Of a stretch of DNA of 36,879 nt, positions 1 through 36,879 are shown in pieces (position 1 is the first letter of the stretch; each line of letters begins with the position of its first letter). Under the pieces are notes generated by a model. That model saw only the letters and a list, made by a program, of their open reading frames with translations. It searched no databases and was not told the DNA's origin. The stretch covers positions 1-36,879 of the forward strand of contig NZ_AMSF01000094.1 of assembly GCF_000334915.1 (NCBI RefSeq). The letters are read 5' to 3'. This stretch comes from Dyella ginsengisoli LA-4. Its GTDB lineage: Bacteria > Pseudomonadota > Gammaproteobacteria > Xanthomonadales > Rhodanobacteraceae. Both the position numbers and the translations under genes were made by a program.

Positions 1-216
1 CGGGGGGGGGCGGCGCACGAAGGCGAGGAACTCGGCGTTGGTCACCGGTTCGGTGCGCAGGGCGAACGGCGCCACCTGCGCCGGGGCGGTCTTGCCGTCG
101 GCCGGCAGCACGCTGGCGAAGCGCCCGCCGGGCAGCGGCACGTACTCGGCGGCACCGGCCGTGGCGCAGGCCACGGCCAGCAGCAGTCCCGCCAGCGCCG
201 GAGCGCGCGGGGTCAT
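1..216 (-). CDS. nirV: NirV-like formylglycine-generating-enzyme family protein, 5' part only
   Basis: The start codon is at 216 and the reading frame stays open to the window edge, so only the first 72 codons are seen. Residues 1-23 are a clear signal peptide (hydrophobic run ending in Ala-Gly-Ala-Ala). Then comes a stretch with PLPGGRF and EPVTNAEFLAFV, the typical N-terminal pattern of the SUMF1/FGE-sulfatase fold. In denitrifiers an exported protein of this fold (NirV) is often encoded straight after nirK. Here the nirK stop is only 2 bp upstream, which implies translational coupling. Its role is not firmly established; a part in nitrite reductase maturation or copper/haem delivery is inferred from synteny. 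The last visible codons lie in a nine-base G run at the contig end, so the terminal prolines may reflect a sequencing edge. Confidence 0.7.
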   Translation of the reverse strand, partial: MTPRAPALAGLLLAVACATAGAAEYVPLPGGRFASVLPADGKTAPAQVAPFALRTEPVTNAEFLAFVRRPPP

Positions 217-218
217 GG

Positions 219-1751
219 TCAGTGCCCCGCGGCCGCGGCAGGCGCCGGCCTGGCGCGCACCTTGGCTACCTCGTCCTTGGTCACCTGGCCGCCGGGGTTG
301 TCCCAGCTGTTGAGCACGTAGGTGAGGATGTTGGCCACCTCGTCGTCGGTGAGCTGGGTCATCGGCGGCATCACCGAGTCGTACTCGACGCCGTTGACGG
401 TCACCTTGCCGTTGAGGCCGTGCAGCGGGATCGCGATCAGTGCGGCCTTGTCCTTGCCGGCCAGCTTCGCCACGTAGTCCGACTTGGCCAGCGGCGGGAA
501 CACGCTGGGCAGGCCGGCGCCGTTGGCCTGGTGGCAGACCGAGCAGGTACCGGTGAACAGCTGCTTGCCGGCGGCGATCTGCTCGTCCTTGCTCAGCGTG
601 CCGGCGGCGTTGGCCTTCGCGGCGGTGGCCACCGCGTGCAGGTTCGGTTCGGCGCGGTCGCCGAGGTAGACCGAGTCGACCTCCTTGCCCGAGTAGATCG
701 CCTTGTTCTCCGGGCCGTCCACCTTGAGGATGCCCAGCGCGCCCTTGTTGAAGGCGCGGAAGATCGAGTGGTCCACCAGCACGTAGCTGCCCGGCACCTG
801 GGTCTTGAACTCGACCATCGCGGCGCCGCCGGAGGGGATCAGCGTGGTCTGCACGTTGTGCTGTTCGACGGTGCCGCCTTCCTGCCGCACCGTGTCGAAG
901 ATCTCGCCGATCACGTGGAAGCTGGACACCAGGTTCGGGCCGCCGTTGCCGACGAACAGCCGCACCGTCTCGCCGACCTTGGCAGTGAGCGCCTTGTCGC
1001 CGGTGAGCGCGCCTTCGTGGCCGTTGAACAGCACGTAGGTCGGCTTCTCGTCGATCGCCTTGTCCATGTCGAAACCCTGGTGGCCCTTCTCGCGGTACTT
1101 GCCGACCGTGTAGAAGTCGCCCTGCATCACGTAATACTCGTGGTCGACCTTGGGCATGCCCTCCGGCGGTTCGACCAGGATCAGCCCGTACATGCCGTTG
1201 GCGATGTGCATGCCGACCGGTGCGGTGGCGCAGTGGTAGACGAAGATGCCCTGGTTGAGCGCCTTGAAGGTGAACTGCGACTCGTGTCCCGGCGCGGTGA
1301 AGCTGGAGGCCGCGCCGCCGCCCGGGCCGGTGACGCCGTGCAGGTCGATGTTGTGCGGCATCTTGGAGTCGGGCGAGTTCTTCAGGTGGAACTCCACCGT
1401 GTCGCCCTGGCGCACGCGGATGAAGCTGCCCGGCACGGTGCCGCCGAAGGTCCAGTAGGTGTAGGTGACGCCCTCGGAGATCGGCATCTCCTTCTCGATC
1501 ACTTCCAGGTCGACGATGACCTTGGCCGGATGGTTGCGGTGGATCGGCGGCGGCACGTTCGGCGGGCTGGTCAGTACCGCGTGGATCGGCTCGCCCTGCG
1601 GTGGGCCGAAGTCGCCGGGAATAGCGCTCTGCGCGGCGGCCTGCGGCGGCGCCGTGCCGGTGGTGGGCGTGGTGGCATCGGGCTTGCCCGAGCAGGCGGC
1701 GATCGCCAGGACGCTGGCGGTGGCCAGCAGGGTGCGCAACAGCGTGGACAT
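219..1751 (-). CDS. nirK: Copper nitrite reductase NirK with C-terminal cytochrome c domain, lipoprotein
   Basis: Reduces nitrite to nitric oxide, the defining step of denitrification. The start at 1751 is chosen because a GGGGAAAG Shine-Dalgarno lies just upstream and the protein then begins with a lipoprotein signal whose lipobox ends at Cys20 (LAIAAC). Two cupredoxin domains follow with copper-ligand motifs: [22 protein letters not shown] (type 1 Cys/His/Met) and the later SSFHVIGE. After a linker, a class I cytochrome c domain has the haem motif CSVCH and a downstream MPPM methionine region. The product is 510 aa, longer than two-domain NirKs because of the fused haem domain, an arrangement known from Ralstonia and Rhodanobacter-type enzymes. 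The fused domain likely accepts electrons from periplasmic cytochromes. It is preceded by an FNR box and followed 2 bp later by nirV. Confidence 0.96.
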
Positions 1752-1809
1752 GATCTTTCCCCTTTCGTTATCCGTGACGACGAGGTTAGGGAGGCCCTTG
1801 GCGGCGCCC

Positions 1810-1823
1810 CTGATACAGATCAG
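1810..1823 (-). promoter_or_regulatory. FNR-type box upstream of nirK
   Basis: CTGAT-N4-ATCAG, a symmetrical variant of the TTGAT-N4-ATCAA consensus. Its centre is 65.5 bp before the nirK start codon. With the centre at -41.5, transcription would begin near 1775, giving a 24-nt leader that contains the Shine-Dalgarno. A TAACCT sequence (1783-1788 on the minus strand) sits about where a -10 box is expected. The likely regulator is the FNR homologue encoded nearby. Confidence 0.8.
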
Positions 1824-1872
1824 TCGCAAGAGCATACGCCTGCGCTGCGACAAGCCGCCACAGCGCAGGCGG

Positions 1873-3114
1873 TCAGCCGGGCCGGCCGTCGGCGCGCGGG
1901 GTGAGGTAGATCCAGGCCGAGCGCAGTACCCACGGCGCGAAGGCCAGCAGCCAGCCGACGGCGGCGAACACCAGCCAGCGGTAGGCGTCCGTGCCCAGTT
2001 CGGCGCGTACCCGCAGCACCAGCACGCCCTGCAGGGCGAGGAAGCACAGCCACGGCACTGCGCCCATCTGCAGCAGCCGGCCGGAGTGGCCCTGGGTGAC
2101 GCGGGTGACCATCGCCACCAGCATCGAGCCGAAGTAGCCGATGGTCAGCACGTGCAGCGGCACCAGGCCGAGCGCCGCCTCGCCACGCAGCGCCAGCCAC
2201 AGGCTCTGCACCGCGAACAGCGCCATCGCCACCGGCAGCCAGGCGAATGCCAGGTGCAGCGCGAACAGCAGGCCCGGGCGCCGCGCCTTCCACGGCTGCC
2301 AGGCGAACGCGTGCCACCCGAACACCAGCGCCAGCGGCAGGTCGGCGAGCCAGCGCCAGGCGCTGGTGCCGGCGGTTTCCAGCGCGATGTGCGCGAGCAA
2401 CAGCACCCAGATCGCGGGCAGGCTCCAGCGCGGGCGCACCATGCGGTAGCCGGGCACCGCGTTGGCGCTGAAGAACGGGATCATCCGGTGGCACACGCTG
2501 AAGTACACCGGCAGCAGAAAGCCGAACACGCCCAGGCGGATCGCCAGCGGCATCAGCCATGCCGGTGCGCCGGCCAGCGCCGCCAGACCCAGGACGAGCC
2601 CGAGCGCGCCCGTCGCCAGGCCCGCCAGGCACGACCATGCGTGGGCGTTGCGCGCTGTCGCAGCGCGCAGCACGCCGGCCAGCGGCAGCAGCGCCAGTCC
2701 GTAGCCGGCCAGCATCAGCGCCACGCCGATCCGCAGCAACGGCAGGCTGCCCAGCAAGCCGGCGTGCGCCAGCAGGTAGCCGCCGAACACCGATCCGGCC
2801 ACTGGCACGTAGCGCGAGCGTGGCAGTGCCGGGCGGTCGAGCCAGCGCGGAAACACGGTCAGCAGGAAGCCGAACATGAACAGCGGAAGCATCCCGTACA
2901 CGGTCAGCAGGGCGTGGCCCCAGGCCGGCGGTACCGGTGGCTGCGGCCACGACGACCAGCCGAAGCGCAGCGCGGCCAGTTCCAGCGCCCACCACGCCAT
3001 GCTGGTCAGCACGGTGCAGGCGCCGGCGAAGAACAGCACGCGATGCGGCGCGCCGGTGAGCGCCGCGGGTGACCACGGCGCCGTTCGGGTGGCTGGAAAG
3101 GGAAGATCGGCCAT
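1873..3114 (-). CDS. nnrS: NnrS family haem-copper membrane protein
   Basis: NnrS proteins are polytopic haem- and copper-containing membrane proteins that accompany denitrification genes and protect against nitrosative stress. The 413-aa product is almost entirely hydrophobic with about twelve predicted transmembrane stretches. It contains recognisable family segments such as [15 protein letters not shown] near residue 60, the [14 protein letters not shown] region, and [19 protein letters not shown] with a conserved His and Gly. The ATG at 3114 is chosen because it begins the family N-terminus (MADLPFP) and fits the FNR box, which would give a leader of about 20 nt. The Shine-Dalgarno is weak. 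It lies between nirK and fnr on the same strand but has its own promoter site. Confidence 0.92.
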
Positions 3115-3168
3115 GGCAGGGACCCTGCAGACGGGGCCCCATGCTCGGCGCCGGGCGCCGCGGGCACC

Positions 3169-3182
3169 CTGATCCAGGTCAG
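3169..3182 (-). promoter_or_regulatory. FNR-type box upstream of nnrS
   Basis: CTGAT-N4-GTCAG, one mismatch from a symmetrical FNR site, centred 61.5 bp before the nnrS start. It sits in the short gap after the fnr stop codon, so nnrS can be transcribed independently of hemN-fnr. Confidence 0.7.
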
Positions 3183-3196
3183 TGCCGGCCGGGACC

Positions 3197-3985
3197 TCAG
3201 CCCGGCAGCAGGCCCTCGCCCAGCTGGCGCAGGGCGTCCGCATCGAGCAGTTCGACCTGCCGACCTTCCAGTGCGATCAGCCCCTGGCTGCGGAAGCGGG
3301 TGAGCACCCGGCTGACGGTTTCCGAGGCCAGCCTCAGGTAGTTGGCGATGTCGCCGCGCGACATGCTCAGCGCGAAGCGCGTGCCGGAAAAGCCGCGCGC
3401 CTCGTAACGGCTGCCCAGGTCGCACAGGAACGCGGCCACGCGCTCGTCGGCGCTGTGGTCGCCGGCCAGCAGGCTGGCCGTGCCGAGCTCCTTGCTGAGC
3501 AGGCGGAACAGGTGCTGCTGCACCGCCGGCATGCGGGTCGCGAGCGCGCTCATGGCGGGGAACGAGAAGCGGCAGAACTGCGCGTTCTCCAGCGCGATCG
3601 CGTCGCAGGGGAACTGCTCGGGATAGATCGCGTTGAGCCCGATCACCTCGCCCGGCAGGTAGAAGCCCAGCACCTGCTCGCGGCCGTCGCGATCGACCAG
3701 GCAGGTTTTCACCGTGCCGGCGCGCACCGCGAAGATCGCGCGGAACGGGTCGCCGGTGCGGAACACGTGATCGCCGGTGCGGTAGGGCCCGACATGCTCG
3801 ACCAGGCAGTGCAGCGCCTCCAGCTCGGGCTTGCCGTAGCCGACCGCCAGGCACGCGCCGGCGAACGCACAGGTGCGGCAGAAGCGGATGGCATCGCCGT
3901 CGTCGGCGATCGGGCTGGAGGGCTCGGGCAGGCGACCGGCCCGCGTGTCGGAACGCATCGTGGGAACAGCCTCTTGAACATCCAT
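3197..3985 (-). CDS. fnr: FNR-family oxygen-responsive transcriptional regulator with [4Fe-4S] ligands
   Basis: CRP/FNR superfamily protein of about 262 aa. Near the N-terminus is CRTCAFAGAC (Cys-x2-Cys-x5-Cys), the spacing of E. coli FNR Cys20/23/29. A fourth cysteine in ENAQFCRF matches FNR Cys122, so it should bind an oxygen-labile [4Fe-4S] cluster. This distinguishes it from the haem-type NO sensor Dnr. A cyclic-nucleotide-like beta-roll and dimer helix follow, then a helix-turn-helix whose recognition helix reads ASETVSRVL, with the Glu-Ser-Arg triplet that reads TTGAT half-sites. The start at 3985 lies 4 bp after the hemN stop. An alternative ATG at 3958 (MRSD) has an AAGAGG sequence upstream. 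It is co-transcribed with hemN and therefore likely autoregulated through the hemN FNR box. Confidence 0.9.
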   Translation of the reverse strand: MDVQEAVPTMRSDTRAGRLPEPSSPIADDGDAIRFCRTCAFAGACLAVGYGKPELEALHCLVEHVGPYRTGDHVFRTGDPFRAIFAVRAGTVKTCLVDRDGREQVLGFYLPGEVIGLNAIYPEQFPCDAIALENAQFCRFSFPAMSALATRMPAVQQHLFRLLSKELGTASLLAGDHSADERVAAFLCDLGSRYEARGFSGTRFALSMSRGDIANYLRLASETVSRVLTRFRSQGLIALEGRQVELLDADALRQLGEGLLPG

Positions 3986-3989
3986 GGCG

Positions 3990-5405
3990 TCAGATAGCGC
4001 GCGAATAGCGGGTAGGCGGCGCGCCGGCATCCAGATAGGCGTCGAAGCACATGGCGATGATACGCAGCAACAGGCGGCCGCGCGAGGTAGTGACGATGCG
4101 CGGCCCCTCGATCGAGACCAGGCCGTCCGCTTCCAGCTGCTCCAGGCGGGCCATCGCGTCGGCGAAGTAGACGTCGAAGTCGATCCGGTGGCGCGCGCCG
4201 AAGGCGTCGCGGTCGAGCGTGCCCTGGCACATCAGCTCGCCGATCGCCGCGCGCCGGATCAGGTCGTCCTCGCTCAGCCGCAGGCCGCGCGCCACCGGCA
4301 GGTGACCGGCATCCAGCGCGGCGTAGTAGCCGGGCAGGTCGCGCACGTTCTGGATGTAGCAGTCGCCGATGCGGCCGATCGCGCTGACTCCGAGGCCGAC
4401 GATGTCGCAGTCGCCGTGGGTGGAGTAGCCCTGGAAGTTGCGTTGCAGCTGGCCGGCGCGCTGCGCCCGGGCCAGTTCGTCGTTCGCCTTGGCGAAGTGG
4501 TCCATGCCGATGTAGACGTAGCCGGCCCCGGTCAGCCGCTCCAGCGCCCGCCCGAGCAGGGCCAGCCGGGTGGCGGCGTCGGGCAGCAGGTTGGCGTCGA
4601 GCTGCCGCTGCGCCTTGAACATCTCCGGCAGGTGGGCGTAGCCGTACACGGCCACGCGGTCCGGCGAGAGCGCGATCACCTCGGTGAGGGTGCGGTCGAA
4701 GCCGGCCACGGTCTGCAGCGGCAGGCCGTAGATCAGGTCCACGCTGCTGGACGCGAAGCCCGCCTCGCGCGCCGCGTTCAGCACCGCGGCGGTCTGCGCC
4801 ACCGACTGGATCCGGTTCACCGCCTGCTGCACGGCCGGGTCGAAGTCCTGGATGCCGACCGAGACTCGGTTGAAGCCGAGCTCGCCCAGCTCGCGCACGT
4901 AGTCGCCGTCGGCGAAGCGCGGGTCCAGCTCGATGCCGTACTCGCGCTCGCGGCCGCGCTCCATGCTGAAGTGGCGGTCCAGCGACTGCATCAGCTCGCG
5001 CATGCGCTCGATGTCGAGGAAATTCGGGGTGCCGCCGCCGAAGTGCAGCTGGCGCACCGGCCGGTCGCGGTCGAACAGCGGGGCGATCAGGCCGATCTCG
5101 CGGTACAGGCGCTCGAGGTAGCGGTCGGCCTTGCCGACGTCGCGGGTGATCACCCGGTTGCAGCCGCAGTAGAAGCACGGGCTCATGCAGAACGGCACGT
5201 GCACGTAGACCGACAGTGGCCGCGGGATCGGCTCCTCGTTGGACTCGCGGATCGCCTCGCGCAGCTCGGCGGCGCCGAAGTCGCTGCGGAAATGCGGCGC
5301 GGTCGGATAGCTGGTGTAGCGGGGGCCGTTGACGTCGTAGCGGGCGATCAGGTCCGCGTCGAAAGTGGGTGGCTGGATCACGGTGGCGGTACGGGTAGCT
5401 TCCAT
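3990..5405 (-). CDS. hemN: Oxygen-independent coproporphyrinogen III oxidase
   Basis: Radical-SAM enzyme that decarboxylates coproporphyrinogen III to protoporphyrinogen IX without oxygen, supplying haem for anaerobic cytochromes such as the NirK haem domain. The iron-sulphur motif is CMSPCFYCGC (Cys-x3-Cys-x2-Cys, with the extra HemN cysteine) near residue 65. HFGGGTPNFL (SAM binding) and YGIELDPR follow, and a C-terminal HemN domain contains LICQGTL-like residues (GELMCQGTLDRDAF). The product is 471 aa from the ATG at 5405; a GTG three codons upstream is possible. No Shine-Dalgarno is visible. The FNR box geometry puts the predicted transcription start next to this ATG, so the message may be leaderless. 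It leads a two-gene operon with fnr. Confidence 0.95.
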   Translation of the reverse strand: MEATRTATVIQPPTFDADLIARYDVNGPRYTSYPTAPHFRSDFGAAELREAIRESNEEPIPRPLSVYVHVPFCMSPCFYCGCNRVITRDVGKADRYLERLYREIGLIAPLFDRDRPVRQLHFGGGTPNFLDIERMRELMQSLDRHFSMERGREREYGIELDPRFADGDYVRELGELGFNRVSVGIQDFDPAVQQAVNRIQSVAQTAAVLNAAREAGFASSSVDLIYGLPLQTVAGFDRTLTEVIALSPDRVAVYGYAHLPEMFKAQRQLDANLLPDAATRLALLGRALERLTGAGYVYIGMDHFAKANDELARAQRAGQLQRNFQGYSTHGDCDIVGLGVSAIGRIGDCYIQNVRDLPGYYAALDAGHLPVARGLRLSEDDLIRRAAIGELMCQGTLDRDAFGARHRIDFDVYFADAMARLEQLEADGLVSIEGPRIVTTSRGRLLLRIIAMCFDAYLDAGAPPTRYSRAI

Positions 5406-5440
5406 GGCGCGCACTGTGCCGGGTCGCGGCTGGCGGCATC

Positions 5441-5454
5441 TTGATCAGGATCAG
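5441..5454 (-). promoter_or_regulatory. FNR-type box upstream of hemN-fnr
   Basis: TTGAT-N4-ATCAG (read on the plus strand), only one base from full consensus and the best of the three sites. Its centre is 42.5 bp before the hemN ATG. A class II (-41.5) activator position would start transcription at about 5406, one base before the start codon. Confidence 0.8.
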
Positions 5455-5564
5455 TCCGGCGACGGGTCGTACCCCGGCGCGGCCCGGCCGGGCCACCCCC
5501 GCCTTGTCACGCCATCCGCGCCACAGGCATAGTCGATCGGTGGCAGGGGGTGTCGGGAGCGAGC

Positions 5565-6590
5565 ATGCGGGTCCGCCTTGAAGATGTAGCGCGTGCGACG
5601 GGCGTGTCGCCCAAGACCGTATCCCGCGTGCTCAACGAGGAGCCGTCGGTCAAGGAATCCACCCGCCAGCGCGTGCTGGCCGCGATGGAGCAGATGAATT
5701 ACCGGCCGAGCCCGGCGGCACGCGGCCTGGCCGGCAGCCGCTCGTTCCTGGTCGCAATGCTTTACGACAACAACGACAACCCCGCCTCCACCTACCTGGC
5801 CGAGATCCAGGATGGCGTGCTGGAGGCCTGCAACGCCAACCGCTACAGCATGATGGTCTGCCCGCTGCGTACGCGCGTGCAGGATTTCATCCGTCGCGTC
5901 GACGCGCTGGTCGCCGACCACCACATCGATGGTGTGATCGTGACGCCTCCGCTCACCGACAACACCGCCCTGCTGCGGCGCTTGAAGGAGCACGGCGTGC
6001 CGCACGCGAGCATCTCCCCGCTGCGTCACGAGGGGACGATCGGCGTGTGCATGGACGAGCAGCAGGCCGCCAAGGCGCTGGTCGGCGAGCTGGTGAAGCT
6101 CGGCCACCGCCGCATAGCGCACATCCTGGGCATTGCCGACCACGGCGCCAGCCGCTGGCGCCTGGCCGGGTACAAGGAGGCCCTGGCCGAGGCCGGCCTG
6201 CCGTTCAACCCGGACTACGTGGTGCAAGGGCAGTTCACCTTCGGCTCCGGCGTGCTCGCGGCGCGCGAGCTGTTCCTGCGCTCGACGCTGCCCACCGCGA
6301 TTTTCGCCGCCAACGACGACATGGCCGCCGGCGTGATGTGGGCCGCCAACGAGCGCGGCCTGAAGGTGCCACGCGACCTGTCGGTCTGCGGCTTCGACGA
6401 CACGCCGCTGGCCACCCAGCTGTGGCCGCCGCTGACCACCGTGCGCCAGCCCAGCCGTGAGATGGGCAAGCTCGCCACCCAGCAGCTGATGGAGGTGCTG
6501 CGTGGCCGTGGCGAGGGCCTGCTGCTGCAGGTGCCGTACTCGTTGCAGATGCGCGAATCGACCGGCGCACCACCGCCCGCCGCGATCTGA
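5565..6590 (+). CDS. LacI-family transcriptional repressor of the glucan locus
   Basis: A 341-aa LacI/GalR regulator. Residues 3-26 form the helix-turn-helix (LEDVARATGVSPKTVSRVLN), followed by the hinge helix (NYRPSPAARGLAG), which in this family inserts at the central CG of operators. The rest is a periplasmic-binding-protein-like sensor domain, with the conserved FAANDDMAAGVM and GFDDTPLA segments in the second half. The ATG at 5565 has GGGAG at 5556-5560; the upstream in-frame GTG has poor spacing. It is followed by GH3, TonB-receptor and halogenase-like genes. Two copies of one CG-centred palindrome precede the GH3 and receptor genes and are its probable operators. The effector is probably a gluco-oligosaccharide, inferred from context. 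Confidence 0.92.
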   Translation: MRVRLEDVARATGVSPKTVSRVLNEEPSVKESTRQRVLAAMEQMNYRPSPAARGLAGSRSFLVAMLYDNNDNPASTYLAEIQDGVLEACNANRYSMMVCPLRTRVQDFIRRVDALVADHHIDGVIVTPPLTDNTALLRRLKEHGVPHASISPLRHEGTIGVCMDEQQAAKALVGELVKLGHRRIAHILGIADHGASRWRLAGYKEALAEAGLPFNPDYVVQGQFTFGSGVLAARELFLRSTLPTAIFAANDDMAAGVMWAANERGLKVPRDLSVCGFDDTPLATQLWPPLTTVRQPSREMGKLATQQLMEVLRGRGEGLLLQVPYSLQMRESTGAPPPAAI

Positions 6591-6732
6591 GCGGCACCGG
6601 CCTGCCCGGAATCGCTGGCGTGTCCGCGCACTGCCGGTAGATACCCCGGGCCCCGTTCTGATGCCGTTTCGGCGCTCCCGGCCCGCCTTTCGGTCGCGAA
6701 AGCGCGCGCTCCGGAAATGCTGCACTGCAATT

Positions 6733-6746
6733 TGACAGCGCTGTCA
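6733..6746 (+). promoter_or_regulatory. LacI-type operator upstream of the GH3 gene
   Basis: TGACAGCGCTGTCA is a perfect 14-bp palindrome with the central CG typical of LacI-family operators, flanked by AATT on the left and TTTC on the right. It ends 73 bp before the GTG start of the GH3 gene. An identical copy occurs before the TonB receptor at the same distance. Confidence 0.85.
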
Positions 6747-6818
6747 TTTCTGCCAGTCTGCGCCCCCGGAGCGGCTCCGCGAGGGAAGCCGCGCGCTTCG
6801 CAGCGAGGGGAGAAAGGC

Positions 6819-9341
<2,523 letters not shown>

Positions 9342-9373
9342 CGACGCCATCGGCCCGATCTATCGGGCGGGTT

Positions 9374-9405
9374 CGGGTTGCTTCGCAGCATGGCGAAGCA
9401 ACCCG
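9374..9405 (+). terminator. Strong hairpin after the GH3 gene
   Basis: Arms 9375-9386 and 9393-9404 pair perfectly over 12 bp (GGGTTGCTTCGC with GCGAAGCAACCC) around a 6-nt loop, and one more pair extends the stem. No T run follows, so it may be a processing or RNA-stability hairpin rather than an efficient terminator. It separates GH3 from the next operator-controlled gene. Confidence 0.55.
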
Positions 9406-9512
9406 GCGAGGAGGGGGACGTATTTCCTGATCGTATTCAGTGGCTTGTCGGGCAATTTGGGTGTGCTGCCGCGCGTCAAGCTTCTGTGCAAGAGCTCTTT
9501 TATCATTACGTA

Positions 9513-9526
9513 TGACAGCGCTGTCA
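9513..9526 (+). promoter_or_regulatory. LacI-type operator upstream of the TonB-dependent receptor
   Basis: TGACAGCGCTGTCA, identical to the palindrome before the GH3 gene. It ends 74 bp before the receptor ATG. The flanking TTTC on the right is also shared. Confidence 0.85.
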
Positions 9527-9599
9527 TTTCGGGGATAGAGGATCGCGCCGCGCCGAGGGCTGCGGCATCGAACCATCAGACCATCTGGAGGGGAATTAC

Positions 9600-12014
9600 A
9601 TGAAGCTGCGCTACTCGGCGTTGTATGTCGCCATGACCCTGGTGCTCGCACCGGGAACCGTGCTGGCCGCCCCGCAGGACGCTTCGTCCGGCAAGGCGCC
9701 GGTGGAAAAGAAGATCAAGCAGCTGGACACCGTCGAGGTAAGCGCGACCAAGCGCGAGACGCCGCTGCAGAAGACACCCGTGGCGGTCAGCGCGATCTCC
9801 GCCGATACGCTCGACAAAGAGCGGGTGATGACCGTTCAGGACCTGACCAAGCTGGTGCCGGGCCTGCAGGGAACGTCCGAGGGCGACCACGGCGTGGTCA
9901 CCCTGACTCTGCGCGGCATCGGCAACGACAGCGCCAAGACCGAATATGCCGACCCCGAGGTCGCCACCTTCGTCGATGGCGTCTACACCCCGCGCGCCGA
10001 GGCAGCGGCCAGCCTGCTGCTGGACATGGACAGCGTGGAAGTGCTGCGCGGTCCGCAGGGCACGCTGTGGGGCCGCAACTCCACCGCCGGCGCGATCAGC
10101 TTCACCACCGCCAAGCCGGACATCGGCGGCGGCTTCTACGGCAACGGCAGCATCGAGGCCGGCAACTACAACCAGAGCGGCGTGCGTGCCGCGGTGAACC
10201 TGCCGATCAGCAGCACCTTCGCCATGCGCGTGGCCGCGGTGCACGAGCAGCACGACGGCTACGTCGACTACCAGAACCCGATCGGCCAGATTCCCTCGGT
10301 CGACCAGCAGCGCGTGAACTATCTGGCCAACGGCGGCGATCCGGCGGCGTTCCAGCCGATCAACCCGAACGACTTCGTGCACGGCGGCAAGAAGTACAAC
10401 GCGCAGGACCAGTCGGCCGCCCGCGTCAGTGCACGCTGGAAGCCGTCGGACAGTTTCCTGTGGGACATCTCCTACGAGTACTTCACCGACCGCGGTACGC
10501 CGAGCATGAACCTCATGCAGCAGCCGCGCCCCGGGCAGAAGTTCTGGTCGACCCTGGCCGACGTGGCGCCCTACCTGGACCGCACCTCCAAGGCGGTGCG
10601 CAGCCGGATCGACTGGAACATCAACGACGGCATGGAGCTGACCTACGTGGCCGGCTACAGCCGCTACTCCGGCAAGAGCGACTTCGACCAGGACGGCGGC
10701 GTCAACGTGCCGACCAGCTTCACCACCAACGGTGTGTACCAGGAAGACCGCACCAACTACTCCAACTACAAGAGCTACAGCCACGAGCTGGACCTGAAGT
10801 CGACCGGCGAGCAGACCATCGACTGGATCCTCGGCGCGTACTACGCCCACGAGAACAACAACATCCGCTTCGACATCCCGATCATGAACGGCACCCAGCA
10901 GGGCACCGTCAGCTGGCAGGGCTCGTTCATCCAGCCGGAGGAGCTGGTGGACTCCACCGCGGCGTTCGGCCAGGCGACCTGGCACATGAGCGATACCTGG
11001 CGCCTCACCGGTGGCGCGCGCTGGTCGCACGACAAGCGGCAGAACCGCGGCGGCATCAACTGGGGCTGGGGCTATAACGCAGCGTATCCGCAGCTGCCGC
11101 TCTCGCCCTGGCAGAGCCCGGCGGATGCCGGCTTCAACATCAGCCAGCACAACGATGGCACCTACAGCAAGAGCAAGCCGACCTGGCTGGTGCGACTGGA
11201 TCACGACCTTGGCGCGAACGGTCTGATCTACGCCAGCGTGTCCACCGGCTACAAGTCCGGCGGCACCCAGGACGGCGGTGCGCTGTACAAGCCGGAGACC
11301 CTCACCAACTACGAGATCGGCACCAAGTTCTCCTTCCTCGACGGTCACCTGACCTGGAACAGCGCGGCTTATTACGAGGTGTTCAAGAACTATCAGCTGT
11401 CCGCGCCGGTGACTTACCCCGACGGCACCCACGGCCTGGGCTTTGCCAACGTCGGCGGCAAGACCAAGGTGGCCGGCTTCGAGTCCGAGCTGGCGTATTC
11501 GGCAGCCAATGACCGTGCCACGATGGTGCTGTCGATCATTCCGGAAAAGAAGCTGGGCACCGAGCGCTACGCGGCCAGCAACGACTACTACGTGCCGACC
11601 GCCTGCCCGCCGGAATCGACCATCAGCAACAACTGCATGGACATCACCGGCAACGATCTTCCGCATGCGCCGGACGTCTCGCTCACCGCGATCTACGAGC
11701 ACGACTTCGTGCTCGGCAACGGTGGCCGCCTGACCCCGCGCATCAGCTCGCAGTACCAGAGCGCGCAGTGGCTGAGCTGGTTCAACTTCGGCAACGGCGA
11801 CAAACAGAAGGCCTACGTGCGCACCGACCTGGCGCTGCGCTACACCGAGCCGGGCGACAAGTGGTACGTCAACGCCTACGTGCAGAACGTCAGCGACGGC
11901 AAGGTCAAGAGCAGCGCGGCCGGCAGCACCCTGCTGGCCAACGGCACGGTGGCCTTCACCTCGCAGTACCTGCCGCCGCGTACCTATGGCGTGCAGCTCG
12001 GCTTCTGGTTCTGA
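9600..12014 (+). CDS. TonB-dependent outer-membrane receptor, probably for gluco-oligosaccharides
   Basis: An 804-aa outer-membrane beta-barrel. Residues 1-23 are a signal peptide (ending VLAAPQ). A TonB-box-like DTVEVSATKRE lies near residue 42. The plug domain follows, with RGIGND and EVLRGPQGTLWGRNSTAGAISF, and then a long barrel of repeating aromatic beta-strands. It ends with the classic C-terminal phenylalanine (LGFWF) recognised by the BAM machinery. A good Shine-Dalgarno (GGAGGGG) precedes the ATG. The substrate is inferred from the neighbouring GH3 glucanase and the shared operator: energised uptake of glucan oligomers, as in carbohydrate-utilisation loci of Xanthomonas and Caulobacter. 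Confidence 0.93.
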   Translation: MKLRYSALYVAMTLVLAPGTVLAAPQDASSGKAPVEKKIKQLDTVEVSATKRETPLQKTPVAVSAISADTLDKERVMTVQDLTKLVPGLQGTSEGDHGVVTLTLRGIGNDSAKTEYADPEVATFVDGVYTPRAEAAASLLLDMDSVEVLRGPQGTLWGRNSTAGAISFTTAKPDIGGGFYGNGSIEAGNYNQSGVRAAVNLPISSTFAMRVAAVHEQHDGYVDYQNPIGQIPSVDQQRVNYLANGGDPAAFQPINPNDFVHGGKKYNAQDQSAARVSARWKPSDSFLWDISYEYFTDRGTPSMNLMQQPRPGQKFWSTLADVAPYLDRTSKAVRSRIDWNINDGMELTYVAGYSRYSGKSDFDQDGGVNVPTSFTTNGVYQEDRTNYSNYKSYSHELDLKSTGEQTIDWILGAYYAHENNNIRFDIPIMNGTQQGTVSWQGSFIQPEELVDSTAAFGQATWHMSDTWRLTGGARWSHDKRQNRGGINWGWGYNAAYPQLPLSPWQSPADAGFNISQHNDGTYSKSKPTWLVRLDHDLGANGLIYASVSTGYKSGGTQDGGALYKPETLTNYEIGTKFSFLDGHLTWNSAAYYEVFKNYQLSAPVTYPDGTHGLGFANVGGKTKVAGFESELAYSAANDRATMVLSIIPEKKLGTERYAASNDYYVPTACPPESTISNNCMDITGNDLPHAPDVSLTAIYEHDFVLGNGGRLTPRISSQYQSAQWLSWFNFGNGDKQKAYVRTDLALRYTEPGDKWYVNAYVQNVSDGKVKSSAAGSTLLANGTVAFTSQYLPPRTYGVQLGFWF

Positions 12015-12119
12015 GTTGTCGATGGCGGCGTGTCGTGAGCAGCGCGCCGCTCCCTTTTGCCGTTCCCCTGCCGGCATCACTGGTGCCGATGCCGGCTCCC
12101 TCCCCTTGAATGGCGCAAC

Positions 12120-12154
12120 GGCCGGAGTTCCCCGCGGGGCTCCGGCCTTTCTTT
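12120..12154 (+). terminator. Intrinsic terminator after the TonB receptor
   Basis: Arms GGCCGGAG (12120-12127) and CTCCGGCC (12140-12147) flank a GC-rich loop that is itself palindromic, followed by TTTCTTT. It lies between the receptor and the halogenase-like gene, so the latter probably has its own promoter or depends on read-through. Confidence 0.8.
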
Positions 12155-12208
12155 GCGGTCGGGCGGGGTCGGGAGGACGATGGCACCGCAGCGGGTAAGG
12201 AGCCGACG

Positions 12209-13789
12209 ATGGCGCGGATCAACAGAGTGCTGGTGGTCGGCGGCGGCACGGCCGGGTGGCTGGTCGCGTGCTACCTGGCCCGGGCGATGCGGTCGAGCGA
12301 TCCGTCTGCGATCCAGGTGCATCTGGTCGAAGCGGAAAACATCGGCCTGCTCGGCGTGGGTGAGGCGACCGTTCCCTCGATCCGCGGCATCCTGGCCGCG
12401 ATCGGCCTGGACGAGCGTCGGTTCCTCGACGGCGCACACGCCACCTACAAGCAGGGCATCCACTATCGCCACTGGGTCCGCCCTCCGGGCACGCCGGGCC
12501 GCGACGCGTTCTTCCATCCCTTCAGCCAGCCCAGCCAGCGCCCGGGTGGTCCGGAGCTGCTGCCTTACTGGCTGCTGGGCGAGGCGCCTGCGGAACTGCC
12601 GTTCGCCGAGGCGGTGACCCTGCAGAGCCGGGTGGTCGAACGCGGGCGGGCACCGAAGCGGCCGCAGGATCCCGACTACCAGGGGCCGCTCAACCATGCC
12701 TTCCACTTCGACGCGGCCTGTTTTGCCCGGGTTCTCGCCGAGCACGGCACGCAGACGCTCGGCGTGCACCGCCACGTGGCCACGGTGGAGCGTGCCGAGC
12801 TGGACGAACATGGCGCGATCGCAAGGCTGATCACCACCGAGCTCGGGCCGATGACCGCCGACCTCTACGTCGACTGCACCGGCCTGCGCAGCCGTCTCGC
12901 CGGCGACGCCATGCAGTCGCCCTTCTCCAGTCGCGCCGACGTGTTGTTCGCCGACCGCGCCGTGGCGATGCAGGTGCCGTACGAGCGGCCCGATGCGCCA
13001 ATCCCTTCGTACACCATCGCCACCGCACAGGAGGCCGGCTGGACCTGGGATATCGGCCTGCAGCAACGTCGTGGCGTGGGTTACGTGTACTCCTCCCGAC
13101 ACACCGACGACGCGCGCGCCGAACAGGTGCTGCGCGGTTACCTCGGCACCGCGGCGGAAGGACTGACGCCGCTGCGTATCCGCTTCGAGACCGGCTATCG
13201 GCCGGAACACTGGCGGCACAACTGCGTGGCGGTGGGACTGGCCGGCGGCTTCGTCGAGCCGCTGGAATCGACCGGCATTGCCCTGGTCGAGTTGGGGGCC
13301 TACCTGCTCACCCATGCGCTGCCGGCCGAGCTCGAGGACCTGCCGCGGATCGCCCGTCACTACAACTCGATGATGGTGGCGCGCTACGAACGGATCATCG
13401 ACTTCATCAAGCTGCACTACTGCCTCAGCCAACGGCGTGACACACCGTTCTGGCGCGACAACACGGCGGCCGGCAGCATCCCGCAGACGCTGCAGGACAA
13501 GCTTGCGCTGTGGAAGCATCGCCCGCCACATCGGCTGGATTTCGTCGGCGACCTGGAGATGTTCCTGGTGGCGAGCTGGCAATACGTGCTGTATGGCATG
13601 GAGTTCCACACCGATCTCGCCCCGATGCGCAGCGCGTATACGCAGGCGGCGGAGGCGCGGCAGGAGTTCGCCACGATCCAGCAGGTGGCGGCGCGCGCGC
13701 TGGACGACCTGCCCGATCACCGCGCCCTCGTCGAACGGATGGTGCGCGAGCACCGCGAGCGCGCCGGGCGGACGCACGCGGCGGCCTGA
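12209..13789 (+). CDS. Flavin-dependent tryptophan-halogenase-like protein
   Basis: A 526-aa FAD-binding protein of the tryptophan halogenase family. The dinucleotide motif GGGTAGW (residues 11-17) is at the N-terminus. Lys81 in ATYKQGI aligns with the lysine that delivers HOCl/chloramine in PrnA-type enzymes. The second signature, WxWxIP, is altered to W278-T-W280-D-I-G, so the conserved proline is missing. AAGGAG at 12197-12202 supports the ATG. Homologues are repeatedly encoded beside sugar-specific TonB receptors in Xanthomonadales, Caulobacterales and Sphingomonads, and their natural substrate is mostly unknown. True halogenase activity is uncertain. A role linked to glucan use or to modifying an aromatic ligand is inference from context. 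Confidence 0.85.
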   Translation: MARINRVLVVGGGTAGWLVACYLARAMRSSDPSAIQVHLVEAENIGLLGVGEATVPSIRGILAAIGLDERRFLDGAHATYKQGIHYRHWVRPPGTPGRDAFFHPFSQPSQRPGGPELLPYWLLGEAPAELPFAEAVTLQSRVVERGRAPKRPQDPDYQGPLNHAFHFDAACFARVLAEHGTQTLGVHRHVATVERAELDEHGAIARLITTELGPMTADLYVDCTGLRSRLAGDAMQSPFSSRADVLFADRAVAMQVPYERPDAPIPSYTIATAQEAGWTWDIGLQQRRGVGYVYSSRHTDDARAEQVLRGYLGTAAEGLTPLRIRFETGYRPEHWRHNCVAVGLAGGFVEPLESTGIALVELGAYLLTHALPAELEDLPRIARHYNSMMVARYERIIDFIKLHYCLSQRRDTPFWRDNTAAGSIPQTLQDKLALWKHRPPHRLDFVGDLEMFLVASWQYVLYGMEFHTDLAPMRSAYTQAAEARQEFATIQQVAARALDDLPDHRALVERMVREHRERAGRTHAAA

Positions 13790-13834
13790 TCCGGCGTCCG
13801 CCGATTTCGCTTGCGACCGGCAAATCCCGGGCGT

Positions 13835-13864
13835 ATAGTTACGCGTAACGTTACGCGTAACTAT
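13835..13864 (+). promoter_or_regulatory. Nested tandem palindrome, probable operator of the DUF2170 gene
   Basis: A perfect 30-bp palindrome composed of two back-to-back copies of the self-palindromic dodecamer GTTACGCGTAAC (13838-13849 and 13850-13861), flanked by ATA and TAT. It ends 20 bp before the ATG of the next gene. The arrangement suits cooperative binding of two repressor dimers at a promoter. Which protein binds it is unknown. Confidence 0.7.
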
Positions 13865-13884
13865 CGGTTCAAGGGGATTCCATC

Positions 13885-14496
13885 ATGACCAACCGCAAGG
13901 CGCCCAGCGCCGGCGCCGCGCGCCAGAAGGCGTTCCGCGAGCGCATGAGCGGGCTGGGCATGACCATCCCGCGCATCTACATGACCGAAGACGAGCAGGG
14001 AATGGTGCGCGAGTTCCTGCGCCGTGCCCGCGGCGAGCACACCGAGCAGCTGGTGGCCGGCATGGACTTCGCCAGCATGCACGAAAAGTGGAGCGCGCCG
14101 CGGCTGTGCGAGGCACTCGCCGTGCATGCCGGCCACCATGGTGAGCTGCGCGAGGTGCATCTGCAAGGCCTGCCGCCGGCCATCGGCCTGTCGCTGGCGC
14201 GCTACGGCAACCTGCCGGCGCGGCTGACGGTCGGCGACGAAGAGATTTTCGCGACGACGGTGCTCTGCACGAAGGACGCGGTGAAGCATGCCGCGCGCTT
14301 CAACGAAGCCTGTCTTCGCCTGGGTCCGACCCTGCCCCTGTCCAACGTGGGCCTGGTCGGTGACGACTACATCCTGTTCGGTCAGCTCTCGGCGCACGCG
14401 CCGCTGGCCAACATCGTCGAGGAGCTTGACGTGTTGGGCCGCAATGCGGTGAAGGCGAACGAGGAGCTGGCCGATCTGATCCGCTTCCAAGGGTGA
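13885..14496 (+). CDS. yjfI: DUF2170 (YjfI-like) cytoplasmic protein
   Basis: A 203-aa soluble protein. Residues 1-50 are basic and helical (RQKAFRERMSGLGMTIPRIY), resembling a small DNA-binding extension seen in many proteobacterial homologues. The C-terminal 130 residues look like DUF2170, with the family segments LPLSNVGLVGDDYILFGQLS and NIVEELDVLGRNAVKA. In enterobacteria yjfI belongs to an operon with a PspA/IM30-type protein, and YqiK-like flotillins also occur in such clusters. Here a YqiK-like gene follows. AAGGGG precedes the ATG. The molecular function is not known; membrane-stress association is inferred from context. The tandem palindrome directly upstream suggests tight, possibly autogenous, control. 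Confidence 0.75.
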   Translation: MTNRKAPSAGAARQKAFRERMSGLGMTIPRIYMTEDEQGMVREFLRRARGEHTEQLVAGMDFASMHEKWSAPRLCEALAVHAGHHGELREVHLQGLPPAIGLSLARYGNLPARLTVGDEEIFATTVLCTKDAVKHAARFNEACLRLGPTLPLSNVGLVGDDYILFGQLSAHAPLANIVEELDVLGRNAVKANEELADLIRFQG

Positions 14497-14801
14497 TGCC
14501 ATGCACGCCTGTCCCGCCACGAACCGTCGCCCGCGAGGGCCGGATCGTCACCTGAAACGGACGCTCCGCGGCACCGGGTAAGCCGCTCCGTCCGTCGACA
14601 CTACCCACGCGCCGACCCAGCGACGGGACCTCCGTCGCAGCGCCGACCTGCACGCTTTTTTCTGCCCACGCCTCCGGCGTGACGGGAGCGGCTTGCCCGA
14701 TCGCCGCCGTCGGCACGTGGCGCGGGTGGCGTCGACGCATTCCGCCTCTTTCCTCCCGCCCGGCACGCGCGCCGGGCCCACTGCAAAAAGGACTTGCCAC
14801 C
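14497..14801. other. Intergenic gap between the DUF2170 gene and the flotillin-like gene
   Basis: About 305 bp of GC-rich sequence with no convincing gene. An imperfect inverted repeat (ACGGAC with GTCCGT) lies near 14540-14600. A T6 run near 14655 follows GC-rich sequence but no clean stem. Only the AAGGA Shine-Dalgarno at 14788-14792 is clearly functional. No sigma-54 promoter was recognised. Confidence 0.4.
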
Positions 14802-16802
14802 ATGATCTGGCTCATCACTGCGGCTGCGGCCGTCGTCATCCTGGCGTTGCTGGTGTTCGCCTCCAACGTCATCGTCTACATCCCCAACGACCGCGTCGGC
14901 ATCGTCGAGCGGCTGTGGGGCGCACCCTCGTTGACCGAGGGGCTGATCGCCCTGAAGGGCGAGGTGGGCTTCCAGCCGCAGGTGCTGCGCGGCGGCCTGC
15001 ACTACTTCTTCCCGTTCCAGTACCGCGTGCACAAGGAGGACCTGGTCACCATCCCGCAGGGCGAGATCGGCTACGTGTTCGCCCGCGACGGCAAGGACCT
15101 GGCCGATGGCCAGGCGCTGGGCCGCAGCGTGGACGGCGGCATCGTCGACGTCGCGGCGTTCCTGCGCGGCGGCGGCCAGAAGGGACCGCAGCGCACGATC
15201 CTGCGCGAGGGCACCTATGCACTGAACCTGGCCCAGTTCGCGATCATCACCCTCAACCGCGTGCACGGCCTGCTGCTGTCGCGCGAGGAAGCCGACACCA
15301 TCGCCAAGATGGGCGCGGTGCTGAACGAGCGTCGCGGCTTTTCGCCGGTGGTGATCGTCAGCGGCCAGGCCCGTGGCGGTACCGAGGACACCACCAACGA
15401 CCTGCTCGGCGTGGTCACCGTGCACGATGGCCCGGTGCTGCCGCCGGACGAGATCGTGGCGCCGCGCGTCGGCCAGGACCCGACCAACGTGGCCACGTTC
15501 CACAACAACTTCCAGAACATCGACGCGTTCCTGCGCGCCGGCGGCAACCGCGGCCGCCAGCACCAGGTGCTGGTGGAGGGCACTTACTACATCAACCGGC
15601 TGTTCGCCACGGTGGACTTCATTCCCAAGACCGTGGTGCCGGTGGGCTCGGTCGGCGTGGTCGTGTCCTACATCGGCAAGACCGGCGCGGACCGCTCGGG
15701 CGACGGCTACTCGCACGGCGAGCTGGTCGACAACGACTGCCGCGGCGTGTGGAAGGAGCCGCTGCTGCCCGGCAAGTACGCGTTCAACACGTACGCCGGG
15801 AAGATCCAGCTGGTGCCGACCACCAACTTCATCCTCAAGTGGACCCCGGAGGTGACCAACCTGCACAAGTTCGACGAGAACCTGACCGAGGTCTCGCTGA
15901 TCACCAAGGACGCGTTCGAGCCGCTGCTGCCGCTGTCGGTGGTGGTGCACATCGACTACCGCAAGGCACCGCTGGTGGTGCAGCGCTTCGGCGACATCAA
16001 ACGGCTGGTCGACCAGACGCTGGACCCGATGGTCAGCGCGTACTTCAAGAACATCGGCCAGACCAAGACGCTGATCCAGCTGATCCAGGACCGCGCGGCG
16101 ATCCAGATGCTGGCCGGCGAGCAGATGAAGGAGCGCTTCGCCGCCTACAACCTGGAGCTGCAGGAGGTGCTGATCGGCACCCCGCACGGCAGCGCCGGCA
16201 ACGCCTCGGGTGCGCGCATCGACACCATCCTCAACCAGTTGCGCGATCGCCAGGTGGCGATCGAGCAGGTCGCCACCTACGAGCTGCAGGAGCAGTCGGC
16301 GATGAAGGAGCGTTCGCTGCGCGAGGCTCGGGCCACCACCGACATCCAGGCGGAACTGACCAACTCGTCGATCCAGATCGCGATCAAGAAGAACGTCGGC
16401 GAGGCCGCCGTGGTGGAAGCCAACAAGCGCGCCGAGGTGATCGGCATCAACGCCGACGCCGAGCGCCGCCGCCTCACCGCGGAGGGCGACGGCAGGGCTT
16501 CGGCGATCGCTGCGGTCGGCAAGGCGGAGGCCTCGGCGATCCAGGCCAAGTCGCAGGCGCTCACCGGCGAAGGCGCACGGCTGCAGCTGATCAACACGCT
16601 GGGCGCGCAGTTCGCCGAGGCGATCCGCGATGGCCAGATCGCCATCGTGCCGAAGATCGCGCTGGGCGGTGATGCCGGCGGCCAGGGCATCGGCTCGCTG
16701 ATCCAGCTGGCCAGCTCGCTGCTGGCCGAGCGGGCCGACGCCGGCCTGGCGGACGACACCCCGCGCGTCGCCGCCGAAGGCAGCAGCGCACCGACCGCGT
16801 AA
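14802..16802 (+). CDS. YqiK-like flotillin / SPFH-domain membrane protein
   Basis: A 666-aa flotillin-type scaffold of membrane microdomains. Residues 2-24 form one N-terminal transmembrane helix. The SPFH (band 7) region follows (IVYIPNDRVGIVERLWG at the start; VVHIDYRKAPLVVQRFG near residue 385). From about residue 490 there is a long Ala/Glu/Lys-rich coiled coil with flotillin-like EA repeats (EANKRAEVIGINADAERRRL). A region of about 200 residues inserted before the second SPFH part makes it longer than classical flotillins. The ATG at 14802 is set by the membrane helix and AAGGA upstream. The family is linked to membrane organisation and envelope stress. It is followed by a tandem repeat and a terminator. 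Confidence 0.9.
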   Translation: MIWLITAAAAVVILALLVFASNVIVYIPNDRVGIVERLWGAPSLTEGLIALKGEVGFQPQVLRGGLHYFFPFQYRVHKEDLVTIPQGEIGYVFARDGKDLADGQALGRSVDGGIVDVAAFLRGGGQKGPQRTILREGTYALNLAQFAIITLNRVHGLLLSREEADTIAKMGAVLNERRGFSPVVIVSGQARGGTEDTTNDLLGVVTVHDGPVLPPDEIVAPRVGQDPTNVATFHNNFQNIDAFLRAGGNRGRQHQVLVEGTYYINRLFATVDFIPKTVVPVGSVGVVVSYIGKTGADRSGDGYSHGELVDNDCRGVWKEPLLPGKYAFNTYAGKIQLVPTTNFILKWTPEVTNLHKFDENLTEVSLITKDAFEPLLPLSVVVHIDYRKAPLVVQRFGDIKRLVDQTLDPMVSAYFKNIGQTKTLIQLIQDRAAIQMLAGEQMKERFAAYNLELQEVLIGTPHGSAGNASGARIDTILNQLRDRQVAIEQVATYELQEQSAMKERSLREARATTDIQAELTNSSIQIAIKKNVGEAAVVEANKRAEVIGINADAERRRLTAEGDGRASAIAAVGKAEASAIQAKSQALTGEGARLQLINTLGAQFAEAIRDGQIAIVPKIALGGDAGGQGIGSLIQLASSLLAERADAGLADDTPRVAAEGSSAPTA

Positions 16803-16809
16803 GCGGTTC

Positions 16810-16844
16810 GCCACCCCCGCCTTCGGGACGAGGGCGGGGGTGGC
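16810..16844 (+). terminator. GC-rich hairpin just after the flotillin-like gene
   Basis: GCCACCCCCGCC (16810-16821) pairs perfectly with GGCGGGGGTGGC (16833-16844) around an 11-nt loop. There is no T run, so it may protect the mRNA 3' end; the real terminator lies at 16951. Confidence 0.5.
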
Positions 16845-16857
16845 GCCGGAGGTCATC

Positions 16858-16948
16858 GGCAAGGAAGCGCGGCAAGGAAGCGCGGCAAGGAAGCGCGGCA
16901 AGGAAGCGCGGCAAGGAAGCGCGGCAAGGAAGCGCGGCAAGGAAGCCA
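16858..16948 (+). repeat. 13-bp tandem repeat, six perfect copies plus one degenerate
   Basis: Unit GGCAAGGAAGCGC repeats at 16858, 16871, 16884, 16897, 16910 and 16923, with a seventh copy at 16936 altered at its end. It lies between two hairpins in the 3' region of the flotillin-like gene and outside any gene. The unit length is not a multiple of three. Copy number is likely to vary between strains. Confidence 0.95.
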
Positions 16949-16950
16949 AG

Positions 16951-16979
16951 AGCCCCGCCGGAAAGGCGGGGCTTTTTTT
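16951..16979 (+). terminator. Strong rho-independent terminator
   Basis: AGCCCCGCC (16951-16959) pairs with GGCGGGGCT (16965-16973) around a 5-nt loop, followed by seven Ts (16973-16979). It ends the flotillin-like transcript and lies 3 bp before the stop codon of the convergent MFS gene. Confidence 0.9.
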
Positions 16980-16981
16980 CT

Positions 16982-18232
16982 TCAGTCGGGCGGCGACCCG
17001 TGGCGCTGCGCCGCGGCCCCCGCCGAGTTCACGACCAGATCGATGGTCAGCGCCAGCAGCAATGCCCCGGAGCCGACCAGGAACAGCTGTCCGTAGCGTC
17101 CACCGTCGTGAGCGAACAGGTAGGACATGCCGTAGGCGCCGGCGGCCTGCAGCAGGGCGAAGCCGGTGGTCGCGCGGCTCCAGGCCGCCTTCTGCGCGGC
17201 ATGGTCGTGCGGCAGCGCTTCGTGGATGCGACCCAGCGCCAGCGGCACGATGCCGGGGGTGAAGGCACCGACCACGACGCTGGAAATCACCAGCCACACG
17301 GCACCCGGAAGCAGCGCCGGCAAGGCCACCGCGATCGCCTCGATCAGATAGGCCAGCCGCAGCGCCCGGCCGAAACCGATCCGGTCGGCGAGATGACCGG
17401 TGAGCACCGGTCCGGCCAGCGCCCCGAGCCCGAACAGCACCCAGTACGCCGAACCGGTCTGCACGCCCAGTCCCAGGCCGCGCGCGACGAAGTCGACCAG
17501 GAAAATCATGTGCGGCACCAGCCCGGTGGCGTTCAACGCATACCCTGCGTACAGCGCGCCCAGTGTCCATGCGTGCCCCGGACTCCGCCGACGCGACACG
17601 GCGGGGTCGACGCGTTGGGCGCCGTCGTCGGGCCAGCCTCGCCAGGCCAATGCGGTGAGTGCCAGCGAGATCGCACCCAGTCCCAGCCACGTCGCCACCA
17701 GCCCGTGGTGAAGCAAGCGTGGCACCAGCGTGCCGGACGCGGCGATGCCGGCTCCGACGCCCATGAAGATCACTCCGCTGGCCAGCCCGCGCCGCGACGG
17801 TGGCACGTGCGGCAACACCGCGGTTGCCGCCAGCACCATCAGGCCGCCGCCGGCGAGACCGGAGGCGAATCGCCAGACGAAGAACCAGCCGAACGACAGC
17901 GGCCACGCGCTGGCCAGCATCGCGACGGAGGCCAGCACCATCATCGCGCGGACCACACCGCGCACCGCCACGAGTTTCGCCGCCGGCCGCGCCAGCACGG
18001 CGCCGGCCAGATAGCCGGCGAGGTTGGCGGCGCCGAGATAGGCCGCGCTGGACGCGGCGAACCATTTTGCCGCCACGATCGCCGGCAGCAGCGGCGTATA
18101 GGCGAAGCGGGCGATGCCGATGCCGACCAGGCTGGCGCAGAACCCCGCCAGCGTGGCCTGCCATGCAGTGACCGGGCGTGGCGCGGACGCTGCGGCCAGC
18201 GCACCGTCGCCTGCCGGTGCGGGCCGGTTCAC
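16982..18232 (-). CDS. MFS transporter (YbfB/YjiJ-type)
   Basis: A 416-aa transporter of the major facilitator superfamily with about 12 hydrophobic segments. It begins with the characteristic LVGIGIARFAYTPLLPAIV in the first helix, typical of the YbfB/YjiJ subfamily. A charged loop between the halves is visible near residue 190. The GTG start at 18232 overlaps the stop of the tautomerase gene in a GTGA arrangement, so translation is coupled. The substrate is unknown. The link with a tautomerase, an SDR and a LysR regulator suggests export or import of a small metabolite. Confidence 0.85.
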   Translation of the reverse strand: MNRPAPAGDGALAAASAPRPVTAWQATLAGFCASLVGIGIARFAYTPLLPAIVAAKWFAASSAAYLGAANLAGYLAGAVLARPAAKLVAVRGVVRAMMVLASVAMLASAWPLSFGWFFVWRFASGLAGGGLMVLAATAVLPHVPPSRRGLASGVIFMGVGAGIAASGTLVPRLLHHGLVATWLGLGAISLALTALAWRGWPDDGAQRVDPAVSRRRSPGHAWTLGALYAGYALNATGLVPHMIFLVDFVARGLGLGVQTGSAYWVLFGLGALAGPVLTGHLADRIGFGRALRLAYLIEAIAVALPALLPGAVWLVISSVVVGAFTPGIVPLALGRIHEALPHDHAAQKAAWSRATTGFALLQAAGAYGMSYLFAHDGGRYGQLFLVGSGALLLALTIDLVVNSAGAAAQRHGSPPD

Positions 18233-18465
18233 GGCTTGCCTGCCGCCCGCCGGCGGCGGAACTCGAGCGCGGGCAGGCCGCCCCAGCCCCAGTTCTCCGT
18301 GGGCACTTCGTCGATCACCACGAAGGTGGATTCCAGCGGCTTGTCCAGCACGTCCAGCATCAGCTGGCTGGCGCCGGCGATCAGCGCGGCCTTTTCTTCC
18401 TCGGTCATCGCGCTGCGGCCCGGGGCGGTACCCTCGCGGGTGACCTGGATGTTGATGTACGGCAT
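18229..18465 (-). CDS. 4-oxalocrotonate tautomerase-like small enzyme
   Basis: A 78-aa protein beginning Met-Pro-Tyr-Ile. After Met removal, Pro1 would be the catalytic base of the tautomerase superfamily. EGTAPGRSAMTEEEKAAL and FVVIDEVPTENWGWGG are family-typical, the latter as in YdcE/DmpI-like proteins. AAAGGAG gives good ribosome binding. The physiological substrate is not evident. It is coupled to the MFS gene through a GTGA overlap. Confidence 0.85.
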   Translation of the reverse strand: MPYINIQVTREGTAPGRSAMTEEEKAALIAGASQLMLDVLDKPLESTFVVIDEVPTENWGWGGLPALEFRRRRAAGKP

Positions 18466-18493
18466 GACGGTGTCTCCTTTGTGCGAAGGGAAA

Positions 18494-18512
18494 GGCGGGC
18501 CGGCGGCCCGCC
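18494..18512 (-). terminator. Hairpin between the SDR and tautomerase genes
   Basis: GGCGGGCC pairs with GGCCCGCC around a 3-nt loop and is followed on the minus strand by TTTCCCTT. It may partly terminate SDR transcripts, lowering expression of the tautomerase-MFS pair. Confidence 0.55.
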
Positions 18513-18522
18513 TTCATCAGGC

Positions 18523-19233
18523 TCAGTGGCCGGCGCTCTGGCCACCGTCGACGTGCAGGATCTCGCCGGTGACGAAGCCCGCCGATTCCAGGAACAGCAC
18601 GGCGTTCACCACGTCGGCGATCTCGCCCATCCGGCCGACCGGGTGCAGCGCGGCGAGGACGCCGTGCGTCTCGGGCCCGTGCATCGGCGTCTTGACCACG
18701 CCCGGCGAAACGGCATTCACGCGCACGCCGCGCTTGGCGTACTCGATTGCCAGGGACTTGGTGGCGGCGTTGAGCCCGCCCTTGGTCAGCGAAGCGAGCA
18801 CCGACGGCACGCCGTCGATGGCGTGGTCGGTAAGGCTGGTGGTGATGCTCACCACGTGACCGCTGCCCTGCTTCTCCATCTCGGCGATGGCCAGCTGGGT
18901 GATGTGGAAGAAACCGTCGAGGTTGACCGAGAGGTTGGCCGCGTAGTCTTCCGCGGTGAATGCAGTGAACGGCTTGGCGCTGAAGATGCCGGCATTGTTG
19001 ACCAGCGAATCGATGCGGCCGAACTTCTGCAGCGCCTCGGCGACGATGCGCTCGGCCACGGCACGGTCGGCGATGTCGCCGGCCACGGTCAGCACGCCCG
19101 GATCGCTGGACGGCTTGATGGAGCGGGAATTGGCGACCACGCGATAGTTGCGGTCACGGAAGGCCTGGACCAGGCCGGCGCCGATGCCCTGCGAGGCACC
19201 GGTAACGATGGCGACTTTCTGCTGAGTGTTCAT
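18523..19233 (-). CDS. Short-chain dehydrogenase/reductase
   Basis: A 236-aa classical SDR. The NAD(P)-binding motif is TGASQGIG (residues 11-18), followed by NNAGIFSAKPF. The catalytic region holds a Ser in SITTSLTD. However, the usual YxxxK is not clear: the stretch reads VLASLTKGGLNAATKSLA, where a serine or leucine occupies the tyrosine position. VNAVSPGVVKTPM (the PG motif) and HVDGGQSAGH at the C-terminus are typical. The ATG at 19233 begins MNTQQKVAIVTG. The substrate is unknown. A LysR gene on the same strand upstream may control it. Confidence 0.9.
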   Translation of the reverse strand: MNTQQKVAIVTGASQGIGAGLVQAFRDRNYRVVANSRSIKPSSDPGVLTVAGDIADRAVAERIVAEALQKFGRIDSLVNNAGIFSAKPFTAFTAEDYAANLSVNLDGFFHITQLAIAEMEKQGSGHVVSITTSLTDHAIDGVPSVLASLTKGGLNAATKSLAIEYAKRGVRVNAVSPGVVKTPMHGPETHGVLAALHPVGRMGEIADVVNAVLFLESAGFVTGEILHVDGGQSAGH

Positions 19234-19334
19234 GGTGTGCGTCTCTCTTGAATGTGGAGTTCGGCTGGATGCCGATCGGGCCCTCGCCCGACGCCCCACA
19301 ATCTAGACACGCACGGCCGGTTATCGAATACCCG

Positions 19335-20306
19335 TCAACCGGCAGACATTCTTCCGCGACGCGGTGGAATCGGCCGCGTCGGCGCCATCTCCAGATCCTT
19401 CGCCAGGCTGGCAAAGCGGGTGCGCAGGAGCGGCAGCGCGAAGTCGACGAAGGCGCGCACCTTGGGCACCGACAGCCGTCCATACGGCGCCACGAGATGC
19501 ACCGGAATACGCGGCGGCTCGGCGTCGGCAAGCACCACCCGCAGCTGCCCGTGCCGGATCTCCGTTGCCACGTGGTAGGACAGCAGCCGCGTCACGCCGT
19601 GACCGTCCACCGCCGAGGCGATCGCCGCGCGCACGTTGTTCACCACCAGCCGCGGCGTGAACGCGACGGCGCGCGGCACCGAGGAACCGTCCAGCGGCGG
19701 AAAGCTCCACGACTCCGGGCCCATGTGCCGCATCGCGATGACCTGGTGCTTGGCCAGGTCGGCCGGTTCGCCGATGCGTGGGTGTGCCGCCAGGTAGCGC
19801 GGCGCCGCGACGACGACGCGGCGCACCTCGCCGACGGGCTGCGCGACCATGGTGGAATCGGGCAGGTGGGTGATGCGCAGCGCCAGATCCATGCCTTCGT
19901 CGATCAGATTCACCGCGCGCTCCAGCAGGTGCAGTCGCACGCTGACCGTGGGAAAGGCGTCCATGTACGCGTCGACGATCGGGCGCAGGATCTCCACGCC
20001 GGCGAACATGGTGGCGGTGATGGTCAGGGTGCCGTGCGGCACCGAGCGCTCACCGGCGGCGCTGCGGTCGGCCTCCTCCAGTTCCATCAGCACCTTGCGG
20101 CAGGCCGCCGCGTAACGCTCGCCGGCCTCGCTCAACTTCAGCGAACGGGTGGTCCGGTGCAGCAGCGGCACGCCCACATGGGCTTCGAGGAAGGCGACGG
20201 CACGACTCACCGCCGCGGGAGAGCGGCCGGTGCGTCGGCTGGCGCCGGCGAGACTGCCTTCGTCCAGTGCGGCGACGAAGACCTTCATGGCATCGATGCG
20301 GTCCAT
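19335..20306 (-). CDS. LysR-family transcriptional regulator
   Basis: A 323-aa LTTR. The winged helix-turn-helix occupies residues 1-60 (MDRIDAMKVFVAALDEGSLA; RSPAAVSRAVAFLEAHVGVPLLHR), followed by a linker helix and a two-lobed effector-binding domain of the CrgA/AaeR type (IDEGMDLALRITHLPDSTMVA). It is encoded upstream of the SDR in the same direction, so LysR and SDR may be co-transcribed or linked by a promoter in the 100-bp gap. Unusually, there is no divergent target gene; the plus-strand side is empty. Confidence 0.9.
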   Translation of the reverse strand: MDRIDAMKVFVAALDEGSLAGASRRTGRSPAAVSRAVAFLEAHVGVPLLHRTTRSLKLSEAGERYAAACRKVLMELEEADRSAAGERSVPHGTLTITATMFAGVEILRPIVDAYMDAFPTVSVRLHLLERAVNLIDEGMDLALRITHLPDSTMVAQPVGEVRRVVVAAPRYLAAHPRIGEPADLAKHQVIAMRHMGPESWSFPPLDGSSVPRAVAFTPRLVVNNVRAAIASAVDGHGVTRLLSYHVATEIRHGQLRVVLADAEPPRIPVHLVAPYGRLSVPKVRAFVDFALPLLRTRFASLAKDLEMAPTRPIPPRRGRMSAG

Positions 20307-20416
20307 GTGACGTGCTCCGCGGTCGGGTACGGAGCAAGTGTCCTACAACGACCCCGGCGACGCAGGCGCGGCAGACCGGGCCGCTGCGCCGCGGCACGTG
20401 TCGGCGCGGCTGGGGA

Positions 20417-21103
20417 TCAGAGCCCGACCAGCGGCTGCAGCTTGCGCGCGAACCAGCCCGGGAACCGCAGCGGTGCGTCCAGGGCGGCCACGCAGATGCA
20501 TGGCACGCCGGGCGAGGTCACCGGCTGGTGCTCTATGTCGCTATCCAGGTCGGCCATGTCGCCTGGACCGAAATGGCCGAGCGCGTCGTCGTAGGCACCC
20601 TTGAGGATCTGGGTCAACTCGCTGCCGCCGTGGCTGTGCACCGGCATGCTCTTGCCCGGGGCGATCTTCAGCATGATCAGGTTGTCGCCGGAGGGCCGCG
20701 AGGATTTGATCATGTGCACGCCCGGCGCGGTCCAGCGCCAGCGCAGGGCGCGCCAGGAGGTGCCGAAATACGGATGCAGCGCCCGCGGCAGGAGGTCGGT
20801 ACCGGTCACCCGCGAGGCCGCGTGATCATCGTCGCCGCCGAGCGTGCTGGTTGGGCGCATCTGGGGCGTCGCGTCGAGACGCGCGAGCATCGCCTCGCGC
20901 AGCTGCGCGAGCAGCCCCGGCTCGTCCGTGGGTTGGCGCTGGCTGAGCAGGACGCCGCCGATGCGTTCGGCCCCCGCCAGCTGCGCGCGGCAATGCCCGC
21001 AGGCTTCCAGGTGCGTCGCCGCCACGGCGCGCATGCCGTCGGTGAGCGCGCCGGCGGCGTAGCTGACCAGGGTGGCCTCGTCCAGGTGATGGCGCGGGGT
21101 CAT
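20417..21103 (-). CDS. chrR: ChrR-type zinc anti-sigma factor with C-terminal cupin
   Basis: A 228-aa partner of the ECF sigma factor. The N-terminal zinc anti-sigma (ZAS) domain has His6 and the His31-x3-Cys35-x2-Cys38 motif. The C-terminal part is a cupin with PVHSHGGSE and later His residues, as in Rhodobacter ChrR, where the cupin is needed for the singlet-oxygen response. It begins in an ATGA overlap with the sigma factor stop, a standard sigma/anti-sigma coupling. It should hold the sigma factor inactive until oxidative damage releases it. Confidence 0.92.
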   Translation of the reverse strand: MTPRHHLDEATLVSYAAGALTDGMRAVAATHLEACGHCRAQLAGAERIGGVLLSQRQPTDEPGLLAQLREAMLARLDATPQMRPTSTLGGDDDHAASRVTGTDLLPRALHPYFGTSWRALRWRWTAPGVHMIKSSRPSGDNLIMLKIAPGKSMPVHSHGGSELTQILKGAYDDALGHFGPGDMADLDSDIEHQPVTSPGVPCICVAALDAPLRFPGWFARKLQPLVGL

Positions 21104-21675
21104 GCTGCACCTCCGCAGACTTCCACCTGCAGCTTCAGGAAGGCCCGGCGCAGCCCGGACTTCACCGTGCCGAGAGGCATGCCGAGCTCCGCCGCGATCT
21201 CGCTGTGCGACTTGGCCTCGAAGTAGGACATGCGGATCAGGCGGGCCTGGGTTGCCGGCAGCCGTTCGATCCGACGGGCCAGGTCCACGTGGTCGGCGTA
21301 GCTTTCCGCCCGGGAATACGGCTCGTCGGGCGGATCCTCGGCCGGCTCGGCGCCCTCGGGCAGGGCAACCCAGTAGCGCTCCTGCCTCAGGCGATCGATG
21401 TGCAGGTTGCGCGCGATGCGGAACAGCCACGTGGCCAGGCTGCCGCGACCGGCATCGAACATGCCGGCACGCTGCCAGAGGCGCAGCAAGGCCTCCTGGG
21501 CCAGCTCTTCGGCGACAGCCTCGGGCGACCCCTGTCCGCGCAGATAGAGCCGCACCCGGGGGAAGAAGTGGTCGTAGATGCGCATGAAACTGTCGCGATC
21601 GCCACAACGGGAAACCGCCGCCATTTCGGCAGCCCAGTCCTCGGCGGTCTTCGGTTGCGGCTCGTTGGTCGACAT
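21100..21675 (-). CDS. ECF RNA polymerase sigma factor of the RpoE-ChrR group
   Basis: A 191-aa sigma-70-family factor from the ATG at 21675; an in-frame ATG at 21729 would add 18 residues but lacks a Shine-Dalgarno. Region 2 includes FPRVRLYLRGQG, EELAQEALLRLWQ and WLFRIARNLHIDRLR. Region 4 includes LPATQARLIRMSYFEAKSHSEIAAELGMPLGTVKSGLRRA. Together with the ZAS-cupin anti-sigma factor this is the ECF11-like arrangement, which in Rhodobacter controls the singlet-oxygen and organic-hydroperoxide response. Target promoters are not evident in this window. Confidence 0.92.
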   Translation of the reverse strand: MSTNEPQPKTAEDWAAEMAAVSRCGDRDSFMRIYDHFFPRVRLYLRGQGSPEAVAEELAQEALLRLWQRAGMFDAGRGSLATWLFRIARNLHIDRLRQERYWVALPEGAEPAEDPPDEPYSRAESYADHVDLARRIERLPATQARLIRMSYFEAKSHSEIAAELGMPLGTVKSGLRRAFLKLQVEVCGGAA

Positions 21676-21882
21676 GGCTCTCGCCGTTTCGAAGGGCGAC
21701 AGGCTCCAGCGGTGGGTGTCGGGCGTCATGGTCGAACGGCAGGTTGGCTAGTCCGACTGGTTTACGGACACTGCCCGCTTTCGGATGCGATAGCCAGCGC
21801 GACGTGACCGGGTGCACCCGGGAGCGGCGGTAGGGGCGTGCCGGGGAGCATCCCGCGGGACCCGGTGAAGACCGGTGCGCGA

Positions 21883-21927
21883 TCCCACATAGTTTGGCCA
21901 CGCCCGTCCCACATAGTTTGGCCGCGC
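21883..21927 (+). repeat. Two tandem 21-bp repeats next to the island
   Basis: TCCCACATAGTTTGGCC followed by [A/G]CGC occurs at 21883-21903 and again at 21907-21927, with a 24-bp period. Multiple short repeats of this kind are typical of transposase-binding ends (for example IS21-like elements) or of operators. No transposase gene is adjacent, so it may be an IS remnant. Confidence 0.7.
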
Positions 21928-22011
21928 GGCAGCTACCTCGGCCTGCAAGCTGTGAGGGTGACAATTGAACGGGGGCCCACAGACCGTCTCGGTCGAAGTG
22001 TCTCGCTCCCT

Positions 22012-22017
22012 TATACT
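22012..22017 (+). promoter_or_regulatory. -10 box of the left tRNA-Ile2
   Basis: TATACT lies 12 bp before the mature tRNA 5' end. It is conserved in the second copy (29334-29339), so both tRNA genes appear transcribable. Confidence 0.55.
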
Positions 22018-22028
22018 TCCGCGCCTAA

Positions 22029-22104
22029 GGGCCTGTAGCTCAATGGTCAGAGCAGGGGACTCATAATCCCTTGGTTCCAGGTTCGAGCCCTGGCAGGCCC
22101 ACCA
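22029..22104 (+). tRNA. ileX: tRNA-Ile2 with CAU anticodon (left copy)
   Basis: A complete 76-nt cloverleaf with encoded CCA. The acceptor stem is GGGCCTG/CAGGCCC, the D-arm GCTC...GAGC, the anticodon loop CTCATAA and the T-loop GTTCGAGCC. CAT anticodons occur in Met and in Ile2 tRNAs. The anticodon arm and variable region (GACTCATAATC then CTTGGT) follow E. coli tRNA-Ile2, not elongator tRNA-Met, so C34 should become lysidine and the tRNA should read AUA. Confidence 0.88.
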
Positions 22105-22184
22105 ACTTTCCCGCTCGAAGGCTACGCTTGCCAGCGGATGTTCGCGAGACCGGGACGGCGTCAACATCGATTACCCCCAAGCCG

Positions 22185-22213
22185 CGGTGCTACTTAAAAG
22201 TGGGGGGACGTCG
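22185..22213 (-). mobile_element. Remnant of an IS end
   Basis: This 29-bp stretch is the reverse complement, with one mismatch, of 36804-36832, where an IS appears to begin. Weaker similarity continues about 12 bp inward. No transposase remains next to it, so it is a solitary end left inside the island close to the tRNA. Confidence 0.6.
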
Positions 22214-22225
22214 GGACGTCGGGGC

Positions 22226-22333
22226 GTGTTCAATGCCAGGAATCTGGTTCAGGCCCAGACCAAGGGGCTCAGTCTGATCTGGGCCCATCGGCTGGACGAT
22301 CTGGGAACTTTCATCGAGGCCACTAAGCCTTAA
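22226..22333 (+). pseudogene. Short orphan coding remnant, unrecognised
   Basis: A 35-codon open stretch ending at TAA 22331-22333 and reading VFNARNLVQAQTKGLSLIWA then HRLDDLGTFIEATKP. It has GC-rich third positions and an amphipathic, protein-like composition but no start with a ribosome site. It begins just after the IS-end remnant, so it may be the 3' end of a gene cut by that event. I do not recognise the family. Confidence 0.3.
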
Positions 22334-22354
22334 ATCGGCTCCGGTAGCCGAGGC

Positions 22355-22804
22355 TCATTCGCCCGCAGCGAGCCGGAAGTTTTCGACGGCACGCTCGACC
22401 ACCCCCTTCCACCCCTTCAAAGTCTTCAGAGCCTTCTCGTTTTCCGCTTCTGCGAACTCTGCGACGTGGACGTAGGGCCTACCCGTGAAGGGGTTCACGG
22501 CAATGGACTTGGAAAGCCAACGCCCCTTCGAAAGCGGCTCTACACCAATAAACGAAGTCTCAACCAAGGAGTCCACGGGCCGGGGGACCTCGTTTTCATA
22601 GCTGAATAGCATGACGATTTGCTCATCGTCTGCGAGCAAACGCATGAACAACATCAACTTCGCCCCCGGCATAGGGCGCGTCCCGGACTCCCAGGCTTCC
22701 CATGAGCGTTTGGATGACGCCACCATGTTGGCGGCTTCTGACGTAGTCAGTTTTTTAGCAAGGCGGGCAGTCTTGATCATGTTGGGAACGTTCAAGGGGA
22801 ACAC
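22355..22804 (-). CDS. XRE-like helix-turn-helix regulator of the island
   Basis: A 149-aa protein from the GTG at 22804, chosen because GGAGGA lies 4 nt upstream. Residues 9-50 form an XRE/antitoxin-type helix-turn-helix (MIKTARLAKKLTTSEAANMV then SKRSWEAWESGTRPM), where the Trp-Glu-x-Trp-Glu-Ser-Gly pattern matches phage-type repressors. The rest is a short alpha/beta domain ending in a Lys/Glu helix; its role is unknown. A near-perfect palindrome lies 51 bp upstream of the start, so autoregulation is likely. It is the gene nearest the left tRNA and may control the island. Confidence 0.75.
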   Translation of the reverse strand: MFPLNVPNMIKTARLAKKLTTSEAANMVASSKRSWEAWESGTRPMPGAKLMLFMRLLADDEQIVMLFSYENEVPRPVDSLVETSFIGVEPLSKGRWLSKSIAVNPFTGRPYVHVAEFAEAENEKALKTLKGWKGVVERAVENFRLAAGE

Positions 22805-22854
22805 GGCATCCTCCGGTTGATGTGTTGGCGTGCCCATTCTGGCAGTTTTTGCCA

Positions 22855-22877
22855 AAATGGCAAGTCTTACCATTTTG
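22855..22877 (-). promoter_or_regulatory. Palindromic operator upstream of the XRE-like gene
   Basis: AAAATGGCAAG and CTTACCATTTT form a 23-bp inverted repeat with a single central base and one mismatch. A second, smaller inverted repeat (TGGCA...TGCCA, about 22840-22854) adjoins it. The position, about 50-75 bp before the GTG, suits repression of its own promoter. Confidence 0.65.
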
Positions 22878-22947
22878 TCCATTTCCACATCCGGGGCAGG
22901 CCAGGAGCCTGTGATCACATCTCGGTCGCTTTTTGGGGATCACGAGT

Positions 22948-23095
22948 GTTGGCGCTCGCGTCGGATTGACCATCGTGCTCGCTTTCGATTGACCACCTCC
23001 CCTGACAGCGAACCCTCGCCGCGCGCCAGGTCGGGCGAAAGCGGCCTTGGTCAATCAATTTTCAGCTATCTGGTCAAATCCAGGCGCGCGCCAAC
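22948..23095 (+). repeat. 148-bp nested inverted repeat, copy 1
   Basis: Begins GTTGGC and ends GCCAAC. Inside, two ATTGACCA motifs in the left half face TGGTCAAT and TGGTCAAA in the right half, so the whole element could fold into one long hairpin. Closely similar to 29143-29290 (same orientation) and related to 26352-26499 (inverted). All three are exactly 148 bp and intergenic. Confidence 0.9.
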
Positions 23096-23153
23096 AGCTC
23101 AACCTCAATCCTTTCGAGAGCCACGATCGGCATTGGGTATGGATCTCTGCCAA

Positions 23154-23771
23154 TCAAGTCTTGGATTGATTATGGGCGCTGAAGAATTGTCGAATATCGG
23201 CTGTCTGGCTTCTTCCATCCTTCAGGACAATGTCGACGAACGCGCGATCGACGGTATCAAACCCAGCAAGCGGCAACGTCAGACTGTTAGAGCGATCTGG
23301 GTGACACCAATAGGCCGTCTTCGTGAGCGCGACGTGTTTCCTGCATACCATGGGCCGGACCTCGTAAATGCTGCATCTACCTCCGGCCAAGAATGGACAT
23401 GGAGTTCCATGGAAGTCTTGAGGCAAGCCAAGTGACTTATTTCGGCCTCGCCCCGTGCGCCGCTCGATCAATTCGGCCTCGATTGGGAAGATTTCCACAT
23501 TGTAGTGGCAACAGCTGGCACACTCAGCCCGACAAGCGGTGTAGGGCGCGACTGCCAGGTTGATGAGATCCATTTCGCGATGGAGCACACGCAGCTTTTT
23601 TATGGCGCTCCCAGGGGTTGATGCGACTGTATGCGGGATCGCGTCACCCCGCACCTGGACCTCTCCCGGGATCTCGGCAGCGAGCGTCGCCATGCTATTT
23701 TTTGCGTTGGCCACGGCCACATCAGGATTGATCTCGGGTTCGTAATCAAAAGAGGCTTGCTCGACAGACAT
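23154..23771 (-). CDS. YkgJ-type cysteine-cluster protein
   Basis: A 205-aa protein with the zinc/iron-chelating YkgJ pattern: Cys80, Cys84, Cys87 and Cys88 in CRAECASCCHYNVEIF; Cys125 and Cys133 in CPFLAGGRCSIY; then RPMVCR (Cys143) and Cys156. Such clusters bind metal, but the function is unproven for most family members. GGGAGAA precedes the ATG at 23771. The first 60 residues are an extension without recognised motifs. It lies downstream of the EVE-HNH gene on the same strand (104-bp gap) and could be co-transcribed with it. Whether it takes part in defence is unknown. Confidence 0.85.
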   Translation of the reverse strand: MSVEQASFDYEPEINPDVAVANAKNSMATLAAEIPGEVQVRGDAIPHTVASTPGSAIKKLRVLHREMDLINLAVAPYTACRAECASCCHYNVEIFPIEAELIERRTGRGRNKSLGLPQDFHGTPCPFLAGGRCSIYEVRPMVCRKHVALTKTAYWCHPDRSNSLTLPLAGFDTVDRAFVDIVLKDGRSQTADIRQFFSAHNQSKT

Positions 23772-23875
23772 ATCTTTATTCTCCCTGAATATCGGAGACG
23801 CAGCGTCGGATATCCCGCTCGACGCCTAATGCAACTACGCCTTTCGGTAGTGCTATAGAGTGAATATTGATTCCA

Positions 23876-25096
23876 TCAAGACGTCCCTTTTTGCATCGAC
23901 GTGATCAGTTCCCGTAAGGCCTCGACGTTCATCGCAGGCTTCTCTCTATGCACCATTGCATGGCAATTTGGACACAAAGGGATCAGGTGTTCGACCGGAT
24001 CGATCACGTAGATACCGCTAGACAGTGCGATGTCTTTGCGGTGATGCACGTGGATGAAGTCCTTGCCCAGTTCACCGTAAGTTACCGAGAAGTCGAAGCC
24101 ACACGCGAAACAGCGTGCACCGTAGTGCGCGATACAAGCCATTCGCGCTTGCGGGTTTCGTTCGACAGCGGTTGATCGCACGTCATAGCGGCTTCCCTCT
24201 GTATATGCTGCTCGCCTGGCATCGTCGCTTGACTGACATTTCGCCAAGGTCCAACGCTGATTCTGTCCCCTTTCGACATCCCGACCTACATCATCCCAGA
24301 GCTTGTCTGCATTCATGGATGTAAGCATTGCCGCGCGCTGGTGCTGGTACCCGATCACCTGATCATTTCGATCGGCAAAGAAATAGTCACCAACGACCTC
24401 CATCACGCGTCGTGTTCCTTCCGCAGCGACAATGACCAAGTCCCCAATTTGCATTCCGTGATACAGATTCCATAGGCTCGGTCCGCCCTGCGCTGAATTG
24501 TCGAGATCTGGATAGGCCTCCCGAATGCGGCGACCAATGTCCGCCGAATCGTTGGGCTCCAGCTCGCTCAGATCGCCTATATCAGACCAGCCGATCGCGA
24601 TGATGTTGTGACTTCCCATCCATTCGAGCGATTGCTTGGCCTGTTCGTGATGAGCGATTAGTCGCCAAATAGTCGGTGTTCGCGTTGAGTCTCCACATTC
24701 AACGCCGATCACAGGCTTTGGTTTCATCGCGCCATGTTTAAGGTAACCCGACCAGTCAAATGCCTTGGCAAGTGCGATCTCGTTTTCCCATTTCTTAAAC
24801 GGGTCCTCGTCGAATCCGAACACCTTGAAATACCCATAGCCGGGGTGAAGTGTTGCGCGGTCAATGATAAGGCCTGTTATACCCGGGAGAGCACGATCAA
24901 CTGTCCAATCGGCCAGCGAGTTGAGGCCCTGTGTTTTTAGGCTTACGCCGTATGATACGCCCAGGAGAGGCAGTTCCAATGCATCATGGACCTCTTTATA
25001 GCCCACGAAAGTGCGTGGATCCTTAGGGTCGGCCTTTGGCAGGCGAGCAACGAGGTACGCGAGAAGGCGATGCCCGGATTCATCCAGTTCTTTCAT
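23876..25096 (-). CDS. EVE-HNH type IV restriction-like endonuclease
   Basis: A 406-aa protein in three parts. Residues 1-125 form an N-terminal domain I do not recognise. Residues about 140-260 look like an EVE/PUA-superfamily reader (IIAIGWSDIGDLSEL; LYHGMQIGDLVIVAAEG; VMEVVGDYFF), the fold that flips and senses modified bases. Residues 310-390 are an HNH nuclease of the McrA type with zinc ligands Cys329/Cys332 and Cys375/Cys378 and catalytic HVHH (349-352) and CHAMVH (378-383). This combination characterises modification-dependent restriction enzymes that cut phage DNA carrying modified cytosines or similar. It is less GC-rich than the core genes. Which modification it reads cannot be told from sequence. 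Confidence 0.85.
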   Translation of the reverse strand: MKELDESGHRLLAYLVARLPKADPKDPRTFVGYKEVHDALELPLLGVSYGVSLKTQGLNSLADWTVDRALPGITGLIIDRATLHPGYGYFKVFGFDEDPFKKWENEIALAKAFDWSGYLKHGAMKPKPVIGVECGDSTRTPTIWRLIAHHEQAKQSLEWMGSHNIIAIGWSDIGDLSELEPNDSADIGRRIREAYPDLDNSAQGGPSLWNLYHGMQIGDLVIVAAEGTRRVMEVVGDYFFADRNDQVIGYQHQRAAMLTSMNADKLWDDVGRDVERGQNQRWTLAKCQSSDDARRAAYTEGSRYDVRSTAVERNPQARMACIAHYGARCFACGFDFSVTYGELGKDFIHVHHRKDIALSSGIYVIDPVEHLIPLCPNCHAMVHREKPAMNVEALRELITSMQKGTS

Positions 25097-25222
25097 ATTG
25101 GCCCTGTTTTAATTGAGAAGCAATGCTTGGCTTGCCAGGGTACTTAACTTGGCAACGATCTTCGATCCTCTCTGATAGCCGACTCGACACTCGCCTAATC
25201 TTTCGTCGAGCTGCTTGAATAG

Positions 25223-26182
25223 CTACAGTTCGATGAGGTGTTTGAGTACATCTACTTCGTCGGGCTGCAGAGCTCGGGCACTCTTGGCCGTCAATGTGCG
25301 CCTGCTCAGTTTTTTAAGTGCTCCCTGCGCCTTCGCCAAGCGAACGCTAGCCCGGTAGCCGTCAAGCTCCTCGACATGAATACGGACCCAGTTGTCCTTG
25401 CGTTGGATGAACAAAACGCGGGCTGGAGAAAGCACGCGTGTGTTCTCGCTGTTGCCCCAAGGATCCGAGTCGGCCCGGAATACAAAGTCCCCAACTTTGA
25501 TCCGCTTCGTAATCGGCGCGCCGGCGCCCCATCGGATGCAAGCCGTGGCCGCGTCCGGGTTGTCGACATGTTTGGCTGCTTGCTTCTCCCCATGTTCGAT
25601 GTCGCCCGCTTCTCGCTTCCGAATCCGCTCACTCAATGGACCAATGCTTACCCACCACCAATCAGGTTCCGTTGTGGCGAAATTCATAGGCTTTGTGCGG
25701 GAGCCATGCTTCTTTGAGTTCGGCTTTATGCGCCGAAGCCTGGCGATGTCCCTTGCGGACAAGAGGGAGGAAGCCGTAGGGTTCTGCAACTGTTCCAGGA
25801 AGCTGTTCACCTGGACCCTTACCGCGATGTCCGAGCAGATTAGTGCGGCTTCGGTGAGTTGGTGCTCCGAATGGAACGAGGAGTTGGCGGATCCGACGAC
25901 CACGTAGGTACCGCAGCTCACCACCTTGGCATGGAGTCCGGGGCGACTGCGGATGATCACGCCTTTCTCGAAAAGCTCTTCGAGTAGCGCCGCGTCGACA
26001 GAGCCGGCTTTTACGTTGCCGGCTGATGCGTCCACAATCAGTACATCTCCTTCCTGAAGATTGAGATGGTCGTACGTGAAGTAGGCGAATGCGGCCGTGA
26101 CGGGCTGCTCGCCGCGATCGATGCCGCGAAGGGTTGGCCAGAGGTGGTCGCTTAGGAGCTCGGTTGAGGCCTTTGGAGGCAT
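25223..26182 (-). CDS. Phospholipase-D-family nuclease with PUA/EVE-like C-terminal domain
   Basis: A 319-aa protein. Residues 1-150 carry a single PLD/HKD motif: His84 and Lys86 in GLHAKVV, then GSANSS (97-102) and Glu111 in LTEAAL. Single-motif PLD nucleases such as BfiI and Nuc act as dimers without metal. Residues 165-295 form a second domain (DWWWVSIGP; IKVGDFVFRADSDPWG; ARVLFIQRKDNWVRIHVEEL) whose pattern of aromatic strand, KVGD and strand resembles PUA/EVE readers, which I infer rather than recognise. If so, this would be a modification-sensing PLD nuclease beside a modification-sensing HNH nuclease. A 126-bp gap separates it from the EVE-HNH gene on the same strand. The gene symbol is unknown. 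Confidence 0.7.
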   Translation of the reverse strand: MPPKASTELLSDHLWPTLRGIDRGEQPVTAAFAYFTYDHLNLQEGDVLIVDASAGNVKAGSVDAALLEELFEKGVIIRSRPGLHAKVVSCGTYVVVGSANSSFHSEHQLTEAALICSDIAVRVQVNSFLEQLQNPTASSLLSARDIARLRRIKPNSKKHGSRTKPMNFATTEPDWWWVSIGPLSERIRKREAGDIEHGEKQAAKHVDNPDAATACIRWGAGAPITKRIKVGDFVFRADSDPWGNSENTRVLSPARVLFIQRKDNWVRIHVEELDGYRASVRLAKAQGALKKLSRRTLTAKSARALQPDEVDVLKHLIEL

Positions 26183-26766
26183 AGGACGATCCCTATTTGA
26201 GGGTGTTGTGAGGCGAACCTACGCCCCGAAATCGAACAAGAATGAGCATTGCTGCGTCAGCGCGGGCTAGTGGGGGAATTACCTAGAGATCTCGAGGGTA
26301 TGGTACGACCCGCGACGAGCGCGCCCCATGTCCCTTTTTTAGGCCCGGCATGTTGGCACGTGCCGAGATTTGGCCAGATAGCCAAAAACTGATTGACTAG
26401 GGTCGGCATCGGCCAATCTCACGCGCGACGAGGGTTAGCTGTCAGTGGATATGGCCAGTCGAAAGTGAGCGCGATGGTCAATCCGGCGTGAGCGGCAACA
26501 TCATAGACTCTGACCCAGTGCCGAAGTCGAAGCACTGACCAACCACTGACCACCTCGATACGGTCAGCAAAGCTTAGGCGGGAGTGCACTTTGTGTGGCA
26601 GCTATTGGCCAAAGCCCACGCTAGACTCCGTGGTCCGGAGCCGCGAGCGAATGTAAGAGGCGACGGGGAATCAATGTTGACTTGCTGCCCTTTCCCGCTA
26701 GCAATCCGCCATGTGGCTAAATTTTCGCGTAGGCTAGGGTTTCCGACCACTCCAAAAAGGACCATT
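26183..26766. other. 584-bp intergenic region holding repeat copy 2
   Basis: No gene is supported. It contains the inverted 148-bp repeat (26352-26499), a cluster of TGACCA-like words at 26535-26570 downstream of it, and the divergent promoters of the PLD gene (minus) and the H-NS gene (plus). It is AT-richer just before the H-NS gene. Confidence 0.5.
26352..26499 (-). repeat. 148-bp nested inverted repeat, copy 2 (inverted, diverged)
   Basis: Read on the minus strand it aligns end to end with copies 1 and 3: GTTGCC at one end and GCCAAC at the other, with conserved GGATTGACCATC and TCAATCAG motifs. It is the most diverged copy but has the same 148-bp length. Confidence 0.85.
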
Positions 26767-27171
26767 ATGTCCATAAATCTTGACTCGCTCTCCCCGGCTG
26801 AACTCCAGGCCCTCATCAAGAGTGCAGAAGCGCAGATGGATTCCGCGCGGAAAAATCACGTCAAGGAAGTGCGAGCCAAGATCGATGGCATCCTGGCTGG
26901 AGCCGGACTGACCATCGGGGATGTGTACCCGACACGTGGAGGTAAGTCTGCCAAGGGCCCGAAAGCTGCCGTGGCCCCCAAGTACCGCAATCCCGGCAAC
27001 GCTTCTCAGACTTGGTCAGGTCGCGGTAAGCGTCCGCTTTGGTTCGTTGAAGCGTTGAAGAAGAAGGGCGTGACCGCCGAGAGCCTCTTGATCGCTGGTT
27101 CTCCGTCGAAGGTTGTGCCTGCCAAGAAGGCTGCGAAGAAGATTGCGGCCAAGAAAGCCGTAAAGAAATAG
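26767..27171 (+). CDS. H-NS family nucleoid-associated protein with Lys/Ala tail
   Basis: A 134-aa H-NS homologue. Residues 1-50 form the oligomerisation helices (LDSLSPAELQALIKSAEAQM). Residues 72-95 hold the DNA-binding core YRNPGNASQTWSGRGKRPLW, matching the AT-hook-like H-NS loop. The end is a basic tail of repeated AAKK units, as in H-NS proteins of Xanthomonadales. AAAAGGA precedes the ATG at 26767. Horizontally acquired islands often carry their own H-NS, which can silence the island or interact with the host's protein. Its target here is unknown. Confidence 0.92.
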   Translation: MSINLDSLSPAELQALIKSAEAQMDSARKNHVKEVRAKIDGILAGAGLTIGDVYPTRGGKSAKGPKAAVAPKYRNPGNASQTWSGRGKRPLWFVEALKKKGVTAESLLIAGSPSKVVPAKKAAKKIAAKKAVKK

Positions 27172-27480
27172 CCCGACTGAACGACGCTACGGCAGTTGCT
27201 ACTCTGGGGCGCCTGGCCTGCTGGGGTCAGGCGCCCCCTTCGCTTTTGGTGGCCGGTTCCTTGAAGCACAATCCAGCCAGCGGCCGTGGCTACCAGCTCC
27301 CCGGTGAAGGTGAGCAACACAAGAAGTTAGTCTGCGCCATCATGAGCGATAGATAAATCTGATCGGCCGCTACCGGGTTGTCTGTAGGGGCACCTCACCA
27401 GAACAAAGAGAACACATTCCCTTAACGGGTGCCGCGATAAACGGGGGCGCCGCGCTCGAGATCTTGGCCAAGGAGGGGGT
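27172..27480 (+). other. Intergenic region after the H-NS gene
   Basis: 309 bp. The first part holds the terminator at 27206. The remainder has no clear gene and leads to the Shine-Dalgarno AAGGAGG of the lipoprotein gene. Confidence 0.4.
27206..27248 (+). terminator. Terminator of the H-NS gene
   Basis: GGGGCGCCTG (27206-27215) pairs perfectly with CAGGCGCCCC (27228-27237) around a 12-nt loop, followed by CTTCGCTTTT, a weak T-rich tail. Confidence 0.7.
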
Positions 27481-28590
27481 ATGGTTAAGTCGCGGATTCT
27501 GGCGTTCATGTCGCTGTTGTTTGTGGCCGGCTGCGGCACCATGCCAAAGCCACCTCAGTTCGACGATTCGATTTCCCAACTGTGGACAGAATCCATGGCG
27601 AGGTATCACTTGCACGCCGTTTTCCCGGCGAGCAGTGATGTTCATGTCGGTGACGTATATTATTTTCTCAATTGCGATACTACTCAGAATAAGGGTAAGC
27701 CTGATCTGTGTGCCGACATTGAAGCTCGCCCAGCCGCAATGTCGATCAAGGCTGGGTACCAAGACCCCAATGCCTACCTGAATGCTTACTACAGTAAGGT
27801 CCCTATGGTGGTCTTCGACACCAAGGATACCTCGGGCCATACACTGGAGGCGCCCAGGTTTGACCGAGTGGTCGATTTCAATCGGCTCCCTAGCGTCATA
27901 CTTCCCGCCTTTTCAGGCACTGCTAGCGGTTCTGTAGCCGTAGGCGCCTCGCTGCCAGCACGGTTTCTCTCTCTCGTGTTTGGTGGCTCGAGCGAGAAAA
28001 ACTTGGCGTACACCGTGTCGTTTCAGGACGTACGCACGTACGGGCTGCCTGTGCAGAGTTCGCTGGACCTGTTGAGTCAGTTTTGCGGCCCTATCCCCCC
28101 AAGGTGCGACGTCAGCTATGTGCAAATGTCCCTTCGGTCCCGCCTTACCACCTCAGGGAACGCTCCCCCCTTCATCGGCATCATTGATCGAGTGTACGTG
28201 GCAAGGTCCATTACCTTCACATTCGGACGCAACGTAGCGTCTGCAGTGGACCAGAATTTGGTGGTGAACCTGCAGCACGCCCTCGCAAACCAAGAGGCAG
28301 CGCAGGCAGCTCGCGGCGCCGATGGCTCAGCACAGCATGAACCCCTTGTCGTCAGCGCGGCTACGGCGCCGGCAAGTGCTTCCTCAGTGAAAGGAGCTGC
28401 GGATGCAATGAGCGGGCTGGCGTCAGCACGACTTAATGGGGCGCTGAACACGGTAGCTCCGGGAGAGAGCGTTGCCGTGAAGTTCGCCAATGGTGAGTCA
28501 GTGGCGCTCGAAGAGACCTTCGCCGAACCCGTTGTCATCGGATACGGAGTTACGTTTGCACCACTCGGTGGAGCAAGTCCGGCCATGTAA
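27481..28590 (+). CDS. Predicted lipoprotein of unknown function
   Basis: A 369-aa protein with a lipoprotein signal; the lipobox ends at Cys18 (LLFVAGC). Cysteines occur in two close pairs (NCDTTQNKGKPDLC and FCGPIPPRC), suggesting disulphides in the periplasm. The middle is predicted mixed alpha/beta. The last 100 residues are Ala/Ser-rich with a beta-rich end (VAVKFANGESVALEETF). AAGGAGG directly precedes the ATG at 27481. I do not recognise a family. It is followed 27 bp later by a small exported protein, likely in one operon, and both lie between the H-NS gene and the right tRNA. Confidence 0.7.
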   Translation: MVKSRILAFMSLLFVAGCGTMPKPPQFDDSISQLWTESMARYHLHAVFPASSDVHVGDVYYFLNCDTTQNKGKPDLCADIEARPAAMSIKAGYQDPNAYLNAYYSKVPMVVFDTKDTSGHTLEAPRFDRVVDFNRLPSVILPAFSGTASGSVAVGASLPARFLSLVFGGSSEKNLAYTVSFQDVRTYGLPVQSSLDLLSQFCGPIPPRCDVSYVQMSLRSRLTTSGNAPPFIGIIDRVYVARSITFTFGRNVASAVDQNLVVNLQHALANQEAAQAARGADGSAQHEPLVVSAATAPASASSVKGAADAMSGLASARLNGALNTVAPGESVAVKFANGESVALEETFAEPVVIGYGVTFAPLGGASPAM

Positions 28591-28617
28591 TGGTTTCACT
28601 TGAATTAAGGAATACCC

Positions 28618-28971
28618 ATGATCCGGAAAATCCTTTGGTACATAGGAACCACGACCGCGATTGCTGCCGCCCACGGACAGCAACCACCGAAGGCAACCAC
28701 TGCCGCCGAATCATGTATTTCGAATCGAACCGCCCCTGCTCCGAGTGGTAGTGCAGGATCTCCACTCTACGACTGGGCGTGCCTTGCGAAACGAGATGGT
28801 GGAGGCTTCACGCGCATACCCAACATACCTAACCTTCACGATAGATCCGTGAGCGCCGGAGAGCAGAGTCAGCAGAAAAGTGTTGGCACGGACACTGATA
28901 CAAAGCTTCGCCAGCTGAATCTCACGCAGAAGCAACTTCCCGCCTTACCTAAATCCGACGCAGGCAACTAG
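28618..28971 (+). CDS. Small exported protein, unknown function
   Basis: A 117-aa protein with a probable signal peptide (KILWYIGTTTAIAAAHG). The mature part is Pro/Ser/Gln-rich and probably disordered, with two cysteines (ESCISN, WACLAK). TAAGGAA supports the ATG at 28618. The 27-bp distance from the lipoprotein gene suggests co-transcription and a joint envelope function, which cannot be identified from sequence. Confidence 0.6.
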   Translation: MIRKILWYIGTTTAIAAAHGQQPPKATTAAESCISNRTAPAPSGSAGSPLYDWACLAKRDGGGFTRIPNIPNLHDRSVSAGEQSQQKSVGTDTDTKLRQLNLTQKQLPALPKSDAGN

Positions 28972-29350
28972 GATCCGTGGCTAGGCAAACCGTGGCCAGG
29001 AATCCAACTGCCAGTTGAAGCGTCCTCGTTGATTCGAGCAAGTCAGAAATGGGGTGTCGCGCCTGCCGGTAACTTTCTGTGACCACCGTAGCCAACGGTA
29101 ATGAGGCCACCCAAGCCTGCTGGGGGCGCTGCCTTAGCACTTGTTGGCGCTCGCGTCGGATTGACCATCCTGCTCGCCTCCGATTGACCACCTCCACTGA
29201 CAGCGAATCCTCGCCGCGCGCCAGGTTGGACGAAGGCGGCCCTGGTCAATCAATTTTCAGCCATCTGGTCAAATCCCGGCGCGGGCCAACACAGGGGCCC
29301 ACAGACCGCCCCGGTCGAAGTGTCTCGCTCCCCTATACTTCGGCGCCTTA
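28972..29350 (+). other. Intergenic region before the right tRNA
   Basis: The first 170 bp hold nothing recognisable. The rest consists of repeat copy 3 (29143-29290), immediately followed by the direct repeat beginning at 29294. Confidence 0.5.
29143..29290 (+). repeat. 148-bp nested inverted repeat, copy 3
   Basis: Closest relative of copy 1, in the same orientation. It starts GTTGGC and ends GCCAAC only 3 bp before the right direct repeat, so one end of the repeat nearly coincides with the island boundary. Confidence 0.9.
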
Positions 29351-29434
29351 GGGCCTGTAGCTCAATGGTCAGAGCAGGGGACTCATAATCCCTTGGTTCC
29401 AGGTTCGAGCCCTGGCAGGCCCACCAACTTTCCT
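29294..29434 (+). repeat. Right 141-bp direct repeat of the island (includes tRNA)
   Basis: Counterpart of 21972-22112. It contains the second tRNA-Ile2 gene with its own TATACT box (29334-29339) and the shared AACTTTCC after CCA. The flanks diverge immediately outside. Confidence 0.9.
29351..29426 (+). tRNA. ileX: tRNA-Ile2 with CAU anticodon (right copy)
   Basis: Identical over all 76 nt to the copy at 22029. The complete cloverleaf, encoded CCA and conserved upstream -10 box indicate a functional gene. One of the two copies probably arrived with, or was duplicated by, the mobile island. Confidence 0.88.
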
Positions 29435-29451
29435 CCTCTAAGCGTAACCGA

Positions 29452-30849
29452 CTAGCGCGAGGACATCGTCGCCGCCATGGTCAGATAGCCTCGATATTCG
29501 GAGAGTTGCTCATATGCCCGCCCTGACGCTGTGCGAAGCAATTTCTCTGTCATCCTGGCGGCTACAGGAATGGAGGTCCATTTACCATCGGGCACTTCGT
29601 GAGCCAGGAGACGGCTACGAATCGCGTAGTCAATCTCTGCGCGAAGCGCTGGGCTCAGCAGCAGTGGAGAGTACTCGTGGATGAGTCGTCGACCAAAATA
29701 GCGAAGCCGGTCATCTCCTAAGCTTTCGACGATTTGCACACGGGCAGCCCAGTCGACGCTATGAAATAGCTCCATCCGGCGTTCATCATCCCGGCTGATG
29801 AACGTGTCATAGAGCCTCTCCTCAATGAAGGGGGAAACTTCCCGCTTCGCCCTTGCCTCCATCGTTGCCGCCACTAGGCGGGAATGCAGCGCTTTATCTG
29901 CCTTGAATCGCGTTGCCCTGTTGATGATTTCGCTGTCCGACAGCCCACCCTTTACTGCGTCGGGCGCATCCTCAAGTGAGGCAATCATTGGGGCGGCATT
30001 TGTTCGAATACGCCGAACGCGCTTAGGACTCTGGCCGACAAACTCAAGCAACTGCGGGGTAGACAGAGATGTGAGCCAGTCGATATTGACGCGAAGATCC
30101 AGGCCTAGTGACACATTGTCCTGAGATGGGTCCTTGCCGAATACGGCGATAATGTAGTGATAGGGCCGATTGAAATAGAACTCGGTGAGAAGGAATGCGT
30201 CCTCGTCCTCAATAAATGCGGAAACGCTCGCTTTTTTTGAGAATCTGACAAAGCGGTTCCAGCAATCTGGTGCGTTATCGCGGATGCACCTGGCCAGATG
30301 AATGGTTGCCAGTACATCTTCGAGTGCATTGTGTGCAATATGGCCCGAAAATCCATTTCGGCGCGCAACATCTTCCAGTCGGAAGATCGCGCTGCCATAC
30401 GCGTCTTTAGGGATCTCGATACCGCTTGGCTCAAACACCGATGCCTCCTGCAAGAGGTGCATAACATCGGCCCTGCAGTTGCCATTGGTATTGCTGAGAT
30501 ATGGTGGGTGAAGCGTTTGAAAGAGCGCTTGTCGCAGCAAGTGTTCGTCGAAGTTCAGGGAGTTGTATCCGACAAATATGGCCGGCGACCACTCAAGCAG
30601 GGTCGACCTGACCTCGCGCATCATTTCATAGTGCGACGGTAGATCATTGGCCGTTATCTCGCCAATGGTCATCCCATTCACCCGGAGGGCGCCTGGGTGC
30701 GGAATGACATGCGGCCGCAAACGTGAACGTATCTCGATGCGACCGGTTTCGTTGAGGTCCGCATCAGTCCGGATTGCGGCGAACTGGAGAATCTGATCGA
30801 AATCGGTTGCGAGGCCGGTTGTTTCCGTGTCGTAAAAGACAAAACTCAT
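29452..30849 (-). CDS. Exonuclease I (SbcB)-like 3'-5' exonuclease
   Basis: A 465-aa protein from the ATG at 30849, with GGAG about 8 nt upstream; a longer start at 30894 would overlap the preceding gene. It has the DEDDh exonuclease motifs: Asp7 and Glu9 in FYDTETTGL, VGYNSLNFDEHLLRQALF as the ExoI-type second motif, and AHNALEDVLATIHLA as the third with catalytic His and Asp. The region after residue 190 resembles the ExoI SH3-like and helical C-domains only faintly. E. coli ExoI degrades single-stranded DNA 3' to 5' and aids RecBCD-independent repair. This divergent homologue sits in an operon with an XRE regulator and an ImmA/IrrE protease, so a defence or damage-response role is likely. 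Confidence 0.85.
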   Translation of the reverse strand: MSFVFYDTETTGLATDFDQILQFAAIRTDADLNETGRIEIRSRLRPHVIPHPGALRVNGMTIGEITANDLPSHYEMMREVRSTLLEWSPAIFVGYNSLNFDEHLLRQALFQTLHPPYLSNTNGNCRADVMHLLQEASVFEPSGIEIPKDAYGSAIFRLEDVARRNGFSGHIAHNALEDVLATIHLARCIRDNAPDCWNRFVRFSKKASVSAFIEDEDAFLLTEFYFNRPYHYIIAVFGKDPSQDNVSLGLDLRVNIDWLTSLSTPQLLEFVGQSPKRVRRIRTNAAPMIASLEDAPDAVKGGLSDSEIINRATRFKADKALHSRLVAATMEARAKREVSPFIEERLYDTFISRDDERRMELFHSVDWAARVQIVESLGDDRLRYFGRRLIHEYSPLLLSPALRAEIDYAIRSRLLAHEVPDGKWTSIPVAARMTEKLLRTASGRAYEQLSEYRGYLTMAATMSSR

Positions 30850-30877
30850 CGCTGCACTCCATGCTGCCCAAGCATGC

Positions 30878-31408
30878 TTATCCTTTGTTTGCAAGCCCTA
30901 TCAAGCGGTTCTGTATAGCGGCGGCGCTGACTTTGAATCGTTTCGCCACAGCAGAGATTGCAGGCTCGTCATCCAGCTCTAACTCTGCTGCCAGCGCATC
31001 TCTAACTAGATTTTCGGGCATCAAAAGCTGGGCAGCGAAAGCGTTTGCTTCAATCTCCAGAGCGTCAGTGCCCGTTGCGGACACCGAGTCTCGATTCATG
31101 GTGAATGACTTATCGACATGTACCTGCTCAGTTATGTAGTCGCGATGAAGGACCAGATGAGCAATCTCATGGGCGATAGTGAATCGCTGGCGGTTTGGGT
31201 GGTGCAGTGCATTTACGCCAATGATGGGCTTGCCATCCTTCACATAAGCCATGCCGGACAGTTCTTCGTCGAGTGGCGCGTACTGCACTATTGCGCCTAA
31301 GCCTTTGGCAATTTTTTCGACTGGCACTGGCACGGTGCTGATGGCGAACTCCTGCAATATGCGAGTCGCTTCTTCTATCGCTCTCGCCTTGTTGTAGGTG
31401 GTTGTCAC
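30878..31408 (-). CDS. ImmA/IrrE family zinc metallopeptidase
   Basis: A 176-aa protein with the zinc-binding HEIAH motif (residues 80-84) and a downstream EIEANAFAAQLLMP supplying the third ligand. ImmA cleaves the ImmR repressor of ICEBs1, IrrE cleaves DdrO in Deinococcus, and CapP cleaves CapH in CBASS operons, all after DNA damage. The GTG start at 31408 overlaps the XRE stop (GTGA), so the two are translationally coupled, as in those pairs. The C-terminus carries a short helical region (AISAVAKRFKVSAAAIQNRL). Its predicted substrate is the XRE protein encoded just upstream. Confidence 0.92.
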   Translation of the reverse strand: MTTTYNKARAIEEATRILQEFAISTVPVPVEKIAKGLGAIVQYAPLDEELSGMAYVKDGKPIIGVNALHHPNRQRFTIAHEIAHLVLHRDYITEQVHVDKSFTMNRDSVSATGTDALEIEANAFAAQLLMPENLVRDALAAELELDDEPAISAVAKRFKVSAAAIQNRLIGLANKG

Positions 31409-31746
31409 GTCTTCTCCGTCTTAGCTTGTGTCGTAGGGACAGAGCCGATGAGCCGTTCAATCTGAGATTTTTGCTCTTGCGTCAACTGCGAGCCGGACAT
31501 CTGTAAAGATTCCGCCGGAGAGTTCTGCACCTTTGGCAGCAGGCTCGCGGCGCTGTCCAACTTTAGAGCTTCTGCAATCTGGCAAATCTGGTGGACGAGC
31601 ACTCGTTGCCTTCCGACCTCGATGTTTGCAAGCGCGGCTCTAGACATACCTGTCAACTGGGCCACCTGCGCCTGCTTCAGTCCCTGCTGACCCCGGCGGG
31701 CCGCGATCATGCCGCCCAATTCCTCATAGAACTGTTTTTCGTTCAT
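31405..31746 (-). CDS. XRE-family repressor, predicted substrate of the ImmA/IrrE protease
   Basis: A 113-aa protein. Residues about 10-60 form an HTH_3 domain (RRGQQGLKQAQVAQLTGMSR then AALANIEVGRQRV). The remaining 50 residues are a Ser/Gln/Lys-rich tail suited to oligomerisation and cleavage. The start at 31746 begins the usual family N-terminus; an upstream in-frame ATG at 31812 would run through the operator and is less likely. Its gene heads the minus-strand operon, and a 23-bp palindrome lies 38-60 bp upstream in the divergent intergenic region. Confidence 0.88.
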   Translation of the reverse strand: MNEKQFYEELGGMIAARRGQQGLKQAQVAQLTGMSRAALANIEVGRQRVLVHQICQIAEALKLDSAASLLPKVQNSPAESLQMSGSQLTQEQKSQIERLIGSVPTTQAKTEKT

Positions 31747-31783
31747 AGGCGCATGCTCGTGAAATTCAGGTGCAGATGTCAAC

Positions 31784-31806
31784 GACAAGCACAAAGTGTG
31801 CTTGTC
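31784..31806. promoter_or_regulatory. 23-bp palindromic operator in the divergent promoter region
   Basis: Arms GACAAGCACA (31784-31793) and TGTGCTTGTC (31797-31806) are perfect inverted repeats around AAG. A third partial half-site (AAGCACAA, 31807-31814) follows directly. It lies between the start codons of the XRE gene (31746, minus) and the Ubl operon (31917, plus). It overlaps TTGACA/TTGTCA-like -35 sequences on both strands. It is the probable binding site of the XRE repressor. Confidence 0.75.
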
Positions 31807-31916
31807 AAGCACAATCGGTAATCATCAAAAGTTTTCCATTGACACACGTCGATCGGCTATGCGTTCATAGATCAAAGCCCGAGGTGGTCTCGGACCAAGA
31901 TCTTTGGAGCGAAAAA

Positions 31917-32588
31917 ATGAACGACCTTCATAGCCATCCGCCCCAGCAGGAAAAGGGTTCCTTCGCGGCCGTCGTCAACGACCGTTCGGTGAACTTCGAG
32001 GATCCGATGCCTCTGGGAGAGCAAATCCTGGCATCGGCCGGATATGAGCCGGCCGACGAATACGTCCTCATCGAGGAGGCGAGCGTCGGCTCTCGCCTGA
32101 TCAGCCTCGATGAGTCGGTGAAGTTGAACCACGGCACTCCCGCTCGCTTCTTTGCATTTCCGAGCGGCGAGGTCTTCATGTTTACGGTGAACACCCACGG
32201 CTACCAGTGGGGGCGGCCGGATATCCGCGAGAATGAGTTGCGCGAAATTGCCCGCGTCTCGGCATCCGATGTACTCGTGCAGCTGCATGGCGATGCCCCG
32301 CCGGAAGTGATCTCAGAGGGGCAAGTCGTTTCTCTTCAGCCTCGGGGTACGGAGCACTTCCGCACGGAAAGCCGGCTCATCACCGTCTTTATCGATAAGA
32401 CGCCCAAGGAGATCGCTCGCGGCGTTTACACCACGGAGCAGCTGCACACCTTGCTGGGCGTGGAACCAGGGTATCTCCTGAATCTGCAGCGTGATGGTGG
32501 ACTCGAGACGCTGAAACCCGGCCAAAAGACGCGGGTTGAGCCGGGGATGCAGTTCTTTAGCCAAGCGCCGGGTGGAGCGTCGTCCTGA
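31917..32588 (+). CDS. Multi-ubiquitin-like protein with three beta-grasp domains
   Basis: A 223-aa protein from the ATG at 31917 (GGAG at 31906-31909). It divides into three Ubl-like repeats of 60-70 residues. The first is about 15-85 (FAAVVNDRSVNFEDPMPLGE...). The second is about 86-152 (EVFMFTVNTHGYQWGRPDI...). The third is about 153-220 (RLITVFIDKTPKEIARGVYT...). Each has a beta-hairpin, a helix and later strands as in prokaryotic Multi_ubiq proteins. The C-terminus ends ...QAPGGASS: a Gly-Gly followed by three residues, the form of a precursor needing trimming before activation. The next three genes encode an E2, a JAB peptidase and an E1, overlapping end to end. It should be the modifier that is attached to targets. 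Confidence 0.88.
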   Translation: MNDLHSHPPQQEKGSFAAVVNDRSVNFEDPMPLGEQILASAGYEPADEYVLIEEASVGSRLISLDESVKLNHGTPARFFAFPSGEVFMFTVNTHGYQWGRPDIRENELREIARVSASDVLVQLHGDAPPEVISEGQVVSLQPRGTEHFRTESRLITVFIDKTPKEIARGVYTTEQLHTLLGVEPGYLLNLQRDGGLETLKPGQKTRVEPGMQFFSQAPGGASS

Positions 32589-32917
32589 TGGATGCAGCCA
32601 CTGAACTCGACACGCTCAAGCCCATGTGCCCGGGCGCGGCAATTTGGTCGGAAGGAGGGCAGGCTGCCGCCTACCTGCCCTCCTTCCGATTCCAGACCAG
32701 CGAAGGTGAACGGACGATGGACTTGCTGCTCGTCCCGTTCGCTCACTCCGGATACTCCACCAGGCTGTTCTTCAAGGAGGTGCCGCTTCAAGGAAGAGTC
32801 CAGTGGACGCAGCACATGGTTTGTGGCCAGGCATGGTGGACGCGCTCCTGGAATGGGGTGCCTGCGACCCTTCCGTGGCTCCAGATCTTGGGCGCACATC
32901 TGAGGTCTGTGCCATGA
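32588..32917 (+). CDS. E2-like ubiquitin-conjugating protein of the prokaryotic type
   Basis: A 109-aa small protein starting in a TGATG overlap with the Ubl stop. The strands YLPSFRF, MDLLLVPF and RLFFKEVP resemble the E2/UBC core. Cys79 in QHMVCGQAWW, followed by SWNG...WLQILGAHL, is the best candidate for the thioester cysteine; Cys14 is the only other cysteine. The shape is near the short bacterial E2 families, and I cannot name the subfamily with certainty. By analogy with Bil and Multi_ubiq operons it would receive the Ubl from the E1 and pass it to a target, with no E3 seen. Confidence 0.75.
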   Translation: MDAATELDTLKPMCPGAAIWSEGGQAAAYLPSFRFQTSEGERTMDLLLVPFAHSGYSTRLFFKEVPLQGRVQWTQHMVCGQAWWTRSWNGVPATLPWLQILGAHLRSVP

Positions 32918-33426
32918 AGGTCAGGTTCAAGATTTCGAGCCGGCTTCTTGCCGAGATTCGGGAGGATCTATGCCGCCCCCATCATTTCGCGCATGAGCGG
33001 GTCGGTTTCATTGTTGCCGGTCTGGCCAGTTACACGGAGGGGGTTCTGGTGCTGGCTCGAGCATATCGGCCGGTCGCAGATGGGGATTACCTTCATGCGC
33101 CGAGCGTCGGGGCAATGATGGGGCCTGACGCTATTAGGAAGATGCAGGAGTTGGCGCTATTCAAGGGGGAAGCCATCTTCCACGTGCATTCGCATGGTGG
33201 CTCTGGGTTGCCTGGCTTCAGTGGAGTCGACCTCCGGGAGAACGCCAAGTTCGTACCGGACTTTCTGAAGGTGGCGCCGCAAAACATCCATGGCGCCATT
33301 GTTTTGAGCGATGACGGTGCGGCTGGGCAGTTCTGGAAGTCTAGAAACGGCAAGCCAGAAACCATCGATGGTTTTGTGGAAGTGGGTAGCTCGCTTCGGA
33401 AAGGGGGGCGCTATGGACAGGCTTGA
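32914..33426 (+). CDS. JAB/JAMM-family metallopeptidase (Ubl-processing enzyme)
   Basis: A 170-aa MPN/JAMM protein whose start overlaps the E2 stop (ATGA). Catalytic Glu28 lies in HERVGF. The metal site is His92-Ser-His94 in HVHSHGG, followed after 8 residues by Ser103-x2-Asp106 (FSGVD), the JAMM pattern with one extra residue in the loop. In related operons this enzyme exposes the C-terminal glycine of the Ubl and removes it from conjugates. The Gly-Gly-Ala-Ser-Ser end of the Ubl encoded here is a plausible substrate. Confidence 0.9.
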   Translation: MKVRFKISSRLLAEIREDLCRPHHFAHERVGFIVAGLASYTEGVLVLARAYRPVADGDYLHAPSVGAMMGPDAIRKMQELALFKGEAIFHVHSHGGSGLPGFSGVDLRENAKFVPDFLKVAPQNIHGAIVLSDDGAAGQFWKSRNGKPETIDGFVEVGSSLRKGGRYGQA

Positions 33427-34330
33427 GCGGCAGAGTTTCCTTGGCCCAAAAAGCACCCAGGTCCTGCACAACCTGACCGTGGGACTCATCGGCCTTGGTG
33501 GTGGCGGATCGCATGAGGTGCAACAAATGGCGCACCTCGGGATTGGTGGGTATGTCCTGGTCGACCCGGACACCATTGATTGGACCAATACCAACAGGTT
33601 GGTCGGAGGCACGCTGGGTGACGTCGAATGTAAGCGATCCAAGGTCCATATTGCCGAACGCATCATTCGCGGACTACAACCCGATGCGCGCATCAAGATG
33701 GTGCAGGGACGCTGGGAAACTGTGCTTGAAGAATTGAAGGGATGCGACATCATTCTTGGCGCCGTCGACTCCTACGTCGCACGCGACCAGATTGAGCGCT
33801 TCTGCAGGCGCTTTCTTATCCCCTATATCGACATCGGCATGGATGTCCTAGCCCTTGGCGCCGACCGCGGGTATCTGGTTTCGGGGCAGGTAATCCTGTC
33901 TTCTCCTGGTCGTCCATGCCTTTGGTGCTGCGGCTTCCTCGATGAGGAAAAACTGAGAAAAGAGGCGGCGCAATACGGTGGCGCCGGTGGGCGTCCGCAG
34001 GTTGTCTGGCCAAATGGCGTGCTTGCTTCAACGGCGGTGGGATTGCTCGTCCAACTGGTTTGTCCATGGCACACCAAGACCATCGACTTCACGTACCTGG
34101 TTTATGACGGCAACCGAGGGACCATTACGCCCAGCCCCTGGGTCGATTCACTACAAAGTCATACCTGCCCACATTTCCCTGACTCCGAGGTCGGTGACCC
34201 AGGATTCGATATTCGCAAGCTAAGCAACACGAACAGCGCGAACGTGGCCCCCAACATAACCCGACCCAACCCACGCGACATCAGCAAGCGCGCCTGGTGG
34301 CGTCGCCTTCTGCCCCTGGGTAGGAGTTGA
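33413..34330 (+). CDS. E1-like ThiF/UBA-family Ubl-activating enzyme
   Basis: A 305-aa ThiF/MoeB-fold protein whose start lies 14 bp inside the JAB gene. The nucleotide-binding loop is GLGGGGS (27-33). The Mg/ATP residues follow: Asp51 and Asp53 in VDPDTID, Asn61-Arg62 and Lys77. Asp119 lies in GAVDS. Cys169, Cys172, Cys173 and later Cys252 (CLWCC, HTCPH) look like a zinc site. A distinct catalytic cysteine is not obvious, and one of these may serve. It should adenylate the C-terminal glycine of the Ubl and hand it to the E2. The last 60 residues are basic and low in structure. Confidence 0.9.
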   Translation: MDRLERQSFLGPKSTQVLHNLTVGLIGLGGGGSHEVQQMAHLGIGGYVLVDPDTIDWTNTNRLVGGTLGDVECKRSKVHIAERIIRGLQPDARIKMVQGRWETVLEELKGCDIILGAVDSYVARDQIERFCRRFLIPYIDIGMDVLALGADRGYLVSGQVILSSPGRPCLWCCGFLDEEKLRKEAAQYGGAGGRPQVVWPNGVLASTAVGLLVQLVCPWHTKTIDFTYLVYDGNRGTITPSPWVDSLQSHTCPHFPDSEVGDPGFDIRKLSNTNSANVAPNITRPNPRDISKRAWWRRLLPLGRS

Positions 34331-34382
34331 GAGCCTACCGGCATTCACCTTCACCGCATCCAAACACTCTGGAGAACGAACT

Positions 34383-34619
34383 ATGGCGCTCTACAAATAT
34401 GCTCAGAAGTTGGCCCAGTCGCAGGATGCGGCATTTGACGCAGTTCATGCTCCTGGCAACCCTGCGCAGCATCCGGGCATCTATAAGTGCACAAACTGCG
34501 GAGACGAAATCGCGATTGCAGGCGGCCATATTCTTCCGCCACAAAATCACCGTCAGCACAACCCGTTGAAAGGTCCAATCAACTGGAAGCTCGTTGTCTA
34601 TCCAGTACAAGAGCGCTGA
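34383..34619 (+). CDS. Small zinc-ribbon-like protein
   Basis: A 78-aa protein with GIYKCTNCGDEIAIAGGHILPP (split here as GIYKCTNCGDEIAIA and GGHILPP) and conserved His and Trp residues, NHRQHNP...NWKLVVYP. The single Cys-x2-Cys plus two or three histidines may bind one zinc. TCTGGAGAACGA gives a Shine-Dalgarno. Similar small proteins are widespread and uncharacterised. It lies 52 bp after the E1 gene on the same strand and may be the fifth operon member, perhaps as an adaptor or target; this is inference. Confidence 0.7.
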   Translation: MALYKYAQKLAQSQDAAFDAVHAPGNPAQHPGIYKCTNCGDEIAIAGGHILPPQNHRQHNPLKGPINWKLVVYPVQER

Positions 34620-34705
34620 TCGATTTCATGCCGTCATTGCTATGGGGCAAGTATCTCTAAAGGTTCGTTGCCCTTAGTCGTAAAGCTAGCAGCCCTGTGC
34701 GGAAT

Positions 34706-35356
34706 ATGCCTGACATGGATCGTGTCCCGAGGAAGCGCCGAGGAAAGCGTCTAGATCACGAGCCGCGAGCGGACCTACTCGCAAGGTTGCTCGGCATTTT
34801 CACTTTGCTATACACGGCAAGCTCATCGCTAGGCGGCTACTTGTGGGTCACGCGAGTGCAGCAGCACCTAGACGAGAAGAAGTTTCTTCAAAGCAACGTA
34901 AGCTTGATATCTGCCCTGAAGCCCATCGCCTTAGTGAGCTGCTACAACACAGTCGATGCCGCTGGTGACCTCGAGAATGTCATGGTGATAAAGAACACCG
35001 GGGCATACGCATTCCGGATCACGAAGGTTTCCAGGGAGCTCCGCGCGACGGACGATAACCACTTGCTTTCGTCCCCTTCAGAGATGATCCCCACTTACGC
35101 GAACGGCATGGACATGGATATCTCCCCGGGCCAGACAGCCACCAGCACTATGTTCTACGCGAAGAGCGGGGGGATAAGGCCTTGGGAGGAAATTGAAGTT
35201 GCTGGAAGAGTGGAGCTTGCAACTCCGGACGTCATGTTGGGGTATGTGAAGAAGGTTCTCGGCGATGCGGTCGATCCGGCCGCATTGAGTAGCTTTGGGA
35301 GCGCGATGCTTCGATGCCGTGGGATGATCGAAGCTGGTGGGGCACCAACCCATTAG
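34706..35356 (+). CDS. Predicted single-pass membrane protein, unknown function
   Basis: About 216 aa. The start is uncertain (ATG 34706, ATG 34715 or GTG 34697; none has a good Shine-Dalgarno). After a basic N-terminus (RKRRGKRLDHEPR), one hydrophobic helix (LLGIFTLLYTASSSLGGYLW) spans the membrane. The rest, about 150 residues, is a predicted beta-rich extracytoplasmic domain. The motif NVMVIKNTGAYAFRITKVS hints at an immunoglobulin-like or Ig-fold strand pattern. I do not recognise the family. It lies 86 bp after the zinc-ribbon gene, and whether it belongs to the Ubl operon is open. Membrane proteins at the end of defence operons are often effectors. Confidence 0.55.
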   Translation: MPDMDRVPRKRRGKRLDHEPRADLLARLLGIFTLLYTASSSLGGYLWVTRVQQHLDEKKFLQSNVSLISALKPIALVSCYNTVDAAGDLENVMVIKNTGAYAFRITKVSRELRATDDNHLLSSPSEMIPTYANGMDMDISPGQTATSTMFYAKSGGIRPWEEIEVAGRVELATPDVMLGYVKKVLGDAVDPAALSSFGSAMLRCRGMIEAGGAPTH

Positions 35357-35542
35357 TACTCCCCGTCGACATCCCGCCACTCCGGAGTAGCCCCGAGGAG
35401 CCCCATCCTGTGGTTCCCAATGATGACTGATCATCGTTCGGGTGATCAGCTGCCGGTGCAATGTTCCCTACCAGTCGGCTCAGCGCGGCGCCAACTTGAT
35501 TGGTGAGTGGCTGTCGGCCGAAAGCGGCACGAGCTTGGCAAT

Positions 35543-35572
35543 GGAGCGCTTGACCGAACAGCCAAGCGCTCC
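35543..35572 (-). terminator. Hairpin between the membrane-protein gene and the antitoxin-like gene
   Basis: GGAGCGCTTG (35543-35552) pairs perfectly with CAAGCGCTCC (35563-35572) around a 10-nt loop. No T run follows on either strand, so it could be a bidirectional weak terminator or a mobile-element relic. Otherwise 35357-35614 is empty. Confidence 0.45.
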
Positions 35573-35614
35573 TAGGCAACACTACAGAAGTGCTTTTCGC
35601 CGGGACTAGTTCCT

Positions 35615-35794
35615 TTACATCCTCGAGGTGCCCAAATCTTCTAGAGCGCGAGCAAACGTCTCAATTTCGTGCCAAAACTCGTCGTGTGGGATCAAGCGTG
35701 CTTCGCCGCTTTCCACCCTCGCCTGCGTCTCCAGCACCTGAGCGCGAAACCAGCGATCGTGCCCCGGCTCAACGGTGGGTTCATGGTTCGTCAT
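35615..35794 (-). CDS. Small antitoxin-like protein (RelB/ParD-type), apparently without a toxin
   Basis: A 59-aa protein. GGAGGAAG lies 8 nt before the ATG, the best ribosome site in this part of the window. DRWFRAQVLETQARVESGEA then IPHDEFWHEIETFARALED matches the C-terminal toxin-wrapping half of RelB/ParD antitoxins (WFRAQV...IPHDE). The usual N-terminal ribbon-helix-helix is missing. No ParE/RelE toxin is seen within 250 bp downstream. It may be an orphan antitoxin or a remnant. The open frame continues upstream without a stop for 130 codons, but that part does not look like a real protein. Confidence 0.6.
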   Translation of the reverse strand: MTNHEPTVEPGHDRWFRAQVLETQARVESGEARLIPHDEFWHEIETFARALEDLGTSRM

Positions 35795-36205
35795 GGCAAC
35801 AACTTCCTCCGGGGCGGGCACACGAAGATGTCGCCATTCTACGCCCCGCGATCTCGCGCGTGCCTCGCGGCGACCTGGAGCGAGAACGAATCGAGAGTCG
35901 TGGCGTCCCTCGCTCGGGCGGCCCCAGTTCGCCACGGTTTGCCTAAGCGTCGTCGAGGCTGCAGTGGTAGTAATCGACCAAAAGACGGTCTCCTCAACCA
36001 CGCGTGGCGGGGGGGCATGCGTCAGAGTAATTTCCGTGTCGTATACATAACACGGACAAAAATCCTTGCTAATCAAATACTTATTGACAAATTTCCGCGA
36101 GTGGGGCAGTCTTGAGACGAGCTCCGCGGCGACCCCTCGCCACGTCTCGCGGCCGTACTTTGCGGCACCGATTCTCAGCAGCATGGCTACTGGGAGGGCG
36201 AAGCT
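35795..36205. other. 411-bp stretch without a clear gene
   Basis: Open frames exist on both strands but lack ribosome sites and family features. The stretch contains an inverted repeat, TCCGTGT (36033-36039) with ACACGGA (36050-36056), around a GTATAC core. This could be an operator or a transposon end belonging to the TnsA-like gene that starts at 36206. An AT-rich segment (36055-36100) follows. Confidence 0.4.
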
Positions 36206-36823
36206 ATGGCGTCAGCCAATCAAGTCACCGAGGTCGAGCTTCGAGCGATGGGCATCCCTGAGCTCGGCGTCAAGTACGTTTTAGACGTATGTAACTCTCC
36301 TCCTGCAAGGAAAGTGGGCAGGAGGCGCCGGCGGAACCTTGTACTCGATGTGCCCCTCATCAAGCTCGGTGTGGTACTTCAGGGCGAGTCGTTGTCGGGA
36401 GAGTTTCTGTTCCTAGTAGAGCTCGACCGGCGCAACGACCTGCGTGCCGTGTACGACCAACCGCTAAGCGTCCCGCTCTTGATCGTTGATTCATCCGGGC
36501 GGAAGACGCGCATCTCGTATACAGCTGACTACCTAGTCGTAGCAGGTGAAGGCCCGAAGGTTTACGAAATCAAGGCGGACGACGAGCTGGATGAACTATG
36601 CAGGCGGCGCCCCGCCGACTGGAGCAGGGACGAGCTCGGTTACCACTATCTACCTGCCATAGCCTACTTCCAGGAACTAGGCATTGAGCACGTAACCATC
36701 CCGAACAGCTCCCTGAGTTCGGTTCGGGCCGATAATCTTCGGCTGCTGATGTCATCTCGACAAGGTACAGATACCACGCGCCTTAGAAAGATGCGGCATA
36801 CGGCGACGTCCCCCCACTTTTGA
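36206..36823 (+). pseudogene. TnsA-like endonuclease domain protein, 3' end cut by an IS
   Basis: A 205-codon reading frame with GGGAGG at 36192-36197. Residues 65-130 follow the TnsA/restriction-fold pattern: a Glu in FLFLVELD, VYDQP, ISYTADYLVV with the catalytic Asp, and VYEIK with the Glu-x-Lys. In Tn7-like elements TnsA cuts the 5' strand beside the TnsB transposase; similar domains also occur in other transposon and phage proteins. The frame ends in sequence matching an IS terminus (from about 36804), so the last few residues (TSPHF) are likely encoded by the IS and the true C-terminus is lost. No TnsB or TnsC is visible in the window. Confidence 0.65.
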
Positions 36824-36879
36824 GTAGCACCGTGGTTTGGAGTCCAATCCCCCAACTGATGGAGATTGGACGTGAAAAA
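36804..36879 (+). mobile_element. Left part of an insertion sequence, possibly IS3 family
   Basis: The first 29 bp match, inverted, the IS-end remnant at 22185-22213. About 40 bp further in, GGAG (36861-36864) precedes a GTG at 36872 followed by AAAAA, a good start for a gene beginning Met-Lys-Lys, as IS3-type orfA genes do. An 8-bp inverted repeat (36842-36849 with 36864-36871) surrounds the ribosome site. The element runs off the window, so the family is a guess. Confidence 0.5.

Follow-up and report, generated by a model that had tools for sequence, protein, structure and literature searches.

A Predicted Ubiquitin-Like Conjugation Operon of Dyella ginsengisoli as a Probable Diverged Member of the polyUbl/Bub Class

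The window analyzed here, by which we mean the whole stretch of 36,879 nucleotides from Dyella ginsengisoli LA-4 (contig NZ_AMSF01000094.1), contains a compact operon for a ubiquitin-like protein (Ubl) that belongs, as a diverged member, to the polyUbl/Bub class. PolyUbl operons were defined in 2006, and Iyer class 6e is taken here as Bub. In its full form, to which we assign a probability of roughly 0.7, our reading is that this diverged class 6e operon is induced by DNA damage, lies on a tRNA-associated island and transfers its Ubl by a Ser-type, cysteine-free route.

Results

Four Overlapping Genes Are Kept Together in Several Phyla

An earlier note, made from the letters of the DNA, had proposed a complete pathway of overlapping genes for a triple Ubl, an E2-like protein, a JAMM (JAB) peptidase and an E1, and all four were found on the forward strand (Table 1). 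They form a block spanning positions 31917-34330, in which successive genes overlap by TGATG, ATGA and 14 nt. The note had also called for a survey of the gene order in other genomes, counting loci with separated genes against itself. Among the 47 genome loci retrieved by E1, which come from several phyla, 43 display the Ubl-E2-JAB-E1 row (12 of the 43 Ubls were called by eye from an ORF beside the E2 gene, not by phmmer), and thus the operon is not a chance arrangement. As far as they could be read, the other four (L015, L018, L034 and L041) miss at least one member: a recognized Ubl is absent from all of them and the E2 from L018, L034 and L041, while L018 has a short JAB and L034 is also devoid of JAB and has a short E1 frame. 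Alignments A2 and A3, with 40 and 36 rows, cover a subset of the loci. JAB and E1 form a single ORF in 6 of the 47 loci and are separate, although adjacent, in the window.

Table 1. Operon genes and neighboring features, with their positions in the window
Feature	Positions	Strand	Remarks
tRNA-Met region, second copy	29291-29442		152-nt direct repeat with 21969-22120, 94%
tRNA-Met within second copy	29351-29426	+	ARAGORN; just ahead of exonuclease gene
ExoI/SbcB-like exonuclease	29452-30849	-	Third gene of CapH-CapP cassette; PADLOC RTasSbcB E 2.6e-100
ImmA/IrrE (M78) metallopeptidase, CapP-like	30878-31408	-	PADLOC capP E 2.8e-36; Peptidase_M78 E 5.3e-26
XRE-type HTH repressor, CapH-like	31405-31746	-	Divergent; PADLOC capH E 1.4e-11; HTH_3
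Ubl	31917-32588	+	223 aa; two N-terminal Multi_ubiq domains, third C-terminal beta-grasp domain, flexible tail ...QAPGGASS
E2-like	32588-32917	+	109 aa
JAB	32914-33426	+	170 aa; JAB/JAMM metallopeptidase
E1	33413-34330	+	305 aa
Small zinc-ribbon ORF	34383-34619	+	Real as an ORF; membership in the system not borne out

The small zinc-ribbon gene, which the earlier note had placed last in the gene order, could not be retained as a fifth component. A phmmer search over the 47 loci found no relative at E values up to 0.01 (the best was 0.55), so its membership in the system is not demonstrated, and among 20 genomes the protein is present in its own only. Neither did three DUF6527 queries match anything in the 47 loci. 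A metal-binding protein with the pattern C-x3-C-x35-38-H-x2-C, which we equate with the Synechocystis gene for DUF6527, is described in Iyer 2006 (PMC1779556) as "also seen" with the class. Since this wording does not make it universal, the absence of DUF6527 does not exclude the operon from the Bub class.

Two plasmid records of close relatives annotate the E2 gene as well as the JAB gene, and in both the products appear only as "hypothetical proteins"; such a system is therefore easily missed in surveys.

The Operon Faces a CapH-CapP-Like Cassette on a Probable Island

GC content falls from about 22 kb onward, and the operon lies inside this low-GC stretch, at a duplicated tRNA-Met. No integrase gene was recognized among the ten ORFs scanned. 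The operon is probably carried on a mobile island. Divergent from it is a cassette consisting of an XRE-type repressor gene followed by that of an M78 peptidase whose HExxH motif, HEIAH, is intact in an alignment of seven sequences, an arrangement expected of CapH+CapP beside a defense-type operon. The third gene encodes an exonuclease matching exonuclease I in the PDB (E 1e-26); four exonuclease I sequences were matched at E 0.001, and none of the matches at that threshold was labeled Cap18. The same trio occurs consecutively in L016 and L080-L084. We also considered L024, with its upstream RNase_H_2 exonuclease, and rejected it as a further cassette, the two upstream genes having no HExxH and the locus being absent from the CapP list.

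With iterated profiles, which may also count other M78 or HTH proteins, 28 of 46 loci were found to have a CapP-like gene no farther than 3.5 kb upstream, 28 a CapH-like HTH gene and 24 both; single-sequence phmmer over whole loci gave 14 CapP-like and 10 CapH-like genes. The CapP-like gene is nondivergent in 3 of the 28 loci. It was not found upstream in 18 of the 46, and 5 of the 46 have at most 1.5 kb of upstream DNA. An HTH and an M78 gene likewise neighbor the Bub-class operon of Synechocystis, and CapW or CapH+CapP reportedly accompanies 219 of 544 Bub operons, CapP cutting CapH upon binding single-stranded DNA (ssDNA) (PMC13373217). By analogy with the CapH+CapP regulators, which the divergent HTH and M78 genes of the window resemble, ssDNA-activated cleavage of the repressor may be predicted here as well. 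The cassette as such is not new: a review (PMC10419184) places the 3'-5' exonuclease Cap18 alongside CapW or CapH+CapP and suggests that it may control CBASS through the removal of ssDNA or ssRNA. The window therefore presents only a variant.

These neighbors also bear on what the operon is for. It could serve the response to DNA damage in general, by tagging host proteins, and have no part in defense, since such regulators react to DNA damage, and the article on Bub operons leaves this option open (PMC13373217). Against it speak the sporadic occurrence of the operon, its low-GC surroundings and relatives that adjoin Iet-type and other PADLOC families. IetS-type proteins account for 7 and IetA-type proteins for 5 of the 77 downstream proteins scanned (the scans took in 84 of the 126 ORFs upstream and 77 of the 117 downstream, with ORFs chosen by a simple codon-position rule). 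We consider this alternative rather improbable, albeit one to be taken seriously.

The Ubl Has Three Beta-Grasp-Like Domains and a Conserved Tail

The earlier note had claimed a triple Ubl, to be given up should structure prediction yield no beta-grasp folds. That claim stands: three Multi_ubiq (PF14452) stretches were detected (E 1e-23), and the AlphaFold (AF2) model (pLDDT 90.5; last block, 48) exhibits a beta-grasp-like strand-helix pattern three times. This agrees with the polyUbl/Bub class, in which Multi_ubiq-type Ubls have one to three beta-grasp domains. In Foldseek the model matches the multi-ubiquitin structures 9cd2, 9d5a, 9d59, 9d5b and 8u38, with E values down to 2.4e-17. On 9d59, 9d5b and 8u38, 142-146 columns superpose (TM by target 0.83-0.85, rmsd 2.0-2.2), and the Foldseek matches to 9cd2 and 9d5a are longer but looser. 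Two of these multi-ubiquitin proteins (9d59/9d5a, 9d5b, 8u38 and 9cd2) were deposited as filaments. In a profile search against them, the best-aligned stretches end before most of a third domain of the window type.

As the mark of a distinct subtype, which the note had suggested it might be, the fused triple Ubl does not serve. Two to three Ubl repeats, and a subset with a distinct third C-terminal Ub-like domain, are already described in Iyer 2006 (PMC1779556), and triple multi-ubiquitin structures have been solved. Moreover, on the E1 tree, where domain numbers were assigned by eye, the starred branches can be explained only by two or more changes, and consequently the triple Ubl defines no single clade.

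The last six residues contain G-x-[SA]-[SA] in 42 of 44 Ubls, that of the window included. In L040, where the Ubl is fused to the E2, G-G-S-S-S lies at the junction, the position expected of a cut site. The G-x-S-S tail might be merely a by-product of the ribosome-binding site of the downstream gene, and six loci in which the E2 ORF begins 1-12 nt past the Ubl stop (L026, L028, L029, L033, L045 and L047) speak against this without settling it, as five of them retain G-x-[SA]-[SA] and L028 has SSAS. The tail is conserved, and it might have a role other than removal.

The E2-Fold Protein Keeps a Serine and Has No Conserved Cysteine

For the second gene, the earlier proposal of an E2-like protein survives in part. 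Its AF2 model is confident (pLDDT 95.5), and hhalign comparison of the family profile with nine canonical Prok-E2_E-type E2s supports an E2 fold (probability 97%, E 8.9e-11). However, Pfam Prok-E2 models, including PF14462 (Prok-E2_E), matched none of the 44 members at E 0.1, and Foldseek finds the model weakly E2-like, with a best E value of 1.3 overall, none below 0.001, and small heat-shock proteins intermixed with Atg10, Atg3 and Citrobacter BubB (TM 0.55). Homology to Prok-E2_E is therefore visible by profile-profile comparison only.

Residues Y56, L60, W73, W83, S87 and L105 are invariant in the 44 rows, and H104 is present in 43. Ser87 aligns with the invariant Ser of nine canonical Bub-type E2s. 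These nine have an S-x-H motif (an observation on the sequences aligned here, not a criterion taken from the literature), in contrast to the window family, where its histidine, at position 89, occurs in 0 of 44. No Cys is invariant in the 44 rows: the commonest Cys column reaches 26 and is Val in the window, whose own C14 and C79 are Cys in 17 and 2 rows, respectively. The E2/RWD fold without catalytic Cys that is typical of the polyUbl/Bub class is thus found, by profile and, weakly, by Foldseek. The absence of the S-x-H histidine may mean that the active site is inactive or reorganized, and the invariant Ser could be structural rather than catalytic.

The JAB residues E28, H90, H92, H94, S103 and D106 are conserved in 46 or all of 47 rows, with one gap at E28 (another JAB alignment had 40 rows). 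The JAB profile matches Citrobacter BubCD at E 0.0013 with one sequence and 0.051 with two, and D106 aligns with the Asp mutated in BubCD D104A. Prok-JAB was matched by 3 of 40 members, the window JAB being below threshold. The E1, an adenylyltransferase-like protein, shows a single ThiF (PF00899) stretch (E 2.5e-26), and its best PDB match is Citrobacter BubCD (E 1e-15). It is adjacent to the JAB, and for JAB-E1 operon classes Iyer 2006 permits a fused or a neighboring JAB (PMC1779556). In a 48-row alignment, C169, C172 and C252 are the only E1 cysteines retained in all rows reaching them, and together with H254 they form a probable zinc site, judging from the sequence. C111 is Cys in 41 of the 48 rows and position 117, Ala in the window, in 31, which leaves some room for a Cys step in the E1. 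Of the best 40 of 73 plasmid matches, the 29 more distant ones are 26.5-34.6% identical to the E1 along part of its sequence.

The E2-fold protein might alternatively be a dead RWD-like scaffold, with E1 itself delivering the Ubl to targets, from the adenylate or from an E1 residue. The class 6e E2-like domains were judged inactive in Iyer 2006 because they have no Cys (PMC1779556), and the missing S-x-H histidine, the weak structural similarity to active E2s and the frequency of C111 in the E1 point the same way. Yet all 44 rows have S87, W73 and W83, and the Ser is common to the nine canonical Bub-type E2s, which seems beyond the needs of a scaffold; we therefore regard this reading as unlikely.

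Comparison with Known Systems

The operon shares with Citrobacter Bub (BubA, BubB and BubCD) the gene order, a multi-domain Ubl, a Cys-less E2 fold with invariant Ser, a JAB and an E1. The distinct subtype suggested in the earlier note is upheld, though by features other than those named there. A branch of 2.62 separates the window family from three canonical Bub E1s on the E1 tree, where the canonical rows are long branches and L034 and L049 were omitted. The E2s differ in the S-x-H motif, the Ubls end in G-x-S-S whereas those of Synechocystis and Mesorhizobium end in Gly, JAB and E1 are separate ORFs in the window in contrast to the JAB-E1 of the Bub class (Multi_ubiq, Prok-E2_E and JAB-E1), and DUF6527, a gene of Synechocystis, was not found in the 47 loci. 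The triple Ubl and the gene order, on the other hand, mark no subtype, the same order being found in canonical polyUbl/Bub operons (Mesorhizobium and Synechocystis plasmids; Iyer 2006, PMC1779556).

The note had related the locus to BilABCD, and it is indeed a compact bacterial Ubl pathway with the same order, Ubl-E2-DUB-E1 (A-B-C-D), and a JAB DUB; in addition, 8u38, a good match of the Ubl, bears the depositor label Ubl-BilA. However, BilD combines inactive and active adenylation domains and BilB has a C-E-H-H site with the catalytic Cys138 (PMC11354881), whereas the window E1 has one ThiF stretch in 305 aa and no Cys is invariant in the E2. Given the single adenylation domain of the E1 and an E2 devoid of any conserved cysteine, and with BubCD as the best PDB match of the E1, we rule out Bil membership, and a BilABCD antiviral operon with an additional Ubl domain is very improbable. 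Likewise very improbable is a sulfur-carrier pathway of the ThiS/MoaD type, making a cofactor or siderophore, which the ThiF-like E1 would suit, as the operon encodes an E2-fold protein along with a multi-domain Ubl and no metabolic-enzyme family was matched three times or more among the 77 downstream proteins scanned.

Discussion

If the window holds a DNA-damage-induced polyUbl/Bub operon, as we favor, ssDNA arising from DNA damage or phage attack would activate the CapP-like peptidase, which would cut the CapH-like repressor and open the divergent operon, and the ExoI-like enzyme would clear the ssDNA, limiting or resetting the signal. JAB would then trim the Ubl tail within G-x-S-S, after the Gly, and the C-terminal glycine thus exposed would be adenylated by E1. 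The Ubl would pass via the E2-fold protein to target proteins without cysteine thioesters, Ser87 being most likely the acceptor or a key site residue, and JAB could also detach the Ubl from its targets. The two N-terminal Ubl domains may allow self-assembly, as in the solved multi-ubiquitin filaments. Calcium-dependent filaments were reportedly described by Gong in 2025, and a Ubl-serine ester chemistry is said to have been put forward for Bub by Ye in 2026.

More tentatively, the family may use a second cysteine-free Ubl chemistry, in which the Bub Ser is kept, the His is lost and H104, the near-invariant histidine of the C-terminal helix, is used instead, with a stand-alone E1 and Ubls that have to be cut after the Gly of G-x-S-S. 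We think this doubtful, but if true, it would add another kind to the bacterial ubiquitin systems, the third after Bil and canonical Bub. The family offers a compact, widespread set of stand-alone proteins for testing cysteine-free ubiquitin-like transfer, and also a test case for phage defense by DNA-damage-controlled conjugation operons.

A conserved and diverged Ubl operon

The operon is a real, conserved and diverged subfamily of a known kind. All four ORFs are present where the earlier note had placed them (see the table), overlapping as it described, and an ATG fits at the proposed Ubl start. The kind in question appears in a table of Iyer 2006 (row 6e; PMC1779556) as a polyUbl with an inactive E2/RWD-like domain, a JAB-E1 and a metal-binding protein. 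Its canonical form, on Synechocystis pSYSX and on a Mesorhizobium plasmid, has a DUF6527 gene downstream in each case, whereas three DUF6527 queries had no match in the 47 loci described below. With Pfam, the Ubl matched Multi_ubiq in three places and the E1 matched ThiF; the E2 was unmatched, and the one hit for the JAB, to Prok-JAB, was sub-threshold. PADLOC, run on ten window proteins, gave generic E1-E2 matches for the E1 and further matches for the three genes upstream of the operon, and no others.

Features of the window
Feature	Position	Remarks
Ubl	31917-32588	+ strand
E2-like	32588-32917	+ strand
JAB	32914-33426	+ strand
E1	33413-34330	+ strand
CapH-like, CapP-like and ExoI-like genes	29452-31746	divergent from operon; Pfam, PADLOC and PDB matches
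Near-identical tRNA-Met regions	21969-22120 and 29291-29442	flank 7.3 kb low-GC segment
150-nt repeat, three copies	22947-23096, 26351-26500 and 29142-29291	two direct (92%), one inverted (79%)
205-aa ORF	36206-36823	near contig end

Scanning the GTDB genome collection with the E1 yielded 63 candidate stretches and 47 loci, whose titles include Pseudomonadota, Acidobacteriota, Nitrospirota, Planctomycetota, Bacteroidota, Bacillota, Ignavibacteriota and Binatota. Single-sequence phmmer found the JAB in 46 of these loci, the E2 in 43 and the Ubl in 31. Reading the ORF adjoining the E2 raised the Ubl to 43 and the E2 to 44, and therefore 43 of 47 loci have the complete row Ubl-E2-JAB-E1 on one strand. 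Ubl and E2 are fused in one relative (L040), and JAB and E1 form a single ORF in six loci. The Ubl was not seen in L015, neither Ubl nor E2 in L018 and L041, and only a short E1 was recognised in L034.

AAA ATPase and S8 protease genes lie directly 3' of the E1 in L003, L006, L007, L009, L010 and L054; PADLOC calls them IetA/IetS-like as a set, and per protein for L003 only. The 205-aa ORF has no Pfam match and is, by eye, somewhat TnsA-type-like.

Ubl, JAB and E1

The window Ubl consists of two Multi_ubiq domains and a third β-grasp domain (Pfam, AlphaFold); Iyer 2006 already describes, for some members of the class, a distinct Ub-like domain as the third and C-terminal one (PMC1779556). The top Foldseek matches of the window Ubl are multi-ubiquitin proteins from E. 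coli, Citrobacter and Methylobacterium brachiatum, of which the Citrobacter and Methylobacterium entries were deposited as filaments. Counted by eye, the domains number one, two or three in relatives, and triple Ubls occur both in the window's clade of the E1 tree and in a Bacteroidota clade. G-x-[SA]-[SA] lies within the last six residues of 42 of 44 Ubls, and at the very end in 38. The Ubl/E2 junction reads G-G-S-S-S in L040 and T-T-E-G in a canonical fusion (L059), and we predict that this tail or junction motif is where the JAB cuts.

One Glu, three His, a Ser and an Asp are kept in the JAB alignment, with D106 opposite an Asp that differs between the PDB BubCD sequences, one of which is named D104A. 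In the E1, G27, G30 and G32 are present in 48/48 rows, and C169, C172, C252 and H254 in all 46 rows reaching them; other Cys positions are less constant (of 48 rows, 111 in 41, 117 in 31, where the window has Ala, and 131 in 19). BubCD is the best PDB match (1e-15). A tree separates 46 window-type E1s, the window's included, from three canonical Bub E1s (100/99, branch 2.62), a separation that involves long branches.

The divergent cassette

Within 3.5 kb upstream, 28 of 46 loci have a CapP-like gene, 28 a CapH-like HTH and 24 both; 25 of these 28 CapP-like genes lie on the strand opposite to the operon, and WYL was found in 5 of 84 upstream proteins scanned. These counts agree with the CapW or CapH+CapP reported at 219 of 544 Bub operons (PMC13373217). 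For the exonuclease, phmmer gave a match in 1 of 47 loci (L016), and the gene is therefore not a usual member.

Searching with the exonuclease matched ten plasmid records. HTH, M78 and exonuclease genes are consecutive in all five from which gene order was taken; besides the window, the loci with the cassette are L016 and L080-L084. The peptidase HExxH and the exonuclease D-x-E and H-x4-D, which we take to be its motifs, are kept in 7/7 aligned sequences of each. The cassette is divergent from a window-type operon in R. leguminosarum and Methylocystis, from a DUF7665+ThiF operon in R. anhuiense and Mesorhizobium AR02, and from a SMODS+SLATT, CBASS-like operon in Pseudosulfitobacter, and so seems to be exchanged between defence operons. 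Cap18 is given a comparable role in a review (PMC10419184).

In L080 and L082 the operon under this same divergent cassette combines a DUF7665 and a ThiF-domain protein with unknown proteins, and it may represent a further type of defence based on ThiF. Upstream of the window-type operon in L024 (4-2989, - strand) are two genes without HExxH, Xre-RES-like by eye, followed by an RNase_H_2-type exonuclease; at the corresponding position of a canonical Bub operon from Mesorhizobium, an Xre/RES pair is annotated.

Genomic setting

Near 22 kb of the window the GC content falls from 0.65-0.72 to 0.53-0.59, and tRNA-Met occurs twice (22029 and 29351), within 152-nt repeats. A scan of ten ORFs recognised no integrase. 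The segment between the copies holds an H-NS-like gene, together with weak matches of HNH-like and PLD-like type, and the operon's cluster starts just past the second copy, an arrangement that resembles tandem islands at a single tRNA site. The 150-nt repeat, at whose copies Rfam gave no match at the gathering threshold, recurs once more in the genome (C13) and, among the matches listed, once in a same-genus genome.

The specific E1 was found in 1 of 40 genomes, the window's own (1.4e-124); the next-best match (6.5e-21) is confined to positions 7-146 of the model, which are its general ThiF part. The E2 profile matched 4 of 369 genomes of the class, the window's included, one of them weakly (1.2e-4) and with canonical make-up; Prok-E2_E matched 8 of 398 genomes of the phylum, the window's not among them.

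The E2-fold protein

Y56, L60, W73, W83, S87 and L105 are invariant across 44 aligned E2s, and H104 nearly so. The most frequent Cys column is filled in 26 of 44 rows and is Val in the window; the columns of the window's two Cys residues, C14 and C79, hold Cys in 17 and 2 rows, respectively. No member of the family matched a Prok-E2 Pfam model, and the E2 profile had no match among PDB sequences at E up to 1, even though the PDB includes BubB (9eae). AlphaFold models the protein with confidence (pLDDT 95.5), yet the links from Foldseek are all weak (best E 1.3), a list in which Atg10, Atg3 and Citrobacter BubB (TM 0.55) are interspersed with unrelated folds.

Kinship was tested against nine canonical-operon E2s from plasmids and genomes, in which S-x-H is invariant: hhalign united the two families (97%, E 8.9e-11) and aligned Ser87 to the canonical Ser. 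At the position of the canonical His, 0 of 44 window-type rows have His. From this union, the Ser match and the missing His, we read the window E2 as a Bub-type E2 with the Ser and without the His. The subfamily leads to a pointed prediction on cysteine-free transfer.
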